A DNA stretch of 64,000 nt from Thermophilibacter mediterraneus (GTDB taxonomy: Bacteria > Actinomycetota > Coriobacteriia > Coriobacteriales > Atopobiaceae): the NCBI RefSeq assembly GCF_900119385.1, contig NZ_FPKO01000009.1:643405-707404 (forward strand), written 5' to 3'. The position numbers and the translations under genes were made by a program. The notes under the pieces were generated by a model. The model was not told the origin of the DNA. It worked only from the letters and a program-made list of their open reading frames with translations, and did not search any database. Below are positions 1 through 64,000 of this stretch, piece by piece (positions within the stretch are counted from its first letter, which is position 1; each line of letters begins with the position of its first letter).

Positions 1-156
1 GCGCTCGAGGCCGCGTCCGAGCTCGCCGATGATGCCGGGGTCGAGGCGCAGGGCGACGGCCCCGGGGGCGTTGCCCCCGCCGCGGTGCAGCACGTGCACG
101 GTCCCCCAGTGGGCGAGGTCTCCCGCCAGGCACGCGATTCTCGAACGGGGGTTCAT
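1..156 (-). CDS. Unidentified protein, N-terminal 52 residues only
   Basis: An open frame runs from an ATG at 156 off the left edge of the window with no stop. A clear ribosome binding site (AAAGGAG) lies about 5 bases upstream of the ATG, and an extended -10 box lies further up at 191-199, so the start is well supported. The visible residues begin MNPRSRIACLAGDLAHWG and are rich in glycine and hydrophobic residues. I do not recognise the family from this fragment. It is transcribed divergently from the queT-like gene. Confidence 0.55.
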   Translation of the reverse strand, partial: MNPRSRIACLAGDLAHWGTVHVLHRGGGNAPGAVALRLDPGIIGELGRGLER

Positions 157-190
157 GGCGTCTCCTTTGGCACGGCATCCCGACGCAGCA

Positions 191-199
191 ATACTAGCA
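191..199 (-). promoter_or_regulatory. Extended -10 promoter element, minus strand
   Basis: On the minus strand this reads TGCTAGTAT, i.e. TG-n followed by the -10 hexamer TAGTAT. It sits about 35 bases upstream of the ATG at 156. The identical 9-mer occurs on the plus strand at 234-242, giving two back-to-back promoters. Confidence 0.5.
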
Positions 200-233
200 T
201 GCCCCGCCCAGGGGCCGGCGCCGTGCGCAACTC

Positions 234-242
234 TGCTAGTAT
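234..242 (+). promoter_or_regulatory. Extended -10 promoter element, plus strand
   Basis: TGCTAGTAT, the same extended -10 sequence as the minus-strand copy at 191-199. It would start transcription near 250 and give the queT-like gene a leader of roughly 115 bases. The leader holds a GC-rich hairpin (GCGCGCC/GGCGCGC, about 318-334). I could not match the leader to a known riboswitch. Confidence 0.5.
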
Positions 243-367
243 CAGTGCTGTCGTGCCCACGGGGATGCTTCTTTTGGAGTGCTTTCCACCGGGATCCCGC
301 TGGTCGTGGGCTCGTCGCGCGCCGCCGGCGCGCCCAGAAAAGCCCTCCAGCAGAAAGAGAGAACGCC

Positions 368-988
368 ATGGAGCACACAAACACCGCCAGGGTCGGAGCC
401 GCGCCCGTCCGTCGCACCAGAAAGGTCGTCCGCATCGGCATGATAGCCGCGGCCTATGCCGCGCTGACGCTCTTTACCTTCGCCTTCCTGGGGAGCCTCG
501 CCTGGGGGCCCGTGCAGTTCAGGGTGTCCGAGGCCCTCTGCGTGCTCGCGCTGTTCACGGCCGACGCGGTTCCCGGCCTCGCGCTCGGCTGCGCGATTGC
601 CAACCTCGCCAACATCGTCCTGTCCGGCACCGGCATGCTCGGCATGCTCGACGTGGTCTTCGGCACGCTGGCGACGGCGCTCGGGGCGTACTTCACGTGG
701 CGCAACCGCCGCCGCCCGGCCCTCGCGCTGCTCGGCCCGGTGATTGCCAACGCCGTGATCGTCCCGGCGTACCTGCCGCTCATGCTCCAGGGCATCGGCT
801 ACTACACCATTCCGTTCACCAACATCGCGCTCGAGGGCGCCTACCCCGCGATGTACGCCTTCGGCCTGCTGGCCACGGGCATCGGCGAGGCCGTCGTCAT
901 GTACGTCCTCGGCCTGCCGCTCGCGAGGTCGCTCTCCAGGACGACGCTTCCCAGGCAGCTGGGCGACGACGTCGAGCAGAGGGAGTAG
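368..988 (+). CDS. queT: QueT family ECF transporter substrate-binding (S) component
   Basis: A 206-residue membrane protein of the QueT family. These are S components of energy-coupling-factor transporters thought to import a queuosine precursor; they work with shared ECF ATPase and T subunits, which are not in this window. The family signature QFRVSEAL is present at about residues 55-62, just after the first membrane segment. Four or five further hydrophobic segments follow, and the C-terminus is short and polar. The ATG at 368 was chosen because hydrophobicity begins about 25 residues later and AAAGAGAG precedes it; the longer upstream frame is GC-driven. The glycosyltransferase gene begins 9 bases downstream. 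Substrate is inferred from the family only. Confidence 0.8.
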   Translation: MEHTNTARVGAAPVRRTRKVVRIGMIAAAYAALTLFTFAFLGSLAWGPVQFRVSEALCVLALFTADAVPGLALGCAIANLANIVLSGTGMLGMLDVVFGTLATALGAYFTWRNRRRPALALLGPVIANAVIVPAYLPLMLQGIGYYTIPFTNIALEGAYPAMYAFGLLATGIGEAVVMYVLGLPLARSLSRTTLPRQLGDDVEQRE

Positions 989-997
989 GGGGGTCGC

Positions 998-2293
998 GTG
1001 AACCCGGCCATCGTCATTCCGTCCTACTGGGCCGAGGGGGACCAGCCCGGAGCGCTCGGCGAGCGCGGCGTCTACGACTACACGACGCCGATCGACAAGC
1101 CGCTGCCCGAGCTCGAGTCGTGCCTCACCTCCCTCGACGGGGTGCGTGGCGTCATCAGGGTCATCGTGCTCGTGGTGGCACCTCCCGAGTGCGAGGAGTC
1201 CGCGCGCGCTCGCGTCGAGAGCATCTGTCGCGCGCACCCGCTGCTCTCCACGCTCGTCATCGGCGCGCGCGAGGCGTCCCACATCGAGTGCGCTGTGGGG
1301 CGGATGGCCCATCACGTCACCGGCGAGACGGTCTCGCTGCGCGGCTACGGCGCCATCAAGAACATGGGCCTTGCCGTCGCCGCCGTCTTCGGCCACGACG
1401 TCGTGGTCTTTCTCGATGACGACGAGGTCGTGCTCGACGAGGACTTTCTCATCAACGCCGTCTTCGGCCTGGGCTCGCTCACTCGCCAGAACCTGAGGAT
1501 CCTGGCGAAGAGCGGCTTCTTCATCGACGCGCTCGACAGCCCCTACGCCGAGCCCTCCGAGGAGTGGAGCGAGAAGTACTGGTCGAAGGCGGCGGACTTC
1601 AACCGGGTGATGGAGCGCGCGCAGACCGCGGGCTCGCGCATCACGCGCTCGAACCACCTGTGCGGGGGCTGCTGCGCGCTGCACGCCGCTGCCTTCTCCC
1701 GGGTTCCCTTCGACCCCTACATCACGCGCGGGGAGGACCTCGACTACGTGCTCAACCTGCGCGCCTTCGGCATGGACGCCTGGTTCGACAACGCATGGTT
1801 CGTGCGGGCCCAGCCTCCCGAGGAGATGGCCCCGACGCCCTCCATCTTCATGCAGGACGTGCATCGCTGGCTCTACGAGTACCGCAAGCTCGACGCCATC
1901 AACGCGCGTCGCGACCTCCGCACGATCACCGCGGAGTCCCTCATGCCCTACCCGGGCAACTGGCTCTCCTCGGGCGTTCGCCGTCGGGTGTTCCAGACGG
2001 CGCTGCGTCGCCTGGTCACGGGTCCCGACCGCCTCGCGTACCTGCGCATCCTCACGCGCGGCCGCTACGACGCCGACAGGTTCGCCCTCTCGGCGAGCAC
2101 GCGCTACCTCTCGTTTGCGATGGTGTGGCCGGGAATCATGACGGCGCTCTGGGAGGACGAGGTGATCCAGGGGGCCATCAGGAAGACCGGCGAGGTCCGC
2201 CCGCTGTCGGCGGCCGCCGACGACACGGACCCCGCCTCCGCCGCCCTGCCCGACACGGGGGCCATCCCCCTGGTCGAGGGGGACGAGCGATGA
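998..2293 (+). CDS. Family 2-like glycosyltransferase
   Basis: A 431-residue GT-A-type glycosyltransferase starting at GTG 998. The N-terminus MNPAIVIPSYW is the usual first beta strand of family 2 enzymes. FLDDDE near residue 140 is the metal-binding DxD region, and GEDLDY near residue 245 fits the ED acceptor-site motif. There is a CGGCC cluster at about residues 223-227. No membrane segment is evident, so it is probably cytosolic or peripheral. It lies 9 bases after queT and overlaps the histidine kinase start by 4 bases (ATGA), suggesting one transcript. The sugar donor and acceptor cannot be told from sequence; a surface glycan role is possible. Confidence 0.75.
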   Translation: MNPAIVIPSYWAEGDQPGALGERGVYDYTTPIDKPLPELESCLTSLDGVRGVIRVIVLVVAPPECEESARARVESICRAHPLLSTLVIGAREASHIECAVGRMAHHVTGETVSLRGYGAIKNMGLAVAAVFGHDVVVFLDDDEVVLDEDFLINAVFGLGSLTRQNLRILAKSGFFIDALDSPYAEPSEEWSEKYWSKAADFNRVMERAQTAGSRITRSNHLCGGCCALHAAAFSRVPFDPYITRGEDLDYVLNLRAFGMDAWFDNAWFVRAQPPEEMAPTPSIFMQDVHRWLYEYRKLDAINARRDLRTITAESLMPYPGNWLSSGVRRRVFQTALRRLVTGPDRLAYLRILTRGRYDADRFALSASTRYLSFAMVWPGIMTALWEDEVIQGAIRKTGEVRPLSAAADDTDPASAALPDTGAIPLVEGDER

Positions 2294-3654
2294 GGGAGCG
2301 CCCCGTCATCCCGCGGCGCGTGGTGAGCGCGATGCTCGTCCTGTGCGCCGTCGCGCTCGCCGTCGCGCTCACCTGGAGCATCAGCGACGGCTTCGTGGTC
2401 GCGTCCATGCTCGTGGGGTGCGGCCTCGCCGCCGTCATCGTGCTCTCGGGCGCGCTCAGCGTCACGCCCGTCAACACGCGCTCCGAGGCCACGGAGCGCA
2501 CGCTGCGCGTGGCCGCGAACACCCTGAGCCACCTGCGCGGCGGCCTCACCGTGGACAACGCGCGCGCCATCTGCGCGCTGCTCCTGCCCGAGACGAGCGC
2601 CGACGGCATCGCGATCACGGACCGCTCGCGCGTCCTTGCCTACGAGGGCTCCATCAAGACGCGCTTCCTGCCGGGCACCGCAAACGCGAACCCCACGCTC
2701 GAGGTGCTCGAGAGCGGTCGGATGGAGACGTTCGTCTCGGTCGACGAGGACAGCCAGGACGTCCGGGGCTTCTCGATGGGCAACCGCCAGGAGGGCCATG
2801 CGTTCGGCATCATCGTGCCGCTGCTCGTGCAGGACCGCGCGGTCGGGACGATCAAGTTCTACTATCGTCGCGACCTCGACATCGACCGCACGCAGCTCGC
2901 CATCGCCGAGGGCCTCGGGATACTGCTCTCCACGCAGCTCTCCTCCTACGAGCTCGACCGCCAGGCGGAGCTCACGGCGCGCGCCGAGGTCAAGGCGCTC
3001 CAGGCGCAGATCAACCCGCACTTCCTCTTCAACACCCTCAACACCATCGCGTCGTTCACGCGCACCAACCCCACGAAGGCCCGCGACCTGCTGCGCGAGT
3101 TCTCGACCTTCTATCGCAGGACGCTCGAGAGCTCGGAGAAGACGCTCATCCCGCTCTCGCAGGAGCTCGAGCAGACCCGCCGCTACCTCAAGATCGAGAA
3201 GGCGCGCTTCGGCGAGGACCGCATCGTCGAGACCGAGCACGTCGAGGCGGGGTGCGGGGAGCTCGGGGTGCCGTCCTTCCTCGTGCAGCCCATCGTCGAG
3301 AACGCCGTGCGCCACGCCATGCGCGACGAGGGTCCGCTTCACGTTGACGTGCAGGTCGCGACGGACGGTGATGATATCCTTATTGCCGTTGCCGACGACG
3401 GCCTCGGAATGGACAAGGCGGTGGCGGACCGGCTGCTCGCCGACGCCACCGAGCCGAGGTCGTCCCGCGCCCCCTCGAAGGGGTCCGGAACGGGCATGGC
3501 GCTGCGCAACGTCGCGGAGCGCATCGAGCGCTTCTTCGGCACGGGCTCTGGCGTCGAGATCGTGTCGAAGCCGGGCGAGGGCACGTGCGTGACGCTGCGC
3601 CTCGCACGCGCGCGGCGCAGGCTTGTCCGTGCAGCGGCACGCGGAAACGAGTAG
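2290..3654 (+). CDS. LytS/YehU-type sensor histidine kinase
   Basis: A 454-residue sensor kinase. Two hydrophobic segments (residues about 10-60) anchor it in the membrane. A GAF-like sensor region (about 75-220) is followed by the His_kinase domain with QINPHFLFNTLN; the phospho-acceptor His is near residue 244. The ATPase domain has the N box IVENAVRHA (about 335), DDGLGMD (about 370) and GSGTGMALRNV (about 397). This architecture belongs to the LytS class that pairs with LytTR response regulators, and such a regulator is encoded 42 bases downstream. The start overlaps the previous stop (ATGA). The signal is unknown; relatives sense pyruvate, peptides or cell-envelope state. Confidence 0.9.
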   Translation: MRERPVIPRRVVSAMLVLCAVALAVALTWSISDGFVVASMLVGCGLAAVIVLSGALSVTPVNTRSEATERTLRVAANTLSHLRGGLTVDNARAICALLLPETSADGIAITDRSRVLAYEGSIKTRFLPGTANANPTLEVLESGRMETFVSVDEDSQDVRGFSMGNRQEGHAFGIIVPLLVQDRAVGTIKFYYRRDLDIDRTQLAIAEGLGILLSTQLSSYELDRQAELTARAEVKALQAQINPHFLFNTLNTIASFTRTNPTKARDLLREFSTFYRRTLESSEKTLIPLSQELEQTRRYLKIEKARFGEDRIVETEHVEAGCGELGVPSFLVQPIVENAVRHAMRDEGPLHVDVQVATDGDDILIAVADDGLGMDKAVADRLLADATEPRSSRAPSKGSGTGMALRNVAERIERFFGTGSGVEIVSKPGEGTCVTLRLARARRRLVRAAARGNE

Positions 3655-3696
3655 GCTGTGATGGGTGGTTCCTGCAAGAGCGTGAAGGGATAGTAC

Positions 3697-4413
3697 ATGC
3701 GCGCGATGATCGTAGACGACGAGGCTCCTGCTCGCTCCGAGCTGAGGTATCTGCTCGAGGAGACGGGCAGGGTCGACGCCATCATGGAGGCCTCGAGCGC
3801 CCGCGAGGCGGTGGAGAAGCTGATGGAGGCCAAGGCCGACGTCATGTTCCTCGACATCCAGATGCCCAAGACCTCCGGCATGCAGCTCGCCGAGGCCCTT
3901 CATCGCCTCAAGAACCCGCCTGCGATCGTCTTCGTGACCGCGTACAGCGAGTACGCCCTCGAGGCCTTCGAGGTCGATGCGATCGACTACCTGATGAAGC
4001 CCGTCGACCCCGAGCGCCTGGGCCAGGCGCTCGACAAGGTCCAGGCCCGCTCCAAGCCCCAGCCGCAGAGCCACTCCTCCGTCGAGCGCATCCCGGTCGT
4101 CAAGAGCGGTCGGAAGGTGCTCGTGCCCATCGACCAGATTCGCTACATCGAGGCGAAGGACGACTACTCCTGCATCTACACCGCGGACGACCGCTTCCTC
4201 TCCACGATCTCGCTCGCCAAGCTCGAGCAGAAGCTCGCACCGCACGGCTTCTTCCGCGTCCATCGCGGCTACATCGTCAACCTCGAGTACGTCGAGGACG
4301 TGGAGGTCATCTCCTCCGGGATCTTGCAGCTGGGCATCAACGGGATCGAGGGCAAGAAGATCTCGGTGTCCCGCCGTCGCGTCGTGGCCCTCAAGCGGGC
4401 CCTCGGCCTATAG
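3697..4413 (+). CDS. LytTR-type response regulator (LytR/AlgR family)
   Basis: A 238-residue response regulator and cognate partner of the upstream kinase. The receiver domain (residues 1-120) has the acidic pocket DDE at 7-9, the phospho-acceptor Asp at about 53 in FLDIQMPK, Thr in FVTAY and Lys in LMKPVDP. A LytTR DNA-binding domain fills about residues 130-238 with FFRVHRGYIVNL. LytTR proteins bind pairs of short direct repeats upstream of their targets; I did not find a convincing pair next to this operon. The phosphodiesterase gene starts 8 bases after the stop. Confidence 0.9.
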   Translation: MRAMIVDDEAPARSELRYLLEETGRVDAIMEASSAREAVEKLMEAKADVMFLDIQMPKTSGMQLAEALHRLKNPPAIVFVTAYSEYALEAFEVDAIDYLMKPVDPERLGQALDKVQARSKPQPQSHSSVERIPVVKSGRKVLVPIDQIRYIEAKDDYSCIYTADDRFLSTISLAKLEQKLAPHGFFRVHRGYIVNLEYVEDVEVISSGILQLGINGIEGKKISVSRRRVVALKRALGL

Positions 4414-4421
4414 GGGACGTC

Positions 4422-4880
4422 GTGGCGACCAGATACGACATCATCTCCGACACCCACGGATACCTCTCACCGGAGCTGCTCGCCGAGCTCGAGGGTGCCG
4501 ACGTCATCGTGCACGCCGGCGACATCTGCTCGCCCTCTGACTATCGTACGCTCAGCGAGATAGCGCGCGTGCAGCTGTGCCTCGGGAACAACGACTACGC
4601 CTATGACTACGGGCCCGCGGTCAAGGACCGCAAGGTCTTCGTGGGCAGCGGGCTCAAGTGGCAGGTCACGCACTATCGCAAGCGCCTGAACCTCACCAAG
4701 AGCGACATCGCCATCTTCGGGCACACCCACACGCCGGTCGTCGAGCGCGACGAGTGGACCGGCGTGCTCGTCATGAACCCCGGCAGCCCGACCTACCCCC
4801 GGCGGTCCCGGCCCTCGATGGGCCGCATCGTCTGCGAGGCGGGCAACATCCTCGAGGCGAAGATCATCACGCTCGCCTAG
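4422..4880 (+). CDS. YfcE/MJ0936-type metallophosphodiesterase
   Basis: A 152-residue calcineurin-like phosphoesterase with start GTG 4422. The metal-binding signature residues are present in order: DxH in ISDTHG, GD in HAGDI, GNND, and GHTH near residue 105, then NPGS. This matches the small YfcE family, manganese-dependent phosphodiesterases active on model substrates and of unclear natural role. Close spacing to the response regulator suggests co-transcription. It converges with the PAP2 gene on the other strand, with 32 bases between the stops. Confidence 0.85.
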   Translation: MATRYDIISDTHGYLSPELLAELEGADVIVHAGDICSPSDYRTLSEIARVQLCLGNNDYAYDYGPAVKDRKVFVGSGLKWQVTHYRKRLNLTKSDIAIFGHTHTPVVERDEWTGVLVMNPGSPTYPRRSRPSMGRIVCEAGNILEAKIITLA

Positions 4881-4912
4881 GCGCCCGAGCGACGCGCGGC
4901 CCCTCGGGGAGG

Positions 4913-5620
4913 CTACGGTCGCGCGTCCCTGCGCGGGGCGTCAACGGCGACGAAGAGCGGTGCCACCACGCGCGTGTAGAAGGCCAGCCACGCGAGCGAG
5001 ACGCAGAAGCCGGCGATGACGTCAGAGGCGTAGTGGACGCCCAGGTAGATGCGGCTCACCCCAACGAGCACGATGACGACGGCGAAGAAGGCGCACCACA
5101 CCACCCGCATCGCGTCTCTGCGGTGGTAGCGCCAGATCATCCATATGAGCAGGCCAAAGAAGGCCATCGCGACCATCGAGTGACCCGAGGGGAAGCTGTA
5201 GCCGCTCTCGGCGACGAGTCGGAAGCCCTCGGGGCGCGGCCGCTGCACGATGACCTTGAGCAGCGTGTTGAGGGCGACCACGCACGCGAGGTTGACGGTC
5301 ACGCACCATCCCGGCGCCTTTCCGGGGGCGAGCGCCGCGATGACGGCGGCCATGACGGCGAGCACCACCACCGAGGCGAGCGAGGTCACCCCCTCCATGA
5401 CGGGGGTCAGCGCGTCCGAGCGCAGGCGCTCGACGAAAAGCTGGTAGGCCATCGTGTCGAGCCTCATGATCTCGCCCTCCGCGACCTCTCCCAGCAAGGC
5501 GAGGAACACGAGGGTGCACACGAGCACGATGACGACGCGGAGGTTCTGGCGGAGAAGACCCAGGGCCCCGTGAGCGATGTCGCGCGGACCCTGGGCGCCG
5601 CCGGTCTCGATGTCAGCCAT
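4913..5620 (-). CDS. PAP2-family membrane phosphatase
   Basis: A 235-residue integral membrane protein with about six hydrophobic segments. It carries the three motifs of the type 2 phosphatidic acid phosphatase family: K-x6-RP (KVIVQRPRP, about residues 122-130), PSGH (SFPSGHS, about 142-148) and SR-x5-H-x3-D (SRIYLGVHYASD, about 190-201). Such enzymes dephosphorylate undecaprenyl pyrophosphate or lipid phosphates on the outer face of the membrane; which one is not resolved here. It starts 3 bases after the trxA stop on the same strand and is probably co-transcribed with it. Confidence 0.85.
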   Translation of the reverse strand: MADIETGGAQGPRDIAHGALGLLRQNLRVVIVLVCTLVFLALLGEVAEGEIMRLDTMAYQLFVERLRSDALTPVMEGVTSLASVVVLAVMAAVIAALAPGKAPGWCVTVNLACVVALNTLLKVIVQRPRPEGFRLVAESGYSFPSGHSMVAMAFFGLLIWMIWRYHRRDAMRVVWCAFFAVVIVLVGVSRIYLGVHYASDVIAGFCVSLAWLAFYTRVVAPLFVAVDAPRRDARP

Positions 5621-5623
5621 GCC

Positions 5624-5941
5624 CTAGAGGTTGGCCTCGAGCTCGGAGACGAGCGCAGGCTTGGGCATGTTGCCGACGACGGTGTGGACCGGCTTGCCGT
5701 CCTTGAAGAGGATGAGCGTGGGGATGGAGACGATCTTGAACTGCGTGGCGAGCTCGGGCTCCTCGTCGACGTTGCACTTGTAGACGGCGAGCCGATCGGC
5801 CATCTCCTGGGAGATCTGGTCGATCACGGGCGCGAGCGCGCGGCACGGGCCGCACCACGACGCCCAGAAGTCAACGAGAACGGGCTTGTCGGAGCCGGAG
5901 ATGACGGAGCTGAAGTCGGCTGCGGTGATTGCCTTGGCCAT
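5624..5941 (-). CDS. trxA: Thioredoxin
   Basis: A 105-residue thioredoxin of normal length with the redox-active motif WASWCGPCR at about residues 26-34 and the cis-proline region VSIPTLILF near 72-80. It reduces protein disulfides in the cytosol using electrons from thioredoxin reductase, which is not in this window. The ATG at 5941 is preceded by GGGAGG on the minus strand. A TTGAAC -35-like element lies upstream in the divergent region shared with the gene at 6079. Confidence 0.95.
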   Translation of the reverse strand: MAKAITAADFSSVISGSDKPVLVDFWASWCGPCRALAPVIDQISQEMADRLAVYKCNVDEEPELATQFKIVSIPTLILFKDGKPVHTVVGNMPKPALVSELEANL

Positions 5942-6078
5942 GGGGGACCTCCCTGGTCGCGAGTCTCTGCTTGTCAGTGCTTATGCCCGATTTACACTGG
6001 TTCAAACGGCCGTCGAGCGATATGTTACACATCTGATAGCACATGGTCGGCGGACGTGCCGGCCGGGGAGGGGGAGGC

Positions 6079-6633
6079 ATGGCATCTGAGCGGGAGGCGC
6101 GCCGCCGCGCGTGCCTGGACAAGGCGGCCGCCGAGGTCGACGGGCTCGTCGCGCGCGGGGTGGTCATGGGCGGAAACGCGTTCTCCGCGGTCCTTCTGGT
6201 CAAGGGGGAGCTCGCCGAGGGCGAGACGGGCGGCGAGGGGGCGTTCTCGGGCGCAGACGGCACGGCGCTCAGGGCGTCGCTCGCGAAGCTCGGCTACGCT
6301 CCCGAGGACTGGGAGTGGCTGCTCTCCGTCGACGCCGGCGGCGAGCCGCTCGACGCGGGGCTCCTCCGCGAGGCCGTCTGCGCGCTCGACCCCGCGACGG
6401 TGATCGCCTGCGACGAGGCGGCCGCGAGCGCGCTGCGCGAGGCCTATGCCGACGAGCTGGCCGCGCTCGACGCGCTCGAGGAGGCCATGCTCGTCCCCGG
6501 CGCCCTCGCCCGCGTGCTGGGCATGCGCGTCATGAACCTCGGGGGCTTCGCCGCCGCGCTCGGCGACCCGCACGAGAAGCAGGTCATGTGGGCTCGCCTC
6601 AAGCGGCTGCCCCCGCTCGGTGAGCCCATCTGA
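6079..6633 (+). CDS. Conserved-looking protein of unknown function
   Basis: A 184-residue, Ala- and Glu-rich soluble protein with no membrane segment or recognised motif. The ATG at 6079 is chosen because it is directly preceded by a strong purine run (GGGGAGGGGGAGG); the open frame continues upstream but without a better start. The frame is free of stops and shows codon-position bias like its neighbours. It stands alone, divergent from trxA and about 85 bases before pgi. I do not recognise the family and assign no function. Confidence 0.55.
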   Translation: MASEREARRRACLDKAAAEVDGLVARGVVMGGNAFSAVLLVKGELAEGETGGEGAFSGADGTALRASLAKLGYAPEDWEWLLSVDAGGEPLDAGLLREAVCALDPATVIACDEAAASALREAYADELAALDALEEAMLVPGALARVLGMRVMNLGGFAAALGDPHEKQVMWARLKRLPPLGEPI

Positions 6634-6717
6634 ACGATTGGCGTCCGTGCCCTCCGGCGGCGGCCGTCACGCGCTATCCTTAACGTATCTGTTTGCATCT
6701 CGGGGAAGGAGCAGCCC

Positions 6718-8412
6718 ATGTCCAGCATCAAGGCCCCTGTCGACGCCACCACCACTCCTGAGTGGGCGGCGCTCCAGGCACATCACGACGAGCTCGTCGC
6801 AGGCGGATTCTGCCTCAAGGACGCCTTCGCCTCCGATCCCGAACGCGTGAGCAGGCTCTCCTTCGACATGGATGACCTGCACTTCGACCTCTCGAAGAAC
6901 CTCGTCGACGAGAAGACCGTCGGGCTCCTCTGCGACCTCGCCCGCGCGGTCGGTCTCGAGGAGCGCCGCGACGCCATGTACGCGGGCGAGCACATCAACA
7001 CCACCGAGGACCGCGCCGTCCTGCACACGGCGCTGCGTCGTCCCGCGTCGGAGGCCGGAACCGTCTTCGACCGCGACCAGGACTGCGTCGCCGACGTCCG
7101 CGCCGAGCTCGAGCGCATGTACGCCTTCGCCGAGCGCGTCCGCTCCGGCGAGTGGAAGGGCGTCACGGGCAAGCGCATCGAGCACCTCGTCTCCATCGGC
7201 ATCGGCGGCTCCGACCTCGGCCCGGTCATGGTCTACGAGGCGCTCAAGCCCTTCGCCGACGCCGGCATCGACTGCCGCTACATCTCCAACATCGACCCCA
7301 ACGACATGGCGGAGAAGGTCAAGGGCCTCGACCCCGAGACCACCCTCGTGATCATCGTCTCCAAGACCTTCACCACGCTCGAGACCCTCACCAACGCCCG
7401 TGAGGTCAGGGCCTGGATGCTCGAGCAGCTCAGGGCGCAGGGCGCCATCGACGGCTCCGACGAGCAGAACGCCGAGGCGATTCGTCGGCACTTCGTCGCC
7501 GTCTCGACCGCCCTCAACCTCGTCGCCGACTTCGGCATCGATCCCGAGAACGCCTTCGGCTTCTGGAGCTGGGTCGGCGGCCGCTACTCCGTGGACTCCG
7601 CGGTGGGCCTGTCGCTGATCGTCGTCTTTGGCCCCGAGCGCTTCGAGTGCTTCCTCAGGGGCTTCCATGATCTCGACGAGTACTTCCAGAAGACCCCGCT
7701 CGAGAAGAACGTCGTCGCCCTCATGGGCCTTCTCAACGTCTGGTACGTGAACTTCTTCGGCGCGGAGAGCCATGCCGTGCTGCCCTACAACCAGTACCTG
7801 CACCGCTTCGCCGCCTACCTCCAGCAGCTCACGATGGAGTCCAACGGCAAGAGCGTGCGCTGGGACGGCAGCCCCGTGACCTCCGCCACCGGCGAGATTT
7901 TCTGGGGCGAGCCGGGCACCAACGGGCAGCACGCCTTCTACCAGCTCATCCACCAGGGCACCCGCATGATCCCGGCCGACTTCATCGCCTTCGTGAACAC
8001 GCCCAACCCCAACAAGGACGGCGACCAGGACGTTCACGAGCTCTTCCTGGGCAACTACCTTGCCCAGACCAAGGCGCTCGCCTTCGGCAAGACGGCCGAC
8101 GAGGTTCGTGCCGAGGGCACGGCGGAGTGGATGGTTCCGGCTCGCGTCTTCGAGGGCAACCGCCCGACCACCTCGATCTTCGGCGTCGACCTCACGCCGC
8201 ACGCCCTGGGCGAGCTCATCGCGCTCTACGAGCACATCACCTTCGTCGAGGGCACGGTCTGGGGGATCGACTCCTACGACCAGTGGGGCGTCGAGCTCGG
8301 CAAGCAGCTCGCCAAGCAGATCACGCCCGCCTTCCACGACGACGAGGCCCTCGCCGCGCAGGACGCCTCGACGCAGGCGCTCATCCAGTACTATCGCGCC
8401 CACCGCAAGTAG
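6718..8412 (+). CDS. pgi: Glucose-6-phosphate isomerase
   Basis: A 564-residue phosphoglucose isomerase, full length for the large-subunit family. It interconverts glucose 6-phosphate and fructose 6-phosphate in glycolysis and links to the glycogen cluster in this window. Family signatures are visible: [11 protein letters not shown] (about residues 159-169), [10 protein letters not shown] (about 214-223) and [16 protein letters not shown] (about 399-414), which carries the catalytic His. The ATG at 6718 follows GGAAGGAG. A strong intrinsic terminator follows at 8446-8483, so the gene is monocistronic. Confidence 0.97.
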
Positions 8413-8441
8413 CGTGCAATAGGGACAGGCACTTTTGCACG
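8413..8441. repeat. Intergenic palindrome with a GGGACAGG core
   Basis: Inverted arms CGTGCAA and TTGCACG flank a loop containing TAGGGACAGGCAC. It lies directly after the pgi stop. Related elements with the same layout (short arms around AGGACAGG or GGGACTG) occur at 45363-45391 and 54285-54313. Confidence 0.55.
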
Positions 8442-8445
8442 CTTC

Positions 8446-8483
8446 GGGCCGCCGGGCACTTCTCGCCCGGCGGCCCCTTTTTT
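8446..8483 (+). terminator. Rho-independent terminator after pgi
   Basis: A 12-bp stem (GGGCCGCCGGGC pairing with GCCCGGCGGCCC) with a 7-base loop, followed by a run of six T at 8478-8483. It lies about 35 bases after the pgi stop. Confidence 0.9.
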
Positions 8484-8656
8484 GGCGCTCGAACGAAATA
8501 CCCCACTCTACCTGCGGCGCGCAACCGTCAGGCGCCTTGTGGTTGCCGGCGTTCCGGCCAAAATGCAGCCCACTGGTTGGTGGAGCGCGCCCGTCTGATA
8601 CCGTAGTCTTGGCGTCGCCGGCACGAAGAAGACGCCCCCGACGCAAAGGACCCACC

Positions 8657-9691
8657 ATGAGTTTCCGCGACAACCTCCAGCACCTGCGCGCCACGCGCAA
8701 CATGACCCAGGAGCAGCTTGCCATGCTGCTCGGCGTCTCCCGACAGTCCGTCACGAAGTGGGAGGCCGAGAAGAGCTATCCAGAGATGGACAAGCTCCTC
8801 AAGCTCTGCCAGATCTTCGAGTGCTCCCTGGACGACCTCGTGCAGGGCGATCTCACCGCCCGCGTGACGGAGACGCGCGCGGCGTCCGTCCCCGCGGGGC
8901 CGCCCACCGACGTCTGCGGCTTCGACGAGCATCAGCGCCGCCTCGCGCGCCAGGTCCCCGCGGGGGTGGCTGCGATCTTGGTTGGCTGTGGGCTGGGCTT
9001 TCTCGCCGAGGGACGCTTCGCCCTCCTCGGGGCGGACGCGGATGTGCTCACGATTGTCCTCATCCTGCTCGGGGTGCTCGTGGGCCTGGCGTTCTTCATT
9101 CCGGCGGGCATGGAGCACGCCGCCTTCGTGAGGGCGCACCCCTACGTCGAGGACTTCTACACGGAGGACGACCGCGTCTCCGCCAGGCGGTCCTTCACGC
9201 GCGCGATGGTCGCCGGGATCGCGCTCATCTTCGCGGGCTCCGTGTGCATCATGGTGCTGGGGGACGACCGCGCCACGGAGCGGGAGGGGCTCTGCCTGCT
9301 CATGCTGTTCCTTGCGGCGGGCGTGTGGCTCATCGTCCGCTACGGCATGCTGCTCGGCCGCACCAACGTGGCCGAGTACAACCGGAGCGTCGCGGAGGAC
9401 CTCGAGGTCGAGGAGATCGCGAGCGCTCAGGTCGACGAGGAGGTCCGCGAGGCGCTGCTGGAGAGGAAGCGCTCGGGCGACAGGGTCGCCGCGGTGTGCG
9501 GCGTCATCATGATCGTCGCCACGATCGTGGCGTTCATCCTGCTGTTCGCACCGGTCTTCTCGGCGGGGGACCCGTCGAGCTTCAGGCCGGAGGGCACCTC
9601 CGCCATGTGGTTCTGGATGTCCTGGGTCGTGGGTGGGCTGCTCTGCGCCATCGTGAGCATTCTCATGGGAGCCTTCGGCAGGAGGGGCTAG
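8657..9691 (+). CDS. XRE-family HTH regulator with a C-terminal membrane domain
   Basis: A 344-residue protein. Residues about 5-60 form an XRE/Cro helix-turn-helix (LRATRNMTQEQLAMLLGVSRQ and VTKWEAEKSYPEMDKL). From about residue 105 on there are five or six hydrophobic segments, so DNA binding is tethered to the membrane. Such XRE-membrane fusions are common in Firmicutes and Actinobacteria, but few have known signals. The ATG at 8657 follows AAAGGACCCACC. It stands alone between the pgi terminator and rbsK. A membrane-associated sensor-regulator role is inferred from the domain order only. Confidence 0.8.
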   Translation: MSFRDNLQHLRATRNMTQEQLAMLLGVSRQSVTKWEAEKSYPEMDKLLKLCQIFECSLDDLVQGDLTARVTETRAASVPAGPPTDVCGFDEHQRRLARQVPAGVAAILVGCGLGFLAEGRFALLGADADVLTIVLILLGVLVGLAFFIPAGMEHAAFVRAHPYVEDFYTEDDRVSARRSFTRAMVAGIALIFAGSVCIMVLGDDRATEREGLCLLMLFLAAGVWLIVRYGMLLGRTNVAEYNRSVAEDLEVEEIASAQVDEEVREALLERKRSGDRVAAVCGVIMIVATIVAFILLFAPVFSAGDPSSFRPEGTSAMWFWMSWVVGGLLCAIVSILMGAFGRRG

Positions 9692-9754
9692 CGCCGGTCG
9701 CCGCCCTGAGCGCCGCGCTCCCCCCGGCGCTGCGGCATGCGGCGCCCGGAGGCG

Positions 9755-9760
9755 TATAAA
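9755..9760 (+). promoter_or_regulatory. Candidate -10 box for rbsK
   Basis: TATAAA at a reasonable distance (about 50 bases) upstream of the rbsK ATG, in otherwise GC-rich DNA. No good -35 box is visible, so support is moderate. Confidence 0.4.
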
Positions 9761-9812
9761 GGAGGAGACGGGCGGTTCCCGACCGAGCCCGTCGCACCCG
9801 AGGGGAGCACGC

Positions 9813-10772
9813 ATGTCAAAGGTCATCGTCTTCGGCAGCATGAACATGGACCTGTCCATCGACGCGCCTCGCGTTCCGGTCGCGGGGGAGACCCTCTCCG
9901 GATCGGGCTTCCTTGCGAACGCGGGCGGCAAGGGCGCCAACCAGGCGGTGGCGTCCGCACGCCTCGGCGCCCCCACGCACATGATTGCCGCCGTGGGGGA
10001 GGACGCCTTCGGCGAGCAGCTGACGGCCGGCCTCGCGGCGGCCGGCGTCGACGTCTCGCGCGTGCGAAGGCTCTCCGGCGCGGGAACCGGCGTGGCGGTC
10101 ATACTGCGCACGTGCGGCGAGAACCGCATCGTGCTCTCCGCGGGCGCCAATCACGCCCTGAGCGCCGACGAGGTCATCTCCGACCTGCGAGGGCTCGCCG
10201 AGCCCGGTGACGTGTTCCTCGCCCAGGGCGAGTGCGACCTCGATGCCACCCTCGTCGCCCTTCGCGTCGCCCACGGGCTCGGGCTCTACACGGTCCTCAA
10301 CCCGGCCCCGGCACGCCCCCTGCCCGAGGGGCTCTGGGCAAGCGTCGACCTCGTCTGCCTCAACGAGACCGAGTGCGCGGCGCTGTGCGACGTCATGCCG
10401 AGCGACGAGGGAAGCTGCCTCGTCGCAGCCAGGCTCCTGCGCTCCCTCGGAGCCGGCGCGGTCGTCATCACGCTCGGCGCCTCCGGCTCGTTCGGGCTCG
10501 GCTCGGACGACGCCCCCGTGCGCGTGGCGGCGGTGCCGCCGCGCGCGGTGGCGGACACCACGGGGGCGGGCGACACCTTCATCGGCGCGCTCGTGGCGGG
10601 AAGGGTGCGCGGGCTGTCGCTCGGGGAGTCCATGGCATGGGGGTCGGCCGCGGCCTCCCTCGCGGTGAGTCGCGTCGGCGCGCAGCGCGCGATTCCGACT
10701 GCCGACGAGGTGGCGGCTCTCGTGGGGGAGGGGTCGCCCGCGGCGCGCCCCCGTCGAGCGGAGGAGGCGTGA
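9813..10772 (+). CDS. rbsK: Ribokinase
   Basis: A 319-residue PfkB-family sugar kinase that phosphorylates ribose at O5 with ATP. The substrate-side motif NAGGKGANQAVASARLG lies at about residues 35-51, and the ATP/anion-hole motif TTGAGDTFIGAL at about 248-259 contains the catalytic Asp. Its stop overlaps the start of a nucleoside hydrolase gene by one base (TGATG), so the two are co-translated. Together they release and trap ribose from nucleosides. Preceded by GAGGGGAG. Confidence 0.9.
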   Translation: MSKVIVFGSMNMDLSIDAPRVPVAGETLSGSGFLANAGGKGANQAVASARLGAPTHMIAAVGEDAFGEQLTAGLAAAGVDVSRVRRLSGAGTGVAVILRTCGENRIVLSAGANHALSADEVISDLRGLAEPGDVFLAQGECDLDATLVALRVAHGLGLYTVLNPAPARPLPEGLWASVDLVCLNETECAALCDVMPSDEGSCLVAARLLRSLGAGAVVITLGASGSFGLGSDDAPVRVAAVPPRAVADTTGAGDTFIGALVAGRVRGLSLGESMAWGSAAASLAVSRVGAQRAIPTADEVAALVGEGSPAARPRRAEEA

Positions 10773-11728
10773 TGAGCTGCGCCAAGAAGCTGGTCCTCGA
10801 CCTCGACACGGGCATCGATGACGCCCTGGCGCTCGCCTACGCCCTCGGGAGCCCCGAGGTCGAGCTCGTGGGCGTCGTGACGAGCTACGGCAACGTGGAC
10901 GTCGACACGGCCGTCGGGAACACCCTCGCCCTGCTCGAGCTCTTCGGCCATCCCGAGGTCCCCGTCTATCGCGGGATCGATCGCCCCCTCGTCTCAGACG
11001 GGCCCTTCTCGCCGCCGGCGGGCGTTCGGCGCATCCACGGCGAGAACGGGCTCGGCGGGTGCTGGCCCGGGGGACGGTGCCACGCCGCGCCCCGCGACGC
11101 CCTCGACTTCCTCGTGTCGCTGGTCGAGGGCGAGGATGACGTCGTCTACGTGCCCACCGGCCCGCTCACCAACCTTGCTGCGCTGATCGAGCGCGCGCCC
11201 GCCTCGGTCGGAGCGCTCTCGCGCGTGACCTTCATGGGAGGGGCGCTCACGGTGCCGGGCAACGTGACAGCGTGCGCCGAGGCGAACGTTCGCAACGACC
11301 CCAAGGCCGCCGACGCCGTGCTGCGCTCGGGGCTGCCCACGAGGATGGTCGGGCTCGACGTGACCCATCAGGTGGTCCTCGCTCGCGACCGGACCGCTCG
11401 CTGGCGCTCCCTGGGCTGCCCCGCGGGCCGGTTCCTCGCGGACATGACAGACCACTACATTGGCATCTACGAGCGCAACAATCCCGGCATGGGCGGCTGC
11501 GCCCTTCACGACCCGCTCGCGGTGGCGGCGGCGCTCGACCCCTCGCTCGTTGGGTGCCTTCCGGCCAACCTGCGCGTGGACCTCGAGGGCGTCACACGGG
11601 GCAGGACGGTCTGCGACCCCGAGCGGCTGCGCGACGCCGAGAAGGACTGCGAGGTCGCGCTGACGGTCGACGCGGCGCGCTTCCTCGGGGAGTTCTGCGA
11701 CCGCGTCGAGCGCGCGCTCGGGTCCTGA
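10772..11728 (+). CDS. Inosine-uridine preferring nucleoside hydrolase
   Basis: A 318-residue nucleoside N-ribohydrolase that splits nucleosides into base and ribose. The calcium- and ribose-binding signature DLDTGIDDALAL is at about residues 10-21, and HGENGLGG, VTFMGG and the C-terminal HDPLAVAAALDP (about 243-254) are all in family order. Co-translation with rbsK makes a nucleoside salvage unit: the ribose released here is the kinase substrate. The adenine deaminase further right may process released adenine. The exact base preference cannot be read from sequence. Confidence 0.92.
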   Translation: MSCAKKLVLDLDTGIDDALALAYALGSPEVELVGVVTSYGNVDVDTAVGNTLALLELFGHPEVPVYRGIDRPLVSDGPFSPPAGVRRIHGENGLGGCWPGGRCHAAPRDALDFLVSLVEGEDDVVYVPTGPLTNLAALIERAPASVGALSRVTFMGGALTVPGNVTACAEANVRNDPKAADAVLRSGLPTRMVGLDVTHQVVLARDRTARWRSLGCPAGRFLADMTDHYIGIYERNNPGMGGCALHDPLAVAAALDPSLVGCLPANLRVDLEGVTRGRTVCDPERLRDAEKDCEVALTVDAARFLGEFCDRVERALGS

Positions 11729-11744
11729 CCCTGGCGGCCCGGAC

Positions 11745-12611
11745 CTACTTCTGGTCCTCGGGTGCGCGAAGCTCGGTCAGGGCGGAGTAGTCGACGCTCG
11801 CCGTCGACGGCTTCATCGGTCCCGGTGCGTACCAGTCCAGCGCGCAGTCGATCCAGGCGTTCCAGAACGGCCACTCGTGCGCGCCGATGTCCGGCTCCCA
11901 GTACGTGACGTCAAAGTCGGCGTCGCGCAGGAGCTTCACGAGGTCGCGGTTGTTCTGGCAGAGGTTGTCGTGCAGGCCGCAGGCGGAGTAGAAGCGCGGC
12001 CGCGGCAGGTCGGTGCTCTCCCTGAACTTGTTGATGAGGGCAACGTAGTCCTTGTCGGAGCCGATGACCGTGTCGATGTCCCCGAAGAAGCGCTCGTAGT
12101 ACTTGCGCTTGCGCGGCGAGCGCGACTCCACCGCCTCGAGCACGCGGTCGCGCATGAACGCGCCCGAGAGGATGATGATGTTGCCAAAGCGGTCGGGGCG
12201 CAGGAGCCCGTTGATGAGGGCGGTGTAGGCGCCGATGGAGATGCCCGCGAGCGCCGTGTCCTCGCGCTTGGTGGAGAGCGGGAAGAGGCGGCGGGTGAAG
12301 TCCACCAGCTCCTCGCTGATGAACTTCCCGTGCCACTCGTTGATCTCGGGCTTGTTGAGGTAGAGCCCGTCCTCGCCGGACGGCATGATGAGGGCGATGT
12401 CGCGTGCCTCGGCGGTCTCGACGACGTGCGTCTTGTCGATCCAGTCGTAGTCGCGCCCGAAGAGGCCGTGCAGGAGGTAGACCGTGCGGTACGGCCCGCG
12501 CCTCCTCTTAGCGAGCTTGTCGCCATCCATCTTGTCGGCGGGTATGACCGCCGTGAGGATCACGTTGCGCTCGAGGTAGTGGGAGTAGAAGTCGACTCTG
12601 AGAAGCGCCAT
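11745..12611 (-). CDS. Esterase of the tributyrin/esterase D family, copy 2
   Basis: A 288-residue alpha/beta-hydrolase of the PF00756 esterase family. The oxyanion region LLHGLFGRDYDW (about residues 48-59), a nucleophile motif GISIGAY (about 121-127) and the catalytic His in GAHEWPFWN (about 250-258) are visible. It has no signal peptide and is probably cytosolic. The start at 12611 has GGGGAGGG upstream. It follows a paralogue on the same strand with a 52-base gap: the two begin MALLRVDFYS and MALISVDYFS and share all three motifs. Here the nucleophile elbow is GISIG, the paralogue has GISMG. Substrate unknown; acetylated sugars or S-formyl adducts are possibilities. Confidence 0.85.
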   Translation of the reverse strand: MALLRVDFYSHYLERNVILTAVIPADKMDGDKLAKRRRGPYRTVYLLHGLFGRDYDWIDKTHVVETAEARDIALIMPSGEDGLYLNKPEINEWHGKFISEELVDFTRRLFPLSTKREDTALAGISIGAYTALINGLLRPDRFGNIIILSGAFMRDRVLEAVESRSPRKRKYYERFFGDIDTVIGSDKDYVALINKFRESTDLPRPRFYSACGLHDNLCQNNRDLVKLLRDADFDVTYWEPDIGAHEWPFWNAWIDCALDWYAPGPMKPSTASVDYSALTELRAPEDQK

Positions 12612-12663
12612 GCTCGATCCCTCCCCAGGTTTGGGATAGACAGCCTTGGGCGATGTCCGCGAC

Positions 12664-13524
12664 CTACCGCACGAGCCAGTTGAGCGCCTCGGGCAGGGCG
12701 GAGTTCCAGAAGTCCCAGTCGTGGCCACCGCTCATCTCATGATACGTGACGTCAAGTCCCGTGTCGCGCATGCGGCGGGCAAGGACCCTGTTGGGCTCGG
12801 CAAGCGGGTCCTGGTTGCCGCAGGTCATGAAGATGCGCGGACGCGGACGGTCGCAGTAGACGAGGTCGGCCGCGAGGCGTGCCGGGTCCTTGTCGGAGCC
12901 GCGCACCTGGTCAAGGTTGCCGAAGGTGTGCTCGAGGAACGGGCGCGAGAGGAAGAACAGCCCGTCCGAGGAGATGAGCTGGTCGAAGCTGTCGATGATC
13001 ATGGCCGAGGAGAGCGACACGATGGCGCCGAACGTCTCGCAGTACTTGAGGCCGTTGCGCAGCGCCCCGTAGGCCCCCATGGAGATGCCGCCGATGTAGG
13101 TGTCCTCGCGGCGCTCCGAGAGGGGGAACATCCTGCGGGCCACCTCCACGAGCTCCTGCCCGACGTAGCGCCCGTAGTAGTTGTGGACCTCCGGCTGATC
13201 GAGGTAGAAGGCGTTGTACCCCGACGGCATGACCACGGCGATCCCGTGGCTCTCGGCCCAGCTGCGAATGCGCGTCTCGGAGATCCAGTCGGCGTGGTTT
13301 CCGGAGATGCCGTGCAGCAGGAAGAGCGTGCGGTACGGGGCCTGGCGCGGCGGGTAGGGGCGCGACTGCCACGCCCTGAGATCGCGCTCGAGGTCGCCGC
13401 CCTCCCGGCGCATGACCGAGTCGGTGGCGTAGGCGTCGCCCTGGTTGTCAAAGGGGAGAATGACCTCGAGGGTCGTGGTGCGCATGAGGCATGAGGAGAA
13501 GTAGTCGACGCTGATAAGAGCCAT
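12664..13524 (-). CDS. Esterase of the tributyrin/esterase D family, copy 1
   Basis: A 286-residue paralogue of the following esterase, starting at ATG 13524 after GGGAGG. It shows LFLLHGISGNHADW (about residues 66-79), the nucleophile elbow GGISMGAYGA (about 143-152) and the catalytic His in SGGHDWDFWN near the C-terminus. A -10-like TATACT is visible on the minus strand near 13559-13564. It is probably the first gene of a two-esterase operon. A duplicated intracellular esterase pair suggests related but distinct ester substrates, which cannot be named from sequence. Confidence 0.87.
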   Translation of the reverse strand: MALISVDYFSSCLMRTTTLEVILPFDNQGDAYATDSVMRREGGDLERDLRAWQSRPYPPRQAPYRTLFLLHGISGNHADWISETRIRSWAESHGIAVVMPSGYNAFYLDQPEVHNYYGRYVGQELVEVARRMFPLSERREDTYIGGISMGAYGALRNGLKYCETFGAIVSLSSAMIIDSFDQLISSDGLFFLSRPFLEHTFGNLDQVRGSDKDPARLAADLVYCDRPRPRIFMTCGNQDPLAEPNRVLARRMRDTGLDVTYHEMSGGHDWDFWNSALPEALNWLVR

Positions 13525-13581
13525 GGGGGCCTCCCTGTGGTCGGGGGAAAGACCCCGACAGTATAGCCGACGCAACGATGC

Positions 13582-13629
13582 GTGACAGCAGAGACGGGGG
13601 GACTGTCACCGCTCCGTCCCCGCTGTCAC
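13582..13629. repeat. Inverted repeat at the treR 3' end
   Basis: Arms GTGACAGC and GCTGTCAC, with inner complementary GACGGGG and CGTCCCC segments. It overlaps the stop codon of the treR remnant and could act as a bidirectional hairpin between treR and the esterase promoter. It resembles the other GTGACA-type palindromes of this window. Confidence 0.5.
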
Positions 13630-14331
13630 ACGCGCTGGCGGACGGCGGTGTCCCGGAAGCAGAAGTGGTCGGGGCGGTGGCGCGAGCGCGTGCACTCGAT
13701 GAGAATGCCCTGCGCGTCGAAGGTCTGGCTCGTGATGACGGCGAGGTAGTCGATGTCGCCCAGGTCGAGCAGCTCGCGGTCGCGTCCGGTCGCGCGCTCG
13801 ACGGTGATGGCCCGCTTGCTCATGGCGATGGAGACCCCCCAGCTCCCCCTCCGCGTAGTCGTAGATCGAGTCGCGAGCGACCTCCTCGGTGATGCCCGGC
13901 ACCGAGGAGGTGCGGAACAGGTTGAGGTCCAGGATGAGCGCCTCGCCGTCGATGCGGCGCACGCGCTCCACGAAGGTGAGCTCCGCCCCCTCCTCGAAGC
14001 CCGTCTGGAACGAGATGTCCGGGGTCGCCACGACCTGCTCGAGCGTCACCACCTCAGTGGTGGCGTTGAGGTGCGTTCGGCGCTCGGCCTCGCGAAACGA
14101 CTCGATGCCGCCCACCGTGAACGTCGTCCGCTCGGGCTCCCGGTAGACCACGCGCACGCCCTTGCCGTGGACGGGCTGGACGTAGCCCTGGTCGCGCAGG
14201 AGCCCGAGCGCTCTTCTCAGCGTGTTGTGCGAGCACCCGAAGGCGGAGGTGAGCTCGGCCTCGGAGGGAAGGAAGGACTGGTAGGGGTAGGCCCCCTCCT
14301 CGATGCTGTCGCGGATGTCGCGATAGTTCCG
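13626..14331 (-). pseudogene. treR: GntR-family regulator treR, start lost and frameshifted
   Basis: On the minus strand the DNA encodes a GntR/UTRA repressor that resembles TreR: a winged HTH (YRDIRDSIEEGAYPY, then FLPSEAELTSAFGCSHNTL, then HGKGVRVVY) and a UTRA effector domain. Two lesions are visible. The first few codons are missing: reading back from RNYRDI there is an in-frame TGA five codons upstream and no start codon in between. Near 13835-13840 a run of six C shifts the frame; removing one base restores EGELGVSIAMSKRAITVERATG through to the stop at 13626. It abuts the treC remnant head to head. Non-functional as written, although the frameshift alone could be a base-call error. Confidence 0.75.
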
Positions 14332-14839
14332 CGACGTCGAGAGTCACAACAACTACCGCATCCTCACCGAGCGCGGCAGCTCTGCGGAGGAGGCGCTGCG
14401 CGTCATCAACGAGCGCTCCCGTGACGACGGCCGCACTCCCATGCAGTGGGGGGCGGGGCCAGGGGCGGCCTTCACCACGGGCACGCCCTGGCTCGAGATT
14501 CCCGAGAGCCACGCGCTGGTCAACGCAGAGGCGCAGGTGGGCAGCGAGGGCTCGATGTTCGAGTTCTATCGCACCCTCGTGGGCCTGCGCCACGAGATGG
14601 ACGTCCTCGCGCTGGGCGAGGTCCGCTTCCTCGACGCGGGGGACGCCGCGCCTAAGGTCATCGCCTACGAGCGCACGCTCGGCGATGAGCGCCTCGTCGT
14701 GGCGTGCTCGTTCGACGATGCCCCGTGCCGCCTCGCCGACCTCGGGACCGACGGGTGCGAGGTTCTTCTCGGCAACTATGACGACGCGCCCGCGGCGGGG
14801 GAGCTGCGGCCGTACGAGGCGGTTGTCTGGAGGGGCTGA
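14327..14839 (+). pseudogene. treC: Trehalose-6-phosphate hydrolase treC, C-terminal fragment
   Basis: An open frame with an upstream in-frame TAG at 14324 and no proper start encodes about 170 residues: DVESHNNYRIL, then ERSRDDGRTPMQWG, FTTGTPWLEIP and a C-terminal beta domain. This is the last third of a GH13 alpha-glucosidase; the RTPMQW region and the adjacent treR point to trehalose-6-phosphate hydrolase. The N-terminal TIM-barrel portion with the catalytic Asp and first Glu is absent, so the product cannot be active. An oligo-1,6-glucosidase origin cannot be excluded. The boundary with treR is at about 14326-14333. Confidence 0.75.
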
Positions 14840-14842
14840 CGC

Positions 14843-14880
14843 GCGGCGGCGGGCCGCCTCGAGCTGCGGCCCGCCGCCGC
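14843..14880. terminator. Bidirectional GC-rich hairpin between converging genes
   Basis: A 15-bp near-perfect stem (GCGGCGGCGGGCCGC pairing with GCGGCCCGCCGCCGC) with a short CTCGAGCT loop. It lies between the treC remnant and the convergent gene at 14891-15457. There is no T-run on either side, so it may stall or stabilise rather than act as a classic intrinsic terminator. Confidence 0.5.
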
Positions 14881-14890
14881 ACCCGACTCG

Positions 14891-15457
14891 CTAGTGGAGG
14901 TGTCCCTCGAGGACGCGGATGAGCTCGCGGAAGCGCCCCTCGGAGAGCGCGGAGCGGGGCACGAAGACGTAGCGCCTGCGCCCAAAGCCCGCGACGACGC
15001 AGTCGGGTGTGCTCCGGACGCTCCTGAGCTCGGAGAAGGGGAACGTTTCGTGGCTGCCGCCCTCGTCCTCGACGTGCACCGCGTCGTCGCAGACGACCAC
15101 GTGGACGCTCCCCTCGTAGGCGGAGGGGGAGAGGTTCGTGTCGCGGGCGTAGCGCACGGCCAGCCTGTTCCAGTTGGACGAGACGTAGAGCAGCGCGATC
15201 GCGATGAGGAACAGGACGATGAGCACGGCGGTCAGGTCACCGAAGAGCACCGCGGCCGCCACGAGCACGAGCAGCGACGCGAGGTTGACGAAGGTGAACG
15301 AGCTCTTGAGGCGCGGCGCGAGCTGCTCGGCGGCTCGGTTGAGGGTCAGCTCGTTCTGTTCGAAGGTCGCCGAGAGGACGACGTTGTCGTAGGCGCCGTC
15401 GTCGAAGGCGCCCTTTGCGGCGATGTCCCTGCGGCGCGCGGGTGAGTTCTTGGCCAT
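14891..15457 (-). CDS. Membrane protein resembling the YcxB family
   Basis: A 188-residue protein with a polar N-terminus, two adjacent membrane segments (about residues 57-92) and a soluble C-terminal domain ending in FRELIRVLEGHL. The layout (beta-rich start, two helices in the middle, then a DDAVHVEDEGG-type strand and FPFSELRSV) resembles YcxB-like proteins of unknown function. The C-terminal strands also recall bacterial PH domains. The ATG at 15457 follows AAAGGAGA. It is likely monocistronic. No role is assigned. Confidence 0.6.
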   Translation of the reverse strand: MAKNSPARRRDIAAKGAFDDGAYDNVVLSATFEQNELTLNRAAEQLAPRLKSSFTFVNLASLLVLVAAAVLFGDLTAVLIVLFLIAIALLYVSSNWNRLAVRYARDTNLSPSAYEGSVHVVVCDDAVHVEDEGGSHETFPFSELRSVRSTPDCVVAGFGRRRYVFVPRSALSEGRFRELIRVLEGHLH

Positions 15458-15736
15458 TGCGGTCTCCTTTTGGGTCGCTTACCCGTCAAATCCTAACCCC
15501 GCGTGGAGAATCTGTCGCGCAGATGTGTTTGCCCGGTGAAGGGAGCCGCTCGCCGGAGCGTGGTGCCGCTCGGGTCGCGCATGGGGAATGATACTCACCG
15601 TGCAGGGGGCGACGACACGACGAGAAGGGTCGCGTGGCGTCGCACTGTAGAGCTTAAATGCTTGGCAGCTGCCAAAGTGGGGGCCCGGGCGCGCGAGCGC
15701 CGGCGGGCCCCTGTCTATGTGCGCGCTCGCCGCCCG
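15458..15736. other. Intergenic region with promoter and hairpin
   Basis: Non-coding. It holds the presumed promoter of the minus-strand gene ending at 14891 and, at 15680-15711, a GC-rich hairpin (GGGGCCCG...CGGGCCCC with an inner GGCGC/GCGCC) just past the adenine deaminase stop. That hairpin probably ends the deaminase transcript, although the T-run on the minus strand is weak (ACTTTGG). Nothing else recognised. Confidence 0.4.
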
Positions 15737-17551
15737 TCACTGCGCGAGCAGGCTCTCCGTCTCGAAGGTGAGGCAGTTCACATAGCCGCGATTGGTGAGG
15801 CGCAGCTCCGGTACGCAGGCGAGCGACATCACGCCCATCGTCATGAACGGCGAGGGCATGGTGCAGCCCATGCGCTCCCACGCGCCCCTCGCCCGGGCGA
15901 CCTTCTCGGCCACGACCTCCACGCGCTCGGTGCTCATGAGGCCGCACACGGGCAGCTCCACAAGCGCCAGCACCTCGCCGTCGGCGACGGCGACCTCGCC
16001 GCCCCCGCACTCGGCGAGCGTCCGCGCGGCGAGCGCCATGTCATCGTCGTTGTCTCCCATGACGAGGAGGTTGTGCGCGTCGTGGCTGACGGTCTGGGCG
16101 AGCGCCCCATGGATGCCGAACCCGGTGACGAAGCCGAAGGCGTGCGTGCCGGCAGCGCCGTGGTGGCGATCGAAGACGGCCACCTTGAGGATGTCGCGGG
16201 AGGGGTCGGCGAGCAGGGCCCCTCCGACAACGGGAACCTCGACCACAACGTCGCGCGTGAGCGTGTCTCCGGGCTCGATGGCCATCGCCCGCACGCGCGC
16301 GGTGCCGTCGGCGATCCCCGGCGCCGCGACGCGGAAGGTCTCCGCCGTCGGGGCGACGCCGAGGTTCACGGTGTGGGTCATCCAGTCCGGCCACTCGTGG
16401 GGAGTGACGTCGAACAGGGCATGGCCGTCCTGTGCCACCAGGTCACCGTCGATGAACACCTTGCGGGCGAAGAAGCCCTCGAGGTCATCGAGAAGGACGA
16501 TGTCGGCGCACTTCCCCGGCGTGATGGAGCCGAGGTCGTGTGCGAGCCCGAAGTACTCGGCGCAGTTGATCGTGGCCATCTGGATCGCGGTGACGGGGTC
16601 GAGCCCCAGCTCGACGGCAGCCCGCAGGACTCGGTCCATGTGTCCCTCGTCGACGAGCGTGTGCGGGTGGTTGTCGTCCGAGCACAGCAGGCAGTGTCGC
16701 AGGTCGACGCCGCTCTCCACGAGCTGCGGCAGGTAGCCGGGAAGGTTGAGCCAGGCCGAGCCGTAGCGAAGCTGCACGTACATGCCCAGGCGCAGCTTCG
16801 CGAGCACCTCGTCGAAGCTGCCGGACTCGTGGCAGGACGAGACGCCTGCGGCCACGTAGGCGTTGAGCGCCCGGTCGCGGTCGGGAGAGGGGAAGTGCCC
16901 CGTCACCACGCGGTCGGCGGCGAGGGTGGCACGCACCTCGCCGATGGCGTTTTCCTCGCAGGACAGTATGCCGGGGAAGTTCATCATCTCCCCGAGGGCG
17001 ACCACGTCGTCCCAGCCCATGGAGTCTGCGATGTCCGCTGCGGTGACGACGGCGCCAGTGTCCTCCACGCCCGTGACGGCGGGGACGCACGAGGGCGGCG
17101 TCATCATGGCCTTGAGCGGGACGCGCCGCGCGTCCTCGAACATCGCGCGCACGCCCCGCATGCCGCGCACGTTGCCGACCTCGTGAGGGTCGCAGAAGAT
17201 GCCGGTGGTGCCGCGGGGGACGACGGCTCGCGCGTACTCCGACACGCCGACCATGGCGCTCTCCACGTGGATGTGGCTGTCCATGAGGCCGGGCGCTGCG
17301 ACGAGGCCGGTCGCGTCGACGACGACCGTGTTCTCGCCGATGCAGTGCTCGGCGGTCCTGCCCCCGATGCCGAGGTACGCCACGCGCCCGCACGCGACCG
17401 CGATGTCGGTGTCGGGAAGAATCTCGTGGGTGGTCACGCACACGAGGTCCGCGTGACGTATCACCAGGTCGGCGGGGATTTCGCCCTGTGCCACGCGAAC
17501 GAGCTCGTCGTTGCACTCCCAGAGCGGGGCCTTGCAGAAGGTGTTGCGCAT
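15737..17551 (-). CDS. ade: Adenine deaminase
   Basis: A 604-residue amidohydrolase matching bacterial adenine deaminase in length and motifs; it converts adenine to hypoxanthine and ammonia in purine salvage. Visible are the metal-binding DSHIHVES (about residues 91-98), FCDPHEVGNV (about 118-127), GHFPSP, the catalytic-centre SDDNHP (about 292-297) and a C-terminal domain with SHDAHNLLVMGDND, typical of the Ade family. The ATG at 17551 begins MRNTFCKAPLW and lies after GGGGAGGC. It appears monocistronic. Adenine could be supplied by the nucleoside hydrolase at 10772-11728. Confidence 0.95.
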   Translation of the reverse strand: MRNTFCKAPLWECNDELVRVAQGEIPADLVIRHADLVCVTTHEILPDTDIAVACGRVAYLGIGGRTAEHCIGENTVVVDATGLVAAPGLMDSHIHVESAMVGVSEYARAVVPRGTTGIFCDPHEVGNVRGMRGVRAMFEDARRVPLKAMMTPPSCVPAVTGVEDTGAVVTAADIADSMGWDDVVALGEMMNFPGILSCEENAIGEVRATLAADRVVTGHFPSPDRDRALNAYVAAGVSSCHESGSFDEVLAKLRLGMYVQLRYGSAWLNLPGYLPQLVESGVDLRHCLLCSDDNHPHTLVDEGHMDRVLRAAVELGLDPVTAIQMATINCAEYFGLAHDLGSITPGKCADIVLLDDLEGFFARKVFIDGDLVAQDGHALFDVTPHEWPDWMTHTVNLGVAPTAETFRVAAPGIADGTARVRAMAIEPGDTLTRDVVVEVPVVGGALLADPSRDILKVAVFDRHHGAAGTHAFGFVTGFGIHGALAQTVSHDAHNLLVMGDNDDDMALAARTLAECGGGEVAVADGEVLALVELPVCGLMSTERVEVVAEKVARARGAWERMGCTMPSPFMTMGVMSLACVPELRLTNRGYVNCLTFETESLLAQ

Positions 17552-17633
17552 GGTGCCTCCCCATCATCGGCTGCGTTTTGACCAAGGGTAGCGCGCCCGT
17601 CGTCGGCCCCGCGTGGCGCTCGGCGGGCGGGTT

Positions 17634-17759
17634 GCGTGCTGGACGTGGACGGTCTGGATTCCCGGACCGTCCACAACCCGCACGTACTTGAGGCGCGTGC
17701 TGGCTCCGGACGGTTTTCGGCCCGAGACCGTCCACAACCCGCACGCATCTGGATGAGGC
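17634..17759. repeat. Two tandem 61-bp units, each with an inner palindrome
   Basis: GCGTGCTGG at 17634 recurs at 17695, and each is followed by a palindrome and then GACCGTCCACAACCCGCACG. In unit 1 the arms TGGACGGTC and GACCGTCCA (17646-17654, 17665-17673) are perfect; unit 2 has 7-bp arms with a different loop. The units sit in the non-coding stretch between ade and the SRP RNA gene. Confidence 0.7.
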
Positions 17760-17827
17760 GCCGGTTCCCGGCTCCCCCTCGGAGGGGGCGCGGACCGCGC
17801 GTTCTTCTCGCCTGCGGTGCCATCTGG

Positions 17828-17833
17828 TATAGT
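17828..17833 (+). promoter_or_regulatory. -10 box of the SRP RNA gene
   Basis: TATAGT about 10 bases before the 5' end of the predicted SRP RNA at 17843. No clear -35 hexamer is seen in the GC-rich DNA upstream. Confidence 0.5.
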
Positions 17834-17842
17834 TGCTGCCGA

Positions 17843-17947
17843 GCGCGTTCAGTGGGGTCGGGTGACGCAACACCTCGAACCTGGTCAGGGCCGGGAGGCA
17901 GCAGCCATAAGGGGCCTCTGGCGGGCACCCGGCCCCATTGAGCGCGC
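17843..17947 (+). ncRNA. ffs: Signal recognition particle 4.5S-type RNA
   Basis: The conserved SRP apical domain is unmistakable: GGTCAGGGCCGGGAGGCAGCA followed by GCCATAA (about 17883-17910), which contains the GNAR-type tetraloop region and Ffh-binding internal loops. The flanks GCGCGTTCAGTGGGGTCGGG and CCCGGCCCCATTGAGCGCGC pair over about 20 bp to close the rod, giving an RNA of about 105 nt followed by TTTCTT. It works with Ffh to target membrane proteins to the translocon. Ends are estimated from the stem. Confidence 0.93.
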
Positions 17948-18065
17948 TTTCTTGTGGGCCGGGACGCCCGCCTGCCCTCCCAAACCGATTCGCGCCCGGT
18001 TGGACGCGCTTGCACGGGGGTGTTCCGTGAGACAATCGTGACCCGATCTGTCGAAGGGACCCCGC

Positions 18066-18545
18066 ATGGACCAGCTTCCCGCCCGGCGCCTTGACCCGCG
18101 CATGCTGCGCGTGTGGTACATCAGTGACATCGTTGCGATGGTGGTCGTCGCGGCCCTTGCCGTCGCGGCATGGCTCGTGGTGCGCCACTTCGGGGGAGAC
18201 GTATTCTGGGTCTATCTCGCGGCGGGCGTCCTCGAGCTCGTCTGCGTCGGCGACCTGCTCATCTCTCCGCGCGTGGAGTACGCCACGTGGCGCTTTGACG
18301 TCACGCCCACCGAGGTCGACCTCTACCACGGCGTCTTCGTGAAGAAACGCGTGCTCGTGCCCCTCGTTCGCGTGCAGCACGTGCAGACCAAGCAGGGCCC
18401 CATCCTGCGTGCCCACGGCCTCGCCACGGTGACCGTCTCCACCGCCGGGGAGAGCTTCGAGATCCCCGGGCTCGCCGAGGGGGACGCAGGCGAGCTGCGC
18501 GACCGCGTCGCCGAGCTCGCGCGCCTTGCCAGGGAGGACACGTGA
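18066..18545 (+). CDS. Bacterial PH-domain membrane protein (YdbS-like)
   Basis: A 159-residue protein with two membrane segments (about residues 20-68) followed by a bacterial pleckstrin-homology domain, with the typical FDVTPTEVDLYHGVFVKKRVLVPLVRVQHVQTKQGPI-type pattern and TVTVSTAG. In Bacillus, YdbS and YdbT are an adjacent pair of such proteins linked to resistance to antimicrobial peptides. The same pairing is seen here: the next gene overlaps by 4 bases and carries three more such regions. Confidence 0.8.
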   Translation: MDQLPARRLDPRMLRVWYISDIVAMVVVAALAVAAWLVVRHFGGDVFWVYLAAGVLELVCVGDLLISPRVEYATWRFDVTPTEVDLYHGVFVKKRVLVPLVRVQHVQTKQGPILRAHGLATVTVSTAGESFEIPGLAEGDAGELRDRVAELARLAREDT

Positions 18546-20248
18546 GCTCGGGTAACGGGCGCCCTCCCTCACCGGGACCCTCCGACGGGACGGCCGACCG
18601 CCTCGAGCGCGACCTCGAGCGCCTCGCCGTCCCGCGTCGCTCGCTCTTCGAGGACGGCGGTGACGCCGCGCCCGAGGGGCTTCGCGGCCCGCGTCGCGCC
18701 AACCCGCTCTCGGTGCCGGTCGGGGCGGTCCGGATGGCGTCCGGCCTGATCGCGCTGCTCGTGGCGGCGAGCGCCGGGCGCGTGCTCGCGGACGGGCCCG
18801 GCGCGCTCGCCGGGGTGCTCGTCGCGACGGCGTGCATCCTCGCGGCGTGCCTCGCGATCAGCCTCGCCGCGTGGCGCGCCCGCACGTGGGAGCTCACGAA
18901 CGAGGGCGTGAGCCTTCGCTGGGGGCTGGGCTGGGGTCCGTTCGCCCGGCACAGCCTTACGGTCCCCTATGGCCACATCCACACCGTGTCGATGAGATCG
19001 TCCCTGTTCGAGCGCGTCTTTGGCCTCATGACACTCGACCTCGACACCGGCGCCGCCGCCTCGGAGGGCGACGCCTCCAAAATCGGCGGCCTGCGCGCCG
19101 GCGAGGCCGAGGCCCTTCGCGCTGAGCTCTTCCGCCGACGCGCCGCCTCACTTGCCACGGGCGACGAGGAGGTGTGGCCCGCGGGCGCCCCCTGCCACGA
19201 CGGGCGTCCCATCGCCACCTTCTCGCTCTCGCGACGCGAGCTCCTGCTCGCCGCGGCGTCGCGGATGAGCGCGGCCAGCCAGGCAGTGGCGCTCACCGTC
19301 CTTCTCGCCCGGGGGGTCGAGACGCTCATCGAGTGGGGTCTGCTCGACCTCGTGGGGAGGGGTGACGAGCTGCTGGCGTCCGCCGGCGCGATGCTGGTGC
19401 CGATCGTCGCGGGCTTCGTCGTGCTCGTCCTGGCGGCGGGCGCCGTCGTCTCGTTCGCGGTCAACCTCGTGCGCTATGCCGGGTACCGGGTCGAGCGCTA
19501 TGCGGACCGGGTGGTCGTGGAGCACGGGCTGCTCGCGCGATCGTCGCGCACGCTCGCCGTCGAGCGCGTCCAGTACGTGGTCGTGCGACAGGGGCTCATC
19601 CGACAGCTCATGGGCTATGCGGAGGTGCTCGCGGTCGTGGTGGCGGCCCCCGGAGAGTCGGGCGGCGAGCCGTCGGGCAGCGTGCTGCTCCATCCCTTCG
19701 TGCGTCTGGCGGACGCGGATGCGTTTCTCGCGGAGGTCCTACCGAGCTACGCGGGGGTCGTCGGCGGTGCGAGCCTGAGCGGCCTCCCCCCGGTCGCGCG
19801 CCGGCGCGCCCTCGTCCGCGCCGTGGTCTGGTGGCCGTTCTCGGTCGCGCTCGTCGCGGCCGCGCTCTGGTTCTCCGGCCTCGCCGGCGTGCTCGGCCGG
19901 GCGGGGTGGCTGCTGCGTCCGCTGCTCGCCGTGGGCGTCGTCCTGAGCATCGTCGCGCTGGTGGCGCTCGCTACGGATGCGCTGCGCGCATGGGGGGCCG
20001 CCCGATACGGCCGCTCCGATGGGGCCCTCGTGCTCGTCACCGGTGGCCTCACGCGCCTGACCGTCGTGGCGCCGCGCGCTCGCCTGCAGCACGCGACCGT
20101 CTCTGCCAGCCCCTTTCAGCGTCGTGCGGGGCTGGCGACGCTCACCGTGCGCACGGCCGCCTCGTCCTCCGACGGCCTCAGGATTCGCGACCTTCCGGCC
20201 GACGCTGCCGATGAGCTGCTGGGGTGGTTCCGTCCCCGGCGCCCGTAG
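18542..20248 (+). CDS. Large PH-domain membrane protein (YdbT-like)
   Basis: A 568-residue partner of the preceding gene; start GTG 18542 overlaps its stop (GTGA). It has several pairs of membrane segments, each followed by a bacterial PH domain with the recurring pattern of a basic strand, RVQ or similar and an LTV strand: about residues 110-200 (VSLRWGLG, HIHTVSMRSSL), about 320-400 (VVVEHGLLARSSRTLAVERVQYV) and about 490-565 (LVTGGLTRLTVVAPRARLQHATV). The first about 55 residues are polar and low complexity. Function inferred only by analogy to YdbT. Confidence 0.8.
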   Translation: MSSGNGRPPSPGPSDGTADRLERDLERLAVPRRSLFEDGGDAAPEGLRGPRRANPLSVPVGAVRMASGLIALLVAASAGRVLADGPGALAGVLVATACILAACLAISLAAWRARTWELTNEGVSLRWGLGWGPFARHSLTVPYGHIHTVSMRSSLFERVFGLMTLDLDTGAAASEGDASKIGGLRAGEAEALRAELFRRRAASLATGDEEVWPAGAPCHDGRPIATFSLSRRELLLAAASRMSAASQAVALTVLLARGVETLIEWGLLDLVGRGDELLASAGAMLVPIVAGFVVLVLAAGAVVSFAVNLVRYAGYRVERYADRVVVEHGLLARSSRTLAVERVQYVVVRQGLIRQLMGYAEVLAVVVAAPGESGGEPSGSVLLHPFVRLADADAFLAEVLPSYAGVVGGASLSGLPPVARRRALVRAVVWWPFSVALVAAALWFSGLAGVLGRAGWLLRPLLAVGVVLSIVALVALATDALRAWGAARYGRSDGALVLVTGGLTRLTVVAPRARLQHATVSASPFQRRAGLATLTVRTAASSSDGLRIRDLPADAADELLGWFRPRRP

Positions 20249-20326
20249 CGCGGCGCGGCCCGAAGCGCTCGACGCCGGCCCGCAGAGAAGAACTCGTGGG
20301 CCTGGGTGTCCGCTTTCGAGCGCGGG

Positions 20327-20332
20327 TATACT
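20327..20332 (+). promoter_or_regulatory. Candidate -10 box for dnaX
   Basis: TATACT about 35 bases before the dnaX ATG at 20367. No strong -35 box is visible. It probably drives dnaX, ybaB and recR. Confidence 0.45.
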
Positions 20333-20366
20333 GATGGTTCGTACGTTCCGTCGAGCCGGAGGTCAC

Positions 20367-22704
20367 ATGGAATCGCTCTACACCAAGTACCGCCCGCAGA
20401 CCTTCGAGCAGGTCGTCGGCCAGGCTCACGTGGTCGAGACTCTCAAGCGCGCCGTGCTCGAGGGACGCACCAGCCACGCCTACCTCTTCTGCGGCCCGCG
20501 CGGCACGGGCAAGACGACGATGGCGCGCATCCTGGCCAAGGCCCTCATGTGCGAGCGCGGCCCCGCGGCGCTGCCCGACGGAACCTGCGAGCAGTGCCGG
20601 CTCATCGCCTCCGGAGAGCATCCCGACGTCATCGAGCTCGACGCGGCGTCGCGAACGGGCGTCGACAACGTCCGCGAGGAGATCATCTCGCGCGTGAGCT
20701 ACGCCCCCGCCATGGGGCGCTGCAAGGTGTACATCATCGACGAGGTGCACATGCTCACGACGGCCGCGTTCAACGCGCTGCTCAAGACCCTCGAGGAGCC
20801 GCCCGAGCACGTCGTCTTCATCATGTGCACCACCGACCCGCAGAAGATTCTCGCCACGATTCTCAGCCGCGTCCAGCGCTTCGACTTCCATGCCATCGGA
20901 AACGACGAGATGCAGGCGCACCTTGCCTACGTGTGCCGTCAGGAGGGCTTCACGTATGACGAGGCGGCCCTCGAGCTGATCGTGCGCCATGCCCGCGGCG
21001 GCATGCGCGACGCGCTCACCTCGCTCGAGCAGCTCTCCGTCTTCGGGTCGGGCGGCATCGACCTCGCGTCGGCGACCGACTTCCTCGGCGAGGTGTCGGG
21101 CTCGGTGCTCGGCAAGCTCTCGCGTGCGATGGCGCACCGAGACGTCGGCGCCCTCTTCTCCGAGGTGGGCGCCCTCGCCGATGCGGGTCGCGACCTCCTT
21201 CAGCTCGCCCGAGAGCTCTCTGCGCACGTGCGCGACGTCTACGTCGTGGCGGCGGTCCCGAGCGCCGACGACGTGGTCGCCGCGCGTGGGGACGAGCTCG
21301 AGGCCCTGCGTGCCGAGGCCGCGGCATATGGCTCGGTCGACCGCCTCGCGCGGGTGCTCTCCATCCTCGGCGACGCTTCCGGGGAGATGCGCACGGCCAC
21401 CAACCAGCGTCTCGTCCTCGAGGTTGCCCTCACCAAGATCGCCCGCCCCGCAGCTGACCTCACGCTCGACTCGCTCGCGGAGCGCGTTGCCGACCTCGAG
21501 CGACAGGTGGCCATCCTCGCCGCGCCTCGCCCGGCGGCGGGGCCGGCGGCCGATGCGGACCACGGGCAGGCGCCCGCGCCGATCGAGGTCCCCAGCGTCA
21601 AAAAGACGGCTCCCGAGCCCACGAGACCTCTCTACATCTCGTATGCCGTCTTCTGCTTGAAAAAAAAAAAAAATCTCCATATCCACCATCCCGTCCTCTT
21701 ATCCTACACCACCTTCCATTTCTATCCTCCCTCGTACACTATGCACACACTCACCACACTACATCACAACCATCTGATCACCTACACCGTCCGGGGCGGT
21801 CGCGGCGCCCCGAGGGGGCGGCCACGCCAACGGAAACCTGCAGCGGCTCTGGAAGCAGGTCGTCGACCAGCTCGTGGCGCAGGTCCCGGCCAAGGGCTCT
21901 CTGCTCCTCTCTTCGACGGCGGTCTCCGACGACGGGGAGAGGCTCATGGTGTCGCTTCCCAAGGGCTCGCACTTCGCGGCGCGCATGCTCGAGCGCTCCG
22001 ACGTGCGCGCGAGCGTCGATCCGGTCGTCGCCGCGGCCTTCGGCCCGCGCCAGGTGGTCTACGTCGAGTCGAGCCTGGCAGGCGCGGAGATCGCCCGCGC
22101 GGGCAGGGCGCCCGCCCCGGCGTCGCGGCCTGCCCCGCAGCCGACCACGGCGCCGCGGCCCGCTCAGCAGCCGGCTCCGGCCCCCGCGGCCACGGCCCCG
22201 CAGCCGGCTCCCGCGTCGCCAGCCTACCCGATGCCCTGGGACGAGCCACCCGCCCCCGCCCCGGCCGCTGACGACGTCGTCCCTTACGACGATGCCGACG
22301 CGGCGGTCTATGAGGAGGTCTTCGAGCCCGACGTCCCCCTCGCCGCCGAGCGACCCGCGGCGCCCCGACCTGCCGCGCCCGCCGCGCCGGACCCGGTCCC
22401 GGTGGGCGGTGCGCCCGTCCCCGCCGGGGCGTCTCCCGACGCGGGCGAGGAGGGCGGTGCCTCGCCGCGGGCGATGGGGGAGGGCCCCGGGGGCGGCGTC
22501 GAGCAGCAGGAGCTCACCCCCGAGTTCGCGAGCATCGCCTCCATGCTGGCGGACGCCTTCGGGCAGCCGCTCTCGATGAGCGTCGAGACCGCCGTGTCGA
22601 CGTCTGACGAGGACGCGGCGGAGGAGCTCTCGTATGATGAGGGACCGGAACTCGACGAGGGCTACACCGATGACCCCGTCGACGACGAGGACGACGAGGA
22701 CTAG
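20367..22704 (+). CDS. dnaX: DNA polymerase III gamma/tau subunit, interrupted by an assembly artefact
   Basis: Clamp-loader subunit. The N-terminal part (20367 to about 21620) has YTKYRPQTFEQVVGQ, Walker A GPRGTGKTT (about residues 44-52), the zinc cysteines around CEQC, IIDEVHML (Walker B) and SRVQRFDF. The C-terminal part (about 21790-22704) lies in another frame, with QRLWKQVVDQLVAQVP and SLPKGSHFAARMLERS, then a Pro/Ala-rich, acidic tail ending at the TAG of 22702-22704. The two are separated by about 175 bases that match a sequencing adapter and noise (separate entry). The real gene is probably one open frame of about 720 codons with tau-like length. ATG 20367 follows CCGGAGGTCAC. ybaB and recR follow, the classic dnaX-ybaB-recR order. 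Confidence 0.9.
21613..21789. other. Illumina Nextera adapter read-through assembled into dnaX
   Basis: 21613-21627 matches the end of the Nextera transposase read-2 adapter (CCGAGCCCACGAGAC). 21628-21635 is CTCTCTAC, which is the published i7 index sequence of Nextera N707 in adapter orientation. 21636-21659 matches the 24-nt P7 end (starting ATCTCGTATGCC, ending CTGCTTG). 14 A residues follow at 21660-21673, then about 115 bases made almost only of C, T and A, typical of reads running past the fragment end. On the minus strand this region translates to FFFFQAEDGIRD, a well-known contaminant peptide. The right edge is approximate: GC-rich coding sequence resumes near 21785-21792. Confidence 0.95.
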
Positions 22705-22727
22705 ACACACCGACCGAAAGGAACATG

Positions 22728-23063
22728 ATGGCCAGGGGATACAACATGGGCGGCATGAACCGCAACCAGATGATGGCGCAGGCTCGCAAGATGCAGGAGC
22801 AGCTCATCGCCGTGCAGCAGAAGGTCGCCTCCACCGAGGTCAGCGCGAGCGCCGGCGGCGGCGCCGTCAAGGTCAGCGCGACGGGCGCGATGCGTCTCAC
22901 CTCGCTCACCATCGACCCCGAGGCGCTCGATCCCGAGGACGTCGAGATGCTGCAGGACATGATCCTTGCCGCGGTCAACGACGCGCTCGAGTCCGCCGAG
23001 CAGATGGCGAGCCAGCAGATGGGCGCCGTGACGGGCGGCCTCAACATCCCGGGGCTCTTCTAG
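22728..23063 (+). CDS. ybaB: YbaB/EbfC family nucleoid-associated protein
   Basis: A 111-residue YbaB/EbfC protein, normal in size, which binds DNA as a dimer and is thought to organise the nucleoid or aid recombination with RecR. It has the Met/Gln-rich N-terminus NRNQMMAQARKMQEQL, the central GGGAVKVSATG loop and TSLTIDPEALDPEDVEMLQDMI, all typical. Two adjacent ATGs (22725 and 22728) are possible; the second is chosen because AAAGGA then lies 5 bases upstream. It lies 23 bases after dnaX and 12 before recR. Confidence 0.92.
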   Translation: MARGYNMGGMNRNQMMAQARKMQEQLIAVQQKVASTEVSASAGGGAVKVSATGAMRLTSLTIDPEALDPEDVEMLQDMILAAVNDALESAEQMASQQMGAVTGGLNIPGLF

Positions 23064-23075
23064 GTCGGGCGCCGG

Positions 23076-23684
23076 ATGGATGCAGCCATCAACGACGGCC
23101 GCGCGCTCCAGCGCCTGCTCGACGAGCTGGGAAGGCTTCCCGGCATAGGCCCCAAGTCGGCGCAGCGAATCGCCTATCACCTGCTCGAGGCGGACGTCGA
23201 GGAGGCGCGACGCCTCGCGCACGCGATTCTCGAGGTCAAGCAGCAGGTGCACTTCTGCCCCGTCTGCTTCTCGTACGCCACGCGCGACACCTGCGACGTG
23301 TGCGCCGACCAGTCGCGCGACCGCTCGTCGATCTGCGTCGTCTCCGAGCCGCGCGACGTGGGGGCCATCGAGCGGACGGGCAGCTACCACGGTCTCTACC
23401 ACGTGCTCGGCGGCGTTATCAGCCCTATGGACAAGGTGGGTCCCGAGCAGCTTCACGTTCGCGAGCTGCTCGCGCGCCTCTCGGACGGCGAGGTGAGTGA
23501 GGTCATCCTCGCCACCAACCCCGACGTCGAGGGGGAGACCACGGCGACCTACCTCGCGCGCGTCATCCGTCCGCTCGGGGTGAGGACGTCTCGGCTCGCG
23601 AGCGGGCTGCCGGTCGGCGGTGACCTGGAGTACGCTGACGAGGTGACCCTCGGCCGTGCCATCGAGGAGCGCCGGGAGCTGTAG
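23076..23684 (+). CDS. recR: Recombination mediator RecR
   Basis: A 202-residue RecR, full length. It has an N-terminal helix-hairpin-helix ([17 protein letters not shown], about residues 19-35), a C4 zinc finger (CPVC...CDVC, about 62-76) and a Toprim domain ([10 protein letters not shown], then [18 protein letters not shown]). It acts with RecF and RecO to load RecA on gapped DNA. It is the third gene of the dnaX-ybaB-recR unit, and a membrane protein gene follows 24 bases later. Confidence 0.97.
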
Positions 23685-23708
23685 CCCGGCACGAAGGGAG
23701 AAGCGCTC

Positions 23709-24521
23709 ATGGCAAACGACAGGGAACGTCGTCCCGCCCACGCCGCGGGACACATGGCGGGAGCCCGGCGCGCCCGGGCGGCGTCTCGGCCCTCGAGCGG
23801 CGGCGATGAGATCTCGACCATCGGCGCGGGGCAGGGTGCCCGCGTGACCACGCGCGACAACGCCTCCGAGGCGGCGCGGCGCGCTCGCGGCAACACCGAG
23901 AAGCGCTATCTCGAGCGCCACCCCGAGGCGCGGTCGACCGTTGCCGCCTCGCGTCGGCGCGGCGGGAGCGTGGTCTTTCTCGTCGTGGCGTCGATCCTCG
24001 CGCTCGCCATCCTCTTTGTGATGGGGAGCTGCGTCATGGGGATCCTCTTCCCGGCGGAAGACGACGGCGGCGCGACCCCCACCCAGACCCTGCGCCCGAC
24101 CGAGCAGGAGCAGCAGTACATCGACGAGCAGGCCGCGCGCGACTCCGCCAGCGAGCAGGTGGGCGTCGGCGAGGCGGTGGAGTACGGCGGGCGGAGCTAC
24201 GCGCTCGCGCAGCAGGAGGACGGTGCGTGGGGCCTCGTGCTCACCCGCTCGTCGGGTACCACGGAGACCCTCTTCACCGTCGAGGGCACCCCGGCGGCGC
24301 TCGCCCGCGTTGGCGCGACGCTGATCGTGCCCGAGAACCTCGACGGGTCGTGGGACGTCGTCTGCTACGTCATCGACGGTCACTCCGACGCGTCCCTTCT
24401 CGTGGGCTCCGACGGCGCTGCCGCCGGAGGGGAGGGGCAGATCGCATCGATCGAGCTCTCCGGCGACGTGCTTCGCGTGACGGACTCGGCCGGATCTACG
24501 CACGAGTTCACCGTCGCCTAG
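23709..24521 (+). CDS. Single-pass membrane protein of unknown function
   Basis: A 270-residue protein after recR, with start ATG 23709 preceded by AAGGGAGAAG. The first 90 residues are basic, Arg/Ala-rich and probably cytosolic. One membrane segment (about residues 93-115, VVFLVVASILALAILFVMG) carries a Cys just after it. The outer part is polar with a Thr/Pro-rich linker, then a beta-rich domain (YGGRSYALAQQEDGAWGLVLT and repeats of similar strands). I do not recognise the family. It could be co-transcribed with recR, but nothing ties it to recombination. Confidence 0.65.
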   Translation: MANDRERRPAHAAGHMAGARRARAASRPSSGGDEISTIGAGQGARVTTRDNASEAARRARGNTEKRYLERHPEARSTVAASRRRGGSVVFLVVASILALAILFVMGSCVMGILFPAEDDGGATPTQTLRPTEQEQQYIDEQAARDSASEQVGVGEAVEYGGRSYALAQQEDGAWGLVLTRSSGTTETLFTVEGTPAALARVGATLIVPENLDGSWDVVCYVIDGHSDASLLVGSDGAAAGGEGQIASIELSGDVLRVTDSAGSTHEFTVA

Positions 24522-24612
24522 TCGCCATTGACGTCGACCCATTGTCAAACGCGTCATCTAGCTGCGGATATATGGATGGGAGCCGAATCGGGAAACTTTT
24601 TTCAAATTCCCT

Positions 24613-24657
24613 CTTGCGCGAGGGGCACGAGGTATGTAAGAATACTCCTCGCGCAAG
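24613..24657. promoter_or_regulatory. 11-bp inverted repeat around the tRNA-Asp promoter
   Basis: Perfect arms CTTGCGCGAGG (24613-24623) and CCTCGCGCAAG (24647-24657) flank a segment with -10-like TAAGAATACT. The left arm includes TTGCGC, usable as a -35 box. The right arm ends 6 bases before the tRNA 5' end, so it would also be in the precursor. Confidence 0.5.
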
Positions 24658-24663
24658 GCGAAC

Positions 24664-24740
24664 GGGGTGTTAGCTCAGCTGGTTAGAGCGCCGGCCTGTC
24701 ACGTCGGAGGTCGAGGGTTCGAGTCCCTTACATCCCGCCA
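24664..24740 (+). tRNA. tRNA-Asp (anticodon GTC)
   Basis: Complete cloverleaf of 77 nt with an encoded CCA. The acceptor stem GGGGTGT pairs with ACATCCC (one G-T pair). D-arm AGCTCAGCTGGTTAGAGC; anticodon arm CCGGC-CTGTCAC-GTCGG with GTC; T-arm GAGGG-TTCGAGT-CCCTT. A terminator follows immediately. Confidence 0.97.
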
Positions 24741-24752
24741 TTGCACTGTCTG

Positions 24753-24777
24753 AGGGGCCCTTCGGGGCCCCTTTCTC
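24753..24777 (+). terminator. Intrinsic terminator after tRNA-Asp
   Basis: AGGGGCCC-TTCG-GGGCCCCT hairpin with a stable tetraloop, followed by TTCTC. It lies 13 bases after the tRNA 3' end. Confidence 0.85.
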
Positions 24778-24892
24778 ATATCGGTCGCCACTCGAGGCGC
24801 CGCCGCTTGCGGCCACACGGAGTCCTTACGCGACCAAATGCACATCTTGCGGTATCATATCTCCGTACGATTCCTGCGGTGACGGGACGCCC

Positions 24893-25585
24893 ATGGAGCC
24901 CACCTCTGATCGGCAGACGCGCAGGGTGGCGGTTTTTGACTTTGACGGCACCTCCATCAGGGGGCAGTCGGGGTCGCTGTTCACCCGATACCTCATGCGT
25001 CGCGGCATCATGTCGCCCGGACGCCTGTGTCGGCTCGCCTGGTGGGGGGTCCGCTACAAGCTCCACCTTCCCTACCGTCAGGCCGAGGCGCGCGAGCTTG
25101 TGTTCGGGTCGCTCGCCGGCAAGACGCCGGACGAGGTCGAAGCCATCATGCGGGACTTCCATGACGGAGTGCTCGCTCCGCTCTACCGCCCCGAGGCGCT
25201 CGCCGAGGTTGCCCGTTGCCACGAGGAGGGCCTCGTCGTCCTCATCGTCTCGGCCACCTTCGAGGGGATTGCCCGCTGCGCCGCGGAGGCGATGGGGGCC
25301 GACGGCTACGCCGCGACTCGCATGGCGCTCGACGAGCAGGGGCGCTGCACCTGCCGGGTCGAGGGGCCCGTGGTCGCCGGGGCCGAGAAGTACCGTGCGG
25401 CGCAGGCGTGGTGCGATGCGCACCTGGGGCGCGGGGGCTGGGTGATCGAGCGCGCCTACGGCGACCATCACACCGACGTCGACCTGCTCGCGCGCGCCCG
25501 CCACCCGTATGCGGTCTGCCCAGGCAAGACGCTCGTCATCGCGGCGCGGAGGAACGGCTGGCCGATCCTGGACTGGGATCTCTAG
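24893..25585 (+). CDS. HAD-superfamily phosphatase, SerB-like subfamily IB
   Basis: A 230-residue HAD hydrolase of the IB group. Motif I is VFDFDGTSIRG (about residues 14-24; the nucleophile and acid Asp are present), motif II is LIVSATFEGIA (about 116-126), the conserved Lys is in GAEKYRAA and motif III is YGDHHTDVDLL (about 192-202). A helical cap lies between motifs I and II. Relatives dephosphorylate phosphoserine or lysolipid-type substrates; the substrate is not decided here. It lies 19 bases before the Rrf2 gene on the same strand. Confidence 0.82.
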   Translation: MEPTSDRQTRRVAVFDFDGTSIRGQSGSLFTRYLMRRGIMSPGRLCRLAWWGVRYKLHLPYRQAEARELVFGSLAGKTPDEVEAIMRDFHDGVLAPLYRPEALAEVARCHEEGLVVLIVSATFEGIARCAAEAMGADGYAATRMALDEQGRCTCRVEGPVVAGAEKYRAAQAWCDAHLGRGGWVIERAYGDHHTDVDLLARARHPYAVCPGKTLVIAARRNGWPILDWDL

Positions 25586-25604
25586 CACGGCGCGGGGAGG
25601 GGAC

Positions 25605-26096
25605 ATGGACATTTCGAGAAAGACCGATTACGCGCTGCGCATGCTCGCGGCGCTCGTCGAGGACCCGAGGGGCGTCGTCTCCGTGCGCACCGCGGCGCGC
25701 GACAACGGCGTGCCCTACTCGTTCGCGCGCTCGATCCAGCACGACCTGGCGGTGGCGGGCATCGTCGAGAACACGCGCGGCGCGAACGGGGGGATGAGGC
25801 TCTCGGTCGACCCCAAGCAGACCACGCTGCTGCAGCTCGTCGAGGCGGTGCAGGGCCCGGTCGCGATCTCGTGCTGCGCCGACCCCGCGGGCGACGGGGT
25901 CGCGTGCCCCAACCGCGAGCGGTGCCACTTCTCGCCGGTGTGGTGCAACGCGGAGCTGCTCCTTCGCGTGTTCTTCTCGCGCGTGACCCTGTACCAGCTG
26001 GTCTGCGAGGGGCTCTCCCCGGTCTTCACGGGCGACTTCGAGCTCGTGGGCGAGGACGAGGCCCGCTCCGCGCGCCATCGCGAGGGGGCTCGATGA
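25605..26096 (+). CDS. Rrf2-family iron-sulfur-type transcription regulator
   Basis: A 163-residue Rrf2 regulator. It has an N-terminal winged HTH (DISRKTDYALRMLAAL, PYSFARSIQHDLAVAGIV, GANGGMRLSVDP) and a Cys-rich segment (SCCADPAGDGVACPNRERCHF, about residues 87-107, and PVWC). Several of these cysteines could hold a 2Fe-2S or 4Fe-4S cluster as in IscR, NsrR or RsrR, making it a candidate redox or NO sensor. The ATG follows GGGGAGGGG. Its stop overlaps the start of a MutY-like gene (ATGA), so the two are translationally coupled, which hints at redox-linked DNA repair. Confidence 0.88.
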   Translation: MDISRKTDYALRMLAALVEDPRGVVSVRTAARDNGVPYSFARSIQHDLAVAGIVENTRGANGGMRLSVDPKQTTLLQLVEAVQGPVAISCCADPAGDGVACPNRERCHFSPVWCNAELLLRVFFSRVTLYQLVCEGLSPVFTGDFELVGEDEARSARHREGAR

Positions 26097-26971
26097 GCGG
26101 TCTTGCGGATGGTGCGCTCGGGGAGTTTCGTGCCCGGGTGCTCGAGCGCGGCCGCGAGCTCTATCGAGACCTGCCATGGCGGCGCACGCGCGACCCGTAT
26201 GCCGTCTGGGTCTCGGAGGTCATGCTCCAGCAGACGCAGACCACGCGGGTGGACGGTCGCTGGCAGCGGTGGCTCGAGCGGTTTCCGACCGTGGAGGCGC
26301 TGGCGGCGGCGGACGCGGCCGACGTCCTCGACGAGTGGCAGGGGCTCGGCTACAACCGACGCGCGCTCTCGCTGGCGCGAGCCGCTGCGGCGGTCTGCGA
26401 GCGAGGGGGGGCCGTGCCCTCCGACGCCGCCGAGCTCGAGGCGCTCCCGGGCATCGGGCCGGCGACGGCGGCGGGAATCCGCGCCTTCGCCTTCGACCTG
26501 CCCGGGGTCTACCTCGAGACCAACGTGCGCGCGGTCCTTCTCCACGAGCTCTACCCCGGGGCGGAGGGGGTGCCCGACCGCGAGCTCGTCCCCGTGGTGC
26601 GCGCCACGTGCCCTCCCGATGCGAGCGACCCCTCCGACGACCCGCGCACGTGGTACTACGCGCTGCTCGACTACGGCGCCTACCTCAAGCGCACGGTGCC
26701 CAACCCGAGCCGCCGCTCGAGCGGGCACGTGCGGCAGTCGCGCTTCGAGGGGTCGCACCGCCAGAAGCGCGCCGAGGCGCTGCGCGTCCTGCTCGCCCAC
26801 CGAGGGGAGGGTGCCGCTGGGGCGACGTTCGAGGAGTTTTTCGAGGCGCTCGCACAGGAGGAGGCCCGGGCGGGTAGAAGTGCCCTAGGCGCCCCCGACG
26901 CGCTCGCGCTGCTCGAGGAGCTCGCCGCCGAGGGTTTCTGTCGCCACGAGAATGGAATATGGCGTATCTAA
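26093..26971 (+). CDS. MutY-like adenine DNA glycosylase lacking the Fe-S cluster
   Basis: A 292-residue HhH-GPD glycosylase. The N-terminus matches MutY (DLPWRRTRDPYAVWVSEVMLQQTQTTRV, with the catalytic Glu in SEVMLQQTQ near residue 43), and the hairpin is LPGIGPATAAGIRAFAF (about 120-136). At the position of the second catalytic residue, where MutY usually has LDGNV or VDTNV, this protein reads LETNV, a Glu for the Asp. The four-Cys iron-sulfur loop and the NUDIX-like C-terminal domain of standard MutY are absent; the C-terminus is a short helical extension. It probably removes A opposite 8-oxoG or a related lesion, but the exact activity is uncertain. Confidence 0.8.
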   Translation: MSGLADGALGEFRARVLERGRELYRDLPWRRTRDPYAVWVSEVMLQQTQTTRVDGRWQRWLERFPTVEALAAADAADVLDEWQGLGYNRRALSLARAAAAVCERGGAVPSDAAELEALPGIGPATAAGIRAFAFDLPGVYLETNVRAVLLHELYPGAEGVPDRELVPVVRATCPPDASDPSDDPRTWYYALLDYGAYLKRTVPNPSRRSSGHVRQSRFEGSHRQKRAEALRVLLAHRGEGAAGATFEEFFEALAQEEARAGRSALGAPDALALLEELAAEGFCRHENGIWRI

Positions 26972-27044
26972 TGATACAATATACTAATATCGGGCAGCGG
27001 GCCCGGTAGCATACGCGTCCCACGGGGACGGGAGAGGAGTTTCC

Positions 27045-27590
27045 ATGTCAGTTGAGTTCGAGAGCTCGCAGACCAAGAAGAACCTCGAGGCCGCCTTTGC
27101 CGGCGAGTCCCAGGCCACCAACAAGTACGCCTACTACGCGAGCAAGGCCAAGAAGGAGGGCTACGTCCAGATCTCCGACATCTTCACGGAGACCTCCGGC
27201 AACGAGCGCGAGCACGCCAAGCTCTGGTTCAAGTACCTCCACGGCGGCGAGGTGCCCGACACCCTGACCAACATCCGCGACGCCGCCGCCGGCGAGAACT
27301 ACGAGTGGACCGACATGTACAAGGGCTTCGCCGAGACCGCCGAGGCCGAGGGCTTCACCGAGATCGCGGCCAAGTTCCGCATGGTCGGGGAGATCGAGAA
27401 GCACCACGAGGAGCGCTACCTCAAGCTGGCCGAGCGCGTCGAGAAGGGCGAGGTCTTCGCCCGCGAGGGCGTCAAGGTCTGGAAGTGCCTGAACTGCGGG
27501 CACCTGCACGTGGGCGCCGAGGCCCCGAAGGTCTGCCCGGTCTGCAACCACCCGCAGGCCTACTTCGAGGAGCAGAAGATCAACTACTAG
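27045..27590 (+). CDS. Rubrerythrin
   Basis: A 181-residue peroxide-reducing di-iron protein of the anaerobic oxidative-stress system. It has a ferritin-like four-helix domain with iron ligands in [14 protein letters not shown] (about residues 18-31), [10 protein letters not shown] and [13 protein letters not shown], then a C-terminal rubredoxin domain with two Cys pairs (CLNCGHLH and CPVCNHP, about 148-170). Start ATG 27045 follows GGGAGAGGAGTTTCC. Its AT-rich upstream stretch (about 26970-26995, with GATACAATATACTAATATC) holds the promoter and possibly an operator. It lies just after the Rrf2-mutY pair, consistent with a stress cluster. Confidence 0.95.
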
Positions 27591-27633
27591 GCCATCGCGC
27601 AGCGGCCTCACGGCCGTGCGGACGTGACCGCCG

Positions 27634-27666
27634 ACGCCCCGGACCTCGTGCCCGGGGCGTCGTTTT
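27634..27666 (+). terminator. Intrinsic terminator after rubrerythrin
   Basis: ACGCCCCGG and CCGGGGCGT arms around an 8-9 base loop, followed by CGTTTT. It lies 43 bases after the stop. Confidence 0.88.
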
Positions 27667-27754
27667 GCCGGCGCCTCGGGCGGTCGTCCCGCGTCTCGCC
27701 CGATCTTCTCGCCGTCAGGGCTCGCGCACTCGCGGTTTTTTCGTGGACATGACG

Positions 27755-27769
27755 TTGACTGAACGTTCA
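27755..27769 (+). promoter_or_regulatory. -35 box and overlapping palindrome upstream of glgB
   Basis: TTGACT (27755-27760) is a good -35 box, immediately overlapped by the perfect 10-bp palindrome TGAACGTTCA (27760-27769). A regulator bound here would block the promoter. The -10 region is weak. It lies about 90 bases upstream of glgB, the first gene of the glycogen cluster. Confidence 0.4.
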
Positions 27770-27858
27770 CAATGGGTGTTGTTCTGCGCGTGCGCCCAGC
27801 ACGGCGCGGAGCGCCCCGAACGGGGGACATGGCGCACCTGACCTTCGAGGAGTGAGAC

Positions 27859-29991
27859 ATGGAAGCTCTCGACAGCACGCTCTACCTGAGCAACGACGAC
27901 CTGTTCCTGTTCGCTCGTGGCGAGTGGTATCGCAGCTACGAGAAGATGGGGGCCCATCCCGCCAGGACCGAGGACGGCACGAGCGGGTTCCACTTCGCCG
28001 TGTGGGCCCCGAACGTCCAGAGCGTCCACGTCATCGGCGACTTCAACGGGTGGGACGAGACCGCCACGCCGCTCGAGCAGACCGAGACCGGCGGTGTCTG
28101 GGAGGGCTTTGTCCCCGGCATCGAGAACGAGTGCCTCTACAAGTACCTGATCGTGACCGCCGCGGGCGAGAAGCTCTACAAGGCGGACCCCTACGGCTTC
28201 TACGCCGAGAAGGTCCCGGGGACCGCGTCTCGCACCTTTGACATCGACGGCTACGAGTGGGGCGACGCCGACTACATGAAGGCGCGCGCCGAGCGCAACA
28301 TGTTCAAGGAGCCGTTCAACATCTTCGAGGTGCACCTGGGCAGCTGGCGCCGCCACGGCGACGAGCCCCAGGGCGAGCCGCGGCCCGACGGGACCTACCC
28401 CGGACCCGGCGACCCCTTCCCCGCGCAGCGCGGCGTCGTCTATTCCTACGACGACCTCGCCCGCGAGCTCGTGACCTACGCCAAGGAGATGGGCTACTCC
28501 CACATCGAGATCATGCCCGTCAACGAGCACCCCTTCGACGGGTCGTGGGGCTACCAGCCGACGGGCTACTACGCGGCCACGTCGCGCTACGGCGACCCCA
28601 AGCAGTTCATGCACCTCATCGACGCCTGCCACGAGGCCGGCATCGGCGTGATCCTCGACTGGGTCCCCGGGGGCTTCTGCGCCAACGCCGAGGGCCTCGC
28701 GACCTTCAACGGCGAGATGCTCTACGAGCACAAGATCCACCCCAACTGGAACACGCACCAGTTCGACTACTCCCGCGGCGAGGTCCGCAGCTTCCTCGTC
28801 TCCAACGCGCTCTTCTGGGCTGAGCGCTTCCATGCCGACGGCATCCGCATGGACGGAGTCTCGAGCATGCTCTACATGAACTTCGGCATCGACGACCCCG
28901 GACAGAAGCGCTTCAACGAGAAGGGCACCGAGGAGGACCTCGACGCCTCGGCCTTCATCCGCCAGACCAACGCGGCGATGGGCAAGTTCTACCCCGACGT
29001 CATGATGATCGCCGAGGAGTCCACCGCGTGGCCGCTCGTGACCTACCCGCCCGAGAACGGCGGCCTGGGCTTCCACTTCAAGTGGGACATGGGCTGGATG
29101 AACGACACCCTGCACTACATGCAGACCGACTTCCCCTGGCGTCCTGGCAACCACCGCATGCTCACGTTCTCGACGATGTACCAGTTCAACGAGAACTTCA
29201 TCCTGCCGCTCAGCCATGATGAGGTGGTCAACGGCAAGTGCTCTCTCATCACCCGCATGCCGGGCGACTACTGGCGCCAGTTCGCGGGCATGAGGGCGCT
29301 GGCCTTCTACCAGATGACGCACGCGGGCGGCAAGCTCAACTTCATGGGCAACGAGATCGCGCAGTTCATCGAGTGGCGCTACTACGAGGCCATCCAGTAC
29401 TTCCTGGCGGAGCAGTACGAGACCCACCGCCACCAGCAGACCTTCGTCCGCGAGCTCAACCGCTTCTACAACGAGCACCCCGCCCTGTGGGCGCGCGCGT
29501 TCGAGCCGGAGGGCTTCGAGTGGATCGACGCGGACAACGCCGACCAGTCGATCGTCACCTTCATCCGCAGGGGTGACAAGCCCGGCGACGAGCTCGTCAT
29601 TCTCATCAACTTCGACGTCAACGCCCGCGAGGACTTCCGGATGGGCGTTCCGGAGTGGGGCGTCTACCAGGAGCTCTTCAACTCCGACGAGGAGCGCTTC
29701 GGCGGCTCGGGCGTCATCAACACCGGCAAGATCAAGTGCCAGGACGAGCCGTGGAACGGTCGCGAGCAGTCCATCGTCGTGCGCGTCCCGCCGCTGGGCG
29801 GCATGATCCTCAAGCGCACCGGCGCGCTGCGTCGTCCGGCCAAGAAGGTCGCCAAGGCCGCCTCCTCCAAGGCCGCCACGACCAAGAAGGCGGGTGAGGC
29901 CAAGAAGGCCCCCGCCAAGAAGACGGCCCCGGGCGCCAAGCGCCCGGCAGCCAAGAAGCCCGCGGCCAAGAAGAAGCCCGCGGAGGAGTAA
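27859..29991 (+). CDS. glgB: 1,4-alpha-glucan branching enzyme with a lysine-rich tail
   Basis: A 710-residue GH13 branching enzyme; it makes the alpha-1,6 branch points of glycogen. An N-terminal CBM48-like domain (FHFAVWAPNVQSVHVIGDFNGW, about residues 43-64) precedes the barrel, with HPFDGSWGYQPTGYYAATSRYG, GIRMDGVSSMLY (nucleophile Asp), IAEEST (acid/base Glu) and LPLSHDEVVNGK. After the usual all-beta end, residues about 660-710 are an extra tail of AKK, PAKK and AAKK repeats ending KKKPAEE, like histone H1 or mycobacterial HupB tails. ATG 27859 follows CGAGGAGTGAG. First gene of the glycogen cluster. Confidence 0.95.
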   Translation: MEALDSTLYLSNDDLFLFARGEWYRSYEKMGAHPARTEDGTSGFHFAVWAPNVQSVHVIGDFNGWDETATPLEQTETGGVWEGFVPGIENECLYKYLIVTAAGEKLYKADPYGFYAEKVPGTASRTFDIDGYEWGDADYMKARAERNMFKEPFNIFEVHLGSWRRHGDEPQGEPRPDGTYPGPGDPFPAQRGVVYSYDDLARELVTYAKEMGYSHIEIMPVNEHPFDGSWGYQPTGYYAATSRYGDPKQFMHLIDACHEAGIGVILDWVPGGFCANAEGLATFNGEMLYEHKIHPNWNTHQFDYSRGEVRSFLVSNALFWAERFHADGIRMDGVSSMLYMNFGIDDPGQKRFNEKGTEEDLDASAFIRQTNAAMGKFYPDVMMIAEESTAWPLVTYPPENGGLGFHFKWDMGWMNDTLHYMQTDFPWRPGNHRMLTFSTMYQFNENFILPLSHDEVVNGKCSLITRMPGDYWRQFAGMRALAFYQMTHAGGKLNFMGNEIAQFIEWRYYEAIQYFLAEQYETHRHQQTFVRELNRFYNEHPALWARAFEPEGFEWIDADNADQSIVTFIRRGDKPGDELVILINFDVNAREDFRMGVPEWGVYQELFNSDEERFGGSGVINTGKIKCQDEPWNGREQSIVVRVPPLGGMILKRTGALRRPAKKVAKAASSKAATTKKAGEAKKAPAKKTAPGAKRPAAKKPAAKKKPAEE

Positions 29992-30107
29992 GCTTTTACG
30001 CGGGGCCGTCCGAACGGGCGGCCCCGATGCGGGCGGGAGCACGACGGCTCGCCCACGTGCGGCAGCGCTGCACGCCCCGTTCTTGTCGCCAACCAGAGGG
30101 AGCAGCA

Positions 30108-32537
30108 TTGACTACCAAGATCTTTGAGAACGAGCAGGACTTCGTCGAGCAGTACCGCGAGGAGTGCGTCTCTCGCTACGGCACCCCCTTCGAGGAGCTG
30201 CCCGAGCAGGAGCGCTACTACGCCCTCGCCGAGCTCATCGCCAACAAGGGCCGCGCAATCTTCCCGGAGTCGCACGACAAGGAGGACAAGAAGGTCTACT
30301 ACTTCTCCCTCGAGTTCCTCCTCGGGCCCCTGCTCGACAACTACCTGATCAACTTCGGCATCCGCGACCTGGTCGCGAGCGGCATCAAGTCCATGGGCGC
30401 CGACCTCGACGCCATCTGCCGCCAGGAGGTCGACCCGGGCCTCGGCAACGGCGGCCTCGGCCGTCTGGCCGCGTGCTTCCTCGACTCGATGGCGCACGAG
30501 GGAATCGCCGGCTACGGCAACGGCATGCGCTACCGCTACGGCCTGTTCCGCCAGTACATCGAGGGCGGCCGTCAGGTCGAGCGCACCGACAACTGGCTCG
30601 CCAACGGCTTCCCCTGGGAGACCCGCAAGGACGGCAGCTCCGTGCTCGTCCGCTTTGGCGGGCAGGTCGTCCGCCACGAGGAGAACGGCAAGTTCTGGTT
30701 CACCCAGGAGGGCGGCGAGATCGTCCGCGCCGTGCCCTACGACGTGCCCATCATCGGCTACGGTGGCAAGGTCGTGAACAAGCTGCGCCTGTGGTCCGCC
30801 GAGCCCTACACCGAGGACTTCGACCTCGACGCGTTCAACGCCGGCGACTACGCGCGCGCCAACAAGTTCCGCTCCGACGTCGAGGCGATCTCCACGATCC
30901 TCTATCCCAACGACGCCGGCGAGCACGGCCGGATGCTGCGCCTGAAGCAGGAGTACCTCTTCGTCTCCGCCGGCCTGCAGACGATCCTGCGCACCTACGA
31001 GCGCGAGTTCGGCCCCGACTGGGAGCACCTCGGCGAGCACGTGTCCATTCACACCAACGACACGCACCCCGCCATGTGCGGCCCCGAGCTCATGCGCCTG
31101 CTCGTGGACGAGAAGGGCGTGGACTTCGACCTCGCGTACCGCGTCTGCAAGGAGACCATCTCCTTCACCAACCACACCGTCATGCCCGAGGCGCTCGAGA
31201 AGTGGCCGATCAACACGTTCCGCAACCTCCTGCCGCGCCTCTACATGTTCATCGACGAGGTCGACCGCCGCTATCGCGACAGCCTCGCCAACCACCTCTC
31301 GCCCAACGAGGGCAACTGGACCAACGTCCTGCAGAACACCGCGATCCTGTGGGACGGCCAGGTCCGCATGGCCAACCTCTCGATCATCTTCTCCCACTCG
31401 GTGAACGGCGTCTCGGCGCTCCACACCAAGATCCTCGAGGACAGCGTGTTCCATGAGTTCTATGAGCTCGTGCCGCACCGCTTCAACAACAAGACCAACG
31501 GCGTGACGCACCGTCGCTTCCTGTGCGAGGCGAACCCGCCCTATGCCAAGCTCATCACCGACGCCATCGGCGACGGCTGGATGGACGACGCCATGGAGCT
31601 CGAGAAGCTCGTGCCCTTCGAGGAGGACGCCAGCTTCCTCGACGGCATGGAGGCCGCCAAGAAGGCCGACAAGGAGCGCCTGGCCGCCTACGTCAAGGAG
31701 GTGTCCGGCGTCGAGCTCGACGTCAACTCGGTCTTTGACGTGCAGGTCAAGCGCTTCCACGCGTATAAGCGCCAGCTCCTGAACGTCTTCAAGATCCTCG
31801 AGATCTACAACCGCATCGTCTCGGACCCGAGCTACAGCCCGCGCCCGACCTCGTTCATCTTCTCCGGCAAGGCGGCGCAGAGCTACACCTTCGCCAAGGA
31901 GGTCATCCGCCTGATCAACTCCGTGGCGGACGTCATCGACAACGACCCGCGCGCCAACGACAAGATCAAGGTCGCCTTCGTGCCCAACTTCGCGGTCTCC
32001 AACGCGCAGCTCATCTACTCCGCGGCCGAGATCTCCGAGCAGATCAGCGTCGCCGGCGCCGAGGCGTCGGGAACCTCGAACATGAAGCTCATGATGAACG
32101 CCGCCATCACCCTCGGCACCCTCGACGGGTCCAACGTCGAAATCTCCGAGCTCGTGGGCCCCGAAAACATCAAGATCTTCGGCCTGCACGCCGACGAGGT
32201 CGAGGCCCTGCGCGCTTCCGGTCGCTACTACGCCTGGGACCAGTACAACGCCGACCGCGACCACCTCGGGCGCATCGTCGACATGCTCACCGACGGCACC
32301 CTCGCGCGCCTCTCGGGCAACTTCGACAGCATCCGCGACTACCTCATGGTGGACAACGACCCCGACCTCGTGCTTCGCGACTTCCACGCCTACGTCCAGG
32401 CGTGGGACGAGCTGACGGGCGCCTACGGCGACCGTCGCGCCTGGAACAAGGCGGCGCTCCACAATACCGCCAAGGCCGGATACTTCTCTTCTGACCGAAC
32501 AATCCGTGAGTACATGGCTGACATCTGGCACATTTAG
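30108..32537 (+). CDS. glgP: Glycogen phosphorylase
   Basis: An 809-residue GT35 glycogen/maltodextrin phosphorylase; it releases glucose 1-phosphate from alpha-1,4-glucan. It has YYFSLEFLLGPLLDNYLINFG near the N-terminus, GNGGLGRLAACFLDSMA, TNDTHPAMC, NKTNGVTHRR and the pyridoxal-phosphate site EASGTSNMKLMMNAA with the Schiff-base Lys (about residue 663). I chose TTG 30108 as the start because GAGGGAGCAGC sits directly upstream and no ATG is close; the frame extends 27 codons further up without a ribosome binding site. It lies 116 bases after glgB. Confidence 0.95.
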   Translation: MTTKIFENEQDFVEQYREECVSRYGTPFEELPEQERYYALAELIANKGRAIFPESHDKEDKKVYYFSLEFLLGPLLDNYLINFGIRDLVASGIKSMGADLDAICRQEVDPGLGNGGLGRLAACFLDSMAHEGIAGYGNGMRYRYGLFRQYIEGGRQVERTDNWLANGFPWETRKDGSSVLVRFGGQVVRHEENGKFWFTQEGGEIVRAVPYDVPIIGYGGKVVNKLRLWSAEPYTEDFDLDAFNAGDYARANKFRSDVEAISTILYPNDAGEHGRMLRLKQEYLFVSAGLQTILRTYEREFGPDWEHLGEHVSIHTNDTHPAMCGPELMRLLVDEKGVDFDLAYRVCKETISFTNHTVMPEALEKWPINTFRNLLPRLYMFIDEVDRRYRDSLANHLSPNEGNWTNVLQNTAILWDGQVRMANLSIIFSHSVNGVSALHTKILEDSVFHEFYELVPHRFNNKTNGVTHRRFLCEANPPYAKLITDAIGDGWMDDAMELEKLVPFEEDASFLDGMEAAKKADKERLAAYVKEVSGVELDVNSVFDVQVKRFHAYKRQLLNVFKILEIYNRIVSDPSYSPRPTSFIFSGKAAQSYTFAKEVIRLINSVADVIDNDPRANDKIKVAFVPNFAVSNAQLIYSAAEISEQISVAGAEASGTSNMKLMMNAAITLGTLDGSNVEISELVGPENIKIFGLHADEVEALRASGRYYAWDQYNADRDHLGRIVDMLTDGTLARLSGNFDSIRDYLMVDNDPDLVLRDFHAYVQAWDELTGAYGDRRAWNKAALHNTAKAGYFSSDRTIREYMADIWHI

Positions 32538-32595
32538 GTGTACGTGTTGGGGGGCCTGACGGCCCCCCGTACAAGGCTGTGAAAGGAGTGGGGGT

Positions 32596-33744
32596 ATGAG
32601 CAAGAAAGAGTGCATCGCAATGCTCCTGGCGGGTGGTCAGGGTAGCAGGCTCGGTGCGCTGACGAGCAACGTCGCTAAGCCGGCGGTCTCGTTCGGTGGC
32701 AAGTTCCGCATCATCGACTTTGCGCTTTCCAACTGCGCGAACTCCGGAATCACGACGGTGGGCGTGCTCACGCAGTACCGTCCGTACCTGCTGCACAGCT
32801 ACATCGGTACCGGCGAGGCCTGGAACCTCGACGAGCGCGGCGGTGGCGTCGCCATCCTGCCCCCGTTTGCCACCCAGACGGGCGGCGCGTGGTACGAGGG
32901 CACGGCGGACGCCGTGACCCAGAACCTCGGCTACATCGAGACCAACGACCCCGAGTACGTGCTCATCCTCTCGGGCGACCAGCTCTACCGCATGGACTAT
33001 GACGACATGCTGGAGACGCACAAGAAGAACAACGCAGACCTCACGATCGCGGTCATGCCCGTGCCCTGGGAGGAGGCCTCCCGCTTCGGCATCCTGACCG
33101 CCGACCCTGACGGCCGCATCACCAAGTTCTCCGAGAAGCCCAAGAAGCCCGACTCGAACCTCGCCTCCATGGGCATCTACATCTTCAACGCGGACCTGCT
33201 CGTCGAGACCCTCAAGGAGGACGCGCTCGACCAGACCTCCGCGCACGACTTCGGCGGCAACATCATCCCGAAGCTGCTTGCCGACGACCGTCGCCTCTAC
33301 ACCTACGAGTTCAACGGCTTCTGGCGTGACGTCGGCACCATCTCGAGCTACCACGAGACGAGCATGGACCTGCTCGGCCCCAACCCCGCCTTCGACATCT
33401 TCAGCACCACCTTCCCGATCATGAGCAACGCCTCGACGCGCCCGCCCGCGTTCGTGGGCAAGGACGCCACGATCGACGACTGCCTCATCGCCAACGGCTG
33501 CCAGGTCTACGGCACCGTCAAGCACTCCATCGTCTCGACCGACGCCTACATCGGCGAGCGCGCGACGGTCGTCGACTCGGTCCTGCTGCCGGGCGCGCGG
33601 GTCAAGGACGGCGCCAACGTGGTGCGCGCCATCCTCGGTGAGAACTCCGTTGTCGAGGAGAACGTGAGCGTCGGAAGCGTTGACACCGCCAAGGACACCG
33701 CCGTCATCGGCAACGACGTCGTTGTCGGGAAGGGGGAGAACTAA
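32596..33744 (+). CDS. glgC: Glucose-1-phosphate adenylyltransferase, catalytic subunit
   Basis: A 382-residue ADP-glucose pyrophosphorylase that makes ADP-glucose from ATP and glucose 1-phosphate, the committed step of glycogen synthesis. The nucleotide-binding N-terminus [15 protein letters not shown] is intact, as are [20 protein letters not shown], the [10 protein letters not shown] substrate region and FSEKPKKP. The C-terminal left-handed beta helix carries hexapeptide repeats (about residues 290-375). The next gene, glgD, is a paralogue 2 bases downstream; catalytic GlgC plus GlgD heteromers are known from Gram-positive bacteria. ATG follows GAAAGGAGTGGGGGT. Confidence 0.95.
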
Positions 33745-33746
33745 CC

Positions 33747-34841
33747 ATGGAGAAGGTCATCGGCCTTATCACCTGCAACTACTCCGCCAAGGAGTCGAGC
33801 CCGCTCAACGAGAGCCGCCCGATGGCGTCGCTGCCCTACTTCGGCCGCTACCGCCTCGTTGACTTCGCGCTGTCCAACTTCGTGAACTGCGGCATCCGCA
33901 CCGTGGGCATGGTCATGCCGTACAACTACCGCTCGATCATCGACCACGTGGGATCCGGCAAGGACTGGGACCTCGACCGCAAGAACGGCGGCCTGTTCAT
34001 CCTGCCCGGCTCCGCCTTCGGCACCTCCCGCACCGGCGCGCGCTTCCTGCTGCGCGACCTCGTGCACAACAAGGCCTACTTCACGCGCAGCACCTCCGAC
34101 GCCGTGTTCTTCTCGACGGCCAACTTCGTGTACAACATCGACCTTGACAAGGTCTACGAGGCCCACAAGGCCTCCGGCGCTGACATCACCGTCCTCACGA
34201 AGACGGCGTCCGAGAAGGATCCCGATGTCACCGCCTTTGACGTCGAGGACGGCCGCGTCTGCGGCGTCCACCATGGCGCCGCCTTCGGCGAGACCATGTT
34301 CCTCGACTGCTTCGTGATCAACCGCTCGCTGCTGCTCGACATGTTCGACTGGTATGCCGCCACGGACTACCTGGACCTCTTCGAGGCCATGGCGGGCGAC
34401 TTCGGTCGCGTGAACATCCGCACCTACGACTTCGACGGCTACGTCGCCCCGATCTTCAACAAGCGCTCCTACTTCCGCGCCAACATGGACCTGCTCGACC
34501 CGCGCATCATCGCGGAGCTCTTCGTCGAGGACCGCTTCATCAAGACCAAGACCCACGACACGCCGCCCGCCAAGTTCGAGGTCGGCAGCCACGTCTGCCA
34601 CTCCGCCGTTGCCTCCGGCGACCGCATCTACGGCAACGTCAGCGACTCGATCCTGGGCCGCAACGTCATCGTGGAGGCCGGCGCCACGGTGCGCAACTCC
34701 ATCGTGATGCAGGGCTGCGTCGTGAAGAGCGGCGCTCGCGTGGAGAACGCCATCGTCGACCGCGGCAACGTCGTTCCTGCGGGCACCGAGCTCAGGGGCA
34801 CCCCCGAGGACGTGCTCATCAAGGAAAAGGCTCGCGACTAG
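33747..34841 (+). CDS. glgD: Glucose-1-phosphate adenylyltransferase, GlgD regulatory-type subunit
   Basis: A 364-residue GlgC paralogue. The fold is kept (FGRYRLVDFALSNFVNCGIRTVGM and the C-terminal hexapeptide repeats), but the GlgC phosphate-loop motif GGxGxRL is replaced by CNYSAKESSPLNESRP at about residues 8-23, so it is most likely non-catalytic. In Bacillus-type systems GlgD pairs with GlgC and raises its activity. It lies 2 bases after glgC and 16 before glgA, clearly one transcript. Confidence 0.92.
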   Translation: MEKVIGLITCNYSAKESSPLNESRPMASLPYFGRYRLVDFALSNFVNCGIRTVGMVMPYNYRSIIDHVGSGKDWDLDRKNGGLFILPGSAFGTSRTGARFLLRDLVHNKAYFTRSTSDAVFFSTANFVYNIDLDKVYEAHKASGADITVLTKTASEKDPDVTAFDVEDGRVCGVHHGAAFGETMFLDCFVINRSLLLDMFDWYAATDYLDLFEAMAGDFGRVNIRTYDFDGYVAPIFNKRSYFRANMDLLDPRIIAELFVEDRFIKTKTHDTPPAKFEVGSHVCHSAVASGDRIYGNVSDSILGRNVIVEAGATVRNSIVMQGCVVKSGARVENAIVDRGNVVPAGTELRGTPEDVLIKEKARD

Positions 34842-34857
34842 GAACGGGGCGATCGAC

Positions 34858-36357
34858 GTGTCCACAACAGCCAAGCGCAGGAAGCTCCGGGTGCTCTTCG
34901 CCTCCTCCGAGGCCGTCCCGTTTGCCAAGACGGGCGGCCTGGGGGACGTCGCGGGCTCCCTTCCGCGCGCCCTCAAGCACGCCGGCGCGCGCGTGGCGGT
35001 CATCCTGCCCAAGTACGCCAGCATTCCCCAGGAGTACAAGGACCAGATGAAGCACGTGGCCGACTTCTACGTGCCGCTCGCCTGGCGCAACGAGTACTGC
35101 GGCATCGAGAAGCTCGCGCTCCAGGACCTCGACTTCTACTTCATCGACAACGAGGCCTACTTCAAGCGTGACGCCCTCTACGGCTACTTCGACGACGGCG
35201 AGCGCTTCGCGTTCTTCTCGAAGGCCATCTGCGAGGCCATCGCCAAGGTGCCGGAGCTCGAGTGCGACGTCCTGCACTGCAACGACTGGCAGACGGCCAT
35301 GTGCTGCGTCTTCCTGCGCGAGTTCTACCAGCAGGTCCCGCAGTGCGTCAACGTGAAGACGGTCTTCACCGTCCACAACGTGAAGTTCCAGGGGCAGTAC
35401 AGCGACAAGGTCCTCGAGGAGGTGCTGGGCCTCGCCCACATCCCCGCCGCTCGCGACCAGCTCTACTGCGACCGCGACTCCATCAACTACATGAAGGGCG
35501 CCCTCTGCTACGCGGACTACCTCACCACGGTCAGCCCGAGCTATGCCTACGAGCTGCAGATGCCCTTCTACGGCGAGGGTCTCGACGGCATCTTCCGCCG
35601 TCGCTCCGACGTCCTGCGCGGCATTCTGAACGGCATCGACCAGGGCATCTGGAACCCCTCGACCGACCCGATGATCGCGGCGAACTACTCCGCCAAGGAC
35701 CTCGAGAACAAGGCGGAGTGCAAGCGCGCCCTCCAGGAGGAGCTCGGCCTCGCGCAGGATCCCACGCGCCCGCTCGTCGTCTCCATCGGTCGCCTCACCG
35801 ATCAGAAGGGCCTCGGCCTCGTCCGCTACGCGATGGACCACCTCATGCAGCGAGGCGTCCAGGTGGCGATTCTCGGCACCGGCGACAAGGACCACGAGGA
35901 TGCGTTCCGCTACTTCGACGCCAAGTACGGCAGCCAGATGTGCGCGCGCATCGCCTTCGACAACGCTCTCTCGCACCGCATGTACGCCGGCGGCGACATC
36001 CTCATCATGCCGTCCGAGTTCGAGCCGTGCGGCCTGTCCCAGATGATCGCCATGCGCTACGGCACCCTTCCGCTCGTGCGCGAGACCGGCGGCCTGCGTG
36101 ACTCGGTCACCCCGTACAACAAGTACACCGGGGAGGGCACGGGCTTCTCGTTTGCCAACATGAACGCCGACGAGATGGCGGACACGCTGCTCGGCGCATG
36201 CGAGATCTTCTGGACGGACAAGGACGCGTGGACTAAGCTCATGCTCCAGGCCATGGACGCCGACTTCAGCTGGCGTCGCGCGGCCAACGACTACATGGAC
36301 ATCTACCACGGCCTCCACCCGGAGATCATCCGGTACAACAAAAGAAGAGATAGGTAA
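34858..36357 (+). CDS. glgA: Glycogen synthase (ADP-glucose)
   Basis: A 499-residue GT5 glycogen synthase. It begins at GTG 34858 after GGAACGGGG. Family motifs are the N-terminal FASSEAVPFAKTGGLGDVAGSLPRAL with the KTGGL ADP-glucose site, HCNDWQTA, VFTVHNVKFQGQY, ISIGRLT-type VVSIGRLTDQKG, and the C-terminal EFEPCGLSQMIAMRYGTLPLVRETGGL with the catalytic Glu pair. It uses the ADP-glucose made by GlgC/GlgD. The fused debranching gene starts 3 bases after its stop. Confidence 0.96.
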   Translation: MSTTAKRRKLRVLFASSEAVPFAKTGGLGDVAGSLPRALKHAGARVAVILPKYASIPQEYKDQMKHVADFYVPLAWRNEYCGIEKLALQDLDFYFIDNEAYFKRDALYGYFDDGERFAFFSKAICEAIAKVPELECDVLHCNDWQTAMCCVFLREFYQQVPQCVNVKTVFTVHNVKFQGQYSDKVLEEVLGLAHIPAARDQLYCDRDSINYMKGALCYADYLTTVSPSYAYELQMPFYGEGLDGIFRRRSDVLRGILNGIDQGIWNPSTDPMIAANYSAKDLENKAECKRALQEELGLAQDPTRPLVVSIGRLTDQKGLGLVRYAMDHLMQRGVQVAILGTGDKDHEDAFRYFDAKYGSQMCARIAFDNALSHRMYAGGDILIMPSEFEPCGLSQMIAMRYGTLPLVRETGGLRDSVTPYNKYTGEGTGFSFANMNADEMADTLLGACEIFWTDKDAWTKLMLQAMDADFSWRRAANDYMDIYHGLHPEIIRYNKRRDR

Positions 36358-36360
36358 CGC

Positions 36361-39300
36361 TTGAAAGCTCGTCACGTAACATCCGAGCCCGAGTACAGAA
36401 GTCCTTTCGGTGCCGTCCAGCTGGGCGGCACCGTCATGCTGAGCATCGACGTGTGGGGCGACGACGTCGTCTTCTGCACGCTGCGCGTGTGGACCGATGC
36501 CCGCGGCGAGGAGCTCATCGAGATGCACGGCGCCAACAGGGGAGACTGCCTGCGGTTCTCTGCCAGCTACAAGCCTGCGGAGACCGGCGTCGTGTGGTAC
36601 AGCTTCGACATCGAGGCGCGCGACGGCGCCGTCTGGCGCTACGGCGCGCGCGAGGGGTGGACCACCGGGGAGGGCGCCTTCGCCTACGGCGACCCGCCGT
36701 CGTTTCAGATCACGGTCTACAAGGCGCGCGCGACGCAGCCGCGCTGGTACCGCGAGGGCGTCGTCTACCAGATCTTCCCCGACCGCTTCGCCCGGGGCGA
36801 GGACTGGCGCGAGCGCGTCGACGACTCGTTTGCCATTCGACGCAAGGGCGGCCCTGCGCGAGAGCTGGTCGAGGACTGGGACACGCCGCCCACCTACCGC
36901 AGGACCGAGGACGGCGGAATTGCGTGCTGGGACTTCTACGGGGGGACGCTCGAGGGCATCCGCGAGCGCCTCGACTATCTCGAGGACCTGGGCGTGACGG
37001 TGCTCTACCTCAACCCGATCTTCGAGGCGGCGAGCAACCACCGCTACGACACGGCGGACTACCTCCGCATCGACCCGATGCTCGGCGACGAGCGGAGCTT
37101 CAGGGAGCTCGCCGTCGACGCGGCCGAGCGCGGCATCTCGATCATCCTGGACGGCGTCTTCAACCACTGCGGCGCCGACTCGCGCTACTTCAACCGCTTC
37201 GGAACCTACCGCGAGCCGGGTGCCTGGCAGGGAGAGCAGTCGCCGTGCCGAGACTGGTTCACCTTCAACGACGACGGGACCTACGCCGGCTGGTGGGGGG
37301 ACCAGAACCTCCCGAGCTTCCGTCCCGACTGCGAGGGTCTCCACGAGCTCGTCTGCGGGCGCAAGGGCGTCATCCGGAGCTGGTTGCGCTCGGGTGCGCG
37401 GGGCTGGCGCCTCGACGTCGCCGACGAGCTCACCGATGACTTCATCGCGCAGATCAAGCGCGCCCTGCTCGCCGAGAAGCCCGACGGCGTGCTGATCGGC
37501 GAGGTCTGGGAGGACGCCTCCAACAAGCTCGCCTACGGCAAGCTCCGCCAGTACTTCGAGGGGGCCGAGCTCGACGGCACGATGAACTACCCGCTGCGGA
37601 CCGGCCTCCTCGCCTTCGTGCGGGGCGAGATCGGCGCCTCCGAGCTCGCGGCCCGCCTCGAGCAGCTGCGCGAGAACTATCCGCCCGACAACTTCTACTC
37701 CTCGCTCAACCTCGTGGGGAGCCATGACCGCGAGCGCCTCTTCACGGTGCTCGGTGGCGCGCCCGATCCCGACTCCGTCCCCGAGGCCGAGCGCGCCGGC
37801 TACCGCCTCACCGAGGACCAGGCGGGGCTTGCCATGTCGCGCCTGTGGCTCGTGGCGCTCCTGCAGATGACGCTGCCGGGCGTGCCGTGCGTCTACTACG
37901 GCGACGAGCGCGGTGTCGAGGGCTTCCGCGACCCGTACAACCGCGCTCCCTTCCCGTGGGACGGCGGCCGCAGGGACTGCACGAGCATCTACCGCAACGC
38001 GATCGCGGTTCGCAGGACCCTGCCGGTCTTCGTCGACGGCGAGTTCGAGCCCTTCTCGTCCGGCGAGGAGGTCTTCGGATTCTGGCGCCGCGGCGAGGAC
38101 GAGGCGGTCTGCGTTCTCGCGAACGCCAGCCTCTCCAATGCGCACACGGTCAAGGTCCCCATGGTGGGCGACGCCGTGTCCGACGTCATCTCGGGGCAGG
38201 TGCCCAAGGTCACGGGCGGGCAGGCCGAGGTCTTCCTGTGGCCGCTCGGCACCGCGGTGCTCCACTTCCACCGTCGCGCTCGCCTGCAGCAGCCCCTCGA
38301 GCGCGGCATGGGCGTGCTGTGCCACGTGACGTCGATCCCCAACGGGGGAAGGCCGGGCACGCTCGGCGCCCCGGCGCGCCGCTTCGTGGACTGGCTCGCG
38401 GACAACGGCCAGACCTACTGGCAGGTGCTCCCGGTCAACCCCACGGACGAGTACGGCTCCCCGTACGCGGGGGTCTCGGCGTTCGCCGGCAACACCGCGC
38501 TGCTCGAGGACGGCGAGGAGGAGACCCTCAAGCGCCTCGAGAAGGTCGGCGCCTCGGAGGACTACCTCGAGTTCTGCAACGAGAACGACTACTGGCTGAA
38601 GCCCTACTGCGTCTTCTGCGCCATCAAGGAGCTCCTCGACGGCGCCCCGTGGCAGAGCTGGCCGGCGCGCTACCGTCGTTACAGCCCGAGCCACATGCGC
38701 AATCCCCGCATCGCGGTGGCGGCCGAGAATCACCGGCGGCTCCAGTACGAGTTCGACCGCGAGTGGAGCGAGCTTCACGAGTACGCGCGCTCGCGCGGCG
38801 TGCAGATCATCGGCGACATGCCGATGTACGTCTCGGGCGACTCTTCCGACGTGTGGAGCGAGCCGGACATCTTCGACCTGGACGAGTCGGGGCACGCGCG
38901 CCGCGTCGCGGGCGCTCCGGGCGACGCGTTCGCACCCGAGGGCCAGGTGTGGGGCAACCCGACGTATCGCTGGGACATCCTGCGGGAGCAGAACTTCGGC
39001 TGGTGGCTGCGTCGGTTCAGCCGCGCGCTCGCGCTCTATGACTACGTGCGCCTCGACCACTTCATCGGGTTCTCGTCGTACTTCTCGATTCCCTCGGGCA
39101 AGTCGGCGAGCGAGGGGGCGTACGCGTTCGGTCCGGGGATGGAGCTCTTCGAGGTGGCGCACCGCCAGTTCGGGCCGCTGCCCTTCATTGCCGAGGACCT
39201 CGGCGCCATCACTCCGGCGGTCCGCGAGCTCGTGTGCGCCACGGGCATCCCGGGCATGGACATCGTGCAGTTCTTTGATGGGGACGTGCGCGAGGGGTAC

Positions 39301-39618
39301 GTGCCGCGCCCGGAGACGCTGACCTATACGGGCACCCACGACAACCAGACGCTCGTTGGGTTCTGCGAGTCGCGCTTCGGCGTCGCGGGCGACGAGGCAG
39401 TCGAGCTGGCGGACGAGATCGCCCGAAGGGTGCTCGCGTCAGACGCTGACGTCGCCATCATGCCGCTTCAGGACGTGCTCCAGCTCGACGACGACGCTCG
39501 CATGAACGTGCCCGGCCGCGCCGGCGGCTGGGGTTGGCAGGCGCGAAGGGAGGACATCGACGCAGCCGCGGCGCGTCTGTCCGAGCTGGCGCGCGAGAGC
39601 GGCCGCTCGCTGCGGTAG
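36361..39618 (+). CDS. Fused GH13 amylopullulanase-like and GH77 4-alpha-glucanotransferase
   Basis: A 1085-residue two-enzyme fusion, starting at TTG 36361. Residues about 1-120 form a starch-binding N domain, and about 120-640 a GH13 neopullulanase-type barrel: VVYQIFPDRFARG, ILDGVFNHCG, GWRLDVADEL (nucleophile Asp), LIGEVWEDAS (acid/base Glu) and VGSHDRER. From about 655 a GH77 (MalQ) domain follows: GVLCHVTSIPNGG, WQVLPVNPTDEYGSPYAG, GDMPMYVSGDS, VRLDHFIGF (nucleophile), FIAEDLGAIT (acid/base) and TYTGTHDNQT. Together they can debranch glycogen and redistribute glucan chains, like a bacterial version of the eukaryotic bifunctional debranching enzyme. No signal peptide, so cytosolic. Confidence 0.92.
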   Translation: MKARHVTSEPEYRSPFGAVQLGGTVMLSIDVWGDDVVFCTLRVWTDARGEELIEMHGANRGDCLRFSASYKPAETGVVWYSFDIEARDGAVWRYGAREGWTTGEGAFAYGDPPSFQITVYKARATQPRWYREGVVYQIFPDRFARGEDWRERVDDSFAIRRKGGPARELVEDWDTPPTYRRTEDGGIACWDFYGGTLEGIRERLDYLEDLGVTVLYLNPIFEAASNHRYDTADYLRIDPMLGDERSFRELAVDAAERGISIILDGVFNHCGADSRYFNRFGTYREPGAWQGEQSPCRDWFTFNDDGTYAGWWGDQNLPSFRPDCEGLHELVCGRKGVIRSWLRSGARGWRLDVADELTDDFIAQIKRALLAEKPDGVLIGEVWEDASNKLAYGKLRQYFEGAELDGTMNYPLRTGLLAFVRGEIGASELAARLEQLRENYPPDNFYSSLNLVGSHDRERLFTVLGGAPDPDSVPEAERAGYRLTEDQAGLAMSRLWLVALLQMTLPGVPCVYYGDERGVEGFRDPYNRAPFPWDGGRRDCTSIYRNAIAVRRTLPVFVDGEFEPFSSGEEVFGFWRRGEDEAVCVLANASLSNAHTVKVPMVGDAVSDVISGQVPKVTGGQAEVFLWPLGTAVLHFHRRARLQQPLERGMGVLCHVTSIPNGGRPGTLGAPARRFVDWLADNGQTYWQVLPVNPTDEYGSPYAGVSAFAGNTALLEDGEEETLKRLEKVGASEDYLEFCNENDYWLKPYCVFCAIKELLDGAPWQSWPARYRRYSPSHMRNPRIAVAAENHRRLQYEFDREWSELHEYARSRGVQIIGDMPMYVSGDSSDVWSEPDIFDLDESGHARRVAGAPGDAFAPEGQVWGNPTYRWDILREQNFGWWLRRFSRALALYDYVRLDHFIGFSSYFSIPSGKSASEGAYAFGPGMELFEVAHRQFGPLPFIAEDLGAITPAVRELVCATGIPGMDIVQFFDGDVREGYVPRPETLTYTGTHDNQTLVGFCESRFGVAGDEAVELADEIARRVLASDADVAIMPLQDVLQLDDDARMNVPGRAGGWGWQARREDIDAAAARLSELARESGRSLR

Positions 39619-39628
39619 CCCTGACGCA

Positions 39629-39664
39629 CCGCCCGCCGCCCGGGTCTTCCGTCGCGGCGGGCGG
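39629..39664 (+). terminator. GC-rich hairpin after the glycogen cluster
   Basis: Arms CCGCCCGCCGC and GCGGCGGGCGG around a 14-base loop, 10 bases after the fusion gene stop. There is no T-run, so termination would be inefficient or factor-assisted. Confidence 0.5.
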
Positions 39665-39704
39665 CGCCCGGAGTGCGTCTGGCCCGCTCGCTGCGCCGTC
39701 CGCG

Positions 39705-39758
39705 CACTCCTGAATGCCCGTGCGACGCTCAATGTCCGCGCGCCGCTCAATGTCCGCG
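39705..39758. repeat. 18-bp tandem repeat, about three units
   Basis: The unit CGNCGCTCAATGTCCGCG occurs twice nearly identically (39723-39758), preceded by a diverged unit with GAATGCCCGTG. It is non-coding, at the start of the repeat-rich region downstream of the glycogen cluster. Confidence 0.6.
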
Positions 39759-39761
39759 CAC

Positions 39762-39820
39762 CGTTTTACTTTTCTCGACCGTTGCGTGCGCAGACCCGTG
39801 CGTGCATAGAAAGTCGCGCT
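39762..39820 (-). repeat. Dispersed 60-bp repeat, copy 1 (minus)
   Basis: Read on the minus strand it has TTTCTATGC, a 17-base spacer, CGCAACGG and CGAGAA. The same two blocks with exactly the same 17-base spacing occur at 40008-40062 and 41731-41784. A partial minus-strand copy (CGCAACGGCCGAGAAGAACT) is at about 39887-39911. Confidence 0.7.
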
Positions 39821-40007
39821 CGTATGCAGCCTTCGGCGCGCGGAACCCTCACGACCACGCTTTCCAGGCTCTCCGTTGACCGTGCGCGCATAGTTCTTCT
39901 CGGCCGTTGCGCAACGCGGCCTGAGAGCGCTTTGTTTTTCTCGCCCGTTGCATCCTCGCCTTGAGGGGTTCGTCCATCTTGCGTCCACGCTCGCAAAACG
40001 GGCGGCA

Positions 40008-40062
40008 ATTTCTATGCGTCCACGACGCAATCTACGCAACGGCCAAGAAGAACTATGCGCTC
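40008..40062 (+). repeat. Dispersed 60-bp repeat, copy 2
   Basis: TTTCTATGC, 17 bases, then CGCAACGG followed by CCAAGAAGAACTATGCGC. It lies upstream of the gene at 40385 and matches the copy that lies downstream of that gene (41731-41784). Confidence 0.7.
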
Positions 40063-40258
40063 GATGTTCCCCGGTCGATCAAGAGCGAGAGGCACGTTGA
40101 CGTGGTTGCGCGGTTCGCGCTACGGACGCGAATTCGTAAGCACGCTTTGCGACAAACCGCTGGCCTTGTTGACTTCCGGTACGGCGTGCCGTCGCCGCCG
40201 GCGGTGAGCGGCGTCGTTCCGGGCGCGAGCGGAGATAAAATATGAAATACTTATGGAG

Positions 40259-40286
40259 AGATAAACTGGTAATAGTCAGTTTATCT
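40259..40286. promoter_or_regulatory. Perfect 10-bp inverted repeat in an AT-rich patch
   Basis: AGATAAACTG (40259-40268) and CAGTTTATCT (40277-40286) with an 8-base spacer, in an unusually AT-rich 60-bp patch (40231-40290). It lies about 100 bases upstream of the gene at 40385 and could be an operator or a small hairpin. Confidence 0.45.
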
Positions 40287-40384
40287 GGCATAACGCCATC
40301 GACGTCAGCCGCAGAAATGTTCGCGTCAGCCACGTGCAAGCGCCCCGTGAACGGTGACGTCGGGTGCGTTGTATCGTGTGCCGC

Positions 40385-41473
40385 ATGGACATCGTCATCT
40401 CACATATCACGGCACTGGAGGCGATGCGCAGGTGGGACCTGCGGGGTCGCTTTGCGAGGGGAGAGCGCTGCGGGCTCTGCGTTCCGTCGAGCGTTGGAGA
40501 TCCGGGCGAGCTCTTCTTGCCTGGGTCGCTGCTGGGGAGCTTTGAGCCTCCGATAAACGCCCTGGTATCAAATCGGGGCGCCCTCACGCGAAGGCCCGGC
40601 ATCGTCACCCACCTGCAGAGCGGCCCGCTTCCCGAAGGCTCGGCGGTGCGTCTCTCGGACGGCGTGCTCTGCAGCTCGCCCGAGCTCCTTGCCGTGCAGA
40701 TGGCTCCGCAGCTCACGATGCTGGGGCTGGTTTGCCTGCTATCGGAGCTCATGGGACTCTATGCCGTGAGCCCCGGGTCGGAGGACGGGATGTTCCAGCG
40801 CGACGTGCCCCTCACCACGCCCAATCGCGTGCGCGACTACCTCGGGAGGCTCGGCGCGCGTCCGGGAACGCGCATGGTTCGCGAGGCGCTGAAGCGCGCG
40901 TGCGTGGGGTCGGGCTCGCCCCGGGAGACCAAGCTCGCGCTGCGACTCGGTCTCAAGCCGGCCCTGGGCGGCCATCACCTCAACGTTCTCTCGATGAACG
41001 AGCCGATCAAGGTCCGGCGCATTCACGACGGCATGAGCGAAGGCGTGCGCAAGCCCGACATCCTCATCGCCTCGCCTGACGGAAGCAGGGTCGTTGCCCT
41101 CGAGTATCTGGGGGAGCGTCACAACGAGCCCAGGCGCCTCGTTCAGGACGCGACGAGGAGTAACGAGCTCAAGGGCATGGGGATAGGGGAGTATCAGATG
41201 CGCAAGGAGCACTATGGGGACATCGACTATTTTGACGGGCTGGTCGGCGTCATACGCAGGGAGCTCGGCTACCCGCGGGTAGGCGTGAGCGGCAAGGATG
41301 CGAGAAAACGTCGGGGTCTGAGGATCGCGCTTCTCAGGGACCTCGACGCGCTCGACGACTGCTACCGGTATCGCCCGCGGGATGAGGGGGAGCTGCCGCC
41401 GGGCGATTGCGCGCGCATCGGGGCGGCCGAGGCTGGGGAGCGGGTCCCCATTGAGGCCTACGGGCTGGCGTAG
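40385..41473 (+). CDS. Unknown protein with a possible PD-(D/E)XK nuclease-like core
   Basis: A 362-residue soluble protein of no recognised family. The C-terminal third has an ordered pattern reminiscent of restriction-like nucleases: VRKPDILIAS (about residues 221-230), then VVALEYLGERHN (about 236-247), followed by a basic helix (EPRRLVQDATRSNELKG). The Asp and Glu could be metal ligands. The N-terminus MDIVISHITALEAMRRWDL and the layout recall AbiE-type or DUF559-type proteins, but this is only a resemblance. I chose ATG 40385; an in-frame GTG at 40364 is possible. There is no good ribosome binding site, and a TGTATC -10-like box just before suggests a leaderless mRNA. The gene stands alone, flanked by repeats. 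Confidence 0.55.
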   Translation: MDIVISHITALEAMRRWDLRGRFARGERCGLCVPSSVGDPGELFLPGSLLGSFEPPINALVSNRGALTRRPGIVTHLQSGPLPEGSAVRLSDGVLCSSPELLAVQMAPQLTMLGLVCLLSELMGLYAVSPGSEDGMFQRDVPLTTPNRVRDYLGRLGARPGTRMVREALKRACVGSGSPRETKLALRLGLKPALGGHHLNVLSMNEPIKVRRIHDGMSEGVRKPDILIASPDGSRVVALEYLGERHNEPRRLVQDATRSNELKGMGIGEYQMRKEHYGDIDYFDGLVGVIRRELGYPRVGVSGKDARKRRGLRIALLRDLDALDDCYRYRPRDEGELPPGDCARIGAAEAGERVPIEAYGLA

Positions 41474-41839
41474 AGACTGGTGCCGAAGAGCTCGCGCCCA
41501 CGGGAAGGCGCCTGCGCGGTGTGCCGCTTAGCTTCTCTTTGCCGTTGCGTGGAAACGGGATGGAATGCTTAGGAATGTGCGCGCGTATGAGAGGGAGGGG
41601 GGTTGCGGCGCCTGAGAAATCAAAGCCGTTCCAGCGATTGAGGTGCGGATGCTTAGGTTTCTTCTCTCGTTGCGCGCAAAGATCGTTCTTCTCGGTCCCA
41701 TGAACCTGTCGTGGTGCAGACGCGCGCGAGTTTCTATGCACCGCCGCGCCCCCGCGCGCAACGGTCGAGAAGAACTATGCGCCCGCGCCCCGCGCCCCGC
41801 GCCCCGCGCGAAGAACCTGTGTGCGTCCCGCGCGGCAGC
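41474..41839. other. Repeat-rich intergenic region before mfd
   Basis: No gene. It holds repeat copy 3 (41731-41784), two TTCTTCTC-type segments at 41658-41694 that resemble the same repeat on the minus strand, and CTTTGCCGTTGCG at 41536-41548, another diverged copy. Several short frames here have no ribosome binding site and no similarity that I can see. Confidence 0.5.
41731..41784 (+). repeat. Dispersed 60-bp repeat, copy 3
   Basis: TTTCTATGC, 17 bases, CGCAACGG, then TCGAGAAGAACTATGCGC. It is nearly identical in its conserved blocks to the copies at 40008-40062 (plus) and 39762-39820 (minus), so copies bracket the gene at 40385-41473. Confidence 0.7.
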
Positions 41840-41858
41840 TACAATAGCCGAGAAGAAC
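41840..41858 (+). promoter_or_regulatory. Candidate mfd promoter with the CGAGAAGAAC start motif
   Basis: -10 box TACAAT (41840-41845), three bases, then CGAGAAGAAC (41849-41858), which would be at or just after the transcription start. The same arrangement is found before mazG (54525-54544) and, with TGCAAT, at 53611-53630. It lies about 85 bases upstream of the mfd ATG. Confidence 0.45.
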
Positions 41859-41928
41859 CGACCGTCGCGCACCGACCCCTCACCGGGGCCGGCGCGTTTC
41901 CATGTAGCTCTACGTGCGAAGGAAGCCC

Positions 41929-44900
41929 ATGCTCATCGATCGCGTCTCTCGTCAGCTGCTCTCTGCCCCCGAGCTCGCGCCGCTCATGCGCGAGCTCGCC
42001 GCCGGGCGCGACGCGACGCTTGCCGTCGCGCAGTCAGCCCGCCCCCTCGCCCTTGCGGCGCTCTGGGCGCGCGACCCGCGACCGTGCCTCTTCGTGGTGT
42101 CGGGCGAGGAGGCGGCCGACCGCGCCGCCCGCGCGCTCGCAGCGTGGCTCGGGCAGGACGTGGTGTGTCGGTACCCCGAGCGCAGGGACCGGCCGTGGGC
42201 TGACGCGGCCCCCGACGACGCGGCGATCGGCGCGCGCTGTCGCGCCGTCGCACGTCTCGCGGAGGGCGAGGACTGCGTCGTGGTCACATCCGCGCACGCC
42301 CTGCTGCGCCGCGTGCCGCCGCGGGGGAGCGGCTACTTTGCCTCGAGCGCGTTCGCGGTGGGCGAGGAGGTCCCCTTCGAGGACGTCCCCCTGCTGCTCG
42401 TGGGGATGGGCTACACCGACGCGGGGGACGCTGACGCGCCCGGGACCTTTCACGTGCACGGGGACGCCGTCGACGTGTTCCCCGCCCAGGCCACGAGCCC
42501 GGTTCGAATCGAGTTCTTCGGGGACGAGATCGACCGCGTGCGTCGCATGGTGCCCTCAACGGGGCAGACCATCGGCGAGCTGAGGTCGGTGACGGTCTGC
42601 CCCTGTCGCGAGCTCGCCCTCACGGACGAGACCGTTGCCCGCGCCGAGCGCGCCCTCTACCGGCGCGCGCAGGAGAGCTCCCGGGTGGCCGCTGACCTCG
42701 AGCTCATTTCTCAGCGCGCCGCGGCACCCTCGCTGGAGCGCTACCTCCCCGAGCTCTACGGCTCCACCGCCTCGCCGCTCGAGCACATGAGCGAGCGCAC
42801 CCTCGTGGTGCTCGCCGAGCCCCGCGCGCTCTTCGACGACTGCATGCGCGCCTATGACGAGGTCTCGTCCGCGGCCGCCTCGGCACGCGTCCCGCTCGAG
42901 GGCCTCTACACCTCTCCTCGCGAGCTCGACTTCGGGGGCCAGCAGCGCCTCTCGCTCTCCTCCATGCTGCGCGCTGGGGCGGGCACGCTCACCGCGGAGC
43001 TCGCGGTGCGTCAGCCGCAGATCGCGGGATCCGACTCCAAGCTCCTCGGTCGCGTGCGACAGCTCGTCGCCGACCGCGCCGCGATCATCTTCGCGGTTCC
43101 CGACCGCGCCGCGCGCGAGGCGCTTGAGCTGCGCTTCACCGACGAGTCCATCCCGGTGGTGGAGTCGCTCGGAACTGCCGCCGAGAACAACGACCCGCAG
43201 GTCCCGCCCCTCGAGCGCGGGCGCGTCACGTTCACCGACGCCCCGGTCCCGGCGGGCATCGTGGTGCCCACCGCGGGCCTTGCGATCTTCTCGGTGTCCG
43301 ACCTCGCCTCCCGCACGGCGCGGACCCGGCGCCGCGCCCGTCGCGTCGACCCCACGAGCGTGACCTTCCCCTTCAAGCCCGGTGACTACGTCGTCCACGC
43401 CACGCACGGCATCGCGCTCTTCTCGGAGATCGTGCGCCAGGAGGTGGCCGGGCGCGAGCGCGACTACTTCCTGCTCGAGTACGCCGGGGGAGACAAGCTC
43501 TTCGTCCCGCTCGAGCAGGTCGACCGCATCACGCGCTACGTTGGCCCGGACGGCGCCTCCCCGCGCCTCACGCGCCTCAACACCGCCGACTGGTCGCGCG
43601 CGACGGGCAAGGCGCGGCGCTCCGCCAAGAAGCTCGCCTTCGACCTCGTCGACCTCTACACGCGCCGCTCGTCGGTGCCTGGGTATGCGTTCTCGCAGGA
43701 CACGCCCGCTCAGGAGGAGATGGAGTCGAGCTTCCCCTACGAGGTCACGCCCGACCAGCGCTCGGCGATCGCCGAGATCAAGGCGGACATGGAGGCGCGT
43801 CGCCCGATGGACCGCCTGCTCTGCGGCGACGTCGGCTTCGGCAAGACCGAGGTCGCGCTGCGCGCGGCGTTCAAGTGCTGCCAGGACGCCAAGCAGGTGA
43901 TGGTGCTCTGTCCCACGACCATCCTGGCGCAGCAGCACTTCGAGACGTTCTTCTCGCGCTTCGCCCCGTTCGACCTCCGGGTCGCCGTGCTCAGCCGCTT
44001 CGTGACGCCGGCCCGCCAGCGCAAGGCGCTCGAGGGCTTCGCCGACGGCTCGGTCGACGTGCTCATCGGCACCCACCGACTGCTCTCCGCTGACGTCAAC
44101 CCCTACGACCTGGGGCTTGTCATCATCGACGAGGAGCAGCGCTTCGGCGTGCAGCACAAGGAGCAGCTCAAGAACATGCGCGAGCAGGTGGACGTGCTCA
44201 CCCTCTCCGCGACGCCCATTCCGCGGACCATGCAGATGGCCATGAGCGGGGTGCGCGACATGAGCCTCATCATGACCCCGCCGCCCGGGCGCCTTCCGGT
44301 CAAGGTCACGGTGGGGGAGTGGGACCCGGACGTGGTCTCGGCCGCCATCCGTGAGGAGCTCGCGCGCAAGGGGCAGGTCTACTACGTGTCCAATCGCGTG
44401 CACACCATCGACGAGGCGACGGCGCGCGTGATGGAGGCGGCTCCGGAGGCCCGCGTGGGCGTGGCGCACGGCAAGATGAGCGCGCGAGAGGTCGAGGACG
44501 TCATGCTGCGCTTCCAGGAGCATGAGATCGACGTCCTGGTGGCCACCACGATCATCGAGAGCGGAATCGACAACCCGCACACCAACACGCTCATCATCGA
44601 GGACTCGCAGCGCCTGGGGCTGGCCCAGCTCTACCAGCTCAAGGGTCGCGTGGGTCGCGGGCGCACCCAGGCATACGCCTACTTCATGTTCCCCGCCGAG
44701 CTGCCGCTCACCCCCGAGGCGACCGACCGCCTCACGGCCATCAACGAGTACCAGGACCTGGGCAGCGGCATGAAGATCGCCATGCGCGACCTCGAGATCC
44801 GCGGAGCGGGCTCGCTCATGGGCGCCGAGCAGCACGGCAACCTCAGCAGCGTGGGCTTTGACCTCTTCACGCAGATGCTCGGCGAGGCCGTGGCGGAGGC

Positions 44901-45366
44901 GCGCGGGGAGACCCGCGAGGTCGAGCAGGCCGAGGTCACGATCAACCTCCCGGCCGACTTCTTCCTGGCGGAGGAGTATCTGCCCGACGTGGACAAGCGC
45001 GTGCTCGCCTACCGCCGCCTCGCCGCGGCCGTCGACCTCGCCGAGGTCGACGCGCTCCAGGAGGAGTGCGAGAGGGACTACGGCGCGCTGCCCCTGGCCG
45101 GGCGCAACCTCTTCGACCGCGCCCGCGTGAGGATTCGCGCGCAGCGACTGGGCTGCACGAGCGTCTCGCTCGCAAACGGGCGCCTGGTCTATCAGGGTCT
45201 CGAAGTGGCGCGCCCGGTGGCGCTCAAGCTCAAGGAGCGCGGCGCCCTGGTGTACCCCAAGACCCACAAGGTCGCCTACCCGTTCCACCGAAGCGCGGAG
45301 GAGGTCATGCCGGCCGCGCTCGGCGTGCTCGAGCAGGTCGGCGGCGGCGACGAGCTCGACGAGTGA
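41929..45366 (+). CDS. mfd: Transcription-repair coupling factor
   Basis: A 1145-residue Mfd, full length. It removes RNA polymerase stalled at DNA lesions and recruits UvrA. N-terminal UvrB-like region (residues 1 to about 340), RNA polymerase interaction domain with FKPGDYVVHATHGIALF (about 483-499) and DYFLLEYAGGDKLFVPLEQ, then the RecG-like translocase: LLCGDVGFGKTEVALRAAF (Walker A, about 630-648), IIDEEQRFGVQHKEQLK (Walker B), TLSATPIPRTMQMAMSGVRDMS and GRVGRGRTQAYAYF (motif VI). The C-terminal autoinhibitory domain is present. ATG 41929 has GAAGGAAG upstream; the longer frame from 41914 lacks one. Confidence 0.97.
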   Translation: MLIDRVSRQLLSAPELAPLMRELAAGRDATLAVAQSARPLALAALWARDPRPCLFVVSGEEAADRAARALAAWLGQDVVCRYPERRDRPWADAAPDDAAIGARCRAVARLAEGEDCVVVTSAHALLRRVPPRGSGYFASSAFAVGEEVPFEDVPLLLVGMGYTDAGDADAPGTFHVHGDAVDVFPAQATSPVRIEFFGDEIDRVRRMVPSTGQTIGELRSVTVCPCRELALTDETVARAERALYRRAQESSRVAADLELISQRAAAPSLERYLPELYGSTASPLEHMSERTLVVLAEPRALFDDCMRAYDEVSSAAASARVPLEGLYTSPRELDFGGQQRLSLSSMLRAGAGTLTAELAVRQPQIAGSDSKLLGRVRQLVADRAAIIFAVPDRAAREALELRFTDESIPVVESLGTAAENNDPQVPPLERGRVTFTDAPVPAGIVVPTAGLAIFSVSDLASRTARTRRRARRVDPTSVTFPFKPGDYVVHATHGIALFSEIVRQEVAGRERDYFLLEYAGGDKLFVPLEQVDRITRYVGPDGASPRLTRLNTADWSRATGKARRSAKKLAFDLVDLYTRRSSVPGYAFSQDTPAQEEMESSFPYEVTPDQRSAIAEIKADMEARRPMDRLLCGDVGFGKTEVALRAAFKCCQDAKQVMVLCPTTILAQQHFETFFSRFAPFDLRVAVLSRFVTPARQRKALEGFADGSVDVLIGTHRLLSADVNPYDLGLVIIDEEQRFGVQHKEQLKNMREQVDVLTLSATPIPRTMQMAMSGVRDMSLIMTPPPGRLPVKVTVGEWDPDVVSAAIREELARKGQVYYVSNRVHTIDEATARVMEAAPEARVGVAHGKMSAREVEDVMLRFQEHEIDVLVATTIIESGIDNPHTNTLIIEDSQRLGLAQLYQLKGRVGRGRTQAYAYFMFPAELPLTPEATDRLTAINEYQDLGSGMKIAMRDLEIRGAGSLMGAEQHGNLSSVGFDLFTQMLGEAVAEARGETREVEQAEVTINLPADFFLAEEYLPDVDKRVLAYRRLAAAVDLAEVDALQEECERDYGALPLAGRNLFDRARVRIRAQRLGCTSVSLANGRLVYQGLEVARPVALKLKERGALVYPKTHKVAYPFHRSAEEVMPAALGVLEQVGGGDELDE

Positions 45367-45391
45367 CAATTAGGACAGGTTAAATTGTCAC
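45363..45391. repeat. Palindrome with an AGGACAGG core overlapping the mfd stop
   Basis: Arms GTGACAATT and AATTGTCAC around AGGACAGGTTA; the mfd TGA lies inside the left arm. It belongs to the same loose family as 8413-8441 and 54285-54313 and could act as a 3' hairpin for mfd. Confidence 0.55.
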
Positions 45392-45420
45392 GCGGCCCCA
45401 TCGCCCCGCCTTCCGGCCAT

Positions 45421-45577
45421 GAACTCGCGTACGTCTGCAACACGCGTACGTCTGTACTTTAAGTGCCGAAGCCGCAGGGCGAGAAGAACGGCCGATTCGT
45501 CTACCTGCGCAAACGCGAGACCCCTAGTCCGGGCGCGCGATTAAAGTACAGACGTGAGAGAGTTCGGGGGACGGGGG
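45421..45577 (+). repeat. 157-bp intergenic repeat, copy 1
   Basis: Nearly identical to 54322-54479. It contains an inverted pair, ACGTCTGTACTTTAA (45448-45462) and TTAAAGTACAGACGT (45541-45555), enclosing 78 bp with a small frame starting GTG CCG AAG (peptide MPKPQGEKNGRFVYLRKRE). After it, parts of the repeat end (GAGTTCGGGGGACGGGG and GCAGCGGCGCGG) occur again at about 45620-45670, separated by a GTGGGACAG...GTCCCAC palindrome (about 45596-45630). The copy is therefore partly duplicated. Downstream of mfd, upstream of the yitT-like stop. Confidence 0.8.
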
Positions 45578-45691
45578 CAGCGGCGCGGGTGAAAGTGGGA
45601 CAGATACCCCGGAGGTTTCCGTCCCACGCGAGTTCGGGGGACGGGGACGGGAGCAGCGGCGCGGTCGCACCACGCCGCCGCCCCGCCCGCA

Positions 45692-46723
45692 CTACACCCA
45701 CCTAAAGCCGCGACCGGTGATCTCCGACGTGGTGACGTATGTGATGAAGGCGTTCTCGTCCAGGCTGCGGACGTAGCGCTGCAGCCGCAGCGCCTCGGCG
45801 CGCGTGAGGACGGTCATGATCTGCGCCACGCGCCGCCCCGAGTACGCCCCGTAGCCGTAGCTCACCGTCGCGGTGCGGCTGAGCTCGCGCACGATGTACT
45901 CCTCCACGCGCGCGGGCTGCCGGCAGATGACGGTGCACACCTTGTGGCACTTGAGGTCCTCGAGGACGCCGTTCACGATGACGGTCTGCAGCACCAGGCC
46001 CACGATGCAGTAGACGCCCACGCGCGCCCCGTAGAGCGCGACGCCCGAGGCGGCCACCACGGCGTTGGCCGCCGCCACGGCGTGCCCCACCGGCAGGCTC
46101 GTGTGCCGGGTGAGCGCCATGACCAAAATCTCCGTCCCGCCGGTCGAGGAGCCGGCGTTGTAGGCGACTGCGTTTCCCAGGGCGATGAGAAGGACCGTGC
46201 AGCAGAGGTCCATCCACATGTCCCCCGTGAGCGACCCCGTCACGGGCATGATCGCCTGGAGAATCGAGGTGTAGGCCGGAATGGCGATGGACGCCACCAC
46301 GCTCCAGATGACGGCCTTCCGCTCCACGAGGAGCAGGCCAACTGCCACAAGGGCCGCGTTGACGAGCCATAGCGATGCGTCGTTGGGAAGCGCCGGCACG
46401 AGCGTGGAGAGCACGATTGAGAAGCCCGAGGCGCCGCCGATGGCAAAGTTGTTGGGCGCCTGGAACGCCACGTAGGCAAAGGCGCAGAGCAGGGCGCCCA
46501 CGTTGAGCGACACCACGAGCCGTACGAGGCTCGGCTGGTCGCGCTTGCGGAGCTTGCGCAGGCTGGCCTCTTCCTCGTCCTCGCTGACCAGCGCCTCGCC
46601 CTGGAGCACGGCATGCCCCTCGTAGGCGGGCGCCGCGTGGTCGGGGTCCACCCGCGCCTCCGCGAGCTCCTCCTCGTTCGCCGTTCTTCTCGGTTCTGAC
46701 GCCCTTCTTCTCGCGCCTCTCAT
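45692..46723 (-). CDS. YitT-family membrane protein (DUF161/DUF2179)
   Basis: A 343-residue protein with an acidic N-terminus of about 70 residues, then five or six membrane segments (about 75-255, including NNFAIGGASGFSIVLSTLVP and NAGSSTGGTEILVMALTRHTSLPVG) and a C-terminal soluble DUF2179 domain (KVCTVICRQPARVEEYIVREL, GRRVAQIMTVLTR and a terminal DENAFITYV). This is the standard YitT layout; the function is not established. The start at 46723 is preferred over an upstream TTG because AGAAGAGG sits just before it. The N-terminal acidic extension is longer than usual. Confidence 0.87.
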   Translation of the reverse strand: MRGARRRASEPRRTANEEELAEARVDPDHAAPAYEGHAVLQGEALVSEDEEEASLRKLRKRDQPSLVRLVVSLNVGALLCAFAYVAFQAPNNFAIGGASGFSIVLSTLVPALPNDASLWLVNAALVAVGLLLVERKAVIWSVVASIAIPAYTSILQAIMPVTGSLTGDMWMDLCCTVLLIALGNAVAYNAGSSTGGTEILVMALTRHTSLPVGHAVAAANAVVAASGVALYGARVGVYCIVGLVLQTVIVNGVLEDLKCHKVCTVICRQPARVEEYIVRELSRTATVSYGYGAYSGRRVAQIMTVLTRAEALRLQRYVRSLDENAFITYVTTSEITGRGFRWV

Positions 46724-46753
46724 GACCTCTTCTCTCAAGACGTGCTGTCGCCA

Positions 46754-46778
46754 TATAACGTCATAGATGACTATGATG
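46754..46778. promoter_or_regulatory. Candidate GntR operator O1
   Basis: TATAACGTCATAGATGAC followed by TATGATG. It shares the TATAACGTC-N-ATGAC pattern with O4 at 49862-49880 and half-sites with O2 and O3. It lies in the region upstream of the PTS EIIC gene and just outside the yitT-like start. Confidence 0.5.
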
Positions 46779-46897
46779 AAAATACTATACCTGCCGAACG
46801 CCCGGAACTGAAGTCATTCAGAATGGCATCCGCGCCACTCACCCGGAAATAACGACCGCCCACACCCTGCCTACAAGAAATGCTGACAAATAGGTAT

Positions 46898-46920
46898 GAG
46901 ACGTATATGATGACTAATAC
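46898..46920. promoter_or_regulatory. Candidate GntR operator O2
   Basis: GAGACGTATATGATGACTAATAC, with the same GACGT and ATGATGAC elements as the other sites. It lies about 90 bases upstream of the EIIC start. A hairpin (AGAAC and GTTCT arms with GGGG/CCCC, 46927-46961) follows in the leader. Confidence 0.5.
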
Positions 46921-47008
46921 CAAAAGAGAACAGGGGTCGAATCCGGAGTCGGCCCCGTTCTACCGGGGCTGCTCTGCACCCCACTGAAAAGAAGGAAAGG
47001 AGACGGTA

Positions 47009-47809
47009 ATGAATCAGCTCTACGCGGCTATAGTCGTGGGCCTGGTCGGAGTCATCTGCATCATGGACTCGCGCATGCTGGGCCGCCTCAGCGTCGAGCG
47101 TCCGCTCATCGGCGCCACCATGGTCGGCATCGTCCTGGGCGACGTTCCCACCGCTCTGGCGGCGGGCGCCACGCTCGAGCTCATGAGCATCGGCCTCATC
47201 AACGTTGGCGCCGCCATGATTCCCGACATGAACATGGGCTCGATCGTGGCAACGGCGTTCGTCATTCTCACGGGCGCGGGCCCGGAGGCCGCACTTACGA
47301 TCGCGGTCCCGGTCGCCGTCCTCGGTCAGGCGCTCGGCCTCGCCATCCGCATGGTGCTCGCGGCCTTTAGCCACAAGACCGATGCCCTTATCGACCAGGG
47401 CAAGTTTAAGCAAGCGCTTCACCTGCACATCATTTGGGGCAACGTGCTCTACGCCCTGATGTACTTCGTGCCTATCTTCATCGCCATCTATGCCGGCACC
47501 GACCTCGTCCAGCAGATCGTCAACGCGATTCCCGCCTGGGTGACCAACGGCCTCACGCTCGCCGGCAACGTCCTCACCGCCCTCGGAATGGCGCTGCTGC
47601 TCAACATCATGCTCACCAAGAGCATGACGATCTTCTTCCTGATGGGCTTCTTCGGCGCTGCCTTCTTGGGCCTCAATGTGACCGCCATGGCCGTGTTCGC
47701 CGTTCTTCTCGCCCTGCTGCTCGTGGGCCTGAAGTTCCGCGACTCCGGCAGCGGCCAGCTTGCCGCGCAGGCTTCCGACGATTATGACCCGCTCGAGGAC
47801 GACGACTAA
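47009..47809 (+). CDS. PTS mannose/sorbose-family EIIC component
   Basis: A 266-residue integral membrane permease of the mannose-sorbose PTS family, with about eight hydrophobic segments. Family features are DSRMLGRLSVERPLIGATMVGIVLGD (about residues 19-44), ATLELMSIGLINVGAAMIPDMNMGSI and GQALGLAIRM. The acidic C-terminus ends DDYDPLEDDD. It forms the translocation channel together with EIID, encoded 18 bases downstream. The cognate EIIA and EIIB are encoded 2 kb away (49917-50806), beyond an oppositely oriented epimerase gene. ATG follows AGGAAAGGAGACGGTA. Confidence 0.93.
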   Translation: MNQLYAAIVVGLVGVICIMDSRMLGRLSVERPLIGATMVGIVLGDVPTALAAGATLELMSIGLINVGAAMIPDMNMGSIVATAFVILTGAGPEAALTIAVPVAVLGQALGLAIRMVLAAFSHKTDALIDQGKFKQALHLHIIWGNVLYALMYFVPIFIAIYAGTDLVQQIVNAIPAWVTNGLTLAGNVLTALGMALLLNIMLTKSMTIFFLMGFFGAAFLGLNVTAMAVFAVLLALLLVGLKFRDSGSGQLAAQASDDYDPLEDDD

Positions 47810-47827
47810 CAGAGAGGAGCCACTCAC

Positions 47828-48703
47828 ATGACGCAGGACATTCAGGGCGCCGCTCCCGAGGTCAAGGAGCTCAAGAGCCTCGAGCCGCAGCCCGTTTCAG
47901 AGAAGAAGCGCCTCTGGCAGTTCTTCTGGCGCACCTGGGCGATCCAGGCCTCCTGGAACTACGAGGGCCAGATGAACCTTGGCTTCCTCTACAGCATCGC
48001 CCCCACGCTCGACCGCATCTACGCCGATGAATCTGACCCGGAGATTCTCGAGCGCAAGAAGGAAGCCTACCACCGCCACACCGCCCTCTATAACATCACG
48101 CAGCAGCTCAACAGCTTTGTCCTGGGCATCGCCGCGTCCATGGAGGAGGAGTACGGCAGGAACCCCAAGGAGTTCAACCCCGAGGTCATCAACAACCTCA
48201 AGGTCTCCCTGATGGGCCCGCTCTCCGGCATCGGCGACTCCCTGCTCGAGGGAACGCTGCGTATCATCTCCTTTGGCCTCGGTGCCTCGCTCGCGGCGCA
48301 GGGATCGATTCTCGGCCCCATCCTCGCGCTGCTCATCTCGGGCATTCCCAAGGCGCTCATCACGTGGTTTGGCGGCAAGCTCGGCTACACCCTGGGCACC
48401 GACTACGTGAAGCAGCTTCAGGGCGGCATCATGGACAAGGTCATGTACGTCGCAGGCGTCGTGGGCCTGATGACCGTCGGCGCGATGATTGCGACCATGG
48501 TCGGCATCACCACCCCGCTGCAGTTCCAGGATGGCGCGCTTGTGCTCCAGGACGTTCTCGACGGCATCTTCCCCTCGATGATTCCGTTTGCGATCGCCAT
48601 GCTCTTCTACTGGCTGCTCAAGAAGAAGGTCAGCCTGGGCGTGCTGCTCCTCGGCGGCATCGTCGTCAGCCTCATCTGCAGCTTCTTCGGCATCCTCGCG
48701 TAG
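47828..48703 (+). CDS. PTS mannose/sorbose-family EIID component
   Basis: A 291-residue EIID protein. The N-terminal cytosolic part carries FWRTWAIQASWNYEGQMNLGFLYSIAPTL, typical of the family. It is followed by AYHRHTALYNITQQLNSFVLGIAASMEEEY, then GPLSGIGDSLLEGTLRIISFGLGASLA and several membrane segments to a hydrophobic C-terminus. It works with EIIC as the membrane part of the transporter. ATG follows AGAGAGGAG. A terminator at 48724-48752 closes this two-gene unit. Confidence 0.93.
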   Translation: MTQDIQGAAPEVKELKSLEPQPVSEKKRLWQFFWRTWAIQASWNYEGQMNLGFLYSIAPTLDRIYADESDPEILERKKEAYHRHTALYNITQQLNSFVLGIAASMEEEYGRNPKEFNPEVINNLKVSLMGPLSGIGDSLLEGTLRIISFGLGASLAAQGSILGPILALLISGIPKALITWFGGKLGYTLGTDYVKQLQGGIMDKVMYVAGVVGLMTVGAMIATMVGITTPLQFQDGALVLQDVLDGIFPSMIPFAIAMLFYWLLKKKVSLGVLLLGGIVVSLICSFFGILA

Positions 48704-48723
48704 CAAAGACGTTCCTCCTTCTT

Positions 48724-48752
48724 GGGGCCCCGGCCTTTGCCGGGGCCCTTTT
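48724..48752 (+). terminator. Intrinsic terminator after EIID
   Basis: GGGCCCCGGC and GCCGGGGCCC arms with a CTTT loop, followed by TTTT; 20 bases after the EIID stop. Confidence 0.9.
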
Positions 48753-48778
48753 CGCGGCGCGCCCATCCCCCTCGGCGC

Positions 48779-48818
48779 GAAAAAAAGACGGGCGGCCTCG
48801 TTTGGGGCCGCCCGTCTT
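48779..48818 (-). terminator. Intrinsic terminator of the FrlC-like gene
   Basis: AAGACGGGCGGCC and GGCCGCCCGTCTT arms (13 bp). Read on the minus strand it is followed by a run of T residues (the A-run at 48780-48786), so it ends the minus-strand transcript of 48840-49697. Confidence 0.9.
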
Positions 48819-48839
48819 GCTTGCGCGGGAGCGAGTTTC

Positions 48840-49697
48840 TTAACGCGCGCTCTCGATCTGCTCGTATGCCGCGCGATAGGCGCGCATGGAGCGCGCGTCG
48901 GCTCCCATGGGGTCGGTGAGCGTGAGGGAGTCCGTGCACTCCACGGACAGGACGCCCTGGTATCCGTTGCGCTCAAAGGTCCTGATGTCCTCGGCGATGT
49001 CGCGCTCTCCGTCGCCCAGCGCAAGGTGGAGCGAGCGGGGGCCGCAGTCGACAAAGTGGGCGTGAATGACGTCGCCCCCAAACGTGTCGAAGTAGTCCTG
49101 GATGGTGTCGCCCGCGTCCACCATGGCGCCGATGTCGAGGCAGACCTTGAGAGCCGGCTCGTCCACCATGTCGAGAAGGACGCGAAGGTTCGCCGCGGAG
49201 TTGGCGATGAGGGACTCGGGCTTCCTCAGGGCCTCGATCGCAAGGTTGATGCCCTTCTCGCCTGCGTAGGCGGCGATGCGGCGGAGCATGGCGGCGCTGC
49301 GCTCGCGCGCCGTCTCCACGGGCTCGCTGTAGTAGGCCCAGCCGCTCGTCACGAGCACCTGGCTGGCTCCCACTGCGGAGGCAACGTCGACCGCCCTCGT
49401 GAAGTAGGCGTAGACGCGCTCCTGAATGGCGGGGTCTTTAGCTGCCATGTTGTGCGGCTTGGGGTTGGTCTGCTCTGGGCAGATGCCCATGATGCGCACG
49501 CCGTACTTCTCGGAAAGGGACGTGAGCCGCTCGACGGGGTCGTTTTGACGGTAGTCCATGAAGAAGTGCTGCGGAGCCGTCCAGAGCTCGACGCACGAGT
49601 AGCCGAGCTTGCTCACGGAGGAGAAGAACTCCTCGAGCTCATAGAACATGTAGTGGTGGTTCATCGAGGCGATCTCGATGCGTTGCCGAGAAGGCAT
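48840..49697 (-). CDS. FrlC-like sugar 3-epimerase (AP endonuclease 2 / TIM barrel family)
   Basis: A 285-residue xylose-isomerase-like TIM barrel. Its signature CPEQTNPKPHNMAAKDP (about residues 73-89) matches the position and pattern of the PETNGYPYNM segment of Escherichia coli FrlC, the fructoselysine/psicoselysine 3-epimerase. Likely metal ligands are Glu in AIEALRKPES (about 155), Asp in KVCLDIGAMVDAGD (about 187), His in HAHFVD (about 211) and Glu in LSVECTD (about 246). It is transcribed opposite to the PTS genes, sharing an operator-containing region with EIIA. It probably converts an alternative Amadori isomer into the one handled by the deglycase. Exact substrate unproven. Confidence 0.8.
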   Translation of the reverse strand: MPSRQRIEIASMNHHYMFYELEEFFSSVSKLGYSCVELWTAPQHFFMDYRQNDPVERLTSLSEKYGVRIMGICPEQTNPKPHNMAAKDPAIQERVYAYFTRAVDVASAVGASQVLVTSGWAYYSEPVETARERSAAMLRRIAAYAGEKGINLAIEALRKPESLIANSAANLRVLLDMVDEPALKVCLDIGAMVDAGDTIQDYFDTFGGDVIHAHFVDCGPRSLHLALGDGERDIAEDIRTFERNGYQGVLSVECTDSLTLTDPMGADARSMRAYRAAYEQIESAR

Positions 49698-49734
49698 GGC
49701 CCCTCCTAACGTCGTCGGTGGATAGTATTATCAT

Positions 49735-49747
49735 ACGTCACAGACGT
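49735..49747. promoter_or_regulatory. Candidate GntR operator O3, perfect palindrome
   Basis: ACGTCACAGACGT, a perfect inverted repeat of ACGTC with a 3-base spacer, extended on the right by TATATA. It lies about 40 bases upstream of the FrlC-like start on the minus strand, near that promoter (TATTATC region). Confidence 0.55.
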
Positions 49748-49861
49748 TATATACAATTAGAGAAATGCAGACGCGTTGGAGACTCGGTTGAGCCAATGCC
49801 CGCGAACGGTAGGAATGCGGCCGCAGGCGGTTTAACTCAAGAATCTCTAGACCATGATGTA

Positions 49862-49880
49862 TATAACGTCTATGATGACA
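49862..49880. promoter_or_regulatory. Candidate GntR operator O4
   Basis: TATAACGTCTATGATGAC, closely matching O1 and sharing the TATATAACGTC half with O3 read in reverse. It lies about 40 bases upstream of the EIIA start. Binding here and at O3 would control both divergent transcripts. Confidence 0.55.
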
Positions 49881-49916
49881 GTAACAGATACGAAGAGCTG
49901 ACAGATTGGAGGAGCG

Positions 49917-50342
49917 ATGAACCAGATTGTTCTTGCATCGCACGGCGGCCTCGCCGATGGGGCCCGCGACACCCTGGACATGATCGTCGGAGACGTCTCC
50001 AACGTCCACACGATCTCTCTCGCCCGTGACGATAAGGACCAGATCGAGGACCGCGCGCTTGCCCTCATCGACTCCTTCGATCCCTCGGACGCCGTCTACG
50101 TCCTTACGGATATGCTGGGGAGCAGCGTCAACAACCAGATGGTCTCCCTGCAGGCAAAGCGTCCCGAGGTCACCGTCATCTCCGGCATGAACCTGCCCCT
50201 GATCCTCGAGATCGCCCTTTCCGAAGAGCCGCTGTCCGAGGCGGCCCTCGCCGAGGTCATCGAGCAGAGCAGGGCGGGAATCCAGAACATTGCCGCGCTC
50301 ATGAGGGCGACGGCGCAGCAGGAAGAGGAGGACGACCTATGA
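49917..50342 (+). CDS. PTS mannose/sorbose-family EIIA component
   Basis: A 141-residue EIIA of the mannose family. The phospho-acceptor is His9 in VLASHGGLADGA, and LTDMLGSSVNNQM (about residues 63-75) is the conserved second segment. It takes phosphate from HPr and passes it to EIIB. The C-terminus is acidic (EEEDDL). GGAGGAGCG precedes ATG 49917. The stop overlaps the EIIB start by 4 bases (ATGA). Confidence 0.93.
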   Translation: MNQIVLASHGGLADGARDTLDMIVGDVSNVHTISLARDDKDQIEDRALALIDSFDPSDAVYVLTDMLGSSVNNQMVSLQAKRPEVTVISGMNLPLILEIALSEEPLSEAALAEVIEQSRAGIQNIAALMRATAQQEEEDDL

Positions 50343-50806
50343 TCAAGCTCGTGAGGCTGGACTATCGCCTCATCCACGGCCAGATTCTGGCGGCGTGGGT
50401 GAATCACCTGAGCGCCCAGCGCATCATCCTGGTGGACGACGCCGCCGCGAACGACGAGATGAAGTCCGCGACGCTCAAGCTCGCCAAGCCCGCAGGTATT
50501 CGCCTGAACATCTTCACCGTCGAGAAGACCATTGCCAAGATGCCCAAGATCCTCGAGCTCAACGAGAACATCATGATGGTCTTTGGCACCACCGCGGCAC
50601 TCGTCGCAGTCTGCAAGGCGTGCCCGGCGATTCGCGAGGTTCAGTATGGCGCGACCTTCAACAAGGACGGTTCGAAGCAGGTCGACGAGAGCGTCTTCCT
50701 CGACGAGTCCGAGCAGGCCGACACCCGCGAGCTCCTGGCGATGGGCGTGAAGATCTACAGCCAGCAGACCCCGTCCAAGCGCAAGCTCGACATCACAGCG
50801 GTTTAG
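50339..50806 (+). CDS. PTS mannose/sorbose-family EIIB component
   Basis: A 155-residue EIIB. The phosphorylation site is His13 in RLDYRLIHGQILAAWVN, the canonical EIIB motif of this family. IILVDDAAANDEMKSATLKLA and YGATFNKDGSKQV also fit the fold. It phosphorylates the sugar as it enters through EIIC/EIID, so the cell receives a 6-phosphorylated Amadori compound if the inferred substrate is right. The deglycase gene follows after 98 bases. Confidence 0.93.
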   Translation: MIKLVRLDYRLIHGQILAAWVNHLSAQRIILVDDAAANDEMKSATLKLAKPAGIRLNIFTVEKTIAKMPKILELNENIMMVFGTTAALVAVCKACPAIREVQYGATFNKDGSKQVDESVFLDESEQADTRELLAMGVKIYSQQTPSKRKLDITAV

Positions 50807-50904
50807 CGCCAAGGCCAACCCAACAGCGTCTCCATCGCGTCAAGAGCCGTTATAAGCGCACGGCTGGCGGAGCTGTGCGCAAAAAACGAGAGAAAGGGAA
50901 GAAC

Positions 50905-51888
50905 ATGTACGAGATCGACCTCAACCAGCCCAAGCAGATCGTCGCCGACGTCCTGGCCAACCACCAGATCGACTCCGTTGCCTTCGTCGGCTGCGGCGCC
51001 TCGATGTCCGAGCTCTACCCGGCCAAGTACTTCCTCGCCAACAACACCAAGACGCTCAACGTCCAGATCTTCACGGCCAACGAGTTCAACTACGATACGC
51101 CCGCCTGGCTCGGCCCCAACACCTTCGTGATCACCTGCTCGCTCGGCGGCGGCACCCCCGAGACCGTCGAGGCCAACAAGGTCGCCAAGGCCGCCGGCGC
51201 CCCCGTCGTGGCCATCACCCACGCCGCCGGCTCCGCGCTCACCAAGGGCGTCGACCACGTGATCGTCCACGGCTTCGAGGCCAACTACGCCGCCAAGACC
51301 GAGAAGATGGGCTACGCCATCGCCGTCGCGCTGGAGATCCTGCAGCAGGTCGAGGGCTATGACCACTACGACGAGATGGTCCAGGGCTTCGCGCACGTCT
51401 TCGAGTGCGCCGAGAACGCCGCCCAGTCCGTGGGCAAGGTCGCCGAGGCCTGGGCCCAGGAGCACAAGGACGACGACTGCATCCACTTCCTCGCCTCCGG
51501 CGCGAGCGAGAAGGTCGCCTACTCCACCTCCATGTTCCTCATGATGGAGATGCAGTGGATCAACTCCGGCAACTTCAACTCCGGCGAGTTCTTCCACGGC
51601 CCCTTCGAGCTCACGGACGACAAGCACAACTTCGTGCTGTTCATGGCCGACGGCGCCACCCGCAAGATGGACGCCCGCGCCCTCACTTTCCTGCAGCGCT
51701 TCAACGCGCGCTACGTCGTCATCGACGCCAAGGACTTCGGCCTGTCCGGTGCGGTGCCCGCCTCTGTGGCCACCTACTTCAACCCGATCGTCCACACCGC
51801 GGTCATGCGCGTCTTCGCCGAGCACCTCGCCGCCGCCCGCCAGCACCCGCTGACCAAGCGTCGCTACATGTGGAAGCTCGAGTACTAG
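50905..51888 (+). CDS. FrlB/GfrF-like SIS-domain deglycase
   Basis: A 327-residue protein with two SIS domains (about residues 15-150 and 175-300). The motifs FVGCGASMSEL, TCSLGGGTPETVEANKVAKAAG and SGEFFHGPFELTDD (about 226-239), plus the ending RRYMWKLEY, line up with the Escherichia coli FrlB pattern (GEFRHGP near the active site, ending RRYYGGLVEY). FrlB-type enzymes split fructoselysine 6-phosphate to glucose 6-phosphate and lysine. It lacks the glutaminase domain of GlmS. AGAAAGGGAAG precedes ATG 50905. Glucose 6-phosphate would feed pgi and the glycogen cluster. Glucosamine-type deaminase or isomerase activity is the alternative. Confidence 0.8.
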   Translation: MYEIDLNQPKQIVADVLANHQIDSVAFVGCGASMSELYPAKYFLANNTKTLNVQIFTANEFNYDTPAWLGPNTFVITCSLGGGTPETVEANKVAKAAGAPVVAITHAAGSALTKGVDHVIVHGFEANYAAKTEKMGYAIAVALEILQQVEGYDHYDEMVQGFAHVFECAENAAQSVGKVAEAWAQEHKDDDCIHFLASGASEKVAYSTSMFLMMEMQWINSGNFNSGEFFHGPFELTDDKHNFVLFMADGATRKMDARALTFLQRFNARYVVIDAKDFGLSGAVPASVATYFNPIVHTAVMRVFAEHLAAARQHPLTKRRYMWKLEY

Positions 51889-51927
51889 TCTTCGCACGCC
51901 GCTTGGCTCTGCGGCCGGCAGCTTGAT

Positions 51928-51957
51928 GAGGGGCGGGCGTGCGAGCGCCTGCCCCTC
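51928..51957 (+). terminator. Hairpin after the FrlB-like gene
   Basis: GAGGGGCGGGCG and CGCCTGCCCCTC arms (12 bp with one G-T pair), 6-base loop, followed by TTGG. The weak T-run suggests partial read-through into the HAD gene. Confidence 0.6.
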
Positions 51958-51974
51958 TTGGCGTATCGGCCAGA

Positions 51975-52048
51975 TAACGCGCACGGCGTGCAGTCTGCCA
52001 AAAAAACCAACTGGGCGTATAGGAAATCAAAACAAACCGTGCGCGTTA
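51975..52048. promoter_or_regulatory. 12-bp inverted repeat flanking the HAD-gene promoter
   Basis: TAACGCGCACGG (51975-51986) and CCGTGCGCGTTA (52037-52048) are perfect reverse complements 50 bp apart. Between them lies an AT-rich patch with GTATAGG, a plausible -10 region. The spacing would suit a looped or dimeric operator; it differs from the ACGTC-type operators of the PTS genes. Confidence 0.5.
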
Positions 52049-52084
52049 ATCGTGTGATCTCAGGAAAAGGAAGGGGAAAAGGAC

Positions 52085-52741
52085 GTGATCAAGGCGGCTC
52101 TCTTTGATATGGACGGCGTGCTGGCGTTTACCGAGGGGTTCTACACCAACAGGAGGCTCGCCTACCTTGCCGAGCACGGCATCGTCTTTGACGAGGTGCC
52201 CGATTGGACGGGGTCCAACGACAACGAGGTCTGGGAGTCGAGCGTCCCCGATCCGGAGCGGCGAGAGCGCTTGCGCGCCGGGTACAAGGTCTACGCGGAC
52301 GAGCATCCGACCCCTTGGCACGAGCTTGCCAACGATCAGGCCCATCTCACGCTCTCCCTCCTGAGCGGCATGGGCGTAAAGGTCGGGATTTGCTCCTCGT
52401 CGTGGCGGACGCTCATCGAGGAGCTCGTCGACCAGCTTGAGCTGAGGGGCTTCGTCGACTTCATCATCAGCGGCGCGGAGTGCCTCGAGTACAAGCCCGA
52501 GCCCGATATCTATCTGACCGCGATGGAGCGCCTCGGCGTGCGTCCCGAGCAGACGGTAGTGGTTGAGGACTCCCCCATTGGCATCAAGGCGGGAAAGGCT
52601 GCCGGAGCCTTCGTATGCGCGCTGCGGCAGCCTGCCGGGGTGTCGCTTGAGCAGGGAGCCGCCGACCTGGTTGTCGACGAGCTCGTCGAGGTGGCGGAGC
52701 TCGTCCGCAGCGCAAACGGGCTCGCGCGCCTGGGGGCTTAG
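52085..52741 (+). CDS. HAD-superfamily sugar-phosphate phosphatase or mutase
   Basis: A 218-residue HAD protein of the beta-phosphoglucomutase-like group with a helical cap. Motif I FDMDGVLAFTE (about residues 7-17), motif II VGICSSSWRTLI, motif III YKPEPDIY (about 139-146) and motif IV VVEDSPIGIKAG (about 157-168) are complete. Start GTG 52085 follows AAGGGGAAAAGGAC. Located between the deglycase and the GntR gene, it may remove phosphate from a dead-end or substrate sugar phosphate of the same pathway. That role is inferred from neighbourhood only. Confidence 0.8.
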   Translation: MIKAALFDMDGVLAFTEGFYTNRRLAYLAEHGIVFDEVPDWTGSNDNEVWESSVPDPERRERLRAGYKVYADEHPTPWHELANDQAHLTLSLLSGMGVKVGICSSSWRTLIEELVDQLELRGFVDFIISGAECLEYKPEPDIYLTAMERLGVRPEQTVVVEDSPIGIKAGKAAGAFVCALRQPAGVSLEQGAADLVVDELVEVAELVRSANGLARLGA

Positions 52742-52840
52742 TCTGCGGTCTCGCGGCAAAGTATCGGTCATAAGAAGTCGTATGGCATATTATAGATGTC
52801 GACGTTTTAAGATACCCTACGGGGAACCGAGGGAGCAGGG

Positions 52841-53563
52841 ATGAACGGAACCAACTCCACACCGCTGTACCAGCAGATCTACGAGGACATAAAGAGCCTC
52901 ATCAAGTCAGGCACCTATAAGGCGGGCGACAGGATTCCGTCGGAGTCTGAGCTCAGCCAGGAGTATTCCGTGAGCCGCATCACGGTTCGCCGCGCGATCG
53001 AGGACCTTTGCGCTGACGGCTATCTGAGCAAGAGGCAGGGCAGGGGGACGTTCGTCGGCGCCTCTCGTCTCTACCGAAGGCTCTCCCAGTCGCGCGAGGT
53101 GAGGTCCTTCTCGTCCATGTGCGCGGAGATCGGAGCTCGGCAGGGGGCGAAGCTGCTCGATCGCCAGATTGTGCCGGCGCGGCCTGCGGAGCTCGAGTTC
53201 TTCTCCCTGGAGGAGGGGGCGCTCCTGCTCTATATTCACCGCACCCGCACTGCCGACGACGTTCCGGTGCTCGATGAGAACGTCTTCATCCCCTATGACT
53301 GGGCGCGCGACCTCTTTACGATGCCGCTTGAGAACCGCTCCATCTTCGACGCCATCTACGAGGTGATGGGGCGACGTCCGGCGACGAGCACGGTCTGGAC
53401 CATCAGCGCCGTCCGCGCGACGACCGAGCAGTCCGCGAATCTGGCCATCTCGGCGGGAGACCCCCTCATTCACTCGGCGAACTACTACGTTGATGCCGAG
53501 GGCGCGCCCGTCTGCATCGGCAGGGACTACTTTGTCGGCAGTAGGTACGAGCTGAGCCTGTAG
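52841..53563 (+). CDS. GntR-family (HutC/UTRA) transcriptional regulator
   Basis: A 240-residue GntR regulator. The winged HTH (PLYQQIYEDIKSLIKSGTY, PSESELSQEYSVSRITVRRAI, RQGRGTFV; residues about 8-75) is followed by a UTRA effector domain (about 95-235). This is the same type as FrlR of Escherichia coli and of many sugar-phosphate-sensing repressors. It probably binds the palindromes O1-O4 around the PTS genes and is released by an imported sugar phosphate. Its own upstream region has ATGTCGACGT (about 52796-52805), a poorer match. It lies about 100 bases after the HAD gene. Confidence 0.9.
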   Translation: MNGTNSTPLYQQIYEDIKSLIKSGTYKAGDRIPSESELSQEYSVSRITVRRAIEDLCADGYLSKRQGRGTFVGASRLYRRLSQSREVRSFSSMCAEIGARQGAKLLDRQIVPARPAELEFFSLEEGALLLYIHRTRTADDVPVLDENVFIPYDWARDLFTMPLENRSIFDAIYEVMGRRPATSTVWTISAVRATTEQSANLAISAGDPLIHSANYYVDAEGAPVCIGRDYFVGSRYELSL

Positions 53564-53610
53564 CGTCATGTGCGCTGTCGCCGCGGGTCGTGTGGCAGCC
53601 TTAGGCGCGC

Positions 53611-53670
53611 TGCAATCAGCCGAGAAGAACCCGGCGTCTGTCAATTGGCGCGACCTGCGGGCGGAGGCTC
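53611..53670. repeat. Opposed CGAGAAGAAC-type motifs in the GntR 3' region
   Basis: TGCAATCAGCCGAGAAGAAC (53611-53630) and, inverted, GCTCTTCTCGGC (about 53659-53670) form an inverted pair. They belong to the CGAGAAGAAC group seen at many intergenic positions. No gene lies between the GntR stop and the DUF2442 stop. Confidence 0.45.
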
Positions 53671-53712
53671 TTCTCGGCATCCGGCCGCAGGTCAGCCCGG
53701 GGTCGCATGCGC

Positions 53713-54147
53713 CTAGGCGCTCAGCGGCTCCCCGTACTCCCTGTACATGGCGGCGGAGGTGACGACCCACTGCTTGCCGAACTTCCTCGCGTCGACGCCG
53801 GCGACGATCTTTCCGTATGAGACCGCCTTACGAAGTGTGGATTCTCTGAGTCCCCAGAGGTCGCTCGCGTCGGCGAACGACATTAGCCCGTCGAACTCCG
53901 TCGTTATGGACTCGCCGTGCTCCCAGATTTCGTCGCAGGAGAGGTCGAGGTCATCATTCCATGAGATGCCGTATCCACCGGTGTCGACCTCGACGTCCTC
54001 GAACAGGTGCCCCCTCTTGAGCTCTTGGAAGGCGGCGAATCTCTCGGTGAGCGGCGTCGCATCGTAGAGCTTGGTCGTCCCGTTGGCAAACAGTACGCGC
54101 AGGCGGAGGCCGGGAAGGGGCGTCACGTCCTTGATTTTGTGAAACAT
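53713..54147 (-). CDS. DUF2442 domain fused to a helix-turn-helix
   Basis: A 144-residue protein. The N-terminal half (KIKDVTPLPGLRLRVLFANGTTKLYDATPL, then GYGISWNDDLDLSCDEIWEHGE) is a DUF2442 domain, found in antitoxin-like partners of DUF4160 proteins. The C-terminal half (FADASDLWGLRESTLRKAVSYGKIVAGVDARKFGKQWVVTSAAMYREYG) is an excisionase-like winged helix. The start at 54147 has TTGGAG 8 bases upstream. No DUF4160 toxin gene is next to it, so it may be an orphan antitoxin, a degraded toxin-antitoxin remnant or an autonomous regulator. Confidence 0.75.
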   Translation of the reverse strand: MFHKIKDVTPLPGLRLRVLFANGTTKLYDATPLTERFAAFQELKRGHLFEDVEVDTGGYGISWNDDLDLSCDEIWEHGESITTEFDGLMSFADASDLWGLRESTLRKAVSYGKIVAGVDARKFGKQWVVTSAAMYREYGEPLSA

Positions 54148-54284
54148 AGGCGTGCTCCAATCCCTCGATTTACCACAGAATATCACGATACCGTGACATA
54201 ATCAGGGGGTTCTTTTCGGGCGATGTGATTCGGGCACACAAGGGCAGCGTTGTTCCCAAAATTAGTGGGTGCTCTTTGTCGATA

Positions 54285-54313
54285 TGCCAATTGGGGACTG
54301 TCCCCAATTGGCA
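54285..54313. repeat. Perfect 13-bp palindrome (GGGGACTGTCCCC core)
   Basis: TGCCAATTGGGGA and TCCCCAATTGGCA with a 3-base CTG loop. It is the most perfect member of the small palindrome family that includes 8413-8441 and 45363-45391. It lies next to the second 157-bp repeat. Confidence 0.65.
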
Positions 54314-54321
54314 CCGACCAC

Positions 54322-54479
54322 GAGCTGGCGTACGTCTGCAACTCGCGTACGTCTGTACTTTAAGTGCCGAAGCCGCAGGGCGAGAAGAACGGGCGATTCG
54401 TCTACCTGCGCAAACGCGAGACCCCCACTCCGGCCGCGCGATTAAAGTACAGACATACGCGAGTTCGGTGGACGGGGCG
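54322..54479 (+). repeat. 157-bp intergenic repeat, copy 2
   Basis: Matches 45421-45577 almost base for base from GCGTACGTCTGC to GACGGGG. The inverted pair ACGTCTGTACTTTAA (54349-54363) and TTAAAGTACAGAC (54442-54454) is kept, and so is the inner GTG frame with the same 20 N-terminal residues (one silent change, GGC to GGG). Here that frame runs on without a stop into mazG, but mazG has its own start at 54571. Confidence 0.8.
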
Positions 54480-54524
54480 GGGACGGGGCAGTGGCGCGGT
54501 CGAACCACGCTGGCCCCCTCGCGC

Positions 54525-54544
54525 TACAATCGGGCGAGAAGAAC
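54525..54544 (+). promoter_or_regulatory. Candidate mazG promoter with the CGAGAAGAAC start motif
   Basis: -10 box TACAAT (54525-54530), four bases, then CGAGAAGAAC (54535-54544). The layout is the same as upstream of mfd. It lies 27-46 bases before the mazG ATG. Confidence 0.45.
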
Positions 54545-54570
54545 CTGCCCTGCAGCAGAAGGAGCCGCGC

Positions 54571-55422
54571 ATGTCCCAGATCGCAGACCGCGTCGACGCC
54601 GAGAACGCCGCGCGTCCGGGCGCGCCGACCACGCACCCCGAGTTCGACCGCCTCGTCCGCACGATGTGGCGCCTGCGCCAGCCCGACGGCTGTCCGTGGG
54701 ACCGCGAGCAGACGCACCGCTCCATCACCAAGAACATGGTCGAGGAGGCCTACGAGGCCGTGGAGGCCATCGAGGCGGGGGACGACGCCCACCTCGTCGA
54801 GGAGCTCGGCGACGTCCTGGAGCAGGTGGTGCTCCACGCCCAGATTGCCGCCGACGAGGGGCGCTTCACGATCGACGACGTGGTGCGCGGCCTCAACGAG
54901 AAGCTTGTCCGTCGCCACCCCCACGTCTTTGGCGAGCACGCCGCGGCGGGCGACGGCGGCGAGGTCCAGGACATCTGGGACGAGGTCAAGGCCGCCGAGC
55001 GCGCGGCCTCGGGCGCAGGGGAGCGCTCGTACGGCCTTCTCGACAGCGTGCCCGCGAGCCTTCCCGCCCTCATGCAGTGCCAGAAGATCTCGAAGCGCGC
55101 CGCGAAGGCGGGGTTCGAGTGGGAGGACGTCGACGGCGTGTGGGCCAAGGTCGCTGAGGAGCGCGCCGAGTTCGAGCGCGAGCAGCCCGGCTCCCCCGAG
55201 CGCGCCGCCGAGTTTGGCGACCTGCTCTTCGCCCTCGTGAACGTGGCGCGCTGGGAGGGAGTCGACGCCGAGGAGGCGCTCGCCCACGCCAACCGCAAGT
55301 TCAGGAGGCGCTGGCGCGCGATGGAGGAGGCCGCCTCCCGGGACGGCGCCGAGCTCGGGTCCCTCTCGACCGAGCGCCTCAACGAGCTCTGGGACCGTGC
55401 AAAGGAAGAGGAGCCTCGCTGA
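54571..55422 (+). CDS. mazG: Nucleoside triphosphate pyrophosphohydrolase MazG
   Basis: A 283-residue MazG with two tandem domains. The N-terminal domain has FDRLVRTMWRLRQPDGCPWDREQTH and the metal-binding pattern EEAYEAVEAI...EELGDVLEQVVLHAQIA (about residues 52-93). The C-terminal domain has EERAEFERE...EFGDLLFALVNVARW. It hydrolyses nucleoside triphosphates to monophosphates and pyrophosphate, clearing aberrant nucleotides and affecting ppGpp levels. ATG 54571 follows AGAAGGAGCCGCGC; the longer frame back to 54364 lies in the repeat and is rejected. Confidence 0.95.
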   Translation: MSQIADRVDAENAARPGAPTTHPEFDRLVRTMWRLRQPDGCPWDREQTHRSITKNMVEEAYEAVEAIEAGDDAHLVEELGDVLEQVVLHAQIAADEGRFTIDDVVRGLNEKLVRRHPHVFGEHAAAGDGGEVQDIWDEVKAAERAASGAGERSYGLLDSVPASLPALMQCQKISKRAAKAGFEWEDVDGVWAKVAEERAEFEREQPGSPERAAEFGDLLFALVNVARWEGVDAEEALAHANRKFRRRWRAMEEAASRDGAELGSLSTERLNELWDRAKEEEPR

Positions 55423-55450
55423 AGAGGCGCCGCGGCCGTCGGCCGTCTGG

Positions 55451-55456
55451 TATAAC
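55451..55456 (+). promoter_or_regulatory. -10 box before the divIC-like gene
   Basis: TATAAC, 6 bases before an in-frame ATG at 55462. Transcription would begin at or past that ATG, which favours the downstream ATG at 55519 as the real start. Confidence 0.4.
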
Positions 55457-55518
55457 GGGAGATGAGCGGCCATCGGCCGCCGCCCCTGCCGGAATCCAGC
55501 GAGAAACGAACCCGTGGC

Positions 55519-56058
55519 ATGAGCGAGAGAACCATAGTGACCCCCGCACGGGGGAGGGAGGGCCGGCCTCGCCCCGAGCGGGCCGCCTCGTCGCGCCGCC
55601 GGCCCGCGGCGACCGGAGGTGCGACGCCCCGCCGCCCACGGGCGACCGAGGCGGCCGCCCGCGGCGCGCGAACCGCGACGGAGAGGCTCGCGGGGGCAGT
55701 TAGCTGGGCGATGGGTGCCCGCAGGCTGCTCGTCTGCGTGGGCGTCGCGCTCGTCGTGCTCGTCGCGCTCTATGGTCCCGCGCGCGACCTCTACTGCGCG
55801 TGGAGGCTCCAGGATGGCAAGCAGGAGACGCTCGACGGCCTCAACCAGAGCATCGACGAGTACCAGCAGGACATCGACCGCCTCCAGACCCGCGAGGGCA
55901 TCGAGGACGAGGCCCGCAAGCGCGGGTACGTGAGCGAGGGCGAGACCGGCGTCATCGCCGAGGGGCTCCCCGAGGACCAGGAGGCCGAGGAGGCGCCCGC
56001 GGAGCTCCCGTGGTACCTTGCGGTGGGTGACTTCGTCTTTCAGTACAAGGAGCAGTGA
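55519..56058 (+). CDS. Septum formation initiator family protein (DivIC/FtsB-like)
   Basis: A 179-residue bitopic membrane protein. A long basic, Arg/Pro/Ala-rich cytosolic N-terminus (about 65 residues) precedes one membrane segment (LLVCVGVALVVLVALYGPA), then a coiled coil (DLYCAWRLQDGKQETLDGLNQSIDEYQQDIDRLQT) and the family-typical ending IEDEARKRGYVSEGETGVI. It belongs to the DivIC/FtsB group of division proteins that bridge FtsL and FtsQ/DivIB. An ATG at 55462 would add 19 residues. It lies 6 bases before the ppx-like gene. Confidence 0.8.
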   Translation: MSERTIVTPARGREGRPRPERAASSRRRPAATGGATPRRPRATEAAARGARTATERLAGAVSWAMGARRLLVCVGVALVVLVALYGPARDLYCAWRLQDGKQETLDGLNQSIDEYQQDIDRLQTREGIEDEARKRGYVSEGETGVIAEGLPEDQEAEEAPAELPWYLAVGDFVFQYKEQ

Positions 56059-56064
56059 TGCCGC

Positions 56065-57078
56065 ATGCCGCGCGTTGCCTGCATTGACATCGGGACCGTG
56101 ACCGCCCGTCTGGCCGTCGCGGACGTCGAGGGCGGGCGCGTGCTGCGCCTCGCCAAGCACTCCGAGATCTGCAACCTCGGGGAGGGGGTCGACGCCACCG
56201 GGCGCCTTGCGCAGGGGGCCATGGAGCGGGTGTTCGCCTGCGTGCAGGGGTACGTCGAGTCCGCTCGCGAGGCCGGGGCCGTGGCGGCCTGCTGCACCAT
56301 GACGAGCGCCGCACGCGACGCCGAGAACTCGTGGGAGCTGGGCGCGGCCCTCGACTCCCTCGGTCTCGACCCGCTCGTGATTCCCGGCGAGGTCGAGGGT
56401 GCCCTGACGTTTCTGGGGGTCGCGCGCGACTTCCCCGGCACGCGGATCCTCGTCGCGGACAACGGGGGAGGCTCGACGGAGCTCGCCCTCGGGTCGCTGC
56501 TTCCCGACGGCCGCCTCGACCTGAGCTTCGTTCGCTCCGTCGACGTAGGGTGCCGCCGCCTCACCGAGAAGTACCTCTCGTCGGCCGCCCCTCCTGCGGC
56601 GGCCGACCTCGGCGCCGCGCACGACTTCGCGGCGGCGCCCTTCGCCGAGGCGGTCGAGGCGGGCGGCCTCGCCGCGGCGGGCACGCGCGGCGCGACCGAC
56701 GGCGCCCCGGAGCGACTCGTGGTGTGTGGCGGCACGGTGACGAGCCTCGTCGCCATCAGCCTCGCCCTCGAGCCGTACGACTCCTCGCGCGTCCACCTTG
56801 CGTCGCTCACGCGCTCTCAGGTCGACGAGCTCGAGGCGCGCCTCGCGTCGATGGGGGTCGAGGAGCGCGCGGCGCTTCCGGGCCTCCAGGCCAAGCGCGC
56901 CCCCGTCATCCTGGGCGGGGCGGTCGCCATTTCCGAGCTCATGCGCCAGACCGGCTTCGAGCGCCTGCAGGCGAGCGAGTCCGACCTGCTCTTCGGGCTT
57001 GCCACGACCGCCGCGGCGGCGCTCACGGGCGAGGACTCCCCCGTGACGTGGAAGCCGACGATGCGCCCGCTGCGCTAG
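56065..57078 (+). CDS. Ppx/GppA-family phosphatase
   Basis: A 337-residue actin-fold phosphatase of the exopolyphosphatase/guanosine-pentaphosphatase family. VACIDIGTVTARLAVADV (phosphate 1 loop), ATP-site-like VADNGGGSTELALG (about residues 131-144; the catalytic Glu region is in VIPGEVEGALTFLG) and VVCGGTVTSLVAI are visible. Its size matches the short Ppx2-like proteins found next to divIC and mazG in Actinobacteria. It may degrade polyphosphate or pppGpp; together with mazG this suggests a link to nucleotide and stringent metabolism. Confidence 0.88.
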   Translation: MPRVACIDIGTVTARLAVADVEGGRVLRLAKHSEICNLGEGVDATGRLAQGAMERVFACVQGYVESAREAGAVAACCTMTSAARDAENSWELGAALDSLGLDPLVIPGEVEGALTFLGVARDFPGTRILVADNGGGSTELALGSLLPDGRLDLSFVRSVDVGCRRLTEKYLSSAAPPAAADLGAAHDFAAAPFAEAVEAGGLAAAGTRGATDGAPERLVVCGGTVTSLVAISLALEPYDSSRVHLASLTRSQVDELEARLASMGVEERAALPGLQAKRAPVILGGAVAISELMRQTGFERLQASESDLLFGLATTAAAALTGEDSPVTWKPTMRPLR

Positions 57079-57096
57079 GATGTTTCTGTCGCGCGT

Positions 57097-57181
57097 GGGG
57101 GCGTGGCGGAATTGGCATACGCAGGAGACTTAAAATCTTCGGCCGAAAGGATTGTGGGTTCGAGTCCCACCGCCCCTACCA
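57097..57181 (+). tRNA. tRNA-Leu (anticodon TAA)
   Basis: A class II tRNA of 85 nt with encoded CCA. The acceptor GGGGGCG pairs with CGCCCCT (terminal G-T). D-arm TGGCGGAATTGGCATACGCA; anticodon stem-loop GGAGA-CTTAAAA-TCTTC with TAA; short variable arm CGGCCGAAAGG; T-arm GTGGG-TTCGAGT-CCCAC. Confidence 0.96.
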
Positions 57182-57211
57182 TGCGCGCCTCGGAGCTGCG
57201 GGCCCGTCTGG

Positions 57212-57217
57212 TATACT
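57212..57217 (+). promoter_or_regulatory. -10 box of tRNA-Glu
   Basis: TATACT 16 bases before the tRNA-Glu 5' end, separating it from tRNA-Leu. Confidence 0.55.
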
Positions 57218-57233
57218 CGACTGCGTCACACGC

Positions 57234-57309
57234 GTCCCCATCGTCTAGTGGCCTAGGACATCGCCCTTTCAAGGCGACGACACGGGTTCGACTCCCGTTG
57301 GGGGCACCA
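57234..57309 (+). tRNA. tRNA-Glu (anticodon TTC)
   Basis: A 76-nt cloverleaf with encoded CCA. The acceptor GTCCCCA pairs with TGGGGGC; D-arm CGTCTAGTGGCCTAGGACA; anticodon arm CGCCC-TTTCAA-GGCG with TTC; T-arm ACGGG-TTCGACT-CCCGT. A terminator follows. Confidence 0.97.
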
Positions 57310-57322
57310 ACGCTCGACCGTG

Positions 57323-57354
57323 CGAACCCGTGAGGGGATCACCCTCGCGGGTTC
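57323..57354 (+). terminator. Terminator after tRNA-Glu
   Basis: CGAACCCGTGAGGG and CCCTCGCGGGTTCG arms (14 bp with one T-G pair) around a short loop, followed by TCTGT. Confidence 0.8.
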
Positions 57355-57836
57355 GTCTGTGTGGACGGCGCGTGTCACGGGCGATGGTGCGGCTCCACGC
57401 CCGTCGCGGCGGGCGGCGCGGCCCCCGTTGCGACCCCGCGACCCGCCACGTTCTGGGAAGGGCCCGTTTTTTCCAAAACCCCCGGCGATTGGGTATCGAT
57501 CTTGATGTTCGGCGGCCCCGCGAGGCCCGGGAAGCCTTCCGAGGCGCTCAGATCGTCAAGCATTGCGGATGATTGGGTGCTCGGTGGGGGCCAGGGGCGA
57601 GAAGGACGGCGATGCCGGTACCCAATCATTGCGGCATCCTGACAAATCCGGGCCTCCGGCCGACGCCCGGGGCGCCGAGTACCCAAAGAGGGCCCGTGCT
57701 GACATGTGGGCGGCTGCCGGCTACCCAACGGCGTCGATTCCGTGCACCCCCGCAGGCCTCGGGGGCGCCGCGGGCCTCGGGGGCGCCGTCCCGCACCCGC
57801 GCCCGCAACCCCACGCGCCGTGTGCGGCGCGACCCG
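57355..57836. other. Non-coding region with ATTGGGT inverted motifs
   Basis: No convincing gene in about 480 bases. ATGATTGGGT (57569-57578) and ACCCAATCAT (57620-57629) are perfect inverted copies, both extended by ATTGCGG on opposite sides. Further WACCCAA motifs follow at about 57679 and 57720, and GATTGGGTATCGATC lies at about 57485-57499. It looks like remnants of a small repeat or multiple protein-binding sites. Frames on either strand lack ribosome binding sites. Confidence 0.4.
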
Positions 57837-58796
57837 CTACCAGTCCAGCCCGCGCCCCTGCGCGAAGCGGGCGGCGGACGCCACGAGCCACTCCTGGTCC
57901 TGGCACCAGGGTATGAGGTCGGGGGTGTCGGCGATGATGGGCTCCGCCTCCCGAACGGCAAAGGTGCACTCGTCGAAGCTGCGGACGGGGGCGTCGGGGC
58001 GGTCGGGCAGATAGGGCTCGACGAGGGTTGGCCGCAGCAGCGCGTAGGCCCCGCCCTCGCAGAGCTCGTCGTAGCCGCGCAGGGCCCTGCGCGCCGCGTT
58101 CATCCGGTCGAGCTTGAAGAGCAGGATGACGCGCGCGAGGTGCGACCAGGCGTCCTCTCGGTGCGAGAAGCGCGCGTCGAGCTCGTTGAGGCCGGCCTCG
58201 TCCTCGAGCCTGGCGCAGGCGAGCGCGAGGGTGTGACGTGCGCCGGGCTCGTCGTTGGGCGCCGCGTCGATGACCGAGCCCGCGCAGGCCCGGGCCATTC
58301 GGGCGTGCGCGCCGTCGAGGCATGCCCGTGCGATGGCCGCGCGCAGGCGCAGGCGCGGACGGGAGAGGACGTCTGCCCAGGCGTCGCCCGTTGGGAGCTC
58401 CCGATCGGCGGCCTCACGCTCGAGGTCGAGCAGGCGCTCGAGGAGCGGGTCGGGGTCGAGGTCGAGCGCGAGCGCCTCGATCAGGCGCGCGTCGAGGCAC
58501 CCCCCGTCGATCGATGCCGCCTGCGCGCAGCTCGCCGCGAGCGCGGCGAGTCGCTTGCCGCGCTCGCGCTGGTACGCGTCATCGTCGAGGAGGTCGTCGT
58601 CGCGCAGGCTCGCCCGATAGGCATCGAGCGCGCGAGCCACCTCGAGCAGGGCCTGCTCGGCGGGGTCGTCGACAAAGGCCCGCGGGTCGGCCCTCACGGC
58701 TATGAGCAGCTCCCTGTAGGCGTCGGCAGAGAGCGGGCCGATCTTCTCGTTTCGGCGCATGGCGCACCGCTCCACCAGCTCGTCCCAGGCGTTCAC
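57837..58796 (-). CDS. Helical-repeat (TPR-like) protein, paralogue 2
   Basis: A 319-residue soluble, alpha-helical protein of unknown function. Start GTG 58796 overlaps the stop of the preceding gene (GTGA), so the pair is co-translated. The stretch from PNDEPGARHTLALACARLEDEAGLNELDARF to DAWSHLARVILLFKLDRMNAARRALRGYDEL (about residues 180-250) parallels the corresponding stretch of its neighbour, so the two are diverged duplicates with TPR-like helix pairs. There is no membrane segment or catalytic motif. A scaffold or regulatory role is possible but unsupported. Confidence 0.65.
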   Translation of the reverse strand: MNAWDELVERCAMRRNEKIGPLSADAYRELLIAVRADPRAFVDDPAEQALLEVARALDAYRASLRDDDLLDDDAYQRERGKRLAALAASCAQAASIDGGCLDARLIEALALDLDPDPLLERLLDLEREAADRELPTGDAWADVLSRPRLRLRAAIARACLDGAHARMARACAGSVIDAAPNDEPGARHTLALACARLEDEAGLNELDARFSHREDAWSHLARVILLFKLDRMNAARRALRGYDELCEGGAYALLRPTLVEPYLPDRPDAPVRSFDECTFAVREAEPIIADTPDLIPWCQDQEWLVASAARFAQGRGLDW

Positions 58797-59839
58797 GGGC
58801 GCTGCACCCCCTCCTGCCGGGAGACCCTGGCGGCCTCGCGGGCGGCGTCCGGGCTGATGCGGGAGACCTCGCCGGCCACCCACGAGCCGAGCGCCCCCCG
58901 CCCCGCGCGGTCGTTGCCCTCCTGTAGAAGTACGATGCCCTCGCTGATGGCGAGGATGAGCTCGTCCTCGGAGCCGGCGGACACGCGCAGGCGCGCGAAC
59001 TCCCCGTCGGGCAGCTCCGCCTGCCGGATGAGCGCGAGGGCTCCCGACGGGTAGGCGTCGAGGAGCCGGGCGAGCCCCCTGCGCGCAGCTCCGAGGTCGA
59101 GGCGCCTGTGGGCGAGGGCGACCTTGGCGAGGAGCAGCCACGCGTCGTCGGGGCCTCGCAGCGGCGAGATGAGTGCGTAGCGCCGCTCGAGCGCCGCGAG
59201 CCCGGGCTCGTCCTCGAGCTTGGCGAGGGCGTAGGCAAGGGTGAAGCGCACGTCGGAGGTGTCGCGCGGGTCGCTCGAAAGGAGCGCCTCGGCCGCCTCG
59301 GCGGCGGCGTGGTTGTGACCGCAGATCAGGGCCTCCTCGGCGAGGGAGGCCATCCAGCGCCAGTAGGGGCGCATCGCGATGTCCGCCGCCAGGGCCCTCC
59401 GCTCGCCGTCGAAGGACGCCGCCTGCTCCGCGCGCGCCCGTTCGCAGGAGGCGCGCACCTGGTCGGCGCCATCCGCGAGAAAGCGGTAGCGCGCCTCGAG
59501 CGAGGGGGTCTCGGACGAGGAGAGCATGCGCCGCGCGTCGTGGCAGGAGGGGTCGAGGGAGAGCGCCTCGCCGAGTAGGTCGCGCCCGCGGCGGATGAGG
59601 TCCTGGGCCTGCTCGTCGGAGGCGAACGGAAGCTGGTAGTCGATGGCCTCGGTGGCGAGCACCACGAGGTGGAAGGCACGGTCCGCGTCGGTCTGCGGAA
59701 GCCCGTCGCGGTCCTGCGCGAATCGCCGCGCGAAGCCAGCGTAGGCTCGCGTGGCCGCGCCCGGGTCGCCGGCGTCGAGCTCCCGGGCGAACCGCAGGCT
59801 CAGCCGCTGGTAGTCCTCTCGCTGTGGGTTGTGGGCCAT
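58793..59839 (-). CDS. Helical-repeat (TPR-like) protein, paralogue 1
   Basis: A 348-residue soluble helical protein starting MAHNPQREDYQRL at ATG 59839, with GAGAGGAG upstream. The region DTSDVRFTLAYALAKLEDEPGLAALERRYAL to DAWLLLAKVALAHRRLDLGAARRGLARLL (about residues 195-270) resembles degenerate tetratricopeptide repeats and matches the following gene. It is first in a two-gene unit. Family not recognised with certainty; similar Coriobacteriia proteins are usually labelled hypothetical. Confidence 0.65.
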   Translation of the reverse strand: MAHNPQREDYQRLSLRFARELDAGDPGAATRAYAGFARRFAQDRDGLPQTDADRAFHLVVLATEAIDYQLPFASDEQAQDLIRRGRDLLGEALSLDPSCHDARRMLSSSETPSLEARYRFLADGADQVRASCERARAEQAASFDGERRALAADIAMRPYWRWMASLAEEALICGHNHAAAEAAEALLSSDPRDTSDVRFTLAYALAKLEDEPGLAALERRYALISPLRGPDDAWLLLAKVALAHRRLDLGAARRGLARLLDAYPSGALALIRQAELPDGEFARLRVSAGSEDELILAISEGIVLLQEGNDRAGRGALGSWVAGEVSRISPDAAREAARVSRQEGVQRP

Positions 59840-59990
59840 CGATGCTCCTCTCCGTTCCCTAATGGTAGCAAGTGCGTCCCTCGCGGGCCCCGCAAAACTG
59901 GGCGCCCCTCGGCCGGCGCCTCTCCCGCACGGGAGCGCCGCCCGCCGCGCCGCCTCCGGAAAACAGCGATTGTTGCGGGGGCGTTTCTGC

Positions 59991-60122
59991 TATGCTGTGT
60001 CCGACTTGAGTCATGGAGTTTTGATGGCCCAGGAGAGGTACTTCTCGTTCGGTAAAAACGAGGGGGATGCCCTCGTTTGCAATCCGTCGCGGGGGCGACG
60101 GCAAAGGAATTGGAGGAGTGTT
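59991..60122 (+). promoter_or_regulatory. Promoter and leader of the iron alcohol dehydrogenase gene
   Basis: -10 box TATGCT at 59991-59996. The leader of about 120 bases contains a hairpin, AAACGAGGG and CCCTCGTTT (about 60056-60078), and an ATG at 60024 in frame with the main start. That ATG would prepend 33 residues beginning MAQERYFSFGKN. The strong GGAGGAG before 60123 makes the latter the main start, so the leader may be a regulatory hairpin or encode a longer isoform. Confidence 0.45.
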
Positions 60123-61337
60123 ATGGGACGTTTCACCAACCCGCGTGACCTGTACTTCGGCGAGGGCGCCCGCCACGAGGTCAAGAACCTCAAGGGCGAG
60201 CGCGCCATCATCGTCACCGGCGGCGGCTCCATGCGCCGCGGCGGCTTCCTGCAGGACGTCGAGTCCGACCTCAAGGCCGCCGGCTTCGAGGTCTCCATCT
60301 TCGAGGGCGTCGAGTCCGACCCGTCCGTCGAGACCGTGATGCGCGGCGCCAAGGCGATGGAGGAGTTCCAGCCCGACTGGATCGTCGCCATCGGCGGCGG
60401 CTCCCCCATTGACGCCGCCAAGGCCATGTGGCTCTTCTACGAGTACCCCGACGAGACCTTCGAGCAGGCCATCGTCCCGTTCTCCTTCCCCGAGCTGCGC
60501 ACCAAGGCCAAGTTCTGCGCCATCGCCTCCACCTCCGGCACGGCCACCGAGGTCACGGCCTTCTCCGTCATCACCGACTACGAGAAGGGCATCAAGTACC
60601 CGCTCGCCGACTTCAACATCACGCCCGACGTCGCCATCGTCGACCCCGAGCTCACCTACACCATGCCGCAGAAGCTCTGCGCCCACACCGGCATGGACGC
60701 TCTGACCCACGCCATCGAGGCCTACGTCTCCACCGCGGGCTCCATGTTCACCGACGCCAACGCGCTCCACGCCATCCGCGAGATCGTCGAGTGGCTGCCC
60801 AAGTCCTACACCGGTGACAAGGAGGCCCGTCAGCACATGCACGAGGCCCAGTGCATCGCCGGCATCGCCTTCTCCTCGGGCCTTCTGGGCATCGTGCACT
60901 CCATGGCGCACAAGACCGGCGCCGCCTTCACCGGCGACCACATCATCCACGGCTGCGCCAACGCCATGTACCTCGGCAAGGTCATCCAGTTCAACGCCAA
61001 GGACGAGCGTGCCAAGAGCCGCTACGCCTACATCGCCAAGGAGGTTCTGCACCTCGCCGGCGAGACCGAGGACGAGCTCGTTGCCTCCCTCGTGCAGGAG
61101 ATCCGCGACCTCAACGACAAGCTGGACATCCCGCAGGGCATCAAGAACTACGGCAAGGGCGGCGTGAAGGCCGACGAGTCCATCATCGACTACGCCGAGT
61201 TCGAGGAGAAGAAGTCCCGCATCGCCGTCGACGCCATCGGCGACGCCTGCACCGGCTCCAACCCGCGCCAGCCCACGCCCGAGGAGATGGAGAAGCTCCT
61301 CGAGTGCGTGTACAACGACGTCGACGTCGACTTCTAG
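60123..61337 (+). CDS. Iron-containing alcohol dehydrogenase (butanol dehydrogenase-like)
   Basis: A 404-residue group III alcohol dehydrogenase. An N-terminal Rossmann-like part with IIVTGGGSMRRGG and IVAIGGGSPIDAAKAMW (about residues 94-110) binds NAD(P). The iron ligands fit HTGMDALTHAIEAYVS (Asp and His, about 196-211) and HSMAHKTGAAF...HGCANA (about 263-285). It reduces aldehydes to alcohols in fermentation. Codon use is strongly biased to C/G-ending codons, as in highly expressed genes. It is monocistronic with a strong terminator. Confidence 0.92.
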   Translation: MGRFTNPRDLYFGEGARHEVKNLKGERAIIVTGGGSMRRGGFLQDVESDLKAAGFEVSIFEGVESDPSVETVMRGAKAMEEFQPDWIVAIGGGSPIDAAKAMWLFYEYPDETFEQAIVPFSFPELRTKAKFCAIASTSGTATEVTAFSVITDYEKGIKYPLADFNITPDVAIVDPELTYTMPQKLCAHTGMDALTHAIEAYVSTAGSMFTDANALHAIREIVEWLPKSYTGDKEARQHMHEAQCIAGIAFSSGLLGIVHSMAHKTGAAFTGDHIIHGCANAMYLGKVIQFNAKDERAKSRYAYIAKEVLHLAGETEDELVASLVQEIRDLNDKLDIPQGIKNYGKGGVKADESIIDYAEFEEKKSRIAVDAIGDACTGSNPRQPTPEEMEKLLECVYNDVDVDF

Positions 61338-61360
61338 TCCGCGCCCGCTAGAGCGCAGAC

Positions 61361-61392
61361 AGGGCCGGGACCCTAGGGTCCCGGCCCTTCTT
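61361..61392. terminator. Strong terminator after the alcohol dehydrogenase gene
   Basis: AGGGCCGGGACCC and GGGTCCCGGCCCT arms (13 bp) with a 2-base loop, followed by TCTT. It also lies downstream of the convergent yhbY gene. Confidence 0.88.
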
Positions 61393-61431
61393 CGTGGCGC
61401 GCGAGTCTCGTGCGGGCCCCTGCGCGGGCCG

Positions 61432-61734
61432 CTAGGGAACGAGCTGGATCTTCTCTGCACCCTCCCGGCTCGTCTCGCGATAGAGGACGAACTTGCGGCC
61501 GATGACCTGCACGATCTCCGCGCGGCAGCGCTGCGCGAGCTCCTCGGCGGCCTCGCGCACGTCGAGGTTGGAGGTGTCGAGCACGGAGCACTTGATGAGC
61601 TCGTGCGCCTCGAGCGCCTTGTCCGCCTGGTCGACGGTGCCCTCGTTGACGTCCGCCTTGCCGATGATGACGACGGAGTCGAGATGGTGGGCCAGGCTGC
61701 GGAGCTGCCTGATCTGCTTGCCCTTGAGCGTCAT
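61432..61734 (-). CDS. yhbY: YhbY-family RNA-binding protein
   Basis: A 100-residue CRM-domain protein, normal size for YhbY, which associates with the assembling 50S ribosomal subunit. MTLKGKQIRQLRSLAHHLDSVVIIGKADVNEG with the GK-x-G-like loop (IGKADV) and the C-terminal VQVIGRKFVLYRE are characteristic. ATG 61734 follows GGAAGGAAGGACGCGC. It is a single gene convergent with the alcohol dehydrogenase gene. Confidence 0.92.
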   Translation of the reverse strand: MTLKGKQIRQLRSLAHHLDSVVIIGKADVNEGTVDQADKALEAHELIKCSVLDTSNLDVREAAEELAQRCRAEIVQVIGRKFVLYRETSREGAEKIQLVP

Positions 61735-61912
61735 GCGCGTCCTTCCTTCCGGGCGGTGGTCCGCCCCGTTTGTCCGAGTGGCACTCCACGATACCCAAAG
61801 CGCGCCGCCCGTCGGCGCTGGCGTCGGCGTCTCCCAAGAATGCGCAACACGGGCGCGCCCGCGCTCGCTAGAATTGGTCGCGGAAAACCGACGACGGGAG
61901 GGTGCTGGCCAG

Positions 61913-62737
61913 ATGACGGAAGAGAAGAACGGTGCGGTCGCCTTCTTTGACGTGGACGGGACGCTGGTGTGGCATGACCCCGAGCGGCTCCGGAGGGGCG
62001 AGAACCTCTCTGAGGACGCCCCGACCGCAGCGGTCTACGAGGCGTTTCGTCGCATGCGTGACGCGGGGCACCTCACCTTTGTGTGCACCGGCAGGCCGAC
62101 GTCGCTCATCCCGGAGGCGATTCGCGCGCTCGAGCCCACGGGCCTCATCGCGGCGGCGGGCGCGTACGTCCGGGTGGGCGATGATGTCGTCCGCGACGAG
62201 CGCATTCCCGCGGAGCTCGCCCTCGAGGTGGCTCGCCGCTGCGAGGAGGCGGGCGTCGACGTCAACCTCGAGAGCAACGAGCGCAGCGTCGAGCTCCTGC
62301 CCTCCGGCAAGCCCGCGCACTTCCCGAGCTCGCTGCTGCTGCGCCGCGCCGACGAGCTCGCCGAGGTGCTGGGCGAGATGTCCTTCTCGAAGTTCTGCGT
62401 GAACGGTTACGGGCTCGACGACCTCGCCCCGCTCCTTCCGTTCCTGCGCGAGCACTTCACGGTCGCTGACCTGCAGGGAGGGACCTTCGAGTTCTCCCTG
62501 TGCGGCGTGGACAAGGGCACGGGGATCGAGGCGGCGCTCGCGCACCTCGGTCACGGCCGCGACCGCACGTTTGCCTTCGGCGACTCGGAGAACGACCTTC
62601 CCATGCTCGACGCCGTCGAGACCTTCGTGGCAATGGGCAATGCGCTCCCGGCCGTCCTCGAGCGGGCCGACTACGTTACCCTCTCGGCGGAGGACGACGG
62701 CGTGCCCGCGGCGCTCGAGCGCTTCGGGCTCATCTAG
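61913..62737 (+). CDS. Cof-type HAD-IIB phosphatase
   Basis: A 274-residue Cof/YbiV-type HAD phosphatase. Motif I FFDVDGTLVWHD (about residues 12-23), motif II FVCTGRPTSLI, the conserved Lys in GVDKGTGIEAAL (about 200-211) and motif IV AFGDSENDLPML (about 222-233) are intact, with the large C2b cap in between. Such enzymes act on sugar phosphates, FMN or similar small substrates; none is implied by the context. GGGAGGGTGCTGGCCAG precedes ATG 61913. Confidence 0.9.
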   Translation: MTEEKNGAVAFFDVDGTLVWHDPERLRRGENLSEDAPTAAVYEAFRRMRDAGHLTFVCTGRPTSLIPEAIRALEPTGLIAAAGAYVRVGDDVVRDERIPAELALEVARRCEEAGVDVNLESNERSVELLPSGKPAHFPSSLLLRRADELAEVLGEMSFSKFCVNGYGLDDLAPLLPFLREHFTVADLQGGTFEFSLCGVDKGTGIEAALAHLGHGRDRTFAFGDSENDLPMLDAVETFVAMGNALPAVLERADYVTLSAEDDGVPAALERFGLI

Positions 62738-62746
62738 GCGCCGCCC

Positions 62747-63607
62747 TCAGTACTCAGGCGGCTCGGTCCAGCTGAAGCTCTCGCGCACGGCCGCCTGAAA
62801 GGCGTCGGCACATGCCGCGCCGGGAGATCCCAGCAGCACGAGCAGGGTCCTTCTCGCCCGCGCATAGCCCCGGGCCACGGCCCGTCCGATCTCCGCGACG
62901 TCGTCCACGACCTCGACGACGAAGTCTCCGAAGTCGCTCCGGGCCGCCTCGACGGCTCGTCGGCGGTCCGTGGCCTCGGCGCTCTCCTCAATGAGCGCGC
63001 AGACGTGGTGCTCGGGCGGGAAGAGCAGCTCGCCATGACCCGTGACCCCCGTGCGCAGGAGGCCGTCGCGCACCTCCTCCATGGGGGTGCCCAGGAGCTC
63101 GAGCGCCGCGATGGCGGCGAGCGCGGGCCCCACATTGAAGGCGCCCGGCAGGGGGAGGGCAACCGACTCGACCCACGTGGGCGTGTGGGCGACAAACTGC
63201 AGGTAGCCATACCCGGAAATCACGCGCGACGCCCCCACGTCGGCGAGGAAGCTCCTCGACGAGAAGCTGAGGCCGCGCTCGCCCGCGCGCACGGTGCCCG
63301 ACCCGCCCTCCCCGAGGACGCAGGTCAGCTGCGCGCCATCGGGCGCCGCCGCCCCGCTCGGGGGCTCGACGATGACATGGGAGAGCCCCGCGGACTCGGC
63401 CTGGGCGAGGTGCTCGCCCAGGCGCCCGAGCTCGGCCTCGGCGGAGGCGCCGCGCCGCCACTCGACCCCGTCGTAGAGCTCGCGCGCCCCGACGATGCCC
63501 ACGCGCTCGTAGGGCGCCCGTCCCTCGAGGGCGCAGCGCAGGGCGGTCGAGATGACCGCGCGGTCGTGGTCGCCCGCGAGGACGCAGATGACGGTGGGGG
63601 ACGCCAT
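62747..63607 (-). CDS. Mur-ligase-like protein lacking the ATP-binding loop
   Basis: A 286-residue protein directly after murE (1 base between). It resembles the central part of MurE: ESVALPLPGAFNVGPALAAIAALELLGTPMEEVRDGLLRTGV (about residues 146-190) matches the LPGRFNVxNALAA-type segment of Mur ligases, and VVEVVDDVAEIGRAVARGYARARRTLLVLLG recalls the C-terminal domain. The N-terminus (VICVLAGDHDRAVISTALRCALEG) stands where the P-loop GTNGKTT should be, but lacks the Gly-Lys-Thr. It is probably a non-catalytic paralogue or regulatory partner of peptidoglycan synthesis, or a diverged pseudo-enzyme. Confidence 0.6.
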   Translation of the reverse strand: MASPTVICVLAGDHDRAVISTALRCALEGRAPYERVGIVGARELYDGVEWRRGASAEAELGRLGEHLAQAESAGLSHVIVEPPSGAAAPDGAQLTCVLGEGGSGTVRAGERGLSFSSRSFLADVGASRVISGYGYLQFVAHTPTWVESVALPLPGAFNVGPALAAIAALELLGTPMEEVRDGLLRTGVTGHGELLFPPEHHVCALIEESAEATDRRRAVEAARSDFGDFVVEVVDDVAEIGRAVARGYARARRTLLVLLGSPGAACADAFQAAVRESFSWTEPPEY

Positions 63608-63608
63608 C

Positions 63609-64000
63609 TCAGGCCGTTGCGCCCGGTGTCCCCGTGACGGCAGCCGAACGTGCGTCGTGGGCCTCGACGCCGCGCCGGGCGAGCTCGCAGTCGGAGGCGC
63701 AGGGGACGAACCCCTCGCGGGTGTGCTGGTAGGTCTCGTGCCCCTTCGCGAGCAGCAGCACCACGCTGCGCCTGCCCTCGGCCAGCTCGAAGGCCCGTCG
63801 CGCGGCGGCCTCTCGGTCGATCACGACCTCGTGTGGGAAGCCCGCGGGCAGCGCGCGCTCCATCTCGCGGCAGATGTCGAGCGGGTCCTCGGTCCACGGG
63901 TCGTCGGAGGTGAGGACGACGTAGTCGGAGAAGCGCGCCGCGATCTCGGGGAGGTCCCGGCGTCGCTCGGGGGCCTTGCCCCCCACGGCCCCGAAGACCG
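63609..64000 (-). CDS. murE: UDP-N-acetylmuramyl peptide ligase MurE, C-terminal part
   Basis: The gene runs off the right edge of the window; about 130 C-terminal residues are visible. VFGAVGGKAPERRRDLPEIAA (GCGGxRDxxKRPxM region), YVVLTSDDPWTEDP (the LTSDNPRxEDP motif that recognises the third amino acid, here DDPW rather than DNPR) and VLLLAKGHETYQ are diagnostic of MurE. The usual Arg of DNPR, which contacts diaminopimelate, is Trp here, so the amino acid added may not be diaminopimelate. It adds the third residue to the peptidoglycan stem in the cytosol. Confidence 0.85.
   Translation of the reverse strand, partial: VFGAVGGKAPERRRDLPEIAARFSDYVVLTSDDPWTEDPLDICREMERALPAGFPHEVVIDREAAARRAFELAEGRRSVVLLLAKGHETYQHTREGFVPCASDCELARRGVEAHDARSAAVTGTPGATA

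Follow-up and report, generated by a model that had tools for sequence, protein, structure and literature searches.

The dnaX gene of Thermophilibacter mediterraneus contained a segment that did not resemble dnaX, at positions 21613-21789 of the window, by which we mean the whole stretch of 64,000 nucleotides that was analysed. The question was what this segment is and how it entered the gene. The initial annotation had read it as the Nextera i7 adapter with its parts in order, followed by a run of 14 A, and this reading was confirmed. All 47 bases at 21613-21659 on the plus strand were identical to the i7 adapter, in the read-through orientation, and A14 followed. The i7 transposon-end segment CCGAGCCCACGAGAC (21613-21627) was an exact match, and its first bases may be common to the genome and the adapter. 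CCGAGCCCACGAGAC is complementary to the i7 index primer at its 3' end, which reads GTCTCGTGGGCTCGG. The 8-base i7 index CTCTCTAC (21628-21635), which we take to be Nextera index N707, recurred at three other adapter remnants (scars) of the same genome. The P7 flow-cell end ATCTCGTATGCCGTCTTCTGCTTG (21636-21659) was also exact and was found at no fewer than 120 loci in public genome contigs from unrelated organisms. The run of 14 A (21660-21673) represented read-out beyond the end of the molecule, and A runs followed most P7 ends in unrelated contigs.

The remainder of the segment (21674-21789) was G-poor noise, read once the molecule had ended. The 112 bases at 21674-21785 consisted of 28 A, 50 C, 4 G and 30 T, so that an earlier description of the tail as made of C, T and A only was nearly correct, except for the four G. 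The minimum of G per 110 bases was 3 inside the segment, versus 18 as the lowest value elsewhere in the window. At E 1e-5 the tail matched nothing among phages or plasmids. The start at 21613 was exact, and the right edge at 21789 was good to a few bases. As a control for chance, the P7 pattern was read backwards, and it gave no matches with up to three mismatches in the same genome and none in each of 31 genomes of the genus. The segment was almost certainly an assembly artefact, an adapter and an unreadable read tail placed in dnaX, without biological meaning.

The gene was broken at this site. The 5' part of dnaX (DNA polymerase III gamma/tau) occupied 20367-21612 on the plus strand, starting with the ATG at 20367 (protein MESLYTKYRP), and covered the ATPase, the lid, domain III and the start of a Pro/Ala-rich linker. 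It matched the Pfam families DNA_pol3_delta2 (1.8e-46), DNAX_ATPase_lid (3.7e-11) and DNA_pol3_gamma3 (1.8e-8) and was 79-90% identical to dnaX of 29 genomes of the same genus. The 3' part, in another frame, occupied 21790-22704 on the plus strand and held the end of the linker, the DnaX C-terminal domain, a second Pro/Ala-rich stretch and an acidic tail. From 21790 the dnaX frame read SGAVAAPRGGGHANGNLQRLWKQ, and the counterpart in the relatives was RGGGHTNGNLQRLWKQ. The match of the 3' part to Pfam DnaX_C had an E-value of 0.0036 and 17.7 bits, below the cutoff of 26.2 bits. NGNLQRLWKQVVDQLVA within this part was kept in the relatives, and the start of the C-terminal domain, NGNLQRLWKQ, was common to their dnaX. 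The segment thus lay in the Pro/Ala linker, and the left and right frames were off by one (ORFs 20124-22271 and 21874-22704). The split of dnaX into two frames, as first noted, was borne out by this offset and by the Pfam matches on either side. The frame of 503 amino acids on the minus strand (20178-21689 in the ORF list, start MVDMEIFFFFQAEDGIRDVERSRGLG) had been called spurious, in agreement with a Pfam search that gave nothing for it up to E 0.1.

We looked at the junction itself. In a tagmented library, a mosaic end of 19 bases lies between genome and adapter. It was absent at 21594-21612, so that the site did not have the form of ordinary tagmentation read-through. In the whole genome, the mosaic end was absent at both i7 sites with an exact P7 end, and at each of the four remaining i7 scars it was damaged; at the two i5 scars it was intact in one (C6:32569) and damaged in the other. 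For comparison, at least 124 exact P7 sites at the public genome-contig loci were classed by an ungapped rule as 50 Nextera-type, 66 TruSeq-type and 8 other, where one of the 8 (L019) was by eye a Nextera site whose mosaic end was intact and followed by the loss of one base. Among the matches listed, the mosaic end was intact at 40 of the 50 Nextera-type sites, damaged at 5 and absent at 5. In viral contigs, where the whole i7 arrangement was present at 120 loci or more, it was intact at 120 of the 125 Nextera-type sites among the matches listed; 2 of the 125 were classed as absent, and one of these (L263) had by eye a mosaic end minus one base. A count of 0 intact mosaic ends at the 6 i7 scars would set loose-pattern scars against exact-pattern sites, and the fair count was 0 of 2. 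This gave P 0.05 against 40 of 50 and P 0.003 against 120 of 125.

At both exact sites the genome joined the adapter precisely where the i7 index primer has its 3' end. Annealing of this primer to native CCGAGCCC would be the simplest cause of the absent mosaic end. This 8-mer occurred 457 times in the genome on both strands, versus 372 times for the reversed pattern. The second exact site was at a contig end (C6:76-122), where a polyphosphate kinase-like gene, named ppk by eye (C6:1-122), ran into adapter of the same library. The frame at this scar read GYVEVPVAPEP, with codons ending in VAPEP. The ppk tails of the relatives contained CCGAGCC in 24 of 29 genomes and CCGAGCCC in 19 of 29, counted anywhere in the tail, and in 12 of these 19 the offset of CCGAGCCC differed by no more than 40 nt from that at the scar (a hand count on unaligned tails). 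In one relative (G016), CCCGAGCCCAAG followed shortly past GYVEV. In the dnaX linkers CCGAGCC was found in 7 of 23 relatives and CCGAGCCC in 1 of 23. The relatives are non-independent samples in all these counts. Neither CCGAGCC nor CCGAGCCC was present in the linkers of G018, G006 and G016, the three relatives that matched best. The initial annotation had placed the join where the genome resembles the adapter. This could be made specific as mispriming of the i7 index primer on CCGAGCCC, which on these sequence comparisons appeared well supported for the ppk scar and weakly supported at dnaX itself. After the left flank AAGACGGCTC, a native CCGAGCC-like site would be expected under mispriming.

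Two other origins were weighed against mispriming. A short insert in dnaX might simply have been read through into the adapter, with the mosaic end lost by an error of sequencing or assembly. In favour of this reading, the mosaic end was damaged at the four other i7 scars, most Nextera-type sites of other assemblies were ordinary read-through with an intact mosaic end, and the dnaX linker of the three best relatives was without CCGAGCC. However, no remnant of the mosaic end was left at 21613, the break fell exactly at the primer 3' end and in frame with a plausible APEP, and the ppk scar had the same form. We regarded read-through without mispriming as possible but somewhat doubtful. The other origin was that the segment is real DNA, with adapter sequence carried by a mobile element or a construct. 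Its sole point in favour was the location inside a contig of 1.27 Mb. This was opposed by a library-specific index at four scars, by the A run with its noise tail, by the frame break in dnaX and by the tail that resembled neither phage nor plasmid. In addition, the genome had four matches to the N-terminal part of dnaX, and among the three listed the two other than dnaX itself were partial, with 32-38% identity. The probability of real DNA was therefore judged to be negligible.

The whole genome (2.37 Mb in 9 contigs) carried six i7-type and two i5-type scars, the window site included. The i7-type scars were the window site (C1:665017), the ppk scar, C6:268977, C3:202492-202556, C6:535977-536032 and C6:139961, the last being the weakest with 79% identity and E 1.3e-4. 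The i5-type scars were C6:32569 and C6:518181. The latter (E 1.8e-6 as i5 type) was counted as a scar, and other weak matches with E 0.47 or worse were left out. The index CTCTCTAC was present at four of the six i7-type scars and garbled at the other two. Since seven further adapter scars were present, three of them with the same index, we concluded that one library contaminated the assembly. The adapter belongs to the library, and the organism does not carry it. The P5 end was absent from the genome at up to three mismatches. A 15/15 match to CCGAGCCCACGAGAC at C1:813338-813352 had no surrounding adapter and was taken as native rather than as a scar. Within the genus (31 genomes), the P7 end occurred only in this genome and in G022, which had the index CGTACTAG. 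In G022 (G022:C3:204728) the i7 adapter adjoined a hairpin, as judged by eye, and the first two bases of the mosaic end differed.

The further scars outside the window were mostly error-laden, and several lay in very GC-rich or fold-back sequence. On both sides of C6:139961 the flank repeated nearby sequence in inverted form, exactly over 16 and 26 nt, as if gap filling had drawn on chimeric fold-back reads. A fold-back was also considered at the window site and rejected. Only imperfect inverted repeats were found there, 72-93% complementary and with arms at least 170 nt apart. The window site was in this respect unlike C6:139961 and C6:535977, where fold-backs occur.

We compared the site with adapter remnants elsewhere. 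Nextera i7 read-through in other assemblies showed the same adapter, P7 end, A run and noise, whereas the window site lay inside its 1.27-Mb contig and had no mosaic end. Among the matches listed, the P7 end lay close to the end of its contig, at a distance of up to about 300 bases, at 115 of the 120 genome-contig loci. It was internal at 5 of the 120 among the matches listed, four by the ends of the locus and one (L065) from the contig range; these were records of isolates, whose contigs measured 0.23-7.2 Mb. The five with a P7 end far from contig ends, as at the window site, were Klenkia terrae IHUMI-26.3 (L051), Mycolicibacterium houstonense (L059), Streptomyces specialis (L065), Streptomyces mexicanus Marseille-Q0842 (L067) and Paenibacillus sp. 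GM2 (L115). The S. specialis and K. terrae sites were also without a mosaic end. The indexes of these isolates differed from that of the window; the adapter of M. houstonense was TruSeq-type, and Paenibacillus sp. GM2 had no recognisable index. Unlike the window site, K. terrae, M. houstonense and Paenibacillus sp. GM2 had N nearby. An Escherichia coli plasmid record (LC763831.1) was identical to 21613-21673 at 61 of 61 bases, the index and A14 included, although the organism was unrelated and the noise tail was unmatched. The same 61 bases gave no match in complete E. coli genomes in near mode.

The segment might not simply interrupt the gene, and we examined how much dnaX remained around it. 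Between DLERQ and NLQR, about 53 codons (about 38 + 15, by hand count) were plausible dnaX. The linkers of the relatives had 74-123 codons with a median of 98, as measured in 23 of the 29; the other 6 were dropped since the right anchor was not in frame. A further genome (G030) was outside the 29 relatives, being without a full dnaX match. The linker of the window was shorter than all 23, and codons are therefore probably missing and a gap fill is likely. The comparison of dnaX with its relatives, as envisaged in the initial annotation, thus made missing sequence probable. Going by these lengths, about 20-70 codons of dnaX were probably lost at the site, with adapter read in their place. It is also conceivable that dnaX is complete and that no genomic bases were lost. 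The sequence on either side of the segment is good dnaX, and linker length varies, so that a short one may exist. Against the linker lengths of the 23 measurable relatives, we considered a complete dnaX unlikely.

The 3' half of dnaX was a break region in the genus and was hard to assemble. In 15 of the 29 relatives a contig ended within 1 kb past the match to the dnaX N-terminal part, versus 0.97 expected, where the 1-kb limit was picked after the distances were known and the expectation came from rounded contig counts. Two of these 15 contig ends were inside the first linker and one was just before it. The other 12 contigs crossed the linker and ended in or past the C-terminal domain, which places the break region in the 3' half without singling out the first linker.

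These observations fit a chain from mispriming through an untrimmed read to gap closing, which we infer to be fairly likely. During index PCR, the i7 primer would be extended after annealing in the genome at a site like CCGAGCCC. The product would be an adapter fused straight to the genome, without a mosaic end. A read of this product would pass the index and the P7 end, leave the molecule in the A run and enter noise. Trimming by the mosaic end would fail to recognise the read, and a gap-closing or scaffolding step might then use it to span GC-rich sequence of low coverage. In a published pipeline (PMC6182551), gaps were closed by GapCloser, for which the 2 x 251 data were either trimmed or left untrimmed. 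Going by strain names, the group that published it looks to be behind two of the isolates with internal P7 ends. It is a plausible guess that the assembly of the window was closed by such a pipeline.

Since trimming by the mosaic end would miss such reads, scars without a mosaic end or with a damaged one would mostly survive. Trimming blindness did not account for every scar, as C6:32569 had an intact mosaic end. There is about an even chance that a class of trimming-blind scars exists, formed by i7 primer mispriming on CCGAGCCC, often at Pro-Glu-Pro codons in GC-rich genomes, and leaving false frames QAEDGIRD...SRGLG in public proteins. A literature search for QAEDGIRD gave no match. In the excerpts available from the literature on Nextera or adapter contamination, mispriming, and GenBank or public databases, no account of such a class was recognised, which does not prove its absence.

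The finding is ordinary, and the mosaic-end observation is a small, testable point on contamination screening. If mispriming is true, screening by the mosaic end only would miss scars, and the index and P7 end need to be screened too. In this assembly dnaX, the ppk end and the other scar sites are not trustworthy as sequence. Proteins that span scars, such as the plus-strand frame of 715 amino acids and the 503-residue minus-strand frame, should be dropped, and none should be read across 21613-21789 on either strand.

Two relatives had unusual dnaX regions of their own. In one (G014:C10), the dnaX frame passed from the linker directly to the acidic tail without the anchor of the C-terminal domain, which is either a real loss or an assembly error. 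In a relative assembled as one contig (G007:C1:2127210-2130147), two copies of the N-terminal part of dnaX lay head to head on either side of the same linker. This arrangement is perhaps an assembly fold-back too.
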